A DNA stretch of 64,000 bases, taken from assembly GCA_030068145.1 (NCBI GenBank), contig JAPJBO010000048.1:310001-374000 (forward strand). The letters run 5' to 3'. The translations under genes were made by a program, and so were the position numbers. The stretch is from Diplonema papillatum (lineage: Eukaryota > Euglenozoa > Diplonemea > Diplonemida > Diplonemidae). Below, in pieces: positions 1 through 64,000 of this stretch. Within the stretch, counting starts at the first letter, position 1; every line of letters begins with the position of its first letter. The notes beneath the pieces were generated by a model. That model searched no databases and had not been told where the DNA came from. It was given only the letters and a program-made list of their open reading frames with translations.

Positions 1-209
1 CAGCGCGAAAGCATTGCCTTTCGGCTTGTGTTTGCTGCCCTTCGGGCGACCTCGTTTGCGCTTTGGCGCTGGCTTCTTTTCGGACGATTTTCTGTCTTCG
101 CTGGTCTCTCGGCTTCGGGCTCTTCGTTGTCAGACTCGGTCGTTGTTGCGACCGAGTCAGACGACTCAGACGAGGCGTCAGAATCGACCAGCTTTCTCTT
201 GACCAACAT
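1..209 (-). CDS. Partial ORF at left edge, Ser/Asp/Glu-rich then Lys/Arg-rich
   Basis: An ATG on the minus strand at 207-209 opens a frame that stays open to the window edge (69 codons). The start reads MLVKRKLVDSDASSESS and is followed by a mixed-charge, Ser/Thr-rich and then basic stretch, as in disordered nuclear proteins. No domain is recognised. A short match to a dispersed repeat (aaataacgct) lies just upstream at about 228-245. It could be a 5' exon of a real gene or chance; truncation prevents a decision. Confidence 0.3.
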   Translation of the reverse strand, partial: MLVKRKLVDSDASSESSDSVATTTESDNEEPEAERPAKTENRPKRSQRQSANEVARRAANTSRKAMLSR

Positions 210-758
210 TTTCCCGTTCTGGAAGAATCCGCAAATAACGCTAATAAGAAGGAACCCAGCATGTGGATAAGTGTTGGCAGTCGTGTTTTCACACTCATGC
301 AAACTAGACCGCCATCGACCAACCTCTTGTCGACCACACTCGGTGCGAAGATGCCCTGTTCTTGGTGAACGTGCTCTAAACGCGGACAATTGCTGTTTCT
401 ACGGCATGGCACAGCCTTTGTTGTGCACGAAGGCGAAGCAAACATGGACCCAGCTATGCGTACATTCTCCAACCTGTGACAGCCTACAAGCAAAAGCACT
501 TAGTCAAAGTCGAACCTAACTACGTGACCTTGGCCCAAACGCTTGTCACTAAGGGCGTTGCGACGGTGAAAGCAGACCCCGCACGCTCCTGGCGGGCAGG
601 AATCACCATTTGCCAAAGCCACTCTTTGCATGCGGGACACTCTTCGTACTGATCCGGACATGTTGATCCAACTCTGCCTCGTCCTGTGCCTTGGCCCAGG
701 CGCACATTTCAAGAATTCATTGAACCTGTTGCAGAGCGTCAGCAGCGACTTGATCAGC

Positions 759-1233
759 TTAGCTTGAGAAGCTTGAGAGGGTGGAGGACAGCAGTAGCCT
801 GACACGGCTACGTCGTGAAGGGAAAGGAAAAAAAGATGCTTGACGCCCGCGGCTAGTCAACACGGGCCTGTCACGGGGCGGAGTCTGGGGAAGTCGTTTC
901 TGCAGGCGCCTCCGGTGGGGCCGGGGTTGAAGCCGTTGCTGCTGGTGGTGTGGTGCCTGGGGGAGTGGTTGCTGGCGCTTCCCTTCGCGGTATTTTTTAA
1001 ATGCCTCGGAGGCGAGCAAGGCGGTCAACTTGCTTTGTCGGTCGTCCTGCACGGGTGCCTTGCGTTTTGTCTTGTTTTTGGACTTGAGTCCCGCAAGGAC
1101 TTCGTCGAACTTTGATTTTACCGACTGAGGCACGTTCTGCCTCAGAGTCGGGCACTTGACGAAATGAGGGACAAAGTTCTGTGACCTTGTCAGCTTCCCT
1201 GCGTGCGGCTTGATGGAAAGCCGGCAAAGACAC
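759..1233 (-). CDS. Probable exon with Cys/His-rich N-terminal segment, unknown protein
   Basis: Minus-strand frame beginning after an AG acceptor (cag|gtgtc at 1233/1234). It reads RCLCRLS, then HFVKCPTLRQN, a C-x-C...H...H...C spacing suggestive of a small zinc-binding unit. A lysine-rich helix-like stretch (KSKFDEVLAGLKSKNKTKRK) and a Gln/Pro/Arg-rich tail follow. The Cys/His part looks protein-like; the tail is low complexity and may be intron or UTR. It could belong to the same gene as the exon-like pieces at 2262-2912. No family is recognised. Confidence 0.35.
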
Positions 1234-1250
1234 CTGACATTTTATTTTTT

Positions 1251-2264
1251 AGTCGTATAAGATCGAAGATCTTAGAAGATTAATACTATTCCGACGAGAA
1301 CTAACACTTGTACAAAGGTTATTACCCCGACGCTCCCGAGAAAAACACCGTAATTTTACCCCTCGCGTCGGAAGAAGTTCGTGGCATACACACGAGAATC
1401 TCTGCATGACCTTTCTACGTTTGTTACGCACCATCAATCTGGCATCACGCAGCAGCAAGGACGAGAGCAGCGAGTACGGAGCAGCGAGACGGGCGAGGAG
1501 GAGAGTATTAAGTCGTATAAGATCGAAGATCTTAGAAGATTTATACTATTCCGACGAGAACTAATACTTGTACAAAGGTTATTACTCCGTCGCTCCCGAG
1601 AAAAACACCGTAATTTTACCCTTCGCGTCGGAAGAAGTTCGTGGCATAGACACGAGAATCTCTGCATGACCTTTCTACGTTTGTTACGCACCATCAATCT
1701 GGCATCACGCAGCAGCAAGGACGAGAGCAGCGAGTACGGAGCAGCGAGAAGGGCGAGGAGGAGAGTATTAAGTCGTATAAGATCGAAGATCTTAGAAGAT
1801 TTATACTATTCCGACGAGAACTAATACTTGTACAAAGGTTATTACTCCGTCGCTCCCGAGAAAAACACCGTAATTTTACCCTTCGCGTCGGAAGAAGTTC
1901 GTGGCATAGACACGAGAATCTCTGCATGACCTTTCTACGTTTGTTACGCACCATCAATCTGGCATCACGCAGCAGCAAGGACGAGAGCAGCGAGTACGGA
2001 GCAGCGAGAAGGGCGAGGAGGAGAGTATTAAGTCGTATAAGATCGAAGATCTTAGAAGATTTATACTATTCCGACGGGAACTAACACTTGTACAAAGGTC
2101 ATTACCCCGTCGCTCCCGAGAAGAACACCGAAATTTTACCCCTCGCTTGCTAGCGACTCCACGCACGTGAAGAAGTTCGTGGCATACACACGAGAATCTC
2201 AGCAGCAAGGACGAGAGCAGCGAGTACGGAGCAGCGAGACGGGCGAGGAGGGGAGTATTATTGC
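1251..2264. repeat. 260-bp tandem repeat, four copies
   Basis: The motif agtcgtataagatcgaagat recurs at 1251, 1511, 1771 and 2031, exactly 260 bp apart. The first three units are nearly identical. The fourth diverges in its second half, carrying an extra segment around 2150-2170 and lacking the middle part. ORFs on both strands inside the array merely repeat with the unit and show no coding signature. The array separates two exon-like segments, so it is probably intronic. Confidence 0.9.
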
Positions 2265-2633
2265 AGCGCCATCGAAAATAACCCCAAAAAGGGTTTCGGG
2301 GGCAACATCGGCAGTTGTGCTCAAAAATGCCCTTACTTGGGCCTTCTTTTCGGTGTTGATGAGGCTGCTTTTCTTGGCCTGTGCTGCAAAGAGCTCGTCG
2401 TGCAGTTCCGGGTGGTGGGCACAAAAGTACGCCCGCAGAGCATCCAACTTCTGCGGTGGAAAGGCGATGTTGACGTCGATGTGGAGCAGACGACCGGCTT
2501 TAAAAACCTGAGCAAGGGAATCCGAATTGGCCTCACGCTGTCTCACCTTTCTTTCTTCACCTGGCACAGTACTTCTGTACTTCGTGTACATGCGGGCCAT
2601 CTTCGCTTCAGCCCATCGGAGTGCTTCGTTTTC
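2262..2633 (-). CDS. Probable exon, unknown protein
   Basis: Open minus-strand frame with protein-like composition: EALRWAEAKMARMYTKYR near its start, then PPQKLDALRAYFCAHHPELH, then TEKKAQVRAFLSTTADVAPE. It enters the 260-bp array at its 3' end, so the true exon border is near 2262. A stop lies just upstream of about 2633, so an acceptor is expected there. The function is not recognised. The helix-rich sequence suggests an intracellular protein. Confidence 0.4.
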
Positions 2634-2699
2634 GGGTCAAAGGCCGTTCCTCTCTCACCAAACTTCACACGTTAGATAGTACCTATCACATTTTGTGAG

Positions 2700-2912
2700 A
2701 GATAGGTGAATGAGGAGGAGACGAGCAGCGATTCCTCGTACGTCAGGGCGAGCTCTGCAAGACGCTTCATTTTCTCTGCTCGCTCCTTCTGGCGCATCTT
2801 CTCGTCTTTCTCCTGTTTCTTCTCCTCCGCAGTGCGTCTTCCGCGGTGCTACCGGGGCAGGCGCTGAAACCACCTGCTTCAAGGGTCCTGGTGCAGTCGG
2901 TTCACCTACCAT
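2700..2912 (-). CDS. Possible exon with charged coiled-coil segment
   Basis: The minus strand reads a Lys/Glu-rich stretch (EEKKQEKDEKMRQKERAEK) followed by LAELALTYEESLLVSSS, typical of a coiled coil. An overlapping frame has a Met at 2912. Frame use and borders are uncertain. Proximity and strand suggest it precedes the 2262-2633 piece in the same gene. Confidence 0.28.
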
Positions 2913-2954
2913 GACCTGGACGGGGGTGCAAAACAAAAAATCGGACCCCCCTCA

Positions 2955-3055
2955 AGTTTTTTGTGTTAACAATGCATTGTTGGTACTAAAAATTAGTAGT
3001 CGGCAGCGTACTAAAAGCAACTCACCAAATCAGGTGAAAAGCCGCTAGTGCGCAC
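2955..3055 (+). repeat. Dispersed repeat family A (copy 1)
   Basis: The segment containing ttaacaatgcattgttggta, agtagtcggcagcgtac and ccgctagtgcgc is homologous to 37210-37310. It also matches, on the opposite strand, sequence within the RasGAP gene intron (about 15255-15330 and 15530-15560). It lacks the tRNA-like head seen at 37165. Confidence 0.65.
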
Positions 3056-3059
3056 AAAC

Positions 3060-3544
3060 AAACGGAAGCGCCATACTAAATTTTTCGGGTTTGTGCCGGG
3101 TTTGTACCTATGCCTATACTTAGCCTGTATTTAGCCTACATTTAGCCTATATGAGCCTATTATTTTTCAGGAGAAACGCGAAAATCATCGAATATAGGTG
3201 TACATGTATGCATAGCCTAAGCCTCGTTTTCGCATTTCTTGCTCCCCGGTTTTGGTGCCTTTTCGCAGATGCATTGTGCATGAACGCCATCACTAATCCC
3301 CACGTGCACGGTGGACACTAACAACGACTGGGTGTGCTGCAACAAACCCAGCAAGTGTTTTTTTCTCTTATGGGAAGAATTGTGCCAACAAGTTCAGGTC
3401 TAAACTGCTCAAACGTTTTCATAGAGTCAGCATAAACACTTTCAGTCTTTGAGAGTAGTGACCCGTGGTTGCATACAAGCCGCACAACCCAAAACATATT
3501 TTGAACAAATAAAGGACTTGCAAAAGTATCCGAAGGAACAAATC
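3060..3544. other. Non-coding stretch
   Basis: There is a run of short imperfect repeats of tagcctatattt/tagcctacattt around 3110-3165. Otherwise no gene, RNA or element is recognised. Confidence 0.4.
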
Positions 3545-3548
3545 CGAA

Positions 3549-3990
3549 AACGATGAGCGGCGGGCCCGATGAGCAGGAAGCCCGGGCGATTGAGGCTGCA
3601 CATGCAGCCCAACGTGGTCGTGCGACATATTTTGAAACGAATAAAGGACTTTCAAAAGTATCCGAAAGAACAAATCCGAAAAAGATGAGCGGCAGGCCCG
3701 ATGAGCAGGAAGCCCGGGCGATTGAGGCTGCACGTGCAGCCCAACGTGGTCGTGCGACATATTTTGAAACAAATAAAGGACTTTCAAAAGTATCGGAAGG
3801 AACAAATCCGAAAACGATGAGCGGCGGGCCCGATGAGCAGGAAGCCCGGGCGATTGAATGCAGCCCAACGTGGTCGTGCGACATATTTTGAAACAAATAG
3901 ATAACTTTCAAAAGTATCCGAAAGAACAAATCCGAAAACGATGAGCGGCGGGCCCGATGAGCAGGAAGCCCGGGCGATTGAGGCTGCCAA
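3549..3990. repeat. 132-bp tandem repeat, about 3.4 copies
   Basis: Units begin near gatgagcggcgggcccgatg at about 3553, 3685 and 3817, with a shortened fourth copy at about 3940. The unit is a multiple of three, so the plus strand reads 44-residue repeats (MSGGPDEQEARAIEAA...) through three copies. The fourth is out of frame after small deletions. Both strands are open, so coding is not established. Confidence 0.85.
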
Positions 3991-4084
3991 CGTGGTCGTG
4001 CGTTGAGGGAACAGGAACGCGAAGAAGCGCCGACAGATGAACCATCAAGCGGCATAGGCCAGCGAAAGAAGACGCCGGCGACCA

Positions 4085-6735
4085 CGTTGGCTCCGGTGGT
4101 TTCAGGGGGATGAGAGTAATATCACCCAAAGCGTGTAATTTTGAGCGATGCTATGAGAACACTGGCTAAGGCGGTGACGGCTGCTACATTGGGAAGTACG
4201 GGTTCTCCCACGACTGTTCGATGGAGCCACGGAATTTACCCGTGGTTTCAGAGGATGAGAACTTTCGCCAGAATATGGCTCGATGCAATTAGAAGACAAG
4301 GCAATAGCCACAGCTGCATTCAGGAGTACTGACCATCGATGGTTTCTCTTGAATCAAACGAGGAAATCTCCCACGGGTTCTCCCACGACTGCTTGATGGG
4401 TAGCAACACCAGCCATGGAATTTACCCGTGGTTGGAGAGGATGAGAGTAATATCACCCAAAGCCTGATGATTTAGAGCGATGCAAAGAGAACACTGGCCA
4501 AGGCAGTCATACCTAGACTGTTTCTTGTTGTGTTGACTGCTACATTGGGAAGTACGGACCGTCGACATTCTCTTGGAAAATCTCCCGCGGTTTCTCCCAC
4601 GACTGTTTGATGGATCAGCAACACCAGCCATGGAATTTACCCGTGGTTTCAGAGGATGAGAACTAACGTCAGAATATGGCTCGATGCAATTAGAACACGA
4701 CAAGGCAATAGCCACAGCTGCATTCAGGAGTACTGACCATCGATAGCTTCTCGAGAAAATCTCCCACGGGTTCTCCCACGACTGTTTGATGGGTAGCAAC
4801 ACCAGCCATGGAATTTACCCGTGGTTGCAGGGGATGAGAGTAAGATCACCCAAAGCCTGATGATTTAGAGCGATGCAAAGAGAACACTGGCCAAGGCAGT
4901 CATACCTAGACTGTTTCTTGTTGTGTTGACTGCTACATTGGGAAGTACGGACCGTCGACGACGTTCTCTCGACTGTTTGATGGATCAGCAACACCAGCCA
5001 TGGAATTTACCCGTGGTTTCAGAGGATGAGAACTAACGCCAGAATATGGCTCGATGCAATTAGAACACGACAAGGCAATAGCCACAGCTGCATTCAGAAG
5101 TACTGATCATCGATAGCTTCTCGAGAAAATCTCCCACGGGTTCTCCCACGACTGTTTGATGGGTAGCAACACCAGCCATGGAATTTACCGTGGTTGCAGG
5201 GGATGAGAGTAATATCACCCGAAGCCTGATGATTTAGAGCGATGCAAAGAGAACACTGGCCAAGGCAGTCATACCTAGATTGTTTCTTGTAGTAACTTAC
5301 CTACTAACTAAGTAAGCGGTCCATTTTTTGAAGTCTCCGTTTGACTTGTGCTGACTGCTACCTTGGGAAGTACGGACCGTCGCCGACATTCTCTTGGAAT
5401 ATCTCCCACGGGTTCTCCCATGATTGTTTGATGGATAGCAACACCAGCCATGGAATTTACCCGTGGTTTCAGAGGATGAGAGCTAACGCCAGAATGTGGC
5501 TCGATGCAATTAGAACACGACAAGGCAATAGCCACAGGTGCATTCAGAAGTACTGATCATCGATAGCTTCTCTTGGATCAAACGAGGAAGTCTTCCACGG
5601 GTTCTCCCACGACTGTTTGATGAGTAGCAACACCAGCCATGGAATTTACCCGTGGTTGCAGGGGATGAGAGTAATATCACCCAAAGCCTGATGATTTAGA
5701 GCGATGCAAAGAGAGCCAAGGCAGTCATAACTAGACTGTTTCTTGTAGTAAGCGGTCGGTTTTTTGAAGTCTCCCTTTGACTTGTGCTAACTGCTACATT
5801 GGGAAGCACGGACCGTCGCTGACGTTCTCCTGGGATATCTCCCGCGAGTTCTCCCATGATTGTTTGATAGGTAGCAACACCAGCCATGGAATTTACCCGT
5901 GGTTTCAGGGGGATGAGAGTAGTATCACCCAAAGCGTGATGATTTAGAGCGATGCAAAGAGAACACTGGCCAAGGCAGTCATAACTGCTACATTGGGAAG
6001 TACAGACCGTCGACGACGTTCTCTTGGGATATCTCTCACGGGTTCTCCCATGACTGTTTGATGGATAGCAACACCAGCCATGGAATTTACCCGTGGTTTC
6101 AGAGGATGAGCTAACGTCAGAATATGGCCCGATGCAATTAGAACACGCCAAGCAGTCGCCACAGCTGCACCGATCATCGATAGCTTCTTGAATCAAACGA
6201 GCAAATCTCCCACGGGTTCTCCCATGGCAGTTTGATACCAGCCAGGGGATGAGAGTAATATCACCCAAAGCGTGATGATTCAGAGCGATGCAAAGAGAAC
6301 ACTGGCCAAGGCAGTCATAACTGCTACGTTGGGAACTACGGACCGTCGACGACGTTCTCTTGAGATATATCTCCCACGGGTTCTCCCATGACTGTTTGAT
6401 GGGTGGCAACACCAGCCATGGAATTTACCCGTGGTTTCAGAGGATGAGCTAACGCCAGAATATGGCCCGATGCAATTAGAAGACGGCAAGGCAGCAGCCA
6501 CAGCTGCATTCAGTACCGATCATCGATAGCTTCTCTTGGATCAAACGAGCAAATCTCCCACGGGTTCTCCCATGACAGTTTGATACCAGCCAGGGGATGA
6601 GAGTAATATCACCCATAGCGTGATGATTCAGAGCGATGCAAAGAGAACACTGGCCAAGGCAGTCATAACTGCTACATTGGGAAGTGCGGATATATCTCCC
6701 ACGGGTTTTCCCATGACTGTTTGATGGGTGAGCAT
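4085..6735. repeat. Complex satellite (irregular 250-460 bp units)
   Basis: The block gatgagagtaatatcaccc recurs at about 4443, 4836, 5206, 5666, 5917, 6251 and 6600. Inside each unit a sub-block (ctcccacgactgtttgatgg, accagccatggaatttaccc, gaggatgag) usually occurs twice, so this is a higher-order repeat with indels between units. It abuts the donor of the exon at 6738-7035 and is most simply intronic. Confidence 0.9.
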
Positions 6736-6737
6736 AC

Positions 6738-7035
6738 TTGCCGTCGGCCGACGCGTCGTTGGACTCAGTCGTGGGCTCTTCCTTCTCAAGCTGGTTGAGC
6801 GTGCTCGAAGGGTCGGTGGCCCACAGGGAGCTGCGGCGCAGGAAGAAGTCTTCGCCGCGGCCGCGGAACAGGGGCGATTTGGGTATGCGCGCCGACGGCG
6901 AGATCAAAGGCGGCGTCTGCGCGTTGGTCGTTGCGAACAGGGACGTGTTCCCCAAGGGTGTCAAGGCGAGGTCGCTGTTGTCAGAGTCGTTCTCTTGCCC
7001 GGCCTCCATCTCTTCGAGTTCCGCTTCGAGTTCAC
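6738..7035 (-). CDS. Internal exon, acidic then Ser/Pro-rich unknown protein
   Basis: Bounded by a good acceptor (caacacag|gtgaac, exon from 7035) and a donor (ggcaa|gtatgc, after 6738). Between them the frame is open: GELEAELEEMEAGQENDSDN, then TPPLISPSARIPKSPLFRGR, then EDFFLRRSSLWATDPSSTLN. The N-terminal part resembles a coiled coil; the rest looks disordered with possible phosphosites. Family unknown. The following intron contains the 4.1-6.7 kb satellite. Confidence 0.5.
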
Positions 7036-7144
7036 CTGTGTTGGCGAGGAGCCGTTAAAATTGACGAAAAGCAGGGCAATTGCTGAACGTGTTTGAGAGG
7101 GAAATTGCCCTCACGGTCACGTTCGTGCACTAAGGTATTATATA

Positions 7145-7171
7145 TATTGAGACGATGCCAAAAGGGGGGGG
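7145..7171 (+). repeat. Outer end of the long-inverted-repeat element, split off by the retroelement
   Basis: Reads gacgatgccaaaagggg and matches the outer end of the inverted copy at 13215-13230 (read on the minus strand). The rest of the same repeat resumes at 11978 after the retroelement. The G-run here has 8 G; the one at 11982 has 21. Confidence 0.7.
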
Positions 7172-10100
7172 TCGTTGTTGTTGGTGATGGTTTTGTGGGA
7201 TGAAGTAGGGGAAAGAGAATTTCTTTTTGCGGTGGTCTCCGCTGGCCTGGTAGTCCGTGCTACCTCCTTTCTTTTACACTCGTTCTCTTCTCTACTCACT
7301 ACTGTACGTACTCTTTCGCTCTTTTTCTCTCTTTGGCTAGCCAAAACAAAAGACTTCTGCGACCGACACCACGAACACATTCGCAATGAATGTGGCCCTG
7401 GGCCCCCCACGTGCATACATGTTGAGCAGGGGTTGCCATGTAGCCCGTATCGGTCTAAGTCAACACTGTTACTTTCATGGGATGTTCACCGGGGAAGGGT
7501 CCGACCTAACCGTTAGTCAACAGCAACGTCGAAAAGGGGGAGGGGGAAAGAAGATAGAAAATCGGTGGGGTTGACAAGCTCGTAAGTGGTTGTTTGTAGA
7601 TCAGTACAACCTTAAACTACGCCTAGCACACGGCCAGGCGGTCTTTAACGAACCTCCAGTACATTAAACGCAAGTCGGCAGGTCGTCATCAGACGCGGCA
7701 CGAAAAGCAAACGTCGCCGACGCAGCACTTCAGCAATGCGTCCTCTTATTTACAGTGGGCACCGTACCTGAACTCAGCCCCGCTAGGCCGAGATTCCGGC
7801 TGTTCCGCAGGGCATACATCACTCCCCGAAGTTGACGTACGTGCAGAGACGTTCGTGCACATGCAGGCCTCTGAGGCCCCGGAACAATCGACCGTCCTTG
7901 GTGCGGTCGGTGAAGCAGCGCTTGCAGCGCAGTTCCGGGGGGTCCTTGGGCTGTTCAGGTGGCTGGTCGTGTGCTGCCAAAGCAGCGTCGGAGGGCATGG
8001 GTTGGCAAGATGCCAGATTCGCGTCGGTACAGGGCGGACTAGAAGGTATCAGCGGGACCTGCGGTGGGACTGTTGTTGCCATCATAGTAGGTGATGGCAA
8101 GCGTTCGACCACCTCGTGGGACGCATTGGGGATTCGTACGTATGCGGCGAGGTATATGTCAGTCCAAGGAACGTTGTCGACGTGCAAGACTCGTTCGTCA
8201 TCGAAAAGCGTCCATTGCATCCCTTGCAAGACGTATGTGACAAAATGGCCGCTTGTCGTATTTTGTCCCGTGTGTACAACCACCGCGGAAAGGCGTAGTG
8301 TGCCGTCCGGCAGTCGCAGGAGGAGCGGTAGGGAAGCGTCATTCCGTAGTCTCGCACCATCGCTTGCGTAAATGCCGAACTGCAACAGCAGGCACTCGGA
8401 CGCCACATGCACGTTCATGGTCTCCACAACGGATCCAGCAGCTCCGCAGTCACACCTCCTCTCCGGATTCATAATTCCACGAACACAGAATGCGTCCTCC
8501 ACCGGCCTTCCACGAGGGACTTGAAGACACCGTACCAGTTGATGACGGGTGGATGTGGCGCCACAGGCGATACATCGTGTTGTTGTCGTCATCGTGTTTT
8601 CCAGGCACGTCTGGAAAAGCCGCCAATCCGGACAAGCCTCCGTCGTCTCGTCCGGCCCTAGGGAGCTGTCTGTCCTATCCAGAATTGCAACCAAAGCCTC
8701 GTGCGCGTCGTGCTGTCGCGCATCGCAGAACATTGGGAGCATGGCGAGGATTGTTTCAGCCCCTATCCTTCGGCTGTCTTGGCTGAGCTGGCTCCTCCCC
8801 GAGCGCGAGCTTACCAGTAGGACGAAGTACGTCAAGAACTCCTTCAGGAACCCCCGGAAATTCAGAGGATTCTGCGCAAGACTGTAATACATGTTCTCGA
8901 TCGGTTCCACACGCAACAAGAGCTGCAGTACCGCATTGAGAAAACAAGTATTCCCAAGGTTCGGGAGGCCGGCAGGTTCAAACGGTGACGGGTCGAACAT
9001 GCGGGAGGGCCGTTGGATACAAATGACAGCTTGGCGGCCGACAGCGGGTGATGATTCCAGCATGTCAGGCACTGCATGGGACACGTCGCAGCGCCGTTTC
9101 GGTCCAGGCTGAGCAGCCTCATCGTCTCTGCGCTTGCGCTTTCCTTTAGTCGTCCCATCCTGGGGCACAAGATCACGACGCTGCTTCGGAGCCGCAGTGG
9201 AAGGCCGATCGGGCGTATCTCGTTCCGTTCGTGTGCCAGGTCGAGGACGGTCCCTGTATCTCACGAAGGCCTTCTCAGCGAGCAGCCTCTCGACCGCTTG
9301 GTCGATGGACTCCAAGTCGGGCATCTGCAGAATGCGTTCCACTTCATGTACGAGCCACACGAAGTGCGCACGGATCTTCTCGCAGTGATCACCGAACTTC
9401 GCTTCTGGGTACGTGTCTAGTAACCATTTACGAAACCCACTTTTTAAGACACTCTTGCGGTACCCCCGTCTCATGAGCTTCAGCACCGTGTTGTTCATCT
9501 CGGTCTTAAAGTCATGGAGGTTGTTCGCAATCCTGCCGTTACGCACAAGCGCTCCGATGAGGATACTCGACCCAAAGTTCGATGGAGCCGTGGAGAGCAC
9601 GGATGTGTACGCCAAGGGCTGGTATCGGTATGCCTTCGCTTTGTCGAGGACTGACAGGCGCATGTATCTCCTCCCGGACATCTCGGAGACTTCATGTCGA
9701 ATCCGAATACCAAGGAAAGTGGCGTCCCCAACCTTGGCGTTTGTCTGTTTGTACCTCATGTTGTACACAGATTCCGGTGGGGGTTTTGTGCCGAAACACA
9801 ACAGATCGTCAATGAAGCGGCGTGTCAGGCTAAGCAATGCCGCACGTTGCGTGTCCCCGTCTTCCAAGAGTCGCATCATGTATTTTCGCTCTTTCGCATA
9901 GCAAAAGAGGTTGGCGATGTCCGGGGAAGCGTTCGCACCCATTGGGATGCCTAGCGTCTGCCTCATGAGAACCCTATTGACCAGAACATAGGTATTCACC
10001 AGGCAGAAAGACAAGAGGGTCTTGAGCTCCTGCGCCGAATACGCTGCTTCATGTGACCGTACCTCCGTGTTTACCTTAAAGGCGAAACAGCGCTTCTTAC

Positions 10101-11977
10101 GAGTCGGCCCGTGTTGGCTCTTCGGACGTACTAATACGAGTCTTCCCGCGTCCACGTTCAAACGTGCAGCCTCCGCCGCGAAGGCCTCATTAATCGTGTC
10201 CGCAACCGCATTAAGAAGCTCCTCAAGCTCCAGCTGGTCATACATCGTTGTGAAGTCAAATGTACCAGCGTCCAGCTGCGCGAGTTCGTCCGCGTGTGTC
10301 TTCAGGAAGAAGGCCGTGTCGTCGCTCGACTCCGTGATCCAGAAGTACCGGTACCCAGTCGCGTTGAACCGAATGTCGTCTTCCCGCCGGAGGATGCTCA
10401 TGATCGCCTTCAGCAAGCCGGTCAGGTCCAGTTGCGCGTCCGTCGTAGACGAGAACGTGGTCTTAGGGCGGGCGTCCCGTCCAGCATCGGCCGCCTCGGA
10501 GTCGGAGTCGACACAGTTCTTCCGCGAAACCCCAGCGATGTACCGCATGGACGTCACTTCCTTGTGCAGCTTCAGGGTGCCATATAGGTATGGGAGGACG
10601 TTCGATGAGTGTAATCCTTCCCGTCCGAGGTAGGCCTTGTGCCTCGCAATGACTTGTTGAGGCGTCTCTTCGCTCGGGGAGTAGTTCGTACTGTGATTGA
10701 CCTTCGCGTGTAAGTCCTGGTTGTAAAATCTTTTACACACGAAGCCGAAATCATGCGAGCTCTTGTCCACGGGCAGGATCACGAGATGTTCCTGCAACTC
10801 CAACAGTTTTTTACGCGCTCCAGCCGTCAGCTCCGGATCGGCTCCCACCCGGGAGAGGTCAACCGTGGCTAGTATCTTCCTCCGTAGCATCCTTGCGAAG
10901 TGCGGAGGGGCGTCCTTGAATTGCTCCTCAACGAACTGGGTCACAGCTTTGTCGACCTCCCTGCAAACGGCTTCTTCCCCACCGTCCGGTCGGAACTTGC
11001 GACCCTTGTCAAAAAGCGAAATTAGCTCGCTCGACGTTTTGAGGAGGTGTGCCTGCCCGCACGCATGCCCTTGGATGTGGTATCCGTCTAGAAGGTAGCG
11101 TTGGCAAGGGCATTCACCAGGGGGAGGGGCCGGGGCAGCAGTTGTTTGTCGCGAAACATCCGTAAAGTTTGACAGAAGGACCCCGAGGGGAGGATTAAGC
11201 GACGTGGAAACCCTCGTGTTCACGAAGTCCGTTGAGTCCGCGAGCATTTCACGGAGTTCGGTATCGTGACGGAAAACGGCGGCTAGCTTCCTTTCATCCA
11301 TCATCTTGCTCACCTGCCGTATGCAGAACCAAGGCGTTCGTGCTGCACTCTTTTTCTTCTTCGCAAGATGGTTGATCTCACTAAGCCTCGCCGTGAGCAG
11401 CTCGTCCAGGATTGCTACCTTCGGGTGCTGCAGGTGCTCAACCATGAACATTCGCACCCAGGTACGAACTCTGTAAACGCGGCTCTTCATCCACGGGTTC
11501 ACGTCGTATGCCCGTAGGGTGTCCTCATCGAGTCCGAACATGTAATGCAGCTGCTTCCGGATGCCGAAGTATCGGCCTCGACTTTGGTCCACGTGGATCT
11601 GCCCATCCTTCACATGCACCCAGGCGTCTCCGCGCTCTCGAGGATATTCCGGGGTAGACTGCCCGCTGTCCGGTTTGCCCTTGAACGACGGAGCAGATCG
11701 CGGCTTCTTACCTCGCTTGTTAAAGCCGCTTGCAGTACTAACCATATTGAACTGCGGCTTTAGCCTCGCGATGAAAGCCATTTCTATCGGCTCGGCAACT
11801 TTGTCGAAGTTACCCCCAGCCGCATAGAACGCTTCTGGGACGTCGTAGAGGATGAACGCGTAAGGCGGCGAGGGGAGGTTCTGCAAGTGTCGCTTGAACC
11901 TGTCCTGCTTGGTGTTCCGGCCAGACCAATGCTTTGTAACCCGCTCCTGCATCGTCTTGCTCGTCTTGCCGATGTAC
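7172..11977 (-). mobile_element. Penelope-like retroelement, 5'-truncated, permuted GIY-YIG/RT type with USP domain
   Basis: About 4.8 kb between two copies of aaaaggggggg (7160-7171 and 11978-12002), which I read as the target duplication inside a pre-existing repeat. The coding strand is minus. The 5' end is lost within the GIY-YIG domain exactly at the junction, as expected for 5'-truncated target-primed insertion. Beyond the stop at 7819 lies about 650 bp of 3' UTR ending in a short CAA-type run (accaacaacaacga). Part of that UTR (7345-7475) recurs at 37465-37590. N-terminal GIY-YIG, a CxC motif and this RT type match the Naiad/Chlamys clade of Penelope-like elements described from algae, protists and invertebrates. 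Confidence 0.85.
7819..11976 (-). CDS. GIY-YIG endonuclease / reverse transcriptase / ubiquitin-specific protease fusion
   Basis: One uninterrupted 1385-residue frame, lacking its true start because the 5' end is truncated. GIY-YIG nuclease at 1-80: YIGKT at the very start (the preceding GIY strand is missing), an R and H after it, catalytic-type Glu65 in PIEMAF, then LKPQFN. A CxC motif (CPCQRYLL, near 288) and VDKSSHDFGFVCKRFY precede the RT. RT: motif A FDFTTMY (Asp574), motif B LGIPMGANASP (near 675), motif C FIDD (Asp723-Asp724). A basic NLS-like linker (KGKRKRRDDE) follows. The USP at about 1000-1285 has the Cys box LGNTCFLNAVLQ (Cys1011), QHDAHEAL, two CxxC-type pairs, the His box SGHFVTYV (His1244) and an Asp box LFDDE (Asp1259), so the catalytic triad looks intact. 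The C-terminus is a C-x2-C...H-x-H-x3-C finger (about 1348-1380). Known: Penelope-like RT primes on nicked DNA; USPs remove ubiquitin. Inferred: the element deubiquitinates a host or self protein during its cycle. Confidence 0.9.
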   Translation of the reverse strand, partial: YIGKTSKTMQERVTKHWSGRNTKQDRFKRHLQNLPSPPYAFILYDVPEAFYAAGGNFDKVAEPIEMAFIARLKPQFNMVSTASGFNKRGKKPRSAPSFKGKPDSGQSTPEYPRERGDAWVHVKDGQIHVDQSRGRYFGIRKQLHYMFGLDEDTLRAYDVNPWMKSRVYRVRTWVRMFMVEHLQHPKVAILDELLTARLSEINHLAKKKKSAARTPWFCIRQVSKMMDERKLAAVFRHDTELREMLADSTDFVNTRVSTSLNPPLGVLLSNFTDVSRQTTAAPAPPPGECPCQRYLLDGYHIQGHACGQAHLLKTSSELISLFDKGRKFRPDGGEEAVCREVDKAVTQFVEEQFKDAPPHFARMLRRKILATVDLSRVGADPELTAGARKKLLELQEHLVILPVDKSSHDFGFVCKRFYNQDLHAKVNHSTNYSPSEETPQQVIARHKAYLGREGLHSSNVLPYLYGTLKLHKEVTSMRYIAGVSRKNCVDSDSEAADAGRDARPKTTFSSTTDAQLDLTGLLKAIMSILRREDDIRFNATGYRYFWITESSDDTAFFLKTHADELAQLDAGTFDFTTMYDQLELEELLNAVADTINEAFAAEAARLNVDAGRLVLVRPKSQHGPTRKKRCFAFKVNTEVRSHEAAYSAQELKTLLSFCLVNTYVLVNRVLMRQTLGIPMGANASPDIANLFCYAKERKYMMRLLEDGDTQRAALLSLTRRFIDDLLCFGTKPPPESVYNMRYKQTNAKVGDATFLGIRIRHEVSEMSGRRYMRLSVLDKAKAYRYQPLAYTSVLSTAPSNFGSSILIGALVRNGRIANNLHDFKTEMNNTVLKLMRRGYRKSVLKSGFRKWLLDTYPEAKFGDHCEKIRAHFVWLVHEVERILQMPDLESIDQAVERLLAEKAFVRYRDRPRPGTRTERDTPDRPSTAAPKQRRDLVPQDGTTKGKRKRRDDEAAQPGPKRRCDVSHAVPDMLESSPAVGRQAVICIQRPSRMFDPSPFEPAGLPNLGNTCFLNAVLQLLLRVEPIENMYYSLAQNPLNFRGFLKEFLTYFVLLVSSRSGRSQLSQDSRRIGAETILAMLPMFCDARQHDAHEALVAILDRTDSSLGPDETTEACPDWRLFQTCLENTMTTTTRCIACGATSTRHQLVRCLQVPRGRPVEDAFCVRGIMNPERRCDCGAAGSVVETMNVHVASECLLLQFGIYASDGARLRNDASLPLLLRLPDGTLRLSAVVVHTGQNTTSGHFVTYVLQGMQWTLFDDERVLHVDNVPWTDIYLAAYVRIPNASHEVVERLPSPTMMATTVPPQVPLIPSSPPCTDANLASCQPMPSDAALAAHDQPPEQPKDPPELRCKRCFTDRTKDGRLFRGLRGLHVHERLCTYVNFGE

Positions 11978-13230
11978 AAAAGGGGGGGGGGGGGGGGGGG
12001 GGTTTGGGCAGACGTTTTCTGGTATAGTCAGATACTGGGCATGTGGGGTATAGGACCCATACCCACCCAGAAACCATGTTTTCGGGCCAATTTTGGGGTC
12101 CAATGCCCTCGGAGAACCTTTTTCTGAGCGCAAAACTCAGTTGTTGTGGACTTTGAGGCCCCAGGTAGGGTTACGACTGTACAATGCGGCAGCACCCACC
12201 CAGAACAGGAACTTAACTCTGTTCTCAGAATGCGTGACTCGTAAATGCGTTTCGTTCGAAGAATTGGCTCAAAAATTTGCAAGGCAAGATGCACACGAAG
12301 TACGATAGGTCACAAGGCTCCATGCGGAGACATTTTAGAGCGACGAGAGCCTTTCTGATGAAAGCTGCAGGAGTTGACCCGATTGCGCCCGGGGTCTCTG
12401 TACAGAGGGCGACCGACAAAGGTGACCCATGAGGCAGCAGGCATTCGACGATCTCGTGGAGGCAACCACCGACGTCGTGGGTCACGGAAAAGCTGTCGTG
12501 CACAAGACGTTCGTCGCACAAATCCTTCTAGCACAGGCTGGTGGACGAAGAAGGCCAACTAACGGCAAAGGTGTCGTACACCACGTACCGCCAGCTACGT
12601 GGTGCCCGGTTCGAACACCTGGCCGGACGTGTGCGACACCTGCAGAAGGGAACACGATTAACCATCGCCTTCGTGAGGTTACCAGCAGCAAACTCACTTC
12701 TTTCGATCCGACAAGCCGATTTCTGCCAATAAAAGTTGCCAATACTGCCAGAAGAACCTGGGGTCAGCTTTTTTAACAACCAGGGGCCTCGCCTCCTTGA
12801 TGATTGATTTGCGTTGGACGACAGGTGACTCGATCCAACTTGGGGAACTGTTTTAGCTGGTGTACAGTGGGTTTCACACTGGATTTGCGGGTGTCACACT
12901 GGATTCCGCACTGGATTTTTGGGTGTCAGTGGATTTCACGCTGGATTTGCGGGTGTGGCACACTGGATCTAGCAGGTGTGCCCACGCCCGACACTTTGGC
13001 CGCACAGTTAACACCCCCACACGATGCTGGAGTGCACCGTGCGGGGCCTCGAAACCCACAGAAACAGAGTTTTGCGCTCAGAAAAAGGCTCTCCGAGGGC
13101 ATTTGGCCCCAAAACCGGCCCGAAAAAATGGTTTCTGGGGGGATATGGGTCCCATACCCCACATGCCCAGTATCTTACTATGCCATAAAACATCTGCCCA
13201 AACCCCCCCCCCCCTTTTGGCATCGTACCA
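11978..13230. mobile_element. Degenerate element with long (about 185 bp) inverted repeats
   Basis: 11978-12180 (plus G-run, tttgggcagacgttttctgg, ggcatgtggggtatagg, ccctcggagaacctttttct) is repeated in reverse at 13040-13230, where it ends in a C-run and ttttggcatcg. The outermost left end now lies at 7145-7171, cut off by the retroelement. The interior contains a decayed ORF (12328-12732) and short repeats of cactggatttgcgggtgt (12865-12970). A diverged relative with the same termini spans 39806-40945. Long inverted termini suggest a non-autonomous DNA transposon. Confidence 0.6.
12328..12732 (+). pseudogene. Frame-shifted remnant of an unknown ORF
   Basis: Three consecutive plus-strand reading pieces look like one protein broken by frameshifts: MRRHFRATRAFLMKAAGVDP from about 12320, then FDDLVEATTDVVGHGKAVVH from 12429, then VSYTTYRQLRGARFEHLAGR to a stop at 12732. 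It lies between the inverted repeats and may be the relic of the element's own gene. No family is recognised. Confidence 0.35.
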
Positions 13231-13239
13231 TATCTTCGG

Positions 13240-13430
13240 ACCCTTTTTCGAAGTATATTGGTGCTCTTCTCCATTGTGGCTGGACCACAACCAGGTGGCC
13301 CCGGTCCCTTCGGACCCTTTTTCGAAGTATCTTGGTGCTCTGGGACAAGATGGCCCTTTTTTCGAAGTATATTGGTGCTCTTCTATTGTGGCTGGACCAC
13401 AACCAGAGTCTTCTTGCTGCGAGCTGCTGG
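13240..13430 (+). repeat. Short tandem repeats (about 75 bp)
   Basis: ccctttttcgaagtatattg followed by gtgctcttc and gtggctggaccacaaccag recurs three times with deletions between 13245 and 13410. No coding signal. Confidence 0.7.
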
Positions 13431-14157
13431 GTGGATGCAGCAGGTCGTGCCAGACCGCAGACAAAGTCTTCGAACTTTTCTAAAGTATGCTCAAGCTGCT
13501 GTAATAAACAAAAGTGAAGCGGCAACTCCTCAGGTATCCCTTTGTTGAGCTCAGTACAGGTTGGCTTACAGAGCACGGCCCATCAGAGGAAAAAGTAGTT
13601 CAGAGGGTGTGGGATTTTGGGGAGACCCGCTTTGTGTCGATCCTGTGATGTGCACGGGATCATCCCCCTCCCATAGCGGTCAGCAGCACAGCCGCCTGCT
13701 TGCGATGTTTTTTTAGAGTTAAAGTTCACTTGAAATTCCGGGGGTTTAGGGTCTTTGTGTGACCGACTTTTGTGCGAGAAAATAAGAATGAGAGAGCAGG
13801 CCTGGTTGTTTGGACAATAAAACCATCTCGCAAAAAGCTTGCTACGCTCGGTTTTTGCTATCTCAGAAACGACTGCCTTTGATCTTCGGGGGTCTTTTTT
13901 GGTCACCCTCCCTCTGGCGTCTTGAAAAGTACTCGACGTTGGGCAGAGCCCAAGCCTGAACCGGTGTTCGACGGATATCCGGAATGTGGCGCGAGCTGCA
14001 TAGGGACACAACTGGCGTCGAGGTAAGTCTCCTGGAATGGGGTATCCACAGAGGGTGAGAGTCCCGTATTTCCTCGACGAGCCATGTTGGTTAACCCTTG
14101 CTAGCACGAGTCGCTCAGTCTGGGAATGCTGAGCTAATCGCAGGTATCCCTGTTTTG
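13431..14157. other. No supported gene
   Basis: Contains one copy of dispersed repeat family C (13715-13775, aaagttcacttgaaattccg). ORFs here lack domains and protein-like composition. Confidence 0.4.
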
Positions 14158-14700
14158 ACTCCGAATGGGAGTCAGGAAGGAGGAAATATAGGGGCAGAGG
14201 GGCACAATACAAACACAATCTGATTTGTTCTTCGCTTACACATCCGTGTGTTGTTGTTTTGTCTTGTCGTGTAGGGGTAGACCCGCACGTTCAACACGTG
14301 GTTCGGTAGTTAGCAGTTGGGATCCCTTCGTTTCTTCGTCTGGCAGCTTTGTCGAGCTTTTCCTTCCAACAGCTGGCGCTGATGTACAAAAATACTCGAC
14401 GTAGCTGCTTCGACTCCGAATGGAAGGGGGGAAATATAGAGGTAAGGGGCAAATACAATACAAACACAATCTGATTTGTTCTTCGCTTACACCAACCGTG
14501 TGTTGTTTTCTCACTCAGGACTTTGACCTGTTGTGTTTGTGTGATTTGTCGTGTAGGGGTAGACCCGCATGACCTCACGTCCGTTCAACACGTGGTTCGG
14601 TAGTTACAGCACTTGGGATCCCTTCTGTTCTTTGTCGGGCAGCATCGTCGAGCATTTCCTTTCAAGCTGGCGCTTATGTAAAGAAAACAAAATAGACAGT
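14158..14700. repeat. Tandem duplication of the RasGAP gene 3' end (about 255 bp units)
   Basis: Blocks containing gactccgaatgg, acaatctgatttgttcttcg, gtgtaggggtagacccgca, caacacgtggttcggtagtt and gggatcccttc occur in two successive copies from 14158 and 14411. The final part (ttcggtagtt...gggatccctt) overlaps the stop-codon end of the RasGAP coding region at 14604-14650. These are therefore duplicated gene-terminal and 3'-flanking pieces. Confidence 0.7.
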
Positions 14701-14970
14701 AACGTTTGCACACCGAGTCTGTGCTTCTTCAAGCCTGTCTCCGTCCATAGAAGACAGAGGAGCTGCTCGACGTAGTTTGTGCAGGACCGGTGCATGACGG
14801 CGAGCAGGCGGTGGTCAAACCCGTACGAGAAGTTCGGGTCCCGAATATACTTGTCGATCTCGGCGAAGGAATGTCGGACCGTGTCTGCGGGGCTCTCGGC
14901 CGACTGCTTGTCTATCAGCTTCTCGAGGTACCTTTTCCATGAAATCCGCTCTCGCAACTCGCCTCGGTAT
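14604..14970 (-). CDS. RasGAP-domain protein, last exon
   Basis: Spliced to the exon at 15697-16403. The acceptor is acgctag|atacc (exon from 14970), and the donor phase (two bases of an Arg codon) matches its single leading base, giving EYR-YRGELRER across the junction. Encodes a helical region (WKRYLEKLIDKQSAESPADT, FAEIDKYIRDPNFSYGFDHR) ending with a TAA at 14604. This C-terminal part has no recognised domain. A 100-bp copy of its middle lies upstream at 15113-15216. Confidence 0.6.
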
Positions 14971-15112
14971 CTAGCGTTGTTTTGTGCCATGGAATGGGTC
15001 GGTGTTTCAAATATATCCCAGCAACATTTCGCTAAATTGGCTCTCGTGTATAAGGGGTATACATATGGCAACACCCCTCCCAAAAAATTCTGCATAGTTC
15101 GGGCGGCTGTAT

Positions 15113-15535
15113 TGTGCAGGATCATGCCCTACGCAGGCGGTTGTCAAATTCGCACGAGAAGTTCGGGTCCCGAATATACTTGTCGGTCTCGGCGAAGCAG
15201 TGTTAAAGTTCACGAGTTTCTTGATCAAGAACGACGCGTGATAACGCTGTTTGCGCTCTAGCAGAACTCACCTGGTCTCGCAAGCTTGTGTGCAGCACGC
15301 TGCCAACTACTAATTCTCAGCGCCAACTTCACCGGAAACAAAAGATTTTCATCGGAATCGTTCAGATAGATAATGTGGTTTGCGACTCCCTATGCTCATA
15401 GCCTGCCCTCTGTCCGTAAAAGTCACAATGGGGGGAAGGAATGATGATTACACAGCACCTGTACTCCGGCTCCTTCGGCGGAGCGATGGTCTCCGCGTAT
15501 CGTGGCGCTTCGTAAGAACTAATTTTGTAGTATGC
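15113..15535 (-). pseudogene. Partial tandem copy of RasGAP exon ends inside the intron
   Basis: 15113-15216 repeats part of the last exon (aagttcgggtcccgaatatac). 15290-15515 repeats the end of the preceding exon and the intron start (cctgtactccggctccttcg, ggtctccgcgtatcg), with the equivalents at 15540-15755. Both copies lack flanking exon parts and carry stops. This indicates a local duplication spanning the exon-intron-exon junction. Confidence 0.7.
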
Positions 15536-15696
15536 TGTCAACCCCTAATCTTCAGTAGTCGTCTCAACATCATCGGGAACAAAAGATACTCGTCGTGAAA
15601 CGGTCAGATAAATAGGACAGTTTCCGACTCCCTGCCCGCTGTAAAAGGGTTGAAGCAAATACGCAACAATTGGGGCCGATGATGATTAAACAGCAC

Positions 15697-16403
15697 CTGT
15701 ACTCCGGCTCCTTCGGCGGAGCGATGGTCTCCGCGTATCGCGGCGCTTCGTAAGAGCCTGACATCTTGCGAAGCCACCAGTTGATGGCCGGGGCGAGGTA
15801 CGGCTCTCGGAACTCTCCGACGAGCGTTTTGTTGGCCAGGTGCTGCAGGATCTTGGCCAGGAGCAGGAACTTGCGGCTGAGCTTCGCGTTCTGGAGGGCG
15901 TTGACGTTGAGGAAGTCGGGGCGGGAGATCGCCGGGCAGAAGACCCGGAGCATCACGTAGCCGCCGATGTAGGGGATGGGGTCGATCTTCCGCTTGATGC
16001 ACGCTTGGCAGATGACGAAGATGACCCTCCGCATTTCGTGGGGCATCGACTCCACCGGATGCGTCGTGATGCTATCGAAGAACCGGTCGATCCACTCCCA
16101 GAGCATCAGCGTGTTCCGCTGGACGTCCTTCCTGTCGATGTACCCAGGGGTCAAGTCGATCTGCGGGTTCTTCTCGATGAACTTCTGCAGCGGCGGCACG
16201 AGGACGACGTGCACGTACTCCCCTACCGACCGGCCCACGTACGACCGCAGCATGCTGTTAGCCAGTGTGTTGCCTCTAAAAATGGTGGTCACGTCGCAGG
16301 AGCTGTCCATCTCGACGTTGACCGCTTCGAACAGCAGCTTCTCGGTCATCCCGGCCGACTCGCACAGGGACACCATCGTCTTCCCGACGAAGTGCACTTC
16401 TTC
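15697..16403 (-). CDS. Ras GTPase-activating protein (RasGAP domain), 5'-incomplete
   Basis: The exon runs from acceptor ccttgcag|gaagaa (16403) to donor tacag|gtgctg (15697). It encodes most of a RasGAP domain: TIFRGNTLANSMLRSYVG with the arginine-finger position in FRGN, a helical middle, then the signature GGYVMLRVFCPAISRPDF, AKLSRKFLLLAKILQHLANK and EPYLAPAINWWL. RasGAPs accelerate GTP hydrolysis on Ras-type GTPases; the Arg finger and FLR-x(3)-PAI-type motif suggest activity. The 5' exons are not identified. The upstream intron holds a SINE-like insertion (16466-16891) and exon-derived fragments (17008-17190). Confidence 0.85.
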
Positions 16404-16465
16404 CTGCAAGGTTTCAGATGCGGTTGCAGATGATGTGGGCGGAATATCTTATTTTCGTGTTTAGG

Positions 16466-16891
16466 GGCAGCAGTCAGTTGTGGGACTGGCAGGTGAGCAG
16501 CGTCACCTCCCCTAGCGAGCTCTCGGATCAAGCTGCGTCTGATGCAGCTGTTGTATGGATCGCCTACATACACTCAGCCGCGCGTGCCTTCATTGCGAAG
16601 GTTACTGCTGCGGCCTTCTGGGTGGCAGCTGTGTCAGGTCAAGTAGCGAGATCTGAGGCCCTGTGATGGCTGAGTGCACACCTAAGCAGGGCTGCGTCCT
16701 CGTGTTGTAGCCGTGTTGTGTATGAGGCTTCGTGGGGGCCTGGTCAACCACCTCATCACTATAGGGCACAAACCTTTCTCGACAGTGATTGGACAGTCGG
16801 GATTGCCGGGGGCGGGTCTCCGCAAGACGTGTCCCTTGCGCCTGCTGTCTCCAGCTGCTTCGGCAGACGACACATACTACTACTACTACAA
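16466..16891 (+). mobile_element. SINE-like retroposon, copy 1
   Basis: A 426-bp unit flanked by a perfect 10-bp target duplication (cgtgtttagg at 16456-16465 and 16892-16901), ending in a TAC microsatellite tail. About 95% identical by eye to 49512-49933, which has a different target duplication. It has no coding capacity. The head (ggcagcagtcagttgt) has no obvious tRNA or 5S match. Located in the RasGAP intron. Confidence 0.85.
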
Positions 16892-17007
16892 CGTGTTTAG
16901 GCATGACACTGCCCCCCCATGAAGGGATAGGGAAAAGGGTCGCGAGGGAGTGTAAGGTAGGGTATGAAACCTTGAGGGATTAGTCCTCTTTATTATTTTT
17001 CACCGCG

Positions 17008-17190
17008 GTTCTGCGGGTTCTTCTCGATGAACTTCTGCAGCGGCGGCACGAGGACGACGTGCACATACTCGGCCCACACCTGTGTTTCGTGTGGGCTACA
17101 GCACATTTACCTCCTTTGATATTTTGCAGCTGCATGCTGTTGGCCAGCGCGTTGCCCCTAAAATCGTGGTCACGTCGGAGGACTTCGAAG
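17008..17190 (-). pseudogene. Duplicated RasGAP exon fragment
   Basis: gggttcttctcgatgaact, cttctgcagcggcggcacga and ggacgacgtgcac match the exon at 16167-16220, followed by a deletion and then gcatgctgttggccagcg, matching 16250-16300. Frame and continuity are lost. The adjoining sequences at 16920-17000 and 17360-17455 (ccttgaggga, tagtcctcttt) are also copies of each other, so this intron has undergone a further tandem duplication. Confidence 0.75.
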
Positions 17191-17929
17191 GAGGCTAGAG
17201 GGGGAGAAACATACAACTTCGAAGTGGGTCTTTTCGTTGAACGCTTACGCCCGCCACTGAACCCAGATTAGGTGCTTGTACAAAAATCTTAGTTTCATGT
17301 TTAACCAGGACCCGCCTCGCGTGCATGTTTGATGCTAGCATCAATCGTCTTCGAAGGTGTAAAACAGAAAAAGGGAGGGTCGCAGGGAGTGTAAGACTCC
17401 GCAGGTAGGGTGTGAAACCTTGAGGGACTAGTCCTCTTTTTTTCTTTTCACCGCGTTCGGGCGGGGGGGGGGGATTGCAAGAACGGGCTTGGCATCGAAG
17501 CACCGCAGAGACACCACCACTCGCGTCCCGACCACGGCGTCTAGAGCCAGATTGAGGCCTAAAATGGTGTTACCCACAATGCTGAATATAGAAGTTTGAT
17601 AGCAGTTGTATGGAGTAGGGGGTGTCACTTTTTATTGTTATAATGATGGTGCACAACGCTGATGTTTTCTTGAGCCGAACTCCCGTTTTCTGCGCGCAAG
17701 CCCAACTGCAGCTGTGGCTCGCGCTGCACGCGGCCCTTTGGACCCATTTCGGGCGAGGTAAAGACACTGGCCTTGCCAACACCTCCAGTACTTTCTGACC
17801 TCCTGTGATGCTCATCTTGGCAAGGGGCCAATGTGCAAGCGACCTTGCGTTTCTTGTGCTGATGCACTGGATGGCTCGCCTCGGCCTTTCCCTGCCACCA
17901 GCTCACAAGGGTGTTGTCCTGGCGGCTGG

Positions 17930-18245
17930 CTGGGCAGCTGGCTGGGCGACTGGCTGGGCGACTGGCTGGGCGACTGGCTGGGCGACTGGCTGGGCGACTG
18001 GCTGGGCGACTGGCTGGGCGACTGGCTGGGCGACTGGCTGGGCGACTGGCTGGGCGACTGGCTGGGCGACTGGCTGGGCAGCTGGCTGGGCGACTGGCTG
18101 GGCGACTGGCTGGGCGAGCTGGCTGGGCGACTGGCTGGGCGACTGGCTGGGCGACTGGCTGGGCGACTGGCTGGGCGACTGGCTGGGCGACTGGCTGGGC
18201 GACTGGCTGGGCACTGGCTGGGCAGCTGGCTGGGCGACTGGCTCC
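17930..18245. repeat. 12-bp minisatellite (ctgggcgactgg)n
   Basis: About 26 head-to-tail 12-bp units with a few ctgggcagctgg and one gagctgg variant. The unit length is a multiple of three and the unit lacks stops, so all six frames are open. I do not treat these ORFs as genes. Confidence 0.95.
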
Positions 18246-18249
18246 GTGC

Positions 18250-18834
18250 ATCACAGCCGCGCCAAAACGACGGGCCACCGGCGTTGCTGACGTGGTCACC
18301 GTGTTTCAAAACAGCCGCGGCAATCCCGACATGCACTGCTCGTAAGCGCCCAGTGCTATCTGGGAGAGGACTGGTGCGGCTTCTGCTGCCATCTTTCCTT
18401 GTTTCAGCATAACTTTGTTCACGATCATCGTGAACGTACATGACATTGTTATGCGCAGATTTGTTCCTTCCCTGGTTCATCCATTTAACCCCTTAACTCC
18501 AGGCTCTCAACTTTTCCCTAGTTATTTGGTCGAAATCCAAGCATAAAAGTTCGGCCCCCTCCTTAGCGGTCTCGAGGCCTTCGAGGGTGCATTTGAAGCT
18601 TGTGTGATATTTTTGCAACTGAGCTCTTCGCATTTGAGAGTTTTCCGTCTGGCATACACACGGTGGCCCTCAGGACAGGATGTCTGTCGAGCGTCGAGCC
18701 TGTCCTGAGCTTCTGGATTGGTTAGGGCCTTTTGCCCACCCCCGGCCACCCGACCAGCATTTTAGCTAAAGGTGGCCAAATACCACCGCTAGCTCGGTAA
18801 GTCTTCTGAGGGTTGTTCTAAAATACGTGGTATA
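18250..18834. other. No supported gene
   Basis: Only short ORFs and no recognised repeat. A local palindromic stretch (gacaggatgtctgtcgagcg, gtcgagcctgtcctgag) lies at 18675-18710. Confidence 0.35.
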
Positions 18835-19716
18835 TCAGTCATTCCCAGAGAAGCAAGAGGAAGAGTACCGGGAGTTTCTGTGCACAGTTTCCGTCTCCGA
18901 TCGCACTAACTGCGCCGGCTCTTTTTGTTTGGACGGTCGTCGCTTGCAGAAGTGAGAGTAAGATACGCTCACCTTCGAATCCTGCATGATAATACGATGT
19001 CCGGCTTGTGCACAACCCTGTGGAACGCCCCACCTTCTGTGCCGTCTTGAAGAGTACCCGTTTATTTTGCTGCCGGCTGGTATCAGGCGCACTACCATCC
19101 CACCACCAAGATGCTTGTATTCCTTGTACGGCCGAGGTTTTGCGGCTGTCAGCAGGCTCCTGAAGAATTCTCTGCAACTGCATCCGAATTCTTCAATCGC
19201 AAAACGTTGCATGTTCTCCTTCTCATTGTATTCCATGTCAACGAGCTGTGTTGCAAAACCATGCGGCAAAAAATCGCTGGCAGTGTCGGAACCTCGATAA
19301 AGAATGCGTGTGGCATTGTTCTCACCGCAGTCGTGGTCGGCACTTTGCCCGAATTTGCTCCTTCCAGAGGATATCGAGAGGCAGATGGGTTCTGCTCCGC
19401 CGAAAGGCACGCTGTGTAGCATCCGAAGCAGATACTTCTGGGGGGTGCATAGACAGGAGCGTTCACAACAAGCATCCAATTCGGACAGCTTGAAGACGCC
19501 TGTCCAAGTAGTCGTTGCTGTCGCTGTTTGGAACCTTGCACCTTGCCGTCGTAGTTGTTGCTGCAGTCGTAGTCGTGTGCACTTCCTCCGCGTGGCACCA
19601 CACTCCTGGAGGCACTTCAAACAGATGAATCCTCTTGTACCGGTCTCTTCTTCACTTCGGGCTGAGGAAACGAAGCAACCTTTCTCCAGGTTTTCGCACC
19701 GCAGATTTTGCAGCAT
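18835..19716 (-). CDS. Hypothetical ORF, Cys-rich, unknown
   Basis: A 293-codon minus-strand frame that is the longest in a 2.6-kb stretch. It contains CLKCLQECGATRRKC, LSELDACCERSCLCTPQKYL and EFGCSCREFFRSLL. Cysteine pairs hint at zinc binding, but no known spacing is matched, and overlapping frames are also long, so it may be an exon cluster or chance. The first codon is not clearly ATG. Confidence 0.3.
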   Translation of the reverse strand: MLQNLRCENLEKGCFVSSARSEEETGTRGFICLKCLQECGATRRKCTRLRLQQQLRRQGARFQTATATTTWTGVFKLSELDACCERSCLCTPQKYLLRMLHSVPFGGAEPICLSISSGRSKFGQSADHDCGENNATRILYRGSDTASDFLPHGFATQLVDMEYNEKENMQRFAIEEFGCSCREFFRSLLTAAKPRPYKEYKHLGGGMVVRLIPAGSKINGYSSRRHRRWGVPQGCAQAGHRIIMQDSKVSVSYSHFCKRRPSKQKEPAQLVRSETETVHRNSRYSSSCFSGND

Positions 19717-19739
19717 CCCTGTTCTTCAGTACCTGCCAT

Positions 19740-20334
19740 CCCAGTTCTGAAGTGCGCTCATAGGGGATGGCAATATGCCTGGTGAAGTGAAGTGCAAAAG
19801 GAGGGGCCATGGGGGACAACCTTTTTGGGATCCGAGGTGGTATTCTGACGATTTCGTGACCGATCTTTCCATTCCGTGTCTTCTCGGGAGCAACATGCAC
19901 ATATCACACGTATCACACGCGCTCCCGGTATGATCTAAATATAATTATACCGGGTTGAACGCGTCCAAGGGGGGTCATCTTTTTTTTCTAAACCCTCGGG
20001 AACAGAGAGACCGGGGACACCTGCGCTCATGGCATCAAGAATTGGTCGATTTAGTGAAACCTTTGGTGACTGTGTGCGCTGCCATAGGGTGGTCATTTTT
20101 GACGTATCAAAATAAAAAGTGACACCCCCCCCCTGAATATAGAAGTTTGATAGAAGTTGTGTAGGCTCCTAGTGGGTAACACCATAAAACAGTGAAATAC
20201 TAATAACAGACTTGTCCACCAATTGTGTTCGTTGACAGGTTTAGATATCACCCATTGCTTAATGTACTGTTTATTAATTGTGTTCATTGACAGGTTTAGG
20301 TATCATCCATTGCTTCTAACGTACTAGGTACGTG
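19740..20334. other. No supported gene; short repeats
   Basis: gaatatagaagtttgatag at about 20136 repeats sequence at 17583. A near-duplicate pair (ttaattgtgttcattgacag / ccaattgtgttcgttgacag) lies at 20215-20315. Confidence 0.35.
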
Positions 20335-20585
20335 TCGAGGCTATTTCACTTCGCTGCCTCAGCAGTGTTGCTATTGGGCAATTTGCGTACCTGCTGCCAT
20401 CCTTAGATGTGGTAGCCGTTTCTCAGGCGTCCTATCCATATTCGAACCCTAATTCCCCGTTACCCGTTACAGCCACGGTAGTCCACTACACTACCGTCAA
20501 AAGCTGATAGGGCAGAAGCTCTTGCGGGCTTGCACCGACTTGAAGTCGTGTGCTATCACTCGATTGACCATTTCATCCACACGCC
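20335..20585 (-). rRNA. 18S (SSU) rRNA fragment, degenerate
   Basis: Read on the minus strand, this contains universally conserved SSU segments in order: TTCTGCCCTATCAGC, TGTAACGGGTAACGGGGAAT, TTAGGGTTCGA, GCCTGAGAAACGGCTACCAC, ATCTAAGGATGGCAGCAGG and CAAATTGCCCAAT. Corresponds roughly to positions 270-470 of the gene. The normally invariant stretch after GGTTCGA (TTCCGGAGAGGGAG) is altered to ATATGGATAGGACG, and no flanking rRNA is present, so it is a pseudogene fragment. Euglenozoan-type residues follow (GAGGCAGCGAAGTGAAATAG). Confidence 0.85.
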
Positions 20586-20589
20586 GCTG

Positions 20590-21595
<1,006 letters not shown>

Positions 21596-21724
21596 GAGTT
21601 GGAGGCAGGGACCATCTCTTCGAGGAGTTTCTGGTCGCCTCACTACTGCCACGTACTTCTAAGGCGGGCGTAGGTCTTTCCGTCGGAGGCGCGGTGCGGG
21701 CCGCGGCCCCGTCACCGAAGGTGT

Positions 21725-21950
21725 CGGCGTCGGTGTTGACACAACCGGGGCCTACTTGGCAGGCAGGCGAGCCCGTTTCGCGGGGGAGCACCGTCTTGAC
21801 GCGTCACGGGCTCTCTTCTTCTTGGCAATTGCACGGCCTACGGCGTCGGTGTTGACACAACCGGGGCCGATCTGGCAGGCGGGCGAGCCCGTTTCGCGGG
21901 GGAGCACCGTCTTGACGCGTCGCGGGCTCTCTTCTTCTTGGCAATTGCAC
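21725..21950. repeat. Direct duplication of about 115 bp
   Basis: gtgttgacacaaccggggcc, ggcgagcccgtttcgcgggg, gagcaccgtcttgacgcgtc and ttcttcttggcaattgcac occur at about 21734-21834 and again at 21850-21949. No coding evidence. Confidence 0.85.
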
Positions 21951-22170
21951 TTAAACTTGTATAAGTGTTAGGTATTGGGTGTGATTCGGTGGCCTTCCTT
22001 GGGTGTACGTGTACTTCGGAAGTACGTCGGAAGTTCACGGGAAGTACTGGAAATCGCCGTTTTACCCTACGTGGGGCGTACTTGGGAAGTTCTTAGCAAG
22101 CTCGTGGGAAGTTAAGTTTTCTACTGTGGATCACACCCGTGTTCGTCCAAATTTAATAATGCGCGAAAGA

Positions 22171-23168
22171 TCAAACCTGCGGGACGGCTTCGGTGAGCAA
22201 GTTGAGGAGGTCATACAGCCGGAACTTCAGAAGGTAGACGAGCCACCGCAGGCCCTCTTCCGTGCGCGTGTCGAGCAGGTTTTTGCGCTGGGAGCCGCGG
22301 GGGGCGTGCAGCCAGGCCTCGAGCTTGCCGCGCTTGGTCCACTTGATGTTCGTGCCCGTCAGGACCGGCAGCTTGTCGATCACCAGCTCCTCGTACGACG
22401 ACTGCAGCGAGTGCACGACGACGTCCCGCTCCCGCGAGTTCGAGCAGCGGAACAGCATGTCCGACGAGAAGTCCTTGCTCTTGTCGTTCGCCAGGTCGAT
22501 CCGGAGCAGGACGTCCCACTGCTTCGAGCTGAGGTCTTTTTTGCCGTTGTCCTCGAGAACGATGCTCAGGACATCTTGCAGCTCCACTCGACGGATCACA
22601 TTTTCGGGGTTGTCTTTTTCGGTGTAGTAAACAGCGCGCTCGGTGAGGATGAGGTTGCAAATCGACTTCGCCAGGCCGGACCTGCTGAGCACGTGTACGA
22701 CGAGAGATGCGAGGATTTTGGAGTCGCCTTCCGATCGGATGGATCGGACGGCCTTCGCGTTCTGTGCGATGCCCTCCTTATCGTCGGGTCCGGAGTCCAT
22801 GAGGTCGATGACGGTCATGTTTTTGTGGACCTTCGCGAGGTGGTCCTTTCGGATCGCGTGCGAAATCGCGCGCTGCGCGTCGTCGGCGGCCCGCAGCGAG
22901 AGCAGCTCGGTGTACATCAGGCACGCCTTCGGCCGGTTGTCGACCGACGGCGGCCAGAACCGGAGGTACAGCACCGCGATGAACTCGTCCTTGTCGGACA
23001 GCCCGCGCCGCTCCCGCCAGCTCTTCCGGTCGTGGTGCTTGCCGGGCATCGGATCCGGCGACAGCGGCGGCGCGTTCGGAAAGTCCCCGTCGTTGAACAG
23101 GAAGATCACGTAGCTCGGGTCCGGAAGGCGGGGCAGGATGCTCTGCCGCATCGGGACCGGCGTGACGC
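22171..23168 (-). CDS. TH1/PH-like protein, exon 2 (C-terminal)
   Basis: Spliced to 26823-27465: the acceptor taaaaccccag|gcgtc (exon from 23168) supplies two bases that complete the Gly codon opened by the donor, giving KPAG-VTPVPMRQ. Contains a charged middle region, then a module (SLVVHVLSRSGLAKSICNLI, LTERAVYYTEKDNP, RRVELQDVLSIVLEDN) with the LT-x-RA-x-YY / basic / hydrophobic order of myosin-I TH1 or PH-like lipid-binding folds. A helical tail ends at 22171. The likely role is membrane or phosphoinositide association; no motor domain is present. The full protein would be about 546 aa. Confidence 0.6.
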
Positions 23169-23631
23169 CTGGGGTTTTAGAGTGAAAAAATGTTTTTGGA
23201 CTGTTTCTTGTACTAAGCGCATCGGCTTTTAGAGTGAAAACGTTTTTTAGAGTTGTAGTCCGTGTTTCCGCTAAGGCCGATGACCCGGTTTTTTTAAAAA
23301 ATGGCTTCTGGGCTTTTTTTTTTTCCGTGCGGCCAGGGTTTTTTCTAGGATTTCAAATTTTCGAGCTGGAGTGGGGAAACTTTTCGACGCGTTTTCAGAG
23401 CCGAATTGCCAAGCAATCCACGCAAATTGCGCTTTGTGGTGCTGGCTGCGGGCTTTTCCCCCAAGGCAGCTTAGTTCGACGTTCTCCTGGTGCCTATTAG
23501 GCCGGTTAGTTCGTTGTCTTCACATGGGTTCAGTTGCCACAGCAGGAAGGGAGTGAACGAGGGTTGTGTCACAAAAAAACGGGTGCTGCATTTAGGAATG
23601 ATAGTCGTGGAACAACCTGGGACAGATCCCA

Positions 23632-24948
23632 CTATGCAGAATTGGCCTTCGCCTGCACAAAGTTTAGGCGACGGCTCGGGACCATCTCGACAAAACGGTC
23701 AACAACCTTCTCCAAAAAGACCATCGAAAGCTCTGGTGGACCCTCGATACGGATGCGCAGGATCATATCCAAATGTCCGCTCGTGAGCCGGTTCCTTAAA
23801 AGATCCAGGGTGTCTTTGAGAACACTGAATGATCGCTCAACAGCACTCGTCCCTGAGGGATAAGTGGCGACCAACCGCATGGCGGAGACTGCACGTGGGA
23901 GTGCTTGCGCCTCGTGCTTCATGGCATAAAGCAAGGCATCCTGAAAGCTGAAAGCCTCGGGATCTGTGCACCTTTCCTTGGTCATCTGAATGGTCTTGAG
24001 CAATTGGGGTAGCTCGTGCTTCACACCCCGACCCTGGGCAGCACTCCACATCGGCTGGAAATGTCTGTCCTCTTTTCCTGTCACTTGGACCGTTTTGCAC
24101 GTTGTGAAGTGTTCAACGAAAGTGTCGATCAATGCTGCATCACTATCGCAGTCGTGTCCGAACGCGTACTTTGGGTCAAAGAGAGCCAGCACACTCACGA
24201 TACCGTAATCCTTGAACCGGGTTTTGAGCTGCTCGACTAGCTTCTCACAGTAAACCTTTCCAGTCGCAGCATGGTAAAGGGACCACGATTGCTTGCCGAC
24301 TGTCTTCCCGCTTGCGTGCTCGGATATGTACCAATTGTAGTACAGCGGCCACGTGTGGTAGCCAATGTCGGCAGGCTGGATGGACTGGGGGTCCAGGGTC
24401 GGGGGAGCGAGGTCTTTGATGGCAGTGATGGAACTGATTACAACTTCAACTTGTCGGGAAACACCGATGAGAGCGGAGGCCCCCTTTTGTAGCTGCAGGG
24501 AAAGAGGACAGACAATCCCAAAGATTTCACGCAAGAGGAAGAGGGACGCAATGAATGCCGGGGACAGCAACCGTGTGACAAGCCCAGTCGAAAGAGCGTC
24601 TCCGGACTCTGCCCGGAGGTCTTCGATTGTTTCGTAAATGGCTGGCCACGTGCGAAGGGTCACAGCAGCCGATCTCTCGTTAGTCAACCATCTTGTATCA
24701 CCGCTTTTAACCAAGACTTTGTTCGGCATTCGGCTGAACCTTTCCTTTTCCCTCACCTCCTGGATGGTGTCGCGGTACCGTCCCATCCTTTGTGTACTCG
24801 CCCTGAGGAAGAAGAACAAGTCCCTCAGGCTGTTGACACAACTGAGAACGTCAAAGGTGAGCATGGCAGCCCAGACAACTGCCAGTTGCAGTTTGTGAGA
24901 ACTGCACCACACGTACACAGCGAAGGCATTGTACTCCCACTTCTTCCG
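23632..24948 (-). pseudogene. hAT-family transposase, 5'-truncated
   Basis: The frame is open from about 24948 with no real ATG at its start. It begins at the conserved VWCSSHKLQLAV region, continues through DTRWLTNERSAAVTLRTW and LALFDPKYAFGHD, and ends with the hAT C-terminal dimerisation region (ATYPSGTSAVERSFSVLKDT, LLRNRLTSGHLDMILRIRIE). Most similar in style to the ZMYM/KIAA1586-like hAT group. The N-terminal BED finger and first catalytic Asp region are absent, so it is a relic. It lies in the intron of the TH1-like gene, same strand. Confidence 0.8.
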
Positions 24949-24984
24949 TTAACATGTGACGTCAGTCCGTCGTTTTTTATGTTG

Positions 24985-26454
24985 TTATTGTTTGTCTTCA
25001 CACCCGCACCATTTCTTTTCCTTTATGTTGGTAGTTTCGGCTGATGCCCACCCTTTTGACAAGGTGTGGTGGGATGGCGATTTTGCGTAGTCGTCGGGTA
25101 CCGATTTGCAGGTCTTTGTTGGTTGTAACGATGCCCGTTCTGCCGCCTTGTCATCCCGGTTCCTGGTACCTATTACGAAGCCGTTGAGAACCTCCTCCAG
25201 TGTCATCTCGTTTTCGTCGGCGCCGCACAGGGGCTCGTTCTGTACTCTTTCAGGTGGGTCTCGTCGTTGGTTGTCAACACGTGCTGCATTTCCTGCCTGT
25301 CTCGTCGTTTTTTCTTTCTTCCTTTCTCTTCTTTTTTCTGCCCCTTTTTTCGCACTTCTGGAGCGATTGCGTTGCGATGTGGGGTCGCAGCTTTTCTGGC
25401 GATGCTGCAATGAACAGAAAAAAAAAACCCCCACTCCAGCCCACTCAGATTTTCGCCAAGAATCTGGAGTGGGGAAAATCCCCACTCCAGCCCACCCCAG
25501 AAAAAACCCTGGTGCGCTGGGCTGCGGCTGGGTTTTTTCTCCAGTATCTGGTTCATGGGAAGAGCTGTACCGTTCGGATTGAACGCACCAACAGTTGCAG
25601 CTCCTCCTGGTGGAGCGCCAGTTGTGTTCACCGAACACCGGCCGCTCTTGCATCAAGGTAGCCTGCTCGCTTTGCATCAAGGTAGCCTGCTCGCTTTGCA
25701 TCAAGGTAGCCTGCTCGCTTTGCATCAAGGTAGCCTGCTCGCTTTGCATCAAGGTAGCCTGCTCGCTTTGCATCAAGGTAGCCTGCTCGCTTTGCATCAA
25801 GGTAGCCTGCTCGCTTTGCATCAAGGTAGCCTGCTCGCTTTGCATCAAGGTAGCCTGCTCGCTTTGCATCAAGGTAGCCTGCTCGCTTTGCATCAAGGTA
25901 GCCTGCTCGCTTTGCATCAAGGTAGCCTGCTCGCTTTGCATCAAGGTAGCCTGCTCGCTTTGCATCAAGGTAGCCTGCTCGCTTTGCATCAAGGTAGCCT
26001 GCTCGCTTTGCATCAAGGTAGCCTGCTCGCTTTGCATCAAGGTAGCCTGCTCGCTTTGCATCAAGGTAGCCTGCTCGCTTTGCATCAAGGTAGCCTGCTC
26101 GCTTTGCATCAAGGTAGCCTGCTCGCTTTGCATCAAGGTAGCCTGCTCGCTTTGCATCAAGGTAGCCTGCTCGCTTTGCATCAAGGTAGCCTGCTCGCTT
26201 TGCATCAAGGTAGCCTGCTCGCTTTGCATCAAGGTAGCCTGCTCGCTTTGCATCAAGGTAGCCTGCTCGCTTTGCATCAAGGTAGCCTGCTCGCTTTGCA
26301 TCAAGGTAGCCTGCTCGCTTTGCATCAAGGTAGCCTGCTCGCTTTGCATCAAGGTAGCCTGCTCGCTTTGCATCAAGGTAGCCTGCTCGCTTTGCAACAG
26401 AGCAGCCCAGAGCGTCTTTCGTCGTTGTACGACGCTTTCAATCGCCGTTGACAA
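24985..26454 (-). CDS. ORF with 31 identical octapeptide repeats
   Basis: The open frame continues upstream to about 26590 without a clear ATG. A plausible helical start (LQELDTSLNAKFKLAARFGL, STAIESVVQRRKTLW) leads into about 31 copies of QSEQATLM. A Pro/Gly stretch, a Lys/Arg/Glu-rich region and an acidic segment (ADENEMTLEEVLNGFVIG) follow. The heptad-like repeat would form a helix. It may be a passenger of the insertion in this intron or only an open satellite; the ends look more protein-like than the repeat. No family is recognised. Confidence 0.35.
   Translation of the reverse strand: MSTAIESVVQRRKTLWAALLQSEQATLMQSEQATLMQSEQATLMQSEQATLMQSEQATLMQSEQATLMQSEQATLMQSEQATLMQSEQATLMQSEQATLMQSEQATLMQSEQATLMQSEQATLMQSEQATLMQSEQATLMQSEQATLMQSEQATLMQSEQATLMQSEQATLMQSEQATLMQSEQATLMQSEQATLMQSEQATLMQSEQATLMQSEQATLMQSEQATLMQSEQATLMQSEQATLMQSEQATLMQSEQATLMQSEQATLMQERPVFGEHNWRSTRRSCNCWCVQSERYSSSHEPDTGEKTQPQPSAPGFFLGWAGVGIFPTPDSWRKSEWAGVGVFFFCSLQHRQKSCDPTSQRNRSRSAKKGAEKRRERKKEKTTRQAGNAARVDNQRRDPPERVQNEPLCGADENEMTLEEVLNGFVIGTRNRDDKAAERASLQPTKTCKSVPDDYAKSPSHHTLSKGWASAETTNIKEKKWCGCEDKQ
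25651..26396. repeat. 24-bp tandem repeat, about 31 perfect copies
   Basis: catcaaggtagcctgctcgc followed by tttg repeats head to tail with essentially no variants, indicating very recent expansion or active homogenisation. The unit is a multiple of three and open on both strands. There are no spacers between units, so it is not a CRISPR array. Confidence 0.97.
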
Positions 26455-26572
26455 TCCGAATCTAGCGGCCAGTTTGAACTTGGCATTCAGCGAGGTATCG
26501 AGTTCCTGAAGGCCCGCTTTTAGAGCAAATACGAAATGGCTAATTTGTGTACACCAGATTTCACCAGGTTCA

Positions 26573-26595
26573 GGACCGGCGTGACGCCTGGTTTT
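26573..26595. repeat. Duplicate of the exon-2 acceptor junction
   Basis: accggcgtgacgcctgg and the neighbouring gtttt-gagtg repeat the exon-2 splice junction at 23155-23185. The two copies bracket the 3.4-kb segment with the hAT relic and octapeptide repeats, about 230 bp downstream of the donor at 26822. Confidence 0.75.
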
Positions 26596-26822
26596 GGAGT
26601 GGGAAAGGTTTTTTTTTTTTTAGCCTTATAGTTCGCTTGAGAATCCGGGGGGGTTCAAGTCTTCGGGGTGGCCTTCGTCAAATGGTTCGTTTGGAGCAAA
26701 TACGAGCGCGCCCTTTGGGGGCAACAACACAGTGGGAGGTCACGTGTGCGAAAGGCAACAGTGCTCTTTTGACTGTGCAGCGAGTTGCCAAACATCCCCC
26801 CCAGACGACAACACACACACAC

Positions 26823-27465
26823 CTGCAGGCTTTCGGTGCGCCTCCGCGTCCGACGCGGCTGCCTCCGCCGGCTTCGGCACGCGGAAGTCGAGGCAGACAG
26901 CGGCCGGGTCCTTGCGGGACTCGATGATATACACCAGGTCCGCCAGGTCGAACGTCCACAGGATTTTGTGGCTGCCCTGCTTCGCCGATATGAGCGCCGG
27001 GTAGCTCTGGCTGAGCCTCTCGAGCAGGTGGACGGCCTTTTTGGTGACGCAGACGGCCCTCTGCACGGTGCGGTTGGTGTAGCTCTGCGCGAGGCTTGCG
27101 GAGAAGAGGACTTCGACCGGCTCGTCGCCGGACGGGATGTTCTCCTGCCGCTCCTTCGCCTTCAGGTCGTCCAGGAACGAGTCGTAGGTCGACAGCTCGA
27201 GGCGGTCGAAATCCTTCCCGGCCAGCAGGGCCGTCTGCAGCCGCTCCCTCCTGTCCCGAGTCATCTCGTCCTTGTCCCCTTTGCCCGAATCCTTCATGCT
27301 CGACCCCCTCCTCCTCGAGTCCAGCAGCGCGTTCTTCGACACGGACCAACTCGGCCGCTTCCCACCCAACCCCGTCGCAAGCTTCGACGCCTCGCTGGCA
27401 AGTCGCTTCGTGTTCGGTGTGTTCTGCAGGAGCCCGCCCAGCTCCTTCAACGGAGTCGTGTCCAT
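26823..27465 (-). CDS. TH1/PH-like protein, exon 1 (N-terminal)
   Basis: The ATG at 27465 begins MDTTPLKELGGLLQNTPNTK; a basic, Ser-rich stretch follows, then LSTYDSFLDDLKAKERQENI. A first TH1/PH-like module comes next (EVLFSASLAQSYTNRTVQRA, VCVTKKAVHLLERL, HKILWTFDLADLVYIIESRK). The exon ends at a strong donor (cctgcag|gtgtgtg, after 26823) in phase 1, matching exon 2. Most of the exon and its promoter side are repeated upstream in 677-bp units. Confidence 0.65.
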
Positions 27466-29400
27466 TGTAAGGTTTACCTGCTATCTACCGGTCAGACGGC
27501 GGGAGTGGGGGGTGTTCTACGGTCCGCCTGCCATGTGGCACGCACAGAAGCCCGGTTTTTTACCAAAGGCACCAGGGCGCAAGGGTGTTTTCTCTCTTGC
27601 CTCTCCCCTCACCTGTTTTTTTGAAGGGTTTGAAAGTCCTGTATTGTATAGCCGTGGAGGCAGGGTATTGTACGCGGTGCTTAGTGGGGTGTGCACACTT
27701 TACCCTCCAGAACCTGGCAGAGGCCTGCAGCCTCTCCCTCCGGTGTGTGTGTTGGTGTGGCTCTGCGCGAGGCTTGCGGAGAAAAGGCTTCGACCGGCTC
27801 GTCGCCGGACGGGATGTTCTCCTGCCGCTCCTTCGCCTTCAGGTCGTCCAGCAACGAGTCGTACGTCGACAGCTCGAGGCGGTCGAAATCCTTCCCGGCC
27901 AGCAGGGCCGTCTGCAGCCGCTCCCTCCTGTCCCGAGTCATCTCGTCCTTGTCCCCTTTGCCCGAATCCTTCATGCTCGACCCCCTCCTCCTCGAGTCCA
28001 GCAGCGCGTTCTTCGACACGGACCAACTCGGCCGCTTCCCACCCAACCCCGTCGCAAGCTTCGACGCCTCGCTGGCAAGTCGCTTCGTGTTCGGTGTGTT
28101 CTGCAGGAGCCCGCCCAGCTCCTTCAACGGAGTCGTGTCCATTGTAAGGTTTACCTGCTATCTACCGGTCAGACGGCGGGAGTGGGGGGTGTTCTACGGT
28201 CCGCCTGCCATGTGGCACGCACAGAAGCCCGGTTTTTTACCAAAGGCACCAGGGCGCAAGGGTGTTTTCTCTCTTGCCTCTCCCCTCACCTGTTTTTTTG
28301 AAGGGTTTGAAAGTCCTGTATTGTATAGCCGTGGAGGCAGGGTATTGTACGCGGTGCTTAGTGGGGTGTGCACACTTTACCCTCCAGAACCTGGCAGAGG
28401 CCTGCAGCCTCTCCCTCCGGTGTGTGTGTTGGTGTGGCTCTGCGCGAGGCTTGCGGAGAAAAGGCTTCGACCGGCTCGTCGCCGGACGGGATGTTCTCCT
28501 GCCGCTCCTTCGCCTTCAGGTCGTCCAGCAACGAGTCGTACGTCGACAGCTCGAGGCGGTCGAAATCCTTCCCGGCCAGCAGGGCCGTCTGCAGCCGCTC
28601 CCTCCTGTCCCGAGTCATCTCGTCCTTGTCCCCTTTGCCCGAATCCTTCATGCTCGACCCCCTCCTCCTCGAGTCCAGCAGCGCGTTCTTCGACACGGAC
28701 CAACTCGGCCGCTTCCCACCCAACCCCGTCGCAAGCTTCGACGCCTCGCTGGCAAGTCGCTTCGTGTTCGGTGTGTTCTGCAGGAGCCCGCCCAGCTCCT
28801 TCAACGGAGTCGTGTCCATTGTAAGGTTTACCTGCTATCTACCGGTCAGACGGCGGGAGTGGGGGGTGTTCTACGGTCCGCCTGCCATGTGGCACGCACA
28901 GAAGCCCGGTTTTTTACCAAAGGCACCAGGGCGCAAGGGTGTTTTCTCTCTTGCCTCTCCCCTCACCTGTTTTTTTGAAGGGTTTGAAAGTCCTGTATTG
29001 TATAGCCGTGGAGGCAGGGTATTGTACGCGGTGCTTGTGAGGTGTGCACACTTTACCCTTCAGAACCTGGCAGAGGCCTGCAGCCTCTCCCTCCGGTGTG
29101 TGTGTTGGTGTGGCTCTGCGCGAGGCTTGCGGAGAAAAGGCTTCGACCGGCTCGTCGCCGGACGGGATGTTCTCCTGCCGCTCCTTCGCCTTCAGGTCGT
29201 CCAGGAACGAGTCGTACGTCGACAGCTCGAGGCGGTCGAAATCCTTCCCGGCCAGCAGGGCCGGGTCATCTCGTCCGTGTCCCCTATGCCCGAATCCTTC
29301 ATGCTCAGCCCTCTCCTAGCGCGTTCTTCGACACGGGCCGCTTCCTACCCAACCCCGCCGCAAGCGTCGACGCCCGTGTTTGACGGAATCGTGTCCATTG
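27078..29400. repeat. 677-bp tandem multiplication of the TH1-like gene 5' end
   Basis: The unit 27078-27754 (first part of exon 1 plus 290 bp upstream) is repeated at 27755-28431 and 28432-29108 with almost no change; ATGs fall at 27465, 28142 and 28819. A fourth copy from about 29109 has deletions and ends near 29400. Copies 2-4 lack the first TH1-like module: after EPVEAF the frame runs into unrelated sequence. They could provide extra promoters and starts or be inert. Confidence 0.92.
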
Positions 29401-30720
29401 TAGGTTTTGACTGCGATCTACGGCCTTTGTTGTGGTTAGAATGCCGAAGATATCTGTAGCGATGGCCTGCATTAGTCACTAGGTGATCTTCAATGGTACC
29501 GTGTCGTGCTACGGCCTTTTCTCTCCGGGCAGTCAGCAGGGGTGGGGTTTGCAACAGTGCTTGGAATGGATATGTGCTCACCACCGCACTTGTCCCGTAG
29601 CAGGGGTGGCGGCCGTGTGGCAAGCACTGAAGCCCAGCCCAGGGGTTTTACCACGGCAGAAGGGCGCAAGGGTCTTTACTTTCTTGCCCTTCCTCTTGTT
29701 TTTTTCTTTTAGATTTGACAGTCTGGTAGTTTAGCCACCGAGGCGGCGGCGTTTGTCCACCAGAACCTGGCAGAAGCCTGCAGCCTCTCTTGCCTCGGAT
29801 CATCTTGTCTTTATCCCCGGTCAGGAGGCGGTGCCTACGGTCCGCCTGCCATGTCGCCTGACGGTCTAACCTTTTAGACCAGCTTTCCTCACGAGCGAGA
29901 AGCAGACACCGGCGTCGATGCCAGCAAGCGAAGACAAGGGATGACAACCCCCCAACGGAAGAAGAAGTGTCGGACGCCACGCGTGAGATCGGAGGCGAGG
30001 TTTGCCAGCATGCAGAAGCACGCACACCAGCAAGGAAGGGAAAGGACGCACAGCGACCGCGCGAAGACGATGATACGCATGCGCGCAAGCGCCTGAGGCA
30101 CGACACGGCACGGACGACGAGGTGGGTGACCAATGCGTGACCATCGCCACAGATTCTCTGCATTCCGACTTCAAACCATCACGGTACGATCGAAGAGGTA
30201 GTTACCTAGTGATTCGTGCAGGCCATCGCTACAGACATTCTGCATTAACTTCAACTATCACGATGTACGACGTACCGCGGTCTATCAGGAGGGAATGGTC
30301 TGGCTTGTATCCTTGGGAACCCGCGTCGTGGGTATGCGCTGCTTCGCCTGTGCACAAATTCAAGCACACGGTTGCAGGGAACCACAGCATAAACTCAAGA
30401 ACACGGTACCAACAATTGTAGCGCCCATTCAACGACGCGGGGTTCCCCTCGCACCCAGCTGCGGACAGCCGTCACGGGCGCACCCCCAGTTTGCGCTGCT
30501 TCGCCAGTGCACAAATACAAGATTGCAGTTGTGTAGTGAGCCACAGCCCAAACTCAGGGATATGGGGCTGTCACTTGCGCCCATTCAAAAATGCGGGTTT
30601 TTCCCCAGGTTGCGGGATCGTTCATCGGACATCTTAAGTCACCTCTCGTTGCATCCCGTGTCGCCAGTCCTGCTCACCAGAGTAAAAGTGGTCAACTTAG
30701 AACCAGGATGCAACGTCAGG
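29401..30720. other. No supported gene; dispersed repeats
   Basis: Holds three copies of dispersed repeat family B (catcgctacag-type; about 29440-29475 inverted, 30148-30195, 30225-30262) and a loose tandem of caccagctgcgg-type blocks. Pieces at 29555-29660 resemble the promoter side of the 677-bp unit (tggcaagcactgaagccc). Confidence 0.45.
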
Positions 30721-30724
30721 GTTA

Positions 30725-30850
30725 AACGAAGTAGCCCTCGCACCCCAGCTGCCGAGAGGCAGCTGGTCAACACGCCACCAGTTTGCGCTTCGCTCTCGCC
30801 TCGACTCGCTGCAGAGCAGCGGCATCTTCGCGGCCTATGGGTCCACATGA
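30725..30850 (-). pseudogene. Partial copy of the ARM-protein gene 3' end
   Basis: cgaagtagccctcgcacccc, ctgccgagaggcagctg, accagtttgcgctt and tcgctgcagagcagcgg repeat 30858-30970, which carries the last codons and stop of the ARM-repeat gene. The frame is not maintained. Confidence 0.75.
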
Positions 30851-30901
30851 CTGCATTGGAACGAAGTAACCCTCGCACCCCAGCAGCCGAGAGGCAGCTG
30901 T

Positions 30902-32461
30902 TCAACGGCACGCCGCCAGTTTGCGCCTCGCTTTCGCCGCGCAGCTCTTCGACTCGCAGCTGAGCAGCGGCGACTCCTGGGCATGCTTCAAAGCACCGTC
31001 GGCCCCGAGCCGGAGGAGGCGGCTCCGCAGGCGCGGCGCCGCCGCGGCGGCTGTCGCCATCAGGGCCAGGATCTTCACCGCGCGCTCCTTCGTTGGGGCC
31101 GGGTCGGCGGTCGACCGGACAACGCCGACGACGTCTGCGAGCAAGTCTGCTTGCACCACTTTTTCAACGTGTGCTACCGTGCCCTGGCATACGTCCTCCA
31201 GGCAGTCGCACGCATAGCGAAACATGGCAGGCCAGCTCAAGAGAACGCTTCGAAGCACTGGAAGAACGCCAGCTTTGACCAGTCGTTCAGCACGCTTCTT
31301 CGGATCCCCGTCGTCTGCAACACGGTGTGCTGCGTCCAGCGCGGAAGAGATGAGTTCCAGCCACGTCGTCGTACTCGCCAAGGACGCCGCGTTGACCAGG
31401 TATTCCAGGAGGTTCGTCGCCCGTATTTCGCTCCGGTAGAGGCTTCCTTTGCTCATCTGGCTTACTGCTTGAACAGTGTACTGCAGGATGCTGAGGTCCT
31501 CGTGCTGCATCAGGACCGCGAGGGTCGGCAACGCCGTCAGGACGTGCTGCCTCGCCGGGAGCGGGTCCCCGCCGCACACCTGAGCGAGCGCCGCCACCGC
31601 GGCCACGAACGCTGGGTCAGCGGTCGACACGAACGTGGACTCGTCGTCGTCGTCGTAGTCCTCGCCGAACTCTTCGTCGTCGAACTCGTCGTCGAACCCA
31701 TCATCGACCCGCGGGGGGCCGCCGAAGAGCAGCCCGCCCAACAGCCCGCCGCCGGCAGCCTCGGCTCGCCGGCACTGGTCGACGAACGCCAGCAGCTGGA
31801 ACAAGGCGCCCTCGGCCAGGACGTAGTCCCGGTTTTCGGTCGTGGTGGCCGCGAAGCCGCCGATCGAGTGCAGGGTTTCCTCGAGGAGGTCTCCGCCGCT
31901 GCACGCGGTTTTCGCTGGGCGAGCTCCTGAGAGGCCGAAGGTCCGGAGAAGCTCGATGAGGCGCGGCACGTATGCCGTTGTCCGAAGGACGGCGAGGACT
32001 GCTGGGGAGTCCTGCAACAGCATGACACGGATCAGCATGATCCCGTGGAACGCCACCTCGAGATCCTCTGTGCACTGCATCATGTGCACGAGGGCTGGCA
32101 CCACGGTCGCCCTATGCGCCACGAGAAACTCGCACTGGGGAATCTTGAAGGTGGTCAGTGCAAACGTCGCTTCGTTCTGCAAGCGCTCTTGGAGAGACCC
32201 CCTCGCCGGCAGGACCCCAGGGGGCGGCAGCAGCCCGAGCAAGCGGGGGACCACACCCTCCACGAGGCGGGCGTCCGAAGCAGAAAGTACGCAGAAGCTC
32301 TGCAGGGGTGACGTGTCGCGCATCGTCACCAGCTTCCGCAGCCGCTGCGCTCCCTCGTGCACAGTCACTGCGTCCGGGGACTGGATCATCGTTGCGATCG
32401 CGGGCAGGGACCTCGATGACACCGCACCATGATCGCCCATTGATTTTCGTTTTGCCGCCAT
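30902..32461 (-). CDS. ARM-repeat protein, importin-alpha-like
   Basis: A 519-aa frame starting MAAKRKSMGDHGAVSS. The start was chosen because an acceptor (cctttacag|cat) lies 2 nt before this ATG, although the frame continues upstream. Repeated three-helix ARM units are visible: LQNEATFALTTFKIPQ, PALVHMMQCTEDLEVAFHGI, YVPRLIELLRTFG, LHSIGGFAATTTENRDYVLA, LPTLAVLMQHEDLSILQYTV, VLPVLRSVLLSWPAM. An acidic insert (DDEFDDEEFGEDYDDDD) sits near residues 260-285. ARM arrays bind extended peptides. The N-terminal basic motif could be nuclear-targeting, but a typical importin-beta-binding region is not evident, so transport receptor is only one option. Confidence 0.75.
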   Translation of the reverse strand: MAAKRKSMGDHGAVSSRSLPAIATMIQSPDAVTVHEGAQRLRKLVTMRDTSPLQSFCVLSASDARLVEGVVPRLLGLLPPPGVLPARGSLQERLQNEATFALTTFKIPQCEFLVAHRATVVPALVHMMQCTEDLEVAFHGIMLIRVMLLQDSPAVLAVLRTTAYVPRLIELLRTFGLSGARPAKTACSGGDLLEETLHSIGGFAATTTENRDYVLAEGALFQLLAFVDQCRRAEAAGGGLLGGLLFGGPPRVDDGFDDEFDDEEFGEDYDDDDESTFVSTADPAFVAAVAALAQVCGGDPLPARQHVLTALPTLAVLMQHEDLSILQYTVQAVSQMSKGSLYRSEIRATNLLEYLVNAASLASTTTWLELISSALDAAHRVADDGDPKKRAERLVKAGVLPVLRSVLLSWPAMFRYACDCLEDVCQGTVAHVEKVVQADLLADVVGVVRSTADPAPTKERAVKILALMATAAAAAPRLRSRLLRLGADGALKHAQESPLLSCESKSCAAKARRKLAACR

Positions 32462-32589
32462 ATGCTGTAAAGGAGGTCCTGCGCTCTGTGCCTGCTTGCC
32501 CCTCCCCCCTCTCGCTCTCTGAACTTCAATACTCGGCCGGAGAGGTATTGGTTGCTTCTGCTGTCTTTGCGTGGTTTTGAAGTTACCCA

Positions 32590-33170
32590 ACAGGCCAATT
32601 CCGTCCGTCCTACACGGTGGAGGCCCTGGGACGGCCCTGTTCCCCCTCCCAGGAAGCCCGGTCCGAGTCTAGCCAGCCCTCCGACACGGGAAATATTTAG
32701 CCTGTGAGGAAACTCAACCACCCAACCATGTTTCTGATCATGATAATTCGCCAATTTACCACCTCAAACCACGTCCAGGATTTGGGTTCAGGGTAGTGGT
32801 TCCCTTTATGCGTTCTTCTACTCTCGCGGTGTACGGGTTCGTGTTCTCACCAGAGTCTATCGACAAGCGAAGACGAAGCAGGATGGTCATTTGTGAAAGT
32901 TCGCTTGAGGATCCGGGGTTCCAACGTCTCCGGATGACCATCGTGCAAGATGGATCCCCTAGGGTATGGTACGTTGGCGTGCGGATAAGGTGGTAGTAGT
33001 AGCGCATGTGCATGTGGCGCATTTGTTGCCTGCTGCTGACTATTCGACCTATTTAGTTCGGATTAGGATGCAAAGAATCTGTGGCGATAATCTGCATCAG
33101 GTTATCTCTTGACGCGAGTGATGTGCTGCTGCCGACGAATCGACTAATTTAGAGCGCGCTTTTATTTCCT
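32590..33170. other. Intergenic
   Basis: Contains a family C dispersed repeat (about 32890-32945, gaaagttcgcttgaggatccg) and an inverted family B copy (33066-33105). No gene recognised. Confidence 0.4.
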
Positions 33171-33184
33171 ACTGTGTCTAGTCA

Positions 33185-33380
33185 TTTCCAGGGTGCTTGC
33201 AGCCTCTCAACGGCTCTCAAACACCCCCTAAACGCGTTAGGGGACTTCACAAGGTTTCACAACGGAGCGACACATCACCCAACGAAACGAGCGGCACTCT
33301 CTCACTTTTCGCAACCCAAGCCTCTACGGTCAACCGGAGACTTTAAAAATACCGACCTTCTAATCCACAAATAACGCTAA
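33185..33380 (+). repeat. Dispersed repeat family D, copy 1
   Basis: caccccctaaacgcgttagg, ttcacaaggtttcacaacgg, ggtcaaccggagacttta and cttctaatccacaaataacg are shared with 50106-50276 and, inverted and shorter, with 46290-46400. It contains a small palindrome (cccctaaacgcgttagggg). Copies vary by small indels. Confidence 0.85.
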
Positions 33381-33624
33381 AAACGTCGAAGGCGCAGATC
33401 CAAGAGGCGGGGGTATTGGGTTTCGTGGACCCTGCAACAGGGACGATTCCCAATATGCAACGATCTTGAAGATTTTTCGTCGGGTGGCCGGGTTGGTGCG
33501 CGCTCAGAGCAAAAAGCGAGGAAATCGTTCGTTGGTTGCAAACGGCGTAAAACAGAGGATGTCCCAAGTGTGTCAGAGCGTCGCTCTGCATGTATTCAAC
33601 CTCGCCGATGCGAGAGCAGCTGGT

Positions 33625-33865
33625 TCAACGCACACCGCTACATGCGAGGTAACTGGCTGTCTACAGATTTTCCTGCAGCTGACCAAGACGTCAGGCTGGT
33701 TTCGCGGTGCAAGCTACTGTGCAGTTTAGCTCATGTGCTCTGGGCGCTCAGGAGATCGGCAATGCGACGCAGGACGCCCCCTTTCTTCGCACCCGGAGCT
33801 TCTACAGGTTCCCCTGCAGCTGCCTTCCCGAGCATGCTGTCATGCTGATTTCGCTGTGCAAGCAT
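33625..33865 (-). pseudogene. Two partial copies of the ankyrin gene 3' end
   Basis: 33765-33865 repeats the gene's last coding part (gccccctttcttcgcacccg, gagcttctacagg, gagcatgctg). 33650-33715 repeats a neighbouring piece (ctgaccaagacgtcaggctg). Neither continues into ankyrin sequence. Confidence 0.75.
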
Positions 33866-33897
33866 GCTAGCAAGACACCAGTACAAGTCCCTGGCTG

Positions 33898-34332
33898 TCA
33901 CCCGATACGCAATACGCCCCCTTTCTTCGCACCCGGAGCTTCTACAGGCTCCCCGGCCGCTGCCTTCTCGAGCATGCTGACCAAGACGCCGTGCTGCTTC
34001 CGCTGCGCCAGCTGCAGCGCGGTTTCGCCCCATGTGTTCTGGAGGGTCAGGAGGTCGGGAGACGCGTTGTAGACGAGGGCTGCGCACTTGGCGGACCCGT
34101 TGCAGGCGGCCCAGTGCAGGAGTGTCATGCCGTACTCGTCGCGCCAAGCACCGACGTCGAGCCCGCTGGAGATCAGGAGTCTCAAATGCAGCGCGTTGTC
34201 GTCCCACACGCACTGCACGGCCAGCGAGTGGAACTGCCGCTCCGTCTCGGCGTCGCCTTCGTCCTCCTCGTCTTCTTCCTCTTCTTCGTCGTCGGCTCGC
34301 ATGGTAGCATCCTCATCGTCTCCTCCTGGCAT
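33898..34332 (-). CDS. Small ankyrin-repeat protein with acidic N-terminus
   Basis: 144 aa, ATG at 34332, TGA at 33898. The start is supported by an acceptor (cccgcccag|gataggg) 12 nt upstream. It begins with an acidic tract (DDEEEEEDEEDEGDAETE) and then has two to three ankyrin units: FHSLAVQCVWDDNALHLRLL, DEYGMTLLHWAACNGSAKCA and TWGETALQLAQRKQHGVLVS, with the GxTxLHxAA signature. The tail is GEPVEAPGAKKGGVLRIG. A protein-interaction module; partner unknown. Its 3' end is copied twice just downstream. Confidence 0.8.
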   Translation of the reverse strand: MPGGDDEDATMRADDEEEEEDEEDEGDAETERQFHSLAVQCVWDDNALHLRLLISSGLDVGAWRDEYGMTLLHWAACNGSAKCAALVYNASPDLLTLQNTWGETALQLAQRKQHGVLVSMLEKAAAGEPVEAPGAKKGGVLRIG

Positions 34333-34339
34333 ATCTCCC

Positions 34340-35300
34340 TATCCTGGGCGGGGGCTGACTCTTGGGTGATGATGAAAATATTGCGCTCGTTTTGTTTGTG
34401 TCCAACAAATGCAAATCGTGCAGACAAAATCAGTACCGCAGAAACCTAAAATCCCGGAATTTCAAGCTATTAAGGATAGAAGAACCACCTGATGTAGATA
34501 GTCATTGGCACATCCCCATGACAGCACATGGTCACTTACCCCATAGCCACACCACACGAAAAACTAGCAGCGCTCGAGTTTTGGATGAGCAAACTGTAAC
34601 AATAACTTACCAACAACATCCAAAAAAAAAAAAAGATTGTAAATCAAGAACAAAACCCGATCGATGCCGGCGTACTGTCCTCACTCCCGTTGGATGAACA
34701 AAACAGGTTTGAAGAAAGTGCGCACAAACGAATCCTGGGCTATCCGCTGCTGCTGACACGGCCCGGTATAACGAGGTCTACCAGGACGAAGCAGAGAGAA
34801 CACCGCAAACGGTTGGTGACGGCGCCGGGAAGCACGCAGGCCAGGCGAGTCCAACTCGCGGGAGATCGCCGCCCCGCTACGCTGCAAGATATCATCGCAG
34901 GCGGTCCTCTACACGGTGTACTCAAGCACCGGGCCGGGAGTGAACTGTGCGGTCAAAGTGTCGGGTGTGGGTACGTGTGAGCCAGCCCACCCCCAGCTGA
35001 TAGACTGCTGATATAGCTGCTGGGATCGCCTGTGATCAGCCTACAATAGCCTGTGCTAGGCTGTGATAGACTGCGGACAGACCGTGATAGGCAGCAGCAG
35101 GCAGTTCGATGCACTTCGAGGAAATAGGGGTGGACTGGCTCATACGTGTACACCCGCAAATCCATGTTGGCGCGCAGATCGCCGCCGGGACCGAAGAAGT
35201 GCGTAGATTCAGAATTTTTTGGTTTAGGGGTAAAGTTCGCTTGACTTGAGAAACAGGGATGTTAGAGTCTCCGGGTGACCTGTGGCATGGGTTCTTTTAA
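34340..35300. other. Intergenic
   Basis: Contains clustered gctgatagactgctgat-type short repeats (34995-35095) and a family C dispersed repeat (35215-35285). No gene recognised. Confidence 0.4.
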
Positions 35301-35317
35301 GGTGAATTTCCCTTATA

Positions 35318-35442
35318 TCCCACCACTTCAAATTTTGTTCCCTTATATCCCAATGGGACAACAAATTTTGTTCCCTTATATCCCAATGGGATTACCTTGG
35401 GCAAGGCAATCCCATTGGGATATAAGGGAACAAAATTTGATG
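35318..35442. repeat. Foldback palindrome 1 with tandem arm
   Basis: cttatatcccaatggg units in tandem lead into an inverted repeat: aattttgttcccttatatcc and cccaatgggatt on one side, aatcccattgggatataagg and gaacaaaattt on the other, with about 14 bp between arms of about 32 bp. Confidence 0.92.
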
Positions 35443-35934
35443 GTTGTCTTGCGTTAAGTTCGCGCCTTCTCTGGGTATACAGACTTGATCACGACTTTTG
35501 AAAACGAAGCTTCCTCTTGAGATCTGCCATCGTTACCTGACAAAACCCACTCATGCAGCCTGAGTTCAGCCCCGCGCATCTACGCTCACAAGGCAAGCCG
35601 TGATCACTTCGGTGTGAGGGATCAGTCCTGACCGAGCCTATTGCCTGCCGGGCGCCTGCTCCGTTGCGGTGTTTTGAAAACTTGGTAACTTTGTGCTCAG
35701 CGGTCCTACGAATCATGTTCCACGTCCTGTGATTCGTACTTTCAAACTTAATCCATGAATCATGTCCTACCTCCTGTGATTCGTGTGGACTTTTAACAAC
35801 CTTGTACCTTCCTACAGCAGGACAGGTTCTGCATCTGTTCATTGGGTAACTAATTTTGTTCCCGTTCTTCCCATTGAAAGAAACCAAGGACCTAGAAGAC
35901 CCACCCTTCCTGTTGATCTTGCAGCACCAACCGC

Positions 35935-36298
35935 CAGGGCTTGGTCTGGTCAGGCAGTCCAGGCTGGTCGGACTCTGGGTCAGCCGGACTAGACTGGTCA
36001 GGCTCCAGCCTCCAGCCTGCCAAGCTTGTCGGACTGTCTGGTCTGTCCAGGCTGTCCGGGCTGTCTGGTCAGTCCGGGCTGGTCGGACTGACTGGTCTGG
36101 TCAGGCTGTCCAGGCTGTCTGGTTTGTCCAGGCTGGTCGGACTGTCTGGTCAGTCCAGGCTGTCTGGTCAGTCCGGGCTGGTCGGACTGACCGGTCTGGT
36201 AAGGCTGTCCAGGCTGTCCAGGCTGTCCAGGATGTCCAGGCTGTCCAGGCTGTCCAGGATGTCCAGGCTGGTCGGACTGACTGGTCTGGCCAGGTTCT
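35935..36298. repeat. Minisatellite of ctgtccagg / ctggtcggactg units
   Basis: Irregular short units (ctgtccagg, gtcaggctgtctggt, gctggtcggactgactggt) fill the interval between two foldback palindromes. No stop-free frame of convincing composition. Confidence 0.9.
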
Positions 36299-36299
36299 G

Positions 36300-36456
36300 T
36301 GGTCAACAAATTTTGTTCCCTTATCTCCCAATGGGACAACAAATTTTGTTCCCTTATATCCCAACCAACAAATTTTGTTCCCTTATATCCCAATGGGATT
36401 GCCTTGCCCAAGGCAATCCCATTGGGATATAAGGGAACAAAATATCAAGTGTTGGG
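36300..36456. repeat. Foldback palindrome 2 (near-perfect)
   Basis: Three tandem copies of aacaaattttgttccctta, then an inverted repeat with about 35-bp arms meeting almost directly at ccttgcccaagg. Only the central few bases are unpaired. Same family and orientation as 35318-35442. Confidence 0.93.
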
Positions 36457-36479
36457 ATATAAGGGAATTACACCTTCTT

Positions 36480-37155
36480 TTAAAGCTAATGCGCATTAGA
36501 GGAGTTGGGGACATGCACGGCTTCTTTCTGCAGCTTGCTTTGTCAAGCCAGGTTTTTGGAGTTAAAGAGGTCGTAGTTTTGTTGAAGTTCCGGTTCCGCC
36601 ATTCTCAGCTCGTTTTCGCTTTGATCGATGAACGGTGCCTTCACCTGACAACGCCCGAGAGAAAGGACAGAAACGGGGTTAAACAGCCGACTGGAGTGAA
36701 CTCTTGGACGAATGAAGGGCGAAGAGAGAGAGAGAGAATAGAATATAGAGAATGTTTGGGGATAGCAGAAGGACATACGACAAGTGAAAGAGAGGGCAAA
36801 GGAGGAAAAGAAAAAGTGCAGACAAAAGAAGAAAGGCGAGCGTAGAAGAAGCAGAGAAGGAATCAGGCACTTCCTGAAGGTGAAAGGTTGCGAGCAAAGA
36901 CGGATGGAAACATCACATTACGCCGGGCTTTGGGTCGTGACCGGCAGAAGGCAGGCCTGGCCCCTACCAGAGAACATCTCGAACAATCGGAAGCGCCGCC
37001 GGTGCGTAATTCGACGGAGGCTCGAGAGGGAAGAAACAATTGCGAAATGAGTCTTTAGCTCTTTATGCCGAAGGCTTATACCCGGCATTCAGCCGAGAGA
37101 GCAGATTTGCCTGCGCTTCGTGGGTTACAGCATACCTGCACATTCTCCACCTCCG
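36480..37155. other. No supported gene; purine-rich
   Basis: A GA-rich stretch (36715-36870) yields long charged ORFs but no recognisable domain. Confidence 0.35.
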
Positions 37156-37164
37156 TGATTCGAC

Positions 37165-37310
37165 AAGGCAAGTTAGCCGAGTGGTCCAAGGCTCTTGTTG
37201 CCTTTCGAGACGGGTCCTTTCTGTGCTAACAAAGCACGGTTTGTACTAAGAATCAGTAGTTGACAGCGTACAACATGAAACTTACCAAAAGCGGGTGAGT
37301 TCCGCTAGTG
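37165..37310 (+). repeat. tRNA-like head plus dispersed family A body
   Basis: ttagccgagtggtccaaggc at 37170 matches the D-arm/A-box of Leu/Ser tRNAs, with GCC/GGC D-stem pairing, but no T-arm or acceptor closure follows. From 37210 the sequence is homologous to 2955-3055. Best read as a tRNA-derived SINE, not a tRNA gene. Confidence 0.5.
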
Positions 37311-37464
37311 CGCGCCATTTTTTTTAGAGCCAGTGTTCTTTTGAGATGAGTGGACACTTTCTTTTTAGCGTTTATTGTGGTTTAGAGGTTTGACCATTGA
37401 GGCTGTGAGGCGGGTAGTATGGGGGTAGTAGGTATGCTTGTACACTTTAACTACGGCTAGCCAT

Positions 37465-37590
37465 GTTTGTAAGTGTTGCGACCGACACCAAGAAGAAATT
37501 CGCTTTGAATTTAGTCTTGGGCCCCCCACGCGCATGCATGTTGAGCAGGGGTTGCCATGCAGCTCGTATCGGTCTGTAATAAGCGTTTTT
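37465..37590 (-). repeat. Fragment related to the Penelope-like element 3' UTR
   Basis: tgcgaccgacacca, tgggccccccac, atgttgagcaggggttgcca and cgtatcggtct match 7358-7475, inside the 3' UTR of the retroelement. It may be the 3' stub of a second, heavily truncated copy or a non-autonomous relative. Confidence 0.65.
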
Positions 37591-38149
37591 ACTTCCGTTG
37601 GGTTGAGGAGGACGTGCGGTGGGGTCGGGTAGTAGAAAGGGAAAGATTGACAACAGCAGGTGTAGTAGTAGTGGTAAAAACTCAGCAACTGGTTGTAGGC
37701 CTAGCTGTAGTTTATAAGATCTTCCACGAAACCTTTCAAATGCGCCCCTCGATTCCTATTTCTGGGCCACCAGGCCCTTTGAGGATGGCCCACGGTTTGC
37801 CCAGAAAAGACGCTGGTCGTCCACAAGGGGTTAAAGTGCTTTTCGTGCGTTTTGGTCGTGGCGGCTCCTGACTTTTCTTTCGCACAACTGGCGGCCCCCG
37901 AGTGTTTCCTGCCGGGCAAGATCGCTTTGTTTGTGCGTGCCAGTTGATCGTTTTTTCCCACTTGTATTTACCCTGTGTATATTCGGGTAAGGAATTCTGA
38001 TCGACCACTATAACACGCTGCCTACGTCTTTTTAGCCTGCACAATACATTGAAGGGCAACCCGCAAGATTGCTAGTTCGAAAAAGATTCAACAGCAGGTG
38101 GTGGTTGCATGCCGAGCGTGTCAGGAGAGTGTTCGCAGGCTCTGCGAGC

Positions 38150-38265
38150 ATTCATATATACATAGGACCACTGTGGGTTCACAGTCCAGAGTGGGTCCAC
38201 AGCGAGTCCACAGTGGGTCCCGCAGTAGCCCGCCGTGGGTCCACAGTCCACAATGAGTGCAAGCC
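38150..38265. repeat. Small cluster of gggtccacagtccaca repeats
   Basis: Five to six diverged units (gtgggttcacagtccag, gtgggtccacagtccac) resemble the large satellite at 60303-64000. Confidence 0.7.
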
Positions 38266-38269
38266 GCTG

Positions 38270-39800
38270 AAGCACGACACACAGTACGATCCAAGAGTGT
38301 TGAAGTATGGCTAAAGATAAAGTGGAGTCACCTGAGGGGTAACCTCAGGGCCGCCCACGTGATAAAGCCGTTAAGCACTGGGAACTTTTAAGTACACGGA
38401 CCACACGTTAAGCAGCGGCTGCCGGCTTATCCCGTGACACCTTTTATATGTAGTTGATTACCATGAATAGACTACATTATAGAAAGAGTAGCGTTGGCAC
38501 TCTTACAGGTTCGTTCCCTCGTAGCTCGCCGGGAACGGGCACTCCAGTGAAACTGGGTATGTTACTGTTTCAGGTTTGGGTTTTGGGGAGCAGAGCAGGG
38601 CATCGCTACACATACTATGCACACTGCCTTCAAACTATCACGAGTCGATCCGGAGGGGATGAACCGGCTTACTGGCAGGGCCACTTTCTGGGCGTGAGCG
38701 CACTCAGGACTTTCCTCGGGCCCCGAGGTGGATGATGTCGTGAGAAGATTTATCTAGCACAATCATCCCGGCTTTACTGCGGGATTCTTCTTTTTTTTTT
38801 GCGATTGGGCGGGGGAAACTGGTTTAATGGTTGAGCAGAGCACTGTCTCTTATACATGTTTGATGTCGTCAAGTCTTGTTCGAAGAAGAATGAGAATGAG
38901 AATGAGAAAGAGAAAAAGAGAACGAGAGAAAAGAAAATGGCAAAGGGGGGAGTAATGAAACATGAGAGACTGCATCTGGCTCTTTGGAGTTGCTTCTGAG
39001 GAATAGCTCCCACAGCGCTGTGACAGCCGTTCCCATCTCGCCTGATTCACGAACGCTGCCCCTTCGTCGTCGTAAGTCGGCCTACCCATATCTCCCGGCT
39101 GCATCGCATTGCCTCGCAGACTATCGCCGCAGATTCGTTGCATTCTAATCCCAAACACTCACGCTACATCCTTGGAGCTGCATGGAAATGCCCGGCGCGT
39201 GTAATTCACAGTGGGATCGCGGTCCACCGGCTCTTGTTGCGGTCGATCACGCGGGGATGGGCGGCGTAACTCTCTCAGATCTGCAACCTGCAAACAGTTG
39301 TACCCACACGGGGTATTTTACTAGGTCAGGATGATCTCAAGGATTCACAGATCGAAGGCTCTTTCTTGCGTGCCGCTCCTGGTTGGTGGAGAGTGATTTG
39401 TCAGGTTGATTCCGTTGACGAGATCTCGACCCTTAAATAGGTGGGCGTGTCGTTGTAGGGGGGTATCTTTTGGCATCGGCGGCTTGCTGCTTACCCGAGA
39501 CGCGCACTGGGACTGCGCGCAACAGTTGCTACTTTCTCCGAGGTCTCTCTGTGACAACAAGAAGAAAGACGTCGGTGGGAAGAACGAGGTTCGTGCCACG
39601 TCACTCGATACGGCATACTTTCTTTCTCGCGAGCTTTTTTTTCTTTCACACCCCAGCAAAATAGCTTCTCTTTCGAGAAGAGGAGGTCGCCCCTGTGCTC
39701 TGGACCTTTGGCTGGTGGCTGCAGAGACATACATCAAGAGGTCTAGTCAAACTATTCCCTGCAGGGATTTCTTTGCATACTTTTGAGAAGGAAAGAGTCC
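38270..39800. other. No supported gene
   Basis: Family B dispersed repeats at about 38597-38650 and 39100-39165, plus a purine-rich run (38880-38935). ORFs lack domains. Confidence 0.4.
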
Positions 39801-39805
39801 GAAAT

Positions 39806-40945
39806 ATGAGACGACGCCAGAAGGGGAGGAATTTGAGCAGAAATGTGCTGGCAAAGTGCGATGCTGTGCGTGTGGGGCAAGCTGTCTATGTAACCGACAG
39901 GGACCTCTATCCCCAGAAAAGGGGTTCTATTCGGACCCCATTCGGCCTCAGAGTACGGGCTCTGGAAGGTGTAAGCAGTAATGTGCACCCACAGCTTTTC
40001 CACAATGTGGCCAGGATCAGGTTGTAGGAAATGCTTGAGGAGACTGCCAGTTGCGATAGATCAAAGGAGGTAAATGTGCTGTAGCCCACACGAAACACAG
40101 GTAAGTCTGGGTTTAGTGGCGTGCGTAAGCGTTCAACAAAATCTTTCCCCCACGTGTGGATCCACAGGTACCACATGTGGATTTTGATTTATTTTTCCCC
40201 CACATGTGCTTGCCACAGGTTGGTCAACATGCAGAGTGTGTCTAGGTCCCCAAGTCGCCAAGGCCGCACAGTCACGTGTCGCCAAGTAGTGACACTTTCT
40301 TTTTTTGTCCGCCGCACATAGGGGGAAAACCCTCTCCCTCTAACATTGAGCGTCCACATGTAGACCACACGGTACAGAGAAAATACGTGTGGTCTACATG
40401 TGGATCTCTGTACCGAAAACGGAGCGTAAGCCCTGGCCAGAATAGCCACAACGTTTACCCACAATAAATCGTGGTTATTACGGCTAGAATATTTTCCTCC
40501 CTGAGTCCAATGTCGCACGAACGTGGGGGAAAGGTTCGTGTCGACGGAATTGATTTTTAACCCTGGGCATCGAGTATTGCCCATCTTCAATGGGGCCGCA
40601 AAGGGAACATTTCCGGAGTTGGGGCTTACACCGATAAATGAAGCAACGGACGATCAGCATCAACTGACCAAAGGTGATGATAAATGAGAGTTTCTTGTTC
40701 TTCGCGTGCACAGGGTATAACCTTCTCTGGGGGGGTTTCCTGTATTTGCACTTTTTCGTTGGCTTCGTTTTCTCTTTCGTGTGCAACCGTTGTTCCGGAA
40801 ATGTTCCCGTCAGTACAGATGTACTATGAAAAAACGATTCTAGCCACGGCTATTCTGACCACAGTGTGGGAAAGGTTTGTGGGTGCGCAGTACTGGGGTA
40901 GGTCCAACATATTTCTGCTCAAACTCCTCCCCTTTTGGCGTTCTA
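39806..40945. mobile_element. Second long-inverted-repeat element (diverged)
   Basis: The left end acgccagaaggggaggaatt...tgagcagaaatgtg is mirrored at 40905-40945 (catatttctgctcaaactcc, tccccttttggcgt). The left arm also matches the 11978-12180 repeat further in (gtgtgggg, cctcagagtacgggctctgg). No ORF of note inside. Confidence 0.5.
40351..40418. repeat. Hairpin
   Basis: tccacatgtagaccacacg pairs with cgtgtggtctacatgtgga, and ggtacagaga pairs with tctctgtacc, offset from each other. Arms of 19 bp are perfect. Confidence 0.9.
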
Positions 40946-40949
40946 CGTA

Positions 40950-43330
40950 TGTGCTTTCGCTGCCTCGGCTGAATACGTTTATTTTCGCCACTTCAAGCTG
41001 GCCTGAGGCAAGGTAAGATGTATGTTCTTTTTTTTTTTTCACGGTTCCAGAACTTATAACAACCAGGGGGAAAAGGAAGGCGCGGGAGGACTTGCATTTC
41101 CGTATACACAGAATGCACTCCGGTACCACCGGGTGGCACGGCTGACCTGAAAATATTTCGGAACATAATACAGAGGGGGCGTGCGCTGAAAATGCGGCGG
41201 TTGCTATTCTTTTTGAGGAAGTTTGGCGACTTGGTCTCTTTCGCGAACGACGCGAAGTGGGGTGGACATCCGGGCTCGGTGACATTTGCGACCCGCGAGG
41301 ATACTGCACGAGGTTCGCAACTTCCCAAGCCGAGCCGATTCAGCCCTCCACGACTGCCGCTCTTGCCGGCATGCCGCTTGGCGGAAGAACGCGCAAGCGA
41401 GGACTCTGGCTGAACCTGCAATGCTGATCATGAGTTTTGTCGATTCATCGTAAGCGCGTAACGAACCACTCACCAGGAAGGTGTTGGGCACTGGATTCCA
41501 AAGGAATCGGAAACAAAAGTGCCACGGTCTTCCCAAAGGTGCTCGGAAGCGCCTCTGCTGTTATTCCAAAGGTTTCTATGGGTAGACTCCGATAACACCC
41601 TCCCACGAACGCATCAAGCGCCCAGCTGTTTGCTGGCCCGGCAAGCAGCGATGATGGCGAGACTTGCCTTTTCGACCGGCGCGTGTGACAGGAACATGGA
41701 GTGGTCTTCTTTTGCAGAGTGAAAGTTTTTAGACTTATAGTTCGCTTGAGAATCCGGGATTTTTAGAGTCTCCGGGACCTTCGTCGAATGGGTCCTTTTA
41801 AAGCCACGTACTGGGTGGGTTTGGGGGGGTTTTTTTGTCGGTGTTTGGCATTTTCTGCGCTTTCGGCGAAATTCGCCCTTCGAAGGCGCTCTTTTAGAGT
41901 GGAAGTTCGCTTGAAAGTCTTCTTTCCTTTGATCCATCCACTGCCGCCGCGTCCACTGGTCTTGAACTTCGGGGACCTCTTCGCCCCCGCGCTTGTACCA
42001 TCAGGGGGGTCAACCCTTGATACTAAACAGCCGAGCCTTGACAAAGTACGGTACAGAGCTCGCGCCTCGGCCCATCAGCCGGTCTGGTCTCAGTGGGAAC
42101 TGTCGAGCTGCCGAAAGCAGCTGGAGGCAGTTGGCAGCTTGCAAAGGGGGGGGGGGTCGAATAATAACAGTTATTTGACACACGTCTGCTTGCCTAAAAA
42201 CACTGCCACGACTTGATCCTGCTACTGTTCGGCTACCCGGAACCTTTTTAGTAATCGACAAATCGAATAATAACACACGTGTTATTATTCCCCTTTACGA
42301 AGCGTGGTAATTCTCTGGGGCAGCAAAGAGGCTCATTGCCGGGAGGACCCGCCCCCCGGGAATCCCATCCGAGAGAGGAACACTTGTGCGAAGAACAAGA
42401 ACGGTGTACTTTATCGTTTTCACCATCATCTGATCAGTTGATGCTGATTGCCTGTTGCTCCGTTCAACAGTGCAAGACCCTTCTTATTCAGTCATTTCGC
42501 CGCATCCTCCCCACACAGGAAGGCGCCGCGCAAAAATGGGACACGACACACTCACAAGCACACACAAGCTCGCCGTTCTCTTCTTCCTCCTTTTGTAGTC
42601 TTGTGCTTGAAAAACTCTTTCGAAAAAGAAAAAAAAATGAATGAAGACTGTTTACTGTTTACCGTGTTCCATCCGTCTTGGCTCCGGGCATCATCCGATC
42701 GACGGTGGACGACCGAAATCGTCTGGTTTGCATCCGTCAATCACAATGCTTCATCAGTGGGACCATGGATCAACACTTTCAGGGTCCAGCAACAAGAATA
42801 CGAGGCTGGACAGCCCCACCGGAGCACTTTCGCCATGAGACGGCGGTGTGTGGATGAATCAATCGTGTGCCAGGAAGAGGTACACTCCTTTCAGCTGCAG
42901 ATTTGAAGACGAACCGAAACGAGAATGCTTTCCAGAATATCGCGACCCACGCGCCTTCGGGTGCTCAATACTCAGCTCGACCCCTAGATGCCGCTGTCAT
43001 AGGAGGCTGCAGTCACGCAGGTGACTACCTGGGACACCCCCCCCGGGTGTCCCCGATTATACCCGGTCTGTCATTTACCCGTTCCAGCTTAAATGTTTAG
43101 GCAGAACGCTGCCTCTCGTGCAATTTCGATGCAAGCATCAAGCCTTCGGGTGGATTTCGATGCAAGCATCAAGCCTTCGGGTGGGGGGGAAAGGGGGTGA
43201 TTTGGTGCCGAACCGGCCGGTTGCTTGAGTTCTGACAAGTTTTTTCTTTATACATCCCCCCTCCGCCGCGTTAAATTTACACCCTCCCCCCCCCCACTCC
43301 TCCCTATACCCCCCAGAATTTCCGCAGTTT
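40950..43330. other. No supported gene
   Basis: Family C dispersed repeats at about 41715-41800 and 41888-41915. The remaining ORFs are short and domain-free. A short direct duplication (ttcgatgcaagcatcaagcc) lies at 43126-43182. Confidence 0.4.
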
Positions 43331-43339
43331 CTGGTGCAC

Positions 43340-43645
43340 GGTGAAGTCCGGCCTTGGAAGCTGGAGTTAAAGCTGGAGTTAAAAAGCGGGTGCCACACCC
43401 GCTTTTCGGGCGTGGATTTACACGCGTTTCGGTTGTGGCACATACCATTTTCGGGTGTGACTCGGACACACCCTCTTTAACTCCAGCTTCTGAGGCTGGA
43501 CCTCACCGTGTGCACGGTGAGGTCCGTCCAGCCTCAGATGCTGGAGTTTGCTCGAGTCACGCCCGATAGGCGGGTAAAATGCACTCCCGAAAAAGCGGGT
43601 GTGACACCCGCTTTTTTAAATCCAGCTTCTGAGGCTGGAGTTGAA
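43340..43645. repeat. Cluster of nested hairpins
   Basis: aactccagcttctgaggctg and gacctcaccgtg are mirrored as cacggtgaggtc and cagcctcagatgctggagtt around 43470-43550. aaaagcgggtgtgacacccgc forms a second hairpin at about 43592, and aaaagcgggtgccacacccg a third at 43381. The tcctgaggctggag-type phrase recurs at 43620. Confidence 0.85.
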
Positions 43646-44106
43646 CTCGGCCGTGTACAACGGCGGTAACGAAGTAACGTAGACGGTCACCCCAGCTGGG
43701 TTGGCCGTCTACGGCAACTCTGACAGCGAAGCCAGCCGTGCCACTCGGACCGCCACCAAAGGCGTCTGATCCTGCTTGCACACCTGTTGATATGGTCTGG
43801 GACCAAGGGCGAGCTAGAAACATGACGTGTGGGAAGACCCAGCCCCCCCTTGGTGGCCGGGATCTGCACCGTGTTTCGATCCGTTTAAGCCGTGGAAACA
43901 CAACATAGGCGGGCCATCATCAGCGCGGAGCCTGAGCAGCGCTGGGTCGGCAGCGAATAGGATTTGGACAGCGTCGATTCAAGCGCACGAAGTGCATGTG
44001 TTGCTGTGTTGCTGTGTTGCTGGCAATCTTTGACAACAGCAAAGTACGCACATCGCTGAGAATCTTTCGGGTTCGGAGACCAGGCACCATACAGACAGCA
44101 CCGTCA

Positions 44107-45938
44107 ATTCATATGCGCATGAAGTGCGTGCTGTCGCTGGCGATCTTTGGCGACAGCGAAGTAGGGCTCGGAGGCCGTTTAAACAGCCGTCAGTTCACAA
44201 GCGCATGGAGTGCATGTTGTCGCTGGCAATCTTTGGCGACAGCGAAGTGGGGCTCGGAGACCGTTTGGGCAGCGGGGACAGCGCCGGGGACCGGCTCGGC
44301 CGCGTGAGCGGCGACGACGTCGCCTCCAGCGGGTTGAGCGAGTACGGCGACTCGGACAGCGGCGCCATCTGTATAGTCGTCACGGAACTCTTATGGCACC
44401 GGGTCCCTGTGGGGCGACAAGTGCGGGCCGGCCGTCGTGCCGGTCACCGTCCCCCCGTCCAAACTCCCGATCTCCCAGTCCACAGGCTCCCCCTGCAGCC
44501 CGCCCTGCCACGGCTGGTTCTTCCGGAACACGCTTCACGTAGTTGGTCTGGTCAGTTATCTCGCTGTGCAGCTCGTGTCGAAGCCGTTCGGACTCGGATT
44601 CGAGTTCGTCGTCGGCTGCCTTCCTCTGGATGTTTCCCGGGGGCAAAACCCTCACGGATTCTTCCCCTTCTTCGGCGATAGCGAAACAGGCTCAGAGACC
44701 ATTTAGACAGCAGCGTTTGATTCACATACGCATGAAGTGCATGTTGTCGCTGGCAATCTTTGGCGACAGCAAAGTAGGGCTCGGAGACCGTTTGGGCAGC
44801 GGGGACAGCGCCGGGGACCGGCTCGGCCGCGTGAGCGGCGACGAGTCGCGCGCGCGATCCGCAGCCCTTGAGGTGATGGTCTCGGACTTCGCGTCCCGCG
44901 GCGCGACGGGCGGCGACGACGTCGCCTCCAGCGGGTTGAGCGAGTACGGCGACTCGGACAGCGGCGCCATCTGTATCGTCGTCCCGCTCGGATCGTCACG
45001 GAACGCGTACGACACCGGGTCCCTGTGGGGCGACAAGTGCGGGCTGGCCGTCGTGCCGGTCACCGTCCCCCCGTCCAAACTCCCGATCTCCCAGTCCACA
45101 GGCTCCCCCTGCAGCCCGCCCTGCCCCGGCTGGTTCTTCCGGAGGACACGCTTCACGTAGTTGGTCTGGTCGGTCATCTCGCTGTGCAGCTCGTGTCGAA
45201 GCCGTTCGGACTCGGATTCGAGTTCGTCGTCGGCTGCCTTCCTCTGGATGTTTCCCGGGGGCAAAACCCTCACGGATTCTTCCCCTTCTTCGGCGATAGC
45301 GAAACAGGCTCAGAGACCATTTAGACAGCAGCGTTTGATTCACATACGCATGAAGTGCATGTTGTCGCTGGCAATCTTTGGCGACAGCAAAGTAGGGCTC
45401 GGAGACCGTTTGGGCAGCGGGGACAGCGCCGGGGACCGGCTCGGCCGCGTGAGCGGCGACGAGTCGCGCGCGCGATCCGCAGCCCTTGAGGTGATGGTCT
45501 CGGACTTCGCGTCCCGCGGCGCGACGGGCGGCGACGACGTCGCCTCCAGCGGGTTGAGCGAGTACGGCGACTCGGACAGCGGCGCCATCTGTATCGTCGT
45601 CCCGCTCGGATCGTCACGGAACGCGTACGACACCGGGTCCCTGTGGGGCGACAAGTGCGGGCTGGCCGTCGTGCCGGTCACCGTCCCCCCGTCCAAACTC
45701 CCGATCTCCCAGTCCACAGGCTCCCCCTGCAGCCCGCCCTGCCCCGGCTGGTTCTTCCGGAGGACGCGCTTCACGTAGTTGGTCTGGTCGGTCATCTCGC
45801 TGTGCAGCTCGTGCGTCCGCTGTCGAAGCCGTTCGGACTCGGATTCCAGGTCGTCGAGATCGCCGGTGTCAACCGCCTTCCTCTGGATGTTCCCGGGGGG
45901 TAGCACCCTCACGGAATTCTTCCCCTTCTTCGGCGAAG
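44107..45938. repeat. 618-bp tandem duplication of a gene 3' part
   Basis: 45321-45938 and 44703-45320 are nearly identical 618-bp units. A third, more diverged unit with internal deletions covers about 44107-44702. The unit carries the C-terminal two thirds of the CDS at 45340-46272. Copies 1 and 2 share a small deletion relative to the gene copy (KAADDELES against KAVDTGDLDDLES), so one was copied from the other. Confidence 0.9.
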
Positions 45939-46272
45939 GTGCGCTGCCTGGGCTCCCCGTCCAGTTGGTCCCCGGAGACCCCGGGCATGCACCGCTGTTC
46001 GCGACCGCCTGCAGCGGCGGCGGCTTGTATCCCCGTCGCATGAACCCTTGCGAGCCGGGCGGCGTCGTGTCGTAGGGGGGAGAGACGATCGGGAAGCTGC
46101 CGTCGCTGTCCCGGTGCTGGAGGGACGAGGGCAGCATCATCGGGTCGGGGGTTTGCGGCGCTTCATCTTCCGAGTCGGCGGTCGGGACGAAGGAGAGGCG
46201 GACAGTTTCTCGCTGGGAAGCTTGCCGGAGGACGAAGAAGCATCCTACCCCTGCCAGACACAGCACGACTCC
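45340..46272 (-). CDS. Ser/Pro-rich protein with hydrophobic N-terminal segment, unknown
   Basis: The exon begins after acceptor cacgttcag|ggagtc (46272) and encodes GVVLCLAGVGCFFVLRQ, a short hydrophobic segment that may be a membrane anchor. A long disordered Ser/Pro region follows, then a helical patch (LESESERLRQRTHELHSEMT), then Ser/Pro-rich sequence with SPxxSP motifs ending DNMHFMRM. The 5' exon is not found; family D repeat lies immediately upstream in the presumed intron. The 3' part is tandemly duplicated downstream. Confidence 0.5.
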   Translation of the reverse strand, partial: GVVLCLAGVGCFFVLRQASQRETVRLSFVPTADSEDEAPQTPDPMMLPSSLQHRDSDGSFPIVSPPYDTTPPGSQGFMRRGYKPPPLQAVANSGACPGSPGTNWTGSPGSAPSPKKGKNSVRVLPPGNIQRKAVDTGDLDDLESESERLRQRTHELHSEMTDQTNYVKRVLRKNQPGQGGLQGEPVDWEIGSLDGGTVTGTTASPHLSPHRDPVSYAFRDDPSGTTIQMAPLSESPYSLNPLEATSSPPVAPRDAKSETITSRAADRARDSSPLTRPSRSPALSPLPKRSPSPTLLSPKIASDNMHFMRM

Positions 46273-46289
46273 CTGAACGTGTGTTGTTT

Positions 46290-46400
46290 TCAAGCGTTAT
46301 TTGTGGATTAGAAGGTCGGTATCTTAAAGTCTCCGTAGAGGCTTGGGTACGGAGGGGGTTGAGAGGGTTGAGAAAAGTGGGAGGGTGCGGCTCGTTACGG
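46290..46400 (-). repeat. Dispersed repeat family D, copy 2 (inverted, partial)
   Basis: agcgttatttgtggattaga, aggtcggtatcttaaagtct and agaggcttgg are the reverse of family D. Confidence 0.8.
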
Positions 46401-46694
46401 GTGACGTGACTGATCATTCACGGAATGAAAAACGATAGTTTAAAGGGATAATTAGCTTATAGCCACCGAGAAACTTTTTATTTAGCTTATAGCCACAAAA
46501 AACTTTTTATTTAGCTTATAGCCAGGAGGACCTGAAACTTTTTATTTAGCTTATAGCCACAAAAACTTTTTATTGGGAAAAATAAATTCCCTCTGGTGGA
46601 AATGGCTTGAGGAGCGTGACGATAAATTTCGTTTATTTTTTGACAGGATTCCGTTGTGTTTACACAGGCCGGACAAATAAACGAATTTATTTTT

Positions 46695-46830
46695 TCCGAT
46701 CTCGGAATTTATTTTGCGCCGCCAGCTATTTTCAGTCGAAACAAATAAATGAAATTTATTGTCCCTAGGGAAATAAATTCGTTTATTTTTCCGACTGAAA
46801 ATAGCTGGCGGCGCAGAATAAGGTCGTAGG
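46695..46830. repeat. Hairpin with aataaa-rich loop
   Basis: tgcgccgccagctattttca at 46715 pairs with tgaaaatagctggcggcgca at 46795. The loop itself contains inverted aaataaattcgtttattt stretches. Confidence 0.88.
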
Positions 46831-47394
46831 CAGAAATCTGTAGGGGAGACCCCTCGCAAAATTTTTTTTCTCCCTGTGGTGAGTGAAATCGCGTGTTTTG
46901 AGCTCGTTTTGAGTCTAATTCATCCTTTCTGATCCATATCAAGACCTCGCAGAAAGAAAACCGCAGCACTTGTCCGCAGCGCTCATCCAACAGTCCTACC
47001 CAGCACGACAGCACCTGTGCAGTCCTTCATGCAAGCGCCCATGCAAGCAGCATCGTATGTTGTGAACTACAACGTCAACCTGCCGGGACTCCCCCAGTTG
47101 CAGCAGAACAACCAGGCACATTGATCTGTGACCCGTCACTTACAACAACTCCACTCCTACACAACGTTCTGCTACGCAATGTCTCAGACACACAACGTTC
47201 TGCTACGCAACGTTCTGCTAAACACCAACGTAACTGCAAAGCAATATGCTCAACGTCTTACACAACGTTCTGCCGTGCACATTTGCTACGCAACGTTCTG
47301 CTAGACACCAACATAACTGCAAAGCAGTGTGGTTTTCTTTCCATCCTCGGGAATTTAGTTTTCCCAATAAAATCATTTATTCGGCAATAATTTC

Positions 47395-47548
47395 CGCCAA
47401 TTTTGCCTCGGTGTCGGCTTTAGTCCCTCGGGAGGCCCTCGGGGGGGTTTGCAACCCCTCGCCACTCGCTCCGCTCGTGGCTCGGGGTTGCAAATCCCCC
47501 CTCGGGCCTCCCTCGGGACTAAAACCGACACCTCGGCAAAATAAACGG
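47395..47548. repeat. Large GC-rich inverted repeat
   Basis: ttttgcctcggtgtcggctt, agtccctcgggaggc and gggtttgcaacccc are mirrored by ggggttgcaaatccc, gcctccctcgggact and aaccgacacctcggcaaaa. Arms are about 65 bp. The loop gccactcgctccgctcgtgg is itself self-complementary. Confidence 0.9.
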
Positions 47549-48808
47549 AAATTATCTTGCCGAATAAATGCTTATTATTTAGCTTATAGCCACAAAAAAA
47601 CTTTTTTATTAGCTTCGAGCCACATTTTGCAAAATTTTGGTCATTTTTCTGAGTTGGCAAATTTTTGGCCGAAATTTTGGTCAAATTTTTGGTCAAATTT
47701 TGGTCGATTTTTTGGTCGATTTCTTTGGTCAAAATTTTGGCCGAAATTTTGGTCAATTTTTTTGGTCTACAATTAGACTCCAATCCCTGAGAACACACCC
47801 ATGGCGGGATTCGAACCATTTACCCGTGTGACAACTGTGCGATTTGGATTCGAACTCAAGTTTCCAATTTCAAGTTTCAAGTTGCAAGTTTTAAGCTTCA
47901 ATGTGTGGGATACGTTTGGGGGAGTCAAGGTGATTCTGGGGTAGCGTCTAATCTCACCCATTTCAACTTTGCATAGGTCTCGTTTACTTGGACCCCCTTT
48001 CTGCCGATTTGCGACTGCCGACTTGCGGCGCAACACTTTGGCAACCATTGCGTTGTTAACTCTCTTGACCTCCAACAACCTTCTTCGTCAGCGAGTTCGT
48101 GGCGGTGTTCGTGACAGGGACTATCAGATTCCTGCAACCCGGCGGCATCTGGACGGCCGTAGTGGGAGCAAGGGGTGCAACACGCTAAAAGACTGGAAGT
48201 ACCGGGCATGAATGTTGCGAGCATACGGGTGCTGAAAGAGAAACCGGGAAACATGATACATAGCTCGCAGAGTTCAGACCAGGGTACTTTTCGATGACAC
48301 TCTCTTTAACGCAAACGGCGGCAAGCTCTTTGTGGACGATTTTTCAAGTCGGTTCTTATGTAGCCTTCGGGCGTAAACACACGTGGGTGACCCTATCTAG
48401 ACTGTTTCGAGTATCAGACTCCAAAAATTCAAGCAATGATAAGATGATACGACTGTTTCGAGTGATGAGATGATAAGACGTGGAGAAGGTTGGACTCGCT
48501 CCGGGTGGGCCCGAAAACCCCTACCTGCAGCGAAGATGAACGTGTGCAAATAGGTGTGGCCACTCCAGTAGCTGGCACAGCACGGCAAAGGGATTTCTGG
48601 GTTCGAATTCCGTGTGTGATTTTTCTCAGATTGGCTAACAATTGACCAATTTTTTTGACCCAAAATTTTGACCGATTTTTCTTGAACAAATTTTTTGGCC
48701 AAAAAATTTTGACCAAAAATTTTTGACCCAAAATCTTGACCAAATTTTTTTGACCGATTTTTTTTTGACCGATTTTTTTTGACCAAATTTTTTGGGAAAC
48801 TTACAAAT

Positions 48809-49050
48809 ATATGCGCGATAAACTGCCGAAAAAACTGTGCGCATACGAAACGTATGCGCGAAAAACTGTTTTTTTTACAAATATATGCGCGAAAAAACTA
48901 AAATTAACAAATATATGCGCGGTGCATATGTTTGTCAGTTTTAGTTTTTTCGCGCATATATTTGTAAAAAAAACAGTTTTTCGCGCATATATTTGTAAAA
49001 AACAGTTTTTTCGCGCATATATTTGTAAAAAACAGTTTTTTTGCGCATAT
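48809..49050. repeat. Foldback of tatatgcgcgaaaaa units
   Basis: About 110 bp of forward units meets the reverse complement near 48925 (atgcgcggtgcatatg). A related foldback lies at 50560-50745. Confidence 0.9.
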
Positions 49051-49511
49051 GCCACAATTCTTGTTGGGAGACCCTTTCAAAAGAATTTCCCCCCAAAGTG
49101 CCTATTTCGAGTGTTTAGCCTCATTATAGCCATCAAAAGTGAATTCAGACGGGGTTTTGACGCCAAACACAGCATCGCGAGAATATAGGGTCCACAATGA
49201 ATGTACTGTACAAAATGACATACACTCACACATTTGTAAAAATGCCATGAAGTTCGTATCCTAATGTAGGGCCCACAAAGTGACTATTTCGGGTGTATGA
49301 TGCCAAAAACAACGAGAGGTTCCACAACGGATGTACCATGCAGGGTCAAAACCTTGTGTCTTTTTGGAAATGGCCAAAAAAAAATTTCCGGAAAAAAATT
49401 GGGGGTTTTGAATTTTAGAAATTTGGAACAAACTCTGCAGTAATTATTGAGAAAGTGCCCCCCCTTCTTTTTCTCCCCCATTTCTTTTTCCTTTTTTCAT
49501 CCCCTAATCCG

Positions 49512-49933
49512 GTGGGCAGCAGTCAGTTGTGAGACTGGCAGGTGAGCAGCGTCACCTCCGCGTCTGATGCAGCTGTTGTATGGATCGCCTACATACACTC
49601 AGCCGCGCGCTTTCATTGCGAAGGTTACTGCTGCGGCCTTCTGGGTGGCAGCTGTGTCGGGTCGAGTAGCGAGATCTGAGGCCCTGTGATGGCTGAGTGC
49701 ACACCTAAGCAGGGTTGCATCCTCGTGTTGTAGCCGTGTTGTGTATAAGGCTTCGTGGGGGCCTGGTCAACCACCTCATCACTATAGGGCACAAACCTTT
49801 CTCGACAGTGATTGGACAGTCGGGATTGCCGGGGGCGGGTCTCCATGAAGAAGAGAATTGTAAAGCAAGACCTGCCCCCTGCGCCTGCTGTCTCCGGCTG
49901 CTTCGGCAGACGACACATACTACTACTACACTA
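49512..49933 (+). mobile_element. SINE-like retroposon, copy 2
   Basis: Same family as 16466-16891. Perfect 14-bp target duplication catcccctaatccg at 49498-49511 and 49934-49947. Has a TAC-type tail and carries an extra gaagaagagaattgtaaag insertion near 49845. Confidence 0.88.
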
Positions 49934-50105
49934 CATCCCCTAATCCGTGCCTCGTAACACACAGCCGCCGATCAACACGAAACCACCCAGAAGAAAAGCC
50001 AGGCACCGGGACGAGCAACCCGGTGAACTTAATCAAGAGTCGAAGATTAGCGTCGAAACTTCCTGGCTTTTCACGCCGTAGCAGAACGACCACACCCTAC
50101 CAATC

Positions 50106-50276
50106 CCAAGCACCCCCTAAACGCGTTAGGGGACTTCACAAGGTTTCACAACGGAGTGACACAACACCCGAAACGAGCTGCACCCTCTCACTTTTCTCAA
50201 CCCCCCGCCATACTCAAGCCTCTACGGTCAACCGGAGACTTTAAAATACCGACCTTCTAATCCACAAATAACGCTT
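50106..50276 (+). repeat. Dispersed repeat family D, copy 3
   Basis: Nearly the same as 33215-33375, including cccctaaacgcgttagggg and cttctaatccacaaataacg. Confidence 0.88.
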
Positions 50277-50559
50277 GAAAGCGAAGCCACGCAAAGCTCC
50301 CGGTGAGTGCGGGGTCGTACAACTGTGCGATTTGCCTACTGTTCGCGAAGAAACCCCCCATTGCAGATAGAAACAAGCTGGAGTGAATTGAAGGCGCCAT
50401 TCCCGCAGGTTCCGGCCTGGACAGCTGCGGAGTACCAGCTGAGCTGTTGAGTGCACCCTGGCTTGCGGATTATCCGAAAAAGTAGTTTTTTTTTCGTTAA
50501 ACTGCTTTTTTGTTGCAGAGAAAACGTATTTGTAGTGCGCGAAAAACCCCTGTTTTTTT

Positions 50560-50745
50560 TTTTTACAAATATATGCGCGAAAAAACTGTTTTTTACAAAT
50601 ATATGCGCGAAAACACTGTTTTTTTAACGAATATATATGCGCGAAAAAACTGTTTTTTTTTACAAATATATGCGCGAAAAAACTAAAATTTACAAATATA
50701 TGCACCGCGCATATATTTGTAAATTTAGTTTTTTCGCGCATATCC
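50560..50745. repeat. Second foldback of tatatgcgcgaaaaa units
   Basis: Four forward units and one reversed unit around gcaccgcgcatat at 50700, giving about 40-bp perfect inner arms. Confidence 0.88.
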
Positions 50746-50897
50746 TGGTATATTACCCAAATTTTTTGGCCAATTTTTTGACCAAAAATTTTTGACCAAA
50801 ATTTTCGGCCAAGTTTTCACCAGGTGGCTATAAGCTAAAAAAAAAGTTTCAGGACCTACTGGCTATAAGCTAAATAAAAAGTTTTTTGTGGCTATTA

Positions 50898-53800
50898 GGG
50901 TAGACGGTTTTTTTTTTTTGGCCCATGTCCGATCGGCCCCAGAAATTTACGCGCGCGCGCGCAAAAAAAAAACTTTTCAGAAAAAAAAAACTTTTGCAGC
51001 AAAACTTTCTGCATACCCATGGGTTACATTATGCTCTACTGGCCGGCCCGTCTTGACTCTTTCGTGCCTGTTGTTGGCTCCTCCCCCCTTCCCGCTGCAG
51101 GGAGCGTTGTGTGGCAGCTGCCGTCTTAGCGTAAAATTCTCACGTTTGCAAGGAGAACGGTGTGAAGAGGACATGGTTCTACCTGAATCAATGCAATGGA
51201 AATGATGCGTGCACAAGGTTGTTCGAAGGCCGTCGTCGTGATCGAAATGCGCGGAAAAGAGGCGCCGACACAGGGGAAACAGCGCACTGAAGAGCGGAAG
51301 CAAACCTAAGAATACGGAAGAGCGTGACCATCAGGCACACGCTAGACCGGAAAGGATGAAATTTTGTGCTCCGTGTGAAAGCTAGTATACTAGACCACGA
51401 AGTAGATCAGATCATCATGGCAGATGGATCACTGTTTTCTTCGTTTTTTGCATGGAGAAGTATGGGCTGTGGAACTGCTGGACGATGAGTCGGATGATGA
51501 GTCGGATGATGAGCTTGAACTGTCCGAAGGGGGTCCCTTTTTTGCTTTGGCCTTAAGTGAAACGCTCCTAGGCATCGCGCGGGGCGCGTTTCGAACAAAG
51601 CCTTCCGTAGGCGAAGGCTGCAGAAGAGCAGACGATGCCACCGAAGAAGATACTTGGGTTTGAACTTGAGATCGCGGTTCGCTGGGTACGCCGCGAACGA
51701 GAAAGAAGTGACCCAGAGGACTGTCAATTGTGCGGGTGTCCGGAATACAAATAACCACCTGAACCTGGGCACCGCTGCGCTTCCTAAGGACTTTGCCGAC
51801 CGAGTGCTCTGTGGCGCACAATACACCGCTAGAGTGCGCAAAACAGGACACCTCAAAATTTGTGAGGGGGAGCGGATCCTTCGTGGCGAACGCGTTCGTG
51901 CAAGCTTGCCATCTCGTTTCCGACATGCCCCATTGCGATGCCACGGTCCTACCGAACCACCGTGCCAGAACCTCCATGGGCGGCTGATCAGTGGCATTTC
52001 CCCCCGCGAGATGAAGCGCCAAGTACCCGCAGATGGTATGGTGCACTTGATTGTCAGATAATACCGAACCGTCTTCTTTCATACCTTGTGCAAGAATGGC
52101 AGCTCTCGCGGTTTCTTTGTTGGCCCGCAAGTATGACCAGCAAAAGTCAAAAAAGGCGAACGTTGACACCGTCACTTCGGGTGCAGTGGCTTTGTCACTG
52201 TTTACTGAGTAGACAAAGATGCCCTGCTTGGCATCAACTGTCGGCACTCTGCCGACTCTCCTGTCAGCAAGCTTCAGCCAGTGGTCACCTTCTCGCGCGT
52301 AGCAAACGGCGCCGGACTCAAACGACAGCCAGGTTTGTAGGACAAGATGAACATCTCCCACATCGAAAGAGACCGGTGCTGCTGTTTCGTTACCCGCATC
52401 CGCTACCATGGCCCAAACAGTAGGTGCTTCCAGCACACGGCAATTGGCTAGACGCTGCGCAACGAACGCAGATATGTCCAGGGATGTGCGGTCTAGAAAT
52501 GTCATGCGACGAGTGCTGTTTTCCGTCGCCAATACACCGCGGAACAAGGCATTGTCGCCGATCAAGTGCACTATGTTCGCAAGTACCGTGAACGCATCGC
52601 TTGCCCCGCGTCCTTTTAATGCCTCCTCGAAGTCGGCATGTCGGGCCATGCTCTGGAGAACAGGGCGTGCGTTCGGTGCTGTCCCATCTCTTCTGTCTAG
52701 CCTCGTCAGATACGTCCCTAGCTGCTTCAGGCAGGCGTCGGAAGACATAGACGCGTGCACTGCCTCGCGGACTGGTCCTGTGTGATAAACACACTGCACC
52801 ACGGCGGCAAAAAAACCCGACTTGTCGGTCGCTGCTAAAACCGCGCACGGTTTTGAGGCTTCCTGCTGGGTCGGCTCCGGCTGTGCTTGCGGTAATGAAG
52901 CAGCAGGGGCCGGAGCATTGTTTCGGTTTGTCTGCGAGAGCGGCACCTGGCGCTTCATCTTAACTGCTGGTGCACGGCCTTTCGCGCTACAGCCTGCGCA
53001 CACGCGCTGAACGCTCCGGAATTGATCCCGAAGCTCTGCTGCTTCTTCCAGAGCTTGCGTCGACCCGCAGTGGCAACACATATCCGGAAGCCTCTTCTCT
53101 TTTCTGTAGGTGCAGACGTTCCACTCCACGATCCCTAGGCAGCTTGTGCTTCTGCGAACCCAATAGTCGTTTGCCAACGCAGCATCTTCTGGCCATGCTT
53201 CGCCACACGTGTAGCCATCGCCTTCCTGCAAGCTTTCTAAGACTTCTTGCGATGCCTTCTTGCCCAGTCGGCTGTAAATAGCCCGCGGCTTGGAACACAG
53301 ACCACAATTCACGTGTCCAACAATCCGTTTCGTGCAAATCCAGCCCTTCTTGTCTCCGTCGAGTTTAGAACGCGCGTGGAGGGAAGGGCGGTGGATATCC
53401 TGCTGTTCGTCATTGTGCAGGGCTTCAGAAAAAGGCATGAACGTCTCGGTGTCAGGGGATAGCTGGGGGTAGGGGACGAACGGAGCTGTGCGCAGTGCCG
53501 GTTCGGTCCACGAACAGCAGTTCGGGTCTGAGCAGGGTCTCATCTGGAGCATGTATGGGGAATCCCGAACGTGGCGCTTCCAAAAGCTAGACAGCTGCTC
53601 GTGCGCTTCGGCCTGGTCGCGCTGCACATCTAGACCGATATCGAACTCCCTTTTCAGCCAAGTCTTAACTTCGCCCATCTCTTCCGCACAGTTTCCTTTC
53701 AGCACACGAACGCTCTTGCCGCTGTAAACACCCTTGGACAACCGACTTTCAATAGCAGCCAGGGGAAGACTCGCCCGCACTGCAGCTGCTACGTGGGAAT

Positions 53801-56602
53801 CGTTAGTTAGCTTTCGCAATTCGCTGAGAGTGTTCGCTGCTACAACCTTTCGTTCAATATCAGCCTCCTGAAGCTCTTCACGGCAAAAACTGGTGCCGTA
53901 GAGAGAGTAGTTCAGGCTTGGCATGACGCGCTCGGCCCTCTCGAGGTAGCTCCTGCCGGGGCACGTGCGCATCACGACGCAGATGTCAGCCGAGCTGAGC
54001 CTCCAGGTTGCCAGGAGACACACCCTTACACTCCAGAACGTAAGGTTGTGCTCGGGACCCCCGTCTGTTTCTATTAAAAGGACAGGATGGGAGTTGCCAG
54101 GCTGCCGTAGGAAGTTGAGCGTTTCCGCGGCACACCGCACTGCTGACGACGGTTCCTGTATCTTGTCTTTCACGCGTACATATGCTTGGCCGCGACAGTG
54201 TCCGACACTCTTAGCCTGCTCGGTGTCCCGGGGAACATCCACGTCTAAAAAGACAGTGGGTATCGCACCGAAAACATGAGAGTCGTGATCTAAAGCAGCT
54301 GCTCGAGCGGATGGCAAAACGGGCTGCAGAACCTTTTTTTGGCGAATCAAGGCCGAAACAGGCTGGGCAGGACCCCCGATGGGCACAATTGCTTTGTCGT
54401 CTTGGGCAAGCATGCGCACAACGTTGCCGAACTTGCCGGTCACGTAGACACAGTAGTCTTGGATGTAGATCTGCTGAAAACGGCAGTACACAGCGTCAAC
54501 ATGTGCTTTGCGCTCTGTTCGGGCTTGTGTGGCATAGACTAAGGGAAAACGTCGTGTTGATCGCTCGGCAACTCTCTTCCACGCTGCGCCTGGCCAGAAC
54601 TGGTATCTGACCCACGTGTAAGATGGCACGAGCACGTCTTCGCCAACTCGCTCATTCACAGCGTCCATCAATGCTCGGATACTCGCTGGTGCTTCTAATG
54701 TAGGTCGCAGAACTGTTCCGTGGCGTCTCTCGTCCACTGCCAGCCCGCACTCCTGCAGGAAACTGTGCATCGCTTCCCAATATGCATCAAACGAAGAAAT
54801 GCTGCACAACGAATCCGAGCTGGATGGATACACAATTTCGGCGAATTCTTCAGCCGTGAAGTCAGAAGCGGCGAGTTGCGCCAAGTTTCTTTCCTTCTCT
54901 GTCTGTGGCGCACTCGCAGAGTCGACGGCGAACATGTACATGACGTTCAGAACAACACGGGCAACCCCGCATGCCTTCCACTTTTCAACAAAGTTGCGCC
55001 GCATCGCGCGAGTGTGGAAGGTTTTCCCTGCGCCTATACAGCTCTTGAAAGCCGCTGCGATGGCTTGATCAGACCGAAGATCGCCGGGCGGCAACTTGAA
55101 AGCCATGTATTCAGCACGCACGTTGCCGCCGGCACAGTACCTGTGCAGCCCGAATGCTGACTGCGATCTCAGCTTCAGTATGAAGTCCGCACGCTGTCTG
55201 CGATCCTCAGGTAAGCCGCCAACATCATCAAACGAAAAAGGCTTGTAGGCTTCGGCAGTCTGGAACTTGGCTTCCAGCTGGGGCCAGGTCGCTTGGGCGC
55301 TGGCCTGCACGATCTGCTGCTCCCAATCACGAACTGGGTCGCGCGCTGGTGTGTCACTGGAGCGCTGTGACGTTCTTGTCGTGTTGTAGCTCTGCTGGTA
55401 CACGATTCGGGCTTGGACAGCCGACAACAATTCTTGCAGTTGCACGCGTAAGGGGTGGTCTGCGTACTTAGGATGCGCAAACCACGACAACTGCAGAAGC
55501 TGTACGAGCACGTCTTCTTGTTCCCTGAAGTGCGCAATGGTGAACTGTGGTTGATCCTGAACCCTTCGATGCAGATAGGCCTTGTTGTATCCTTTGTATT
55601 TGACGAGCAGGGCCGCCTGAAGCTGTGCGCCTTCGAGGTTCACTAACACCCTGCTCGTGCGTGTGAAGAACTCGATGCCCCGGTCCTCTTCGGAGGGATA
55701 GAAGACAAGAGGAAAATCCTTGATCAATACGTTGAACAGCGGGACCCACGACCGGCACCGCTCAGCCGGTTCGGGCAGAGGCTTCACGCTTCTCGCCTCC
55801 TTTCGTCGCATCAGAAGATCGAGCGCATTCACCGCGAGTTTAGGCGGAATAACAAGATTCTTCAAGTCGAACCTGACGCACTGATACTTCATGTGGATCA
55901 TTACGTCGATGCAGTATTCCAGACCCGTCTTTTTCCAAGCGCCCGCTCCACTCTCTCTCACATACACGACTGCATCGTACTCAGCAGGTACACTGATCTC
56001 GTGTTCTTCGACTGCGTCCAGCAGGAGCTGGCTGAAGCTACGCGTGCAATCGTCTACGCGGTGAACAACCGATGCAAGAGCCTTGCTGCCTAGATTGACA
56101 TCAACGTTAATGTAGCACGACATTGTTTGCCCAGCGCACTCCACCGCACCTCCCAGTCTGGGTTATCGCATTCACAACTTGTCAAGTGTCTCAACAATTG
56201 TAGCTCAGGTCGCCGCGAACGAGTGCACTTTCTGAACCTTCTCGACTGCATACTTTTCTGTCACAAGAAGTATCACGACTTGCTAGCAACAACCTTGACA
56301 CAGACTCAAGCACAGTCAGCGCCGAGGTGGCTTCAAATTAAATCGCAAGCCTGTTATGCACTGCGTGGCAAACAACGTCTACGTCCGATTTGCATCGCCG
56401 TAAATCATCGGCGTGATGAACAGGATTTTCGACTAACTTTCCCCGAGCCGGACATGCTCGGTGACTGCATGTTGCAGTCGCTCTCACGCCCGGCTGCACA
56501 GACCCAAAAGTTTTTTTTTTTGGCAAAAGTTTTTTTTTTCCGGGGTTTCTCAAAATTTACGCGCGCGCGGACATGGGCCAAAAAAAAAAAAACCGCCTAC
56601 CC
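50898..56602 (-). mobile_element. Complete DDE DNA transposon with TIRs and TTA target duplication
   Basis: The left end gggtagacggtttttttttt, then ggcccatgtccg, is mirrored at the right end (cggacatgggcc, then aaaaaaaccgcctaccc). Inside follow acgcgcgcgc and two aaaaaaaaaacttttg blocks on both sides. Immediately outside is TTA (50895-50897 and 56603-56605). Removing the element and one TTA restores a gtggctattagctaaataaa unit of the local repeat, confirming the boundaries. The single large ORF fills most of the 5.7 kb. The superfamily is not assigned; a 3-bp TTA duplication is also seen in PIF/Harbinger, but the transposase does not resemble it. Confidence 0.85.
51429..56123 (-). CDS. DDE-type transposase with C-terminal dead USP-like domain
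   Basis: 1564 aa from ATG 56123 (MSCYINVDVNLGSK) to a stop at 51429; the frame is open further up but without ATG. Catalytic core: VFLDVDVP (Asp627/Asp629), then LLIETDGGPEHN (Asp687), then RSYLERAERVMPSLNYSL (Glu728/Glu731), giving D...D-40/43-E, integrase-like. This motif set recurs in unnamed transposon-like proteins of fungi and invertebrates. A Cys/His region follows (CGLCSKPRAIYSRLGKKASQ, YTCGEAW, CCHCGS, CAGC; about 930-1040). Residues about 1090-1310 align with a USP: DKSGFFAAVVQCVY in the Cys-box place (Gly1103 for Cys), and SGAVCYAREGDHWLKLADRR in the His-box place (Ala1272 for His; Asp1287 kept). A further Cys/His region (ICGYLALHL...GHFFLV) and a Ser/Asp tail with KKRRK end the protein. 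Confidence 0.8.
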   Translation of the reverse strand: MSCYINVDVNLGSKALASVVHRVDDCTRSFSQLLLDAVEEHEISVPAEYDAVVYVRESGAGAWKKTGLEYCIDVMIHMKYQCVRFDLKNLVIPPKLAVNALDLLMRRKEARSVKPLPEPAERCRSWVPLFNVLIKDFPLVFYPSEEDRGIEFFTRTSRVLVNLEGAQLQAALLVKYKGYNKAYLHRRVQDQPQFTIAHFREQEDVLVQLLQLSWFAHPKYADHPLRVQLQELLSAVQARIVYQQSYNTTRTSQRSSDTPARDPVRDWEQQIVQASAQATWPQLEAKFQTAEAYKPFSFDDVGGLPEDRRQRADFILKLRSQSAFGLHRYCAGGNVRAEYMAFKLPPGDLRSDQAIAAAFKSCIGAGKTFHTRAMRRNFVEKWKACGVARVVLNVMYMFAVDSASAPQTEKERNLAQLAASDFTAEEFAEIVYPSSSDSLCSISSFDAYWEAMHSFLQECGLAVDERRHGTVLRPTLEAPASIRALMDAVNERVGEDVLVPSYTWVRYQFWPGAAWKRVAERSTRRFPLVYATQARTERKAHVDAVYCRFQQIYIQDYCVYVTGKFGNVVRMLAQDDKAIVPIGGPAQPVSALIRQKKVLQPVLPSARAAALDHDSHVFGAIPTVFLDVDVPRDTEQAKSVGHCRGQAYVRVKDKIQEPSSAVRCAAETLNFLRQPGNSHPVLLIETDGGPEHNLTFWSVRVCLLATWRLSSADICVVMRTCPGRSYLERAERVMPSLNYSLYGTSFCREELQEADIERKVVAANTLSELRKLTNDSHVAAAVRASLPLAAIESRLSKGVYSGKSVRVLKGNCAEEMGEVKTWLKREFDIGLDVQRDQAEAHEQLSSFWKRHVRDSPYMLQMRPCSDPNCCSWTEPALRTAPFVPYPQLSPDTETFMPFSEALHNDEQQDIHRPSLHARSKLDGDKKGWICTKRIVGHVNCGLCSKPRAIYSRLGKKASQEVLESLQEGDGYTCGEAWPEDAALANDYWVRRSTSCLGIVEWNVCTYRKEKRLPDMCCHCGSTQALEEAAELRDQFRSVQRVCAGCSAKGRAPAVKMKRQVPLSQTNRNNAPAPAASLPQAQPEPTQQEASKPCAVLAATDKSGFFAAVVQCVYHTGPVREAVHASMSSDACLKQLGTYLTRLDRRDGTAPNARPVLQSMARHADFEEALKGRGASDAFTVLANIVHLIGDNALFRGVLATENSTRRMTFLDRTSLDISAFVAQRLANCRVLEAPTVWAMVADAGNETAAPVSFDVGDVHLVLQTWLSFESGAVCYAREGDHWLKLADRRVGRVPTVDAKQGIFVYSVNSDKATAPEVTVSTFAFFDFCWSYLRANKETARAAILAQGMKEDGSVLSDNQVHHTICGYLALHLAGGNATDQPPMEVLARWFGRTVASQWGMSETRWQACTNAFATKDPLPLTNFEVSCFAHSSGVLCATEHSVGKVLRKRSGAQVQVVICIPDTRTIDSPLGHFFLVRGVPSEPRSQVQTQVSSSVASSALLQPSPTEGFVRNAPRAMPRSVSLKAKAKKGPPSDSSSSSSDSSSDSSSSSSTAHTSPCKKRRKQ

Positions 56603-56790
56603 TTAGCTAAATAAAAAGATTTGAAAGTGCTATAAGCTAATTAAAAAGTTTTACTTTAGGTGGCTATAAGCTAAATAAAAAGTTGGCAGGTGGCTATTAG
56701 ATAAAAAGCCCAAAAGTTTTACTTTAGGTGGCTATAAGCTAAATAAAAAGTTAGCAGGTGGCTATTAGATAAAAAGCCCTAGTTTAAAAC
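56603..56790. repeat. ggtggctataagctaaataa repeats
   Basis: Five to six units of about 40-60 bp continuing the array interrupted by the transposon at 50897. Confidence 0.9.
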
Positions 56791-56799
56791 ATGCTTTGC

Positions 56800-56935
56800 A
56801 TCCTGGCTGAGTCTGGCGAGAAATACTCCCGTCCTGGAAAAATACTCAGACTGAGTCGAACCTGAGTCGAGCCTGAGTCAGTGCGACTTAGCCAGACTCA
56901 GTGTGGACTCAGGCTGGGCGGGCTGCACTGTTGAA
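56800..56935. repeat. Short gactcag-type repeats
   Basis: Variants of ctgagtcgaacctgagtcga and gccagactcagtgtggactc, self-complementary in part. No gene. Confidence 0.6.
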
Positions 56936-56944
56936 CTACTGTAC

Positions 56945-58765
56945 GGGTAAACAGCCAGCACAAGTTTCCTAAGGTTGCTCAAATTGCAGGAAATCACTCA
57001 GGACCCTGGGTGTCGCAAAGAGTCCGATGCTAATAATCTCGCAAGCCTTTCGGCACTCATGTCAAGCACGGAACAGCCAGCACAAGTTTCCTAAGGTTGC
57101 TCAAGTGTTGATAGGAAAATATTCAAGGGCGCAGGGTAGCCTACAAATAATCTCGCAGGCCTTTCGGCACTCATGTCAAGCACGAAACAGCCAGCACAAG
57201 TTTCCTAAGGTTGCTCATGTGTTGATAGGAAAATATTCAAGGGCGCAGGGTAGCCTACAAATAATCTCGCAGGCCTTTCGGCACTCATGTCAAGCACGAA
57301 ACAGCCAGCACAAGTTTCCTAAGGTTGCTCATGTGTTGATAGGAAAATATTCAAGGGCGCAGGGTAGCCTACAAATAATCTCGCAGGCCTTTCGGCACTC
57401 ATGTCAAGCACGAAACAGCCAGCACAAGTTTCCTAAGGTTGCTCAAATTGCAGGAAATCACTCAGGACCCTGGGTTGTAGCAAAGAGTCCGATGCTAATA
57501 ATCTCGCAAGCCTTTCGGCACTCATGTCAAGCACGGAACAGCCAGCACAAGTTTCCTAAGGTTGCTCAAGTGTTGATAGGAAAATATTCAAGGGCGCAGG
57601 GTAGCCTACAAATAATCTCGCAGGCCTTTCGGCACTCATGTCAAGCACGAAACAGCCAGCACAAGTTTCCTAAGGTTGCTCAAATTGCAGGAAATCACTC
57701 AGGACCCTGGGTTGTAGCAAAGAGTCCGATGCTAATAATCTCGCAAGCCTTTCGGCACTCATGTCAAGCACGGAACAGCCAGCACAAGTTTCCTAAGGTT
57801 GCTCAAGTGTTGATAGGAAAATATTCAAGGGCGCAGGGTAGCCTACAAATAATCTCGCAGGCCTTTCGGCACTCATGTCAAGCACGAAACAGCCAGCACA
57901 AGTTTCCTAAGGTTGCTCATGTGTTGATAGGAAAATATTCAAGGGCGCAGGGTAGCCTACAAATAATCTCGCAGGCCTTTCGGCACTCATGTCAAGCACG
58001 AAACAGCCAGCACAAGTTTCCTAAGGTTGCTCAAGTGTTGACAGGAAAATATGCAAGGACGCAGGGTGTAGCCTAGAAACTAATAATCGCAGGCCTTTCG
58101 GCACTCATGTCAAGCACGAAACAGCCAGCACAAGTTTCCTAAGGTTGCTCAAATTGCAGGAAATCACTCAGGACCCTGGGTGTAGCAAAGAGTCCGATGC
58201 TAATAATCTCGCAAGCCTTCGGCACTCATGTCAAGCACGAAACAGCCAGCACAAGTTTCCTAAGGTTGCTCAAGTGTTGACAGGAAAATATGCAAGGACG
58301 CAGGGTGTAGCCAAGAAACTAATAATCGCAGGCCTTTCGGCACTCATGTCAAGCACGAAACAGCCAGCACAAGTTTCCTAAGGTTGCTCAAGAGTTGACA
58401 GGAAAATATTCAAGGACGAAGGGTGTAGCCTAGAAACTAATAATCTCGCAAGCCTTTCGGCACTCACGTCAAGCACGGAACAGCCAGCACAAGTTTCCTA
58501 AGGTTGCTCATGTGTTGATAGGAAAATATTCAAGGGCGCAGGGTGTAGCAGAGTCGATCATAATAATCTCGCAGGCCTTTCGGCACTCATGTCAAGCACG
58601 AAACAGCCAGCACAAGTTTCCTAAAATACCCAAGAACGGTGGGTGTAGCCTAGAAGTTGGGCGTAGCCTAGAAACTAATAATCTCGCAGGCCTTTCGGCA
58701 CTCGTGTCAAGCACGGAACGCCAGCACTAGTTTTCCCAAGGTTGCTCAAGTGTTGATAGTTTTAT
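56945..58765. repeat. About 115-bp satellite with two alternating unit types
   Basis: All units share cctttcggcactcatgtcaa, gcacgaaacagccagcacaa and gtttcctaaggttgctca. After that comes either a type-1 arm (aattgcaggaaatcactcag, gtccgatgctaataatctcg) or a type-2 arm (gtgttgataggaaaatattc, aagggcgcagggtagcctac). About 15 units; the order begins 1,2,2,2,1,2,1,2,2. Later units diverge and shorten. Unit length and lack of stops open a 349-codon frame that I do not consider a gene. Confidence 0.93.
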
Positions 58766-60302
58766 TTCCCTTCTCTGGGCCCGCTCGCAGCGACGGACCT
58801 CGCTTCGTGGTGCCAGCACGAACTTGGAGATACAGAGAAACATGAAAAGCACCTTTTAAGAAGGCCGCGAGAGTCGGCTGAGCCGGGAGCTGCCGGAGAA
58901 GGTGTGTATGTGCTTAGGTATTACAACCTGGTTCGATTACGGGATAATAAAACCTCGGGGATAAAAGACTGCGTGGTTATCCCGTTCAAGAAAATATCCA
59001 AGAACAAAGGCGGTCCCTCGAGTTTCAATAAAAACATGAAGGCGGCATACCAGGAGATACGCGAAGATTAGAAGATCCACTTCGCCGTTATGAGAAGGAG
59101 GGCATCAGCGAACACGCGCCTTCGGTCAAATGCACGACAACTAGGTAGTGCTCTGGATGGAGAAAGAGGAGAGTGTGGGTGTGGATGTGTGTGTGTACTG
59201 ATGCGCGCGCGTCAACAATGAAGGGTAGTCAACCCTTTCGCGTGTGACGGAACTTCGCGCCTCGCTGGCAGGGGTTCACGAAGAAGCACCCTGCTCTGCT
59301 TATTTTTGAACACGCTTCGCGTGGCAGAACGCAGGGGCCTTTATGTTGTGCAAATTGCACCTCTTCAGGTTACAACCCACCTGCCGCTATCTCTCACTAT
59401 CTCCACTTTGCCGGTTTATGTTCTTGCTTTTTTCTCCTTCCTGCTTGCGCCTGTGTTGCTTACGCTGCTTACTTTCTCTTATTGCTATTAATTGTTGTTT
59501 TCTATTATTCTTATTTTGTTTTTTTCCTGTTGGTTTGCGGTCGTGGAGTCTTTAGCGGTTGTGGGCGGGGACTTTCGACAGTAAGCCCCTGATAGACCAT
59601 GGGACCGTGAGAAGCCCTGGGGACTGGGGAGACCATACAGCCAGTTGATTTGACCTGCACGCGTTCAGGGTAACCCGCTGCCGACGTTCTTTTTTAGCTG
59701 TGTATCAAGTGGTGCTCGTCTTCCGGGTTTGCTGGGTCCGAAAAATTCACCCCACCGACCTTTTCAAATAGAGTCCCTCTCGACAAGGCCACAGCGACAT
59801 TCATGATTCCCCACGCTCTCGTTCTTGATTAATGAAGACATTCTTGTCGAATGCTTTCGCAGAAGTTCGTCTTCCTTCGATCTAAGAAGTTCACCTCTGA
59901 CGTAGGAGTACGTACGACCCCGGCAGTCCCTATTGATCCCGCGCAACGAGGCCTTAGACGAAACTCAAAAGAGAACCGCTAAGAAGTATTCCTTCTATTT
60001 CCGGAGGCTCGTGTGGTCGTTCTTGTAGGATGATGTAATTGGCGCCGTTCTCTGGTAGCGTGGGCGATGTGTCTTCAGATGCCATGGACGTTATAGCTCT
60101 TTCGTTTCGTTTGACGAGTCGCCCAGTTCTTGTTGTGCGATAGGGGTGGCCGGTATGCGGAACCTGTCCTTGTTGCCAGGATGAATATCTCCTTCTTTTC
60201 GTTTAACGAGTCGCCTGGTCCGGTCCAAAAGAGGCAGCGGAAACTGCTCACCACACCTGAGGGAGTTCGCAGTCACTGTGTTGAGCATGAGACCATGTGT
60301 CA
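58766..60302. other. No supported gene
   Basis: Short ORFs only, including a hydrophobic one at 59306-59491 (LPVYVLAFFSFLLAPVLLTL) that is T/C-rich and probably chance. No repeat or RNA gene recognised. Confidence 0.4.
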
Positions 60303-63300
60303 CCTCCAGTGGGAGGTCCTCCACAGTGGGTCCTCCACAATGGGTCGCAGAAGTCCACGGTGGGTCCTCCACAATGGGTCGCAGTTGTCCACGGTGGGTC
60401 CTCCACAGTGGGTTCTCCACAGTGGGTCCTCCACAATGGGTCGCAGTAGTCCACGGTGGGTCCTCCACAATGGGTCGAGTAGTCCACAGTGGTCCTCCAC
60501 AATGGGTCGAGTAGTCCACGGTGGGTCCTCCACAATGGGTCGCAGTAGTCCACAGTGGGTCCTCCACAATGGGTCGAGTAGTCCACGGTGGGTCCTCCAC
60601 AATGGGTCGCAGTAGTCCACAGTGGGTCCTCCACAATGGGTCGCAGTAGTCCACAGTGGGTCCTCCACAATGGGTCGCAGAAGTCCACGGTGGGTCCTCC
60701 ACAATGGGTCGCAGTTGTCCACGGTGGGTCCTCCACAGTGGGTTCTCCACAGTGGGTCCTCCACAATGGGTCGCAGTAGTCCACGGTGGGTCCTCCACAA
60801 TGGGTCGAGTAGTCCACAGTGGTCCTCCACAATGGGTCGAGTAGTCCACGGTGGGTCCTCCACAATGGGTCGCAGTAGTCCACAGTGGGTCCTCCACAAT
60901 GGGTCGAGTAGTCCACGGTGGGTCCTCCACAATGGGTCGCAGTAGTCCACAGTGGGTCCTCCACAATGGGTCGCAGTAGTCCACAGTGGGTCCTCCACAA
61001 TGGGTCGCAGTAGTCCACAGTGGGTCCTCCACAATGGGTCGCAGTAGTCCACAGTGGGTCCTCCACAGTGGGTCCTCCACAGTGAATCCTCCACAATGGG
61101 TCGCAGTAGTCCACGGTGGGTCCTCCACAATGGGTCGAGTAGTCCACGGTGGGTCCTCCACAATGGGTCGCAGTAGTCCACAGTGGGTCCTCCACAATGG
61201 GTCGAGTAGTCCACGGTGGGTCCTCCACAATGGGTCGCAGTAGTCCACAGTGGGTCCTCCACAATGGGTCGAGTAGTCCACAGTGGGTCCTCCACAATGG
61301 GTCGAGTAGTCCACGGTGGGTCCTCCACAATGGGTCGCAGTAGTCCACGGTGGGTCCTCCACAATGGGTCGAGTAGTCCACAGTGGGTCCTCCACAATGG
61401 GTCGAGTAGTCCACGGTGGGTCCTCCACAATGGGTCGCAGTAGTCCACAGTGGGTCCTCCACAATGGGTCGAGTAGTCCACGGTGGGTCCTCCACAATGG
61501 GTCGCAGTAGTCCACAGTGGGTCCTCCACAATGGGTCGAGTAGTCCACGGTGGGTCCTCCACAATGGGTCGCAGTAGTCCACAGTGGGTCCTCCACAATG
61601 GGTCGAGTAGTCCACGGTGGGTCCTCCACAATGGGTCGCAGTAGTCCACAGTGGGTCCTCCACAATGGGTCGAGTAGTCCACAGTGGGTCCTCCACAATG
61701 GGTCGCAGTAGTCCACAGTGGGTCCTCCACAATGGGTCGAGTAGTCCACGGTGGGTCCTCCACAATGGGTCGCAGTAGTCCACAGTGGGTCCTCCACAGT
61801 GGGTCCTCCACAGTTAATCCTCCACAATGGGTCGCAGCAGTCCACGGTGGGTCCTCCACAATGGGTCGAGTAGTCCACGGTGGGTCCTCCACAATGGGTC
61901 GAGTAGTCCACAGTGGGTCCTCCACAATGGGTCGAGTAGTCCACGGTGGGTCCTCCACAATGGGTCGCAGTAGTCCACAGTGGGTCCTCCACAATGGGTC
62001 GAGTAGTCCACGGTGGGTCCTCCACAATGGGTCGCAGTAGTCCACAGTGGGTCCTCCACAGTGGGTCCTCCACAGTGAATCCTCCACAATGGGTCGCAGC
62101 AGTCCACGGTGGGTCCTCCACAATGGGTCGCAGCAGTCCACGGTGGGTCCTCCACAATGGGTCGCAGTAGTCCACGGTGGGTCCTCCACAATGGGTCGCA
62201 GTAGTCCACAGTGGGTCCTCCACAATGGGTCGAGTAGTCCACGGTGGGTCCTCCACAATGGGTCGCAGTAGTCCACAGTGGGTCCTCCACAATGGGTCGC
62301 AGCAGTCCACGGTGGGTCCTCCACAATGGGTCGAGTAGTCCACAGTGGGTCCTCCACAGTGGGTCCTCCACAGTGAATCCTCCACAATGGGTCGCAGCAG
62401 TCCACGGTGGGTCCTCCACAATGGGTCGCAGCAGTCCACGGTGGGTCCTCCACAATGGGTCGCAGTAGTCCACGGTGGGTCCTCCACAGTGGGTCGAGTA
62501 GTCCACAGTGGGTCCTCCACAGTGGGTCCTCCACAGTGAATCCTCCACAATGGGTCGCAGCAGTCCACGGTGGGTCCTCCACAGTGGGTCGCAGTAGTCC
62601 ACAGTGGGTCCTCCACAATGGGTCGCAGTAGTCCACAGTGGGTCCTCCACAATGGGTCGAGTAGTCCACAGTGGGTCCTCCACAATGGGTCGCAGTAGTT
62701 CACAGTGGGTCCTCCACAATGGGTCGAGTAGTCCACGGTGGGTCCTCCACAACGGGTCGAGTAGTCCACAGTGGGTCCTCCACAATGGGTCGCAGCAGTC
62801 CACGGTGGGTCCTCCTCAATGGGTCCTCCACAGTGGGTCCTCCACAATGGGTCGCAGTGGGTCCTCCACAGTGAATCCTCCACAATGGGTCGCAGTAGTC
62901 CACAGTGGGTCCTCCACAATGGGTCGAGTAGTCCACAGTGGGTCCTCCACAACGGGTCGAGTAGTCCACAGTGGGTCCTCCACAATGGGTCGCAGTAGTC
63001 CACAGTGGGTCCTCCACAATGGGTCGAGTAGTCCACAGTGGGTCCTCCACAATGGGTCGCAGCAGTCCACGGTGGGTCCTCCACAGTGGGTCCTCCACAG
63101 TGGGTCCTCCACAGTGAATCCTCCACAATGGGTCGCAGCAGTCCACGGTGGGTCCTCCACAATGGGTCGCAGTAGTCCACGGTGGGTCCTCCACAGTGAA
63201 TCCTCCACAATGGGTCGCAGCAGTCCACGGTGGGTCCTCCACAATGGGTCGCAGTAGTCCACAGTGGGTCCTCCACAATGGGTCGCAGTAGTCCACAGTG

Positions 63301-64000
63301 GGTCCTCCACAGTGAATTCTCCACAATGGGTCGCAGTAGTCCACGGTGGGTCCTCCACGATGGGTCGCAGTAGTCCACAGTGGGTCCTCCACAGTGGGTC
63401 CTCCACAGTGGGTCCTCCACAATGGGTCGCAGCAGTCCACGGTGGGTCCTCCACAATGGGTCGCAGTAGTCCACGGTGGGTCCTCCACAGTGAATCCTCC
63501 ACAATGGGTCGCAGCAGTCCACGGTGGGTCCTCCACAATGGGTCGCAGTAGTCCACAGTGGGTCCTCCACAATGGGTCGCAGTAGTCCACAGTGGGTCCT
63601 CCACAGTGGGTCCTCCACAGTGGGTCCTCCACAATGGGTCGCAGTAGTCCACAGTGGGTCCTCCACAGTGAATTCTCCACAATGGGTCGCAGTAGTCCAC
63701 GGTGGGTCCTCCACAATGGGTCGCAGTAGTCCACAGTGGGTCCTCCACAGTGAATTCTCCACAATGGGTCGCAGTAGTCCACGGTGGGTCCTCCACAATG
63801 GGTCGCAGTAGTCCACAGTGGGTCCTCCACAGTGGGTCCTCCACAGTGGGTCCTCCACAATGGGTCGCAGTAGTCCACAGTGGGTCCTCCACAATGGGTT
63901 GCAGTAGTCCACAGTGAATCCTCCACAGTGGGTCGCAGTAGTCCACAGTGGGTCCTCCACAATGGGTCGCAGTAGTCCACGGTGGGTCCTCCACAATGGG
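60303..64000. repeat. 17/34-bp satellite array running off the window
   Basis: Built from gtgggtcctccacaatg and ggtcgcagtagtccaca modules. Variants gtgggtcgagtagtccac and gtgaatcctccacaatg recur in blocks, and a roughly 300-bp block is duplicated at 60303-60500 and 60620-60860. More than 3.6 kb with no flank seen on the right. Frames on both strands remain open for up to 1300 codons because the unit lacks stops. Confidence 0.97.

Follow-up and report, generated by a model that had tools for sequence, protein, structure and literature searches.

The window, that is the whole stretch of 64,000 nucleotides of DNA that was analysed (contig C48, 310001–374000), comes from the marine protist Diplonema papillatum, a diplonemid of the Euglenozoa. 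It carries on its minus strand an open frame (7819–12027) that an ORF reading shows to be uninterrupted over the 1402 codons between two stops. In this frame the YIGKT motif of a GIY-YIG endonuclease is followed by a reverse transcriptase (RT), a ubiquitin-specific protease (USP) and a C-terminal finger. An earlier note on this DNA had described a single stop-free frame passing from GIY-YIG through the RT into a USP, and this description held: all 1402 codons are open, and Pfam UCH (PF00443) matches residues 1019–1284 of the frame translation, P0001, with E 4.4e-23 and 82.6 bits (cut-off 23.9). The copy is not, as the note had it, a complete element. Comparison with another copy by blastn (99.9% identity across 4815 bp) placed the first element base at 11978, a point 298 nt into the coding region. 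About 99 of the 1485 residues are therefore missing from the N-terminus, and the insertion is 5'-truncated. The annotated full-length protein P0003 has 1485 aa, the window copy starts near its residue 100, and half of the GIY-YIG motif is among the residues lost. From full-length copies we estimate the full element unit at about 8.06 kb. Upstream of the insertion come a C/G tract of 21 bases and a dispersed repeat, so the first 16 or so residues encoded by the frame stem from poly(C) target and flanking DNA and do not belong to the element; the TTG “start” of the frame was rejected as a by-product of ORF calling. The features of the copy are as follows.

7164–11978, minus strand: whole element copy, 5'-truncated, 4815 bp (blastn to another copy)
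7819–11978, minus strand: remaining coding region, open to the TGA at 7819–7821 (frame translation, blastn)
11740–11976, minus strand: GIY-YIG endonuclease domain, present from YIG onward, GIY strand absent (Pfam and sequence comparison)
11056–11112, minus strand: CPC...GHxxG motif, shared with clade D and P0015 (motif by eye)
9397–10839, minus strand: reverse transcriptase, telomerase/PLE-like (alignment, weak RVT_1 match, fold comparison)
8992–9324, minus strand: fast-evolving linker from RT to USP (sequence and dN/dS)
8125–8985, minus strand: USP domain (Pfam, alignment, structure model)
8944–8946 (Cys), 8245–8247 (His) and 8197–8199 (Asp), minus strand: catalytic codons of the USP (alignment)
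7843–7926, minus strand: C-terminal finger C..C...H....C (five similar fingers in P0015)
7164–7818, minus strand: 3' UTR up to and including its final C tract, the 3' end shared across the family (copy comparison)
11977–11989, no strand: left copy of the target-site duplication, CAAAAGGGGGGGG on the plus strand, a few of its bases shared with the element (boundaries by eye)
7159–7171, no strand: right copy of the target-site duplication, CAAAAGGGGGGGG on the plus strand, overlapping the C tract of the element (boundaries by eye)
11982–12002, no strand: poly(G/C) tract of the target, 5' side (sequence)

Copies and subfamilies in the genome

Copies were searched for in the 271-Mb D. papillatum assembly, where the best candidates were scored, so that all counts are lower bounds. 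The window protein gave 35 matches at no fewer than 34 loci. All 34 extend to the C-terminal end; 20 span the whole query or reach residue 1381, and 14 are cut on the 5' side or split in two. With the annotated protein P0004 as query we obtained 34 matches at a minimum of 31 loci, two of which had also come up with the window protein; each of them extends to residue 1498 or 1499. P0016 yielded 53 matches at 52 or more loci, 51 of which extend to residue 866 or 867; the locus on contig C17 stops at residue 827, inside the USP, and the one on C29 is missing part of the USP. Open frames of 1562–1590 aa occur among the copies, and an in-frame stop was present in 5 of 115 loci among the matches listed. 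Copies lacking the USP had been considered in the earlier note, but the USP was found, at least in part, at 115 of 115 loci among the matches listed, and no USP-less copy emerged. P0005, whose annotation has no USP, had looked like a USP-less relative; we rejected it as such, as L036 and L037, copies of the same subfamily, are open through the whole USP and the gap in P0005 is therefore a gene-model matter.

The copies fall into two deep clades, whose RTs are about 38–39% identical, and into seven subfamilies in D. papillatum, which are internally 99–100% alike. Clade A-C comprises the window family A, subfamily B (P0004), subfamily C (86% to B and 67% to A) and A2, which was recognised by the USP part within a frame of 702 aa (L050); this locus, C9:546040, had been a candidate host USP and was reassigned as the fourth subfamily of clade A-C. 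Clade D is made up of D1 (P0016), D2 (80%) and D3 (75%). The order of GIY-YIG, CxC motif, RT and USP is the same in both clades, but the clade D protein ends directly after the USP without the C-terminal finger of clade A-C. Between A and D the RT is 38.5% identical over 457 positions. A further relative, P0015 (1662 aa, on a 6.5-kb contig in ENA), is 42% identical over the RT region and has five fingers like the C-terminal one of the element, placed before its USP. Relatives were not found on IMG/VR and GTDB contigs. As the USP fusion is also present in clade D and P0015, it is not a single accident of family A. Judged from the sequences of the copies listed, the USP is a fixed part of a single GIY-YIG - RT - USP polyprotein.

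The earlier note had also allowed for an artefact, in which the USP of a neighbouring host gene became joined to the element by an assembly error. This did not come true among the matches listed, nor is the frame a chance one: copies from dozens of contigs, belonging to two clades about 38% alike in the RT, share one junction, and we rejected such an artefact as scarcely conceivable.

In a PF00443 search of the genome, about 113 of 149 scored USP places resembled element copies, judging by their score and coverage, which would mean that automatic annotation overcounts USP genes here. P0003 and P0004 are themselves annotated as “putative ubiquitin carboxyl-terminal hydrolase 16”, and most loci annotated as USP genes in D. 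papillatum may be element copies.

Insertion into poly(C) tracts and relation to Penelope-like elements

Over the last 2.8 kb of the coding region, 30 family-A copies differ by a median of 0.11%, which points to recent spread. Nearly all of these copies have the same 3' base, and their 5' ends are variable. Runs of at least seven C were found at the 3' junction of 26 of the 30 copies. Of the 19 copies whose sequence includes the 5' junction, 17 have such a run no more than 50 nt away from it (in the other 11 of 30 the junction lies outside the sequence); the 64-kb window contains a total of eight stretches of C or G that are eight or more bases long. Target-site duplications that include letters other than the C run measure, among others, 34 nt (L003), 33 nt (L022) and 31 nt (L028), and 11 nt or so in the window copy. 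Some loci have flanking repeats in common (L014/L015, L006/L026), hence not all of them are independent events. In each of three full-length copies inspected, at least 209 bp of the element 3' end precede the first base via CCCCCC, forming a pseudo-LTR: positions 158–366 of L031 are the 3' end of its own element, and the junction is repeated in L032 and L033. On C56 the upstream pseudo-LTR piece measures about 0.4 kb. A tandem array on C510 consists of three D2 copies with 5726 bp spacing, each ending in CCCCCC and 99.97% identical across the 3.8 kb compared. From these sequences, the single 3' end, the 5' truncations, the target-site duplications and the partial tandems show that the copies have multiplied by retrotransposition, with poly(C) tracts as their insertion sites.

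The upstream repeat of the window insertion has a paralogue at 13043–13214 (89%), which continues across a C tract into 12 bases that also form the downstream flank of the insertion; this is consistent with an empty site but is not proof of one. The repeat itself (11991–12162 and 13043–13214) is dispersed, the genome holding no fewer than 40 relatives of it, and runs into a poly(C) tract. It is possibly a non-autonomous element sharing the poly(C) machinery.

From the end sequences alone we infer a priming mode by telomerase-like pairing on the G strand of poly(C). The element protein would bind its own RNA and the GIY-YIG enzyme would nick a poly(C/G) tract on its G strand, which would then pair with the terminal C tract of the RNA and be extended by the RT, as in telomerase-like pairing of primer and template. 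The poly(C) end structure would make it possible to look for priming of the telomerase kind in a Penelope-like element (PLE) that has an endonuclease.

The RT motifs FDFTTMY, GIPMGANASP and FIDD are present in the translation. The RVT_1 match to the RT was weak, and a PDB sequence search using the RT profile returned no RT; in a fold comparison based on a low-confidence model, telomerases were the nearest solved folds, in agreement with the Penelope-like RT proposed earlier. The GIY-YIG match of the window copy is also weak (E 0.013, below the cut-off) because the copy starts inside the motif. Other proteins scored 23.0 (P0003) and 22.6 bits (P0004), at or above the cut-off of 22.6, and 20.9 (P0005) and 20.1 bits (subfamily C) below it. 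GIY-YIG lies N-terminal to the RT in proteins of clades A-C and D, which confirms the domain order read from the window. Hammerhead ribozymes occur in many PLEs but are not universal. Rfam gave no match in L031, L005, L042 and L035 at E up to 1, nor a hammerhead-type match in L003. In the 5' region of full-length elements we sought an ORF1 and obtained no convincing frame; in family A this region holds a 222-bp tandem repeat of 3.4 copies (L031, 1664–2429). With a telomerase-like RT, an associated GIY-YIG domain and pseudo-LTRs with tandems, the element is, as judged by domains and copy structure, a Penelope-like retroelement.

PLEs with an N-terminal GIY-YIG have reportedly been described by Craig et al. 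in 2021 as Chlamys and Naiad. Likened to these by domain order, the element has GIY-YIG before the RT, a telomerase-like RT and one ORF in common with them; it differs in the USP (plus finger in clade A-C) after the RT and in its insertion into poly(C). With Penelope and Poseidon, as portrayed in PMC3846280 and PMC11167929, it shares GIY-YIG and RT, 5' truncation, target-site duplications, tandems and pseudo-LTRs, the last a PLE trait according to the same texts. There, however, the endonuclease is C-terminal, whereas here it is N-terminal, with an additional USP and no hammerhead by Rfam. The Terminons, giant PLEs of rotifers (PMC6431247), likewise combine a PLE RT with accessory enzymes, pairing of C-rich and G-rich ends and 5'-truncated arrays, but they are telomeric and far larger than the D. 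papillatum element, and the accessories named there are exonucleases, esterases, Rep and others, with no USP listed. The main text of the D. papillatum genome paper (PMC10161547) names retrovirus-like, LINE-1, SLACS, R2/jockey, TATE, MULE and Helitron proteins, and the words “Penelope” and “ubiquitin” do not appear in it. A PLE with a USP was not found in the literature searched, which covers few subscription journals.

The USP domain, its selection and its origin

UCH scores above the cut-off of 23.9 bits were obtained throughout (P0003 82.4, P0004 74.6, subfamily C 72.9, P0016 66.2, P0015 56.8). The catalytic Cys, His and Asp are invariant in 17 of 17 aligned USPs (7 element and 10 host places), and the residue after the catalytic His is Phe or Tyr in the same 17. 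All seven D. papillatum subfamilies keep the three residues and the aromatic one, which according to PMC7391069 marks proteases cleaving after Gly-Gly. P0015 departs from this pattern with Leu after the catalytic His and an acidic box that is not clear. The structure model of the USP has a pLDDT of 83, and among the matches listed the closest PDB folds were USPs in 50 of 50 cases (best Foldseek E 2.2e-19, TM up to 0.75). The element USP thus resembles USP family C19 (e.g. USP12, USP46, USP36, USP35) in fold, Cys/His/Asp and the aromatic residue after His, but differs in its fusion to an RT and in being only about 16–24% identical to the host USPs sampled. With its catalytic residues intact, it is a predicted deubiquitinase. 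A homology search with the USP part alone gave no matches beyond the element family at E ≤ 1e-8, a strict cut-off that hides weaker relatives.

Between subfamilies B and C (dS about 0.6) dN/dS came to 0.056 in the RT, 0.117 in the N-terminal part, 0.224 in the USP (95% interval 0.149–0.323), 0.343 in the linker (0.189–0.584) and 0.397 in the tail (0.225–0.678). The USP value is lower than that of the linker as a point estimate, but the intervals overlap and the difference is not significant. In clade D pairs, with dS above 1 and wide intervals, the USP gave 0.114–0.142, the RT 0.063–0.083 and the short linker 0.22–0.61. The USP protein changes 2–4 times faster than the RT, with dN of 0.128 vs 0.033 (B-C) and 0.176 vs 0.071 (D1-D2). 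The comparison of dN/dS across copies proposed earlier thus gave 0.11–0.22 for the USP, indicating purifying selection; on these codon comparisons the USP is retained by selection, but less tightly than the RT.

As to where the USP came from, the capture from the host that had been suggested could not be traced to a source: 12 D. papillatum host USPs are 16.5–23.9% identical to the window-family USP. The same 12 (out of about 36 non-element USP places) entered a tree with the element USPs and one mammalian USP, P0013 and P0014 being left out. In the best tree a branch supported at 65/84 separates the element USPs from the others, though the program gave a long-branch warning. When P0015 was omitted, the tree holding the element USPs together was 6.79 log units worse (p-AU 0.106). 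We regard it as a serious possibility, somewhat short of an even chance, that the USP was captured independently in clade A-C, clade D and P0015. Their USPs are 13–22% identical and so as unlike one another as they are unlike host USPs, while their RTs are 38–47% identical; the clade-D USP profile scores a host USP (L045, 42.5 bits) above clade-A USPs (20–23 bits), the clade-A profile ranks two host USPs above clade D, and USP and RT similarities disagree on whether A or D is nearer to P0015. However, the USP occupies the same C-terminal position in all three, the best tree groups them, albeit where long branches meet, and low identity among element USPs is expected given that they evolve several times faster than the RTs. 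Gained once or repeatedly, the USP would be remarkable either way. The far-reaching version, in which it was gained once before clades A-C, D and P0015 parted, has been essential since, and belongs to an element that inserts into poly(C)/poly(G) and outnumbers the host USPs, seems to us possible though on balance unlikely; if true, this would be the first retrotransposon lineage needing USP-based ubiquitin antagonism for its mobility.

Possible function of the USP

The presence of a USP in the element suggests, from its predicted sequence features, that parasitic DNA counters or exploits the host's protein tagging. We propose that the USP acts in cis or nearby and would strip ubiquitin from the element's own RT/endonuclease and particle, so that the element protein could outlive ubiquitin-driven turnover by the host for long enough to integrate. 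Such protection in cis is the least certain part of what we infer and is argued from the fusion and from precedent. For the latter, Helitrons and Helentrons, as presented in PMC9741609, are likewise mobile elements with a deubiquitinase, proposed to protect the transposition proteins, but they are rolling-circle DNA transposons and their domains are VTD/OTU, not USP. Taken as a whole, the reading as a PLE with a fixed GIY-YIG - RT - USP order, poly(C) priming and a USP protecting its own ribonucleoprotein appears to us about evenly poised between right and wrong. It would show that a retrotransposon, besides viruses and Helitrons, has built ubiquitin removal into the enzyme that replicates it, and it suggests that the mobility of PLEs is held back by turnover through ubiquitin or by ubiquitin on chromatin.

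Other substrates would give the USP a different role. It might deubiquitinate H2A/H2B or repair factors at the target and so open the nicked site or steer its repair; the element protein does include an endonuclease, to which clade A-C adds a finger at the C-terminus, and the nearest folds to the USP model include, among the matches listed, Ubp8 of SAGA on nucleosomes and USP1 on FANCD2. The same list also holds USPs with many other substrates, so chromatin is not singled out, and clade D stops right after the USP without a finger, which leaves this role unlikely in our estimate. Somewhat less probable again is a trans-acting factor that would serve the whole family against ubiquitin-dependent silencing or degradation. 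The large share of USP places resembling element copies (about 113 of 149) and the long open USP frame retained in many 5'-truncated copies would fit such a factor, but truncated copies with the USP only are expected from the mechanism and do not imply expression.

The long frame holding several enzymes could also bring to mind a protease that processes the polyprotein instead of a deubiquitinase, and many viral proteases do both. Yet in all seven element USPs aligned the catalytic His is followed by an aromatic gatekeeper, which is typical of enzymes cleaving at Gly-Gly, as in ubiquitin, and we consider processing quite improbable; Pfam detected no ubiquitin-like domain in the window frame or the annotated proteins. 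Protection of the element's own ribonucleoprotein stays our preferred, if provisional, reading.

Another frame in the window touches on the USP. P0002 (51429–56159, minus strand) is open over 1577 codons and has no Pfam match; hhalign gave its residues 1108–1197 a weak alignment to the USP profile (E 5.6e-4, probability 30%), in which the sequence of the Cys box, DKSGFFAAVVQ, contains no Cys. Going by these residues, P0002 may be another element-like frame with a dead USP-like domain. Elsewhere in the window, a minus-strand frame at 23632–24945 weakly matches the hAT dimerisation domain (E 0.0023, below the cut-off), and a fragment of small-subunit rRNA lies at 20348–20624 on the minus strand, outside any rDNA unit (108.9 bits to RF02542).
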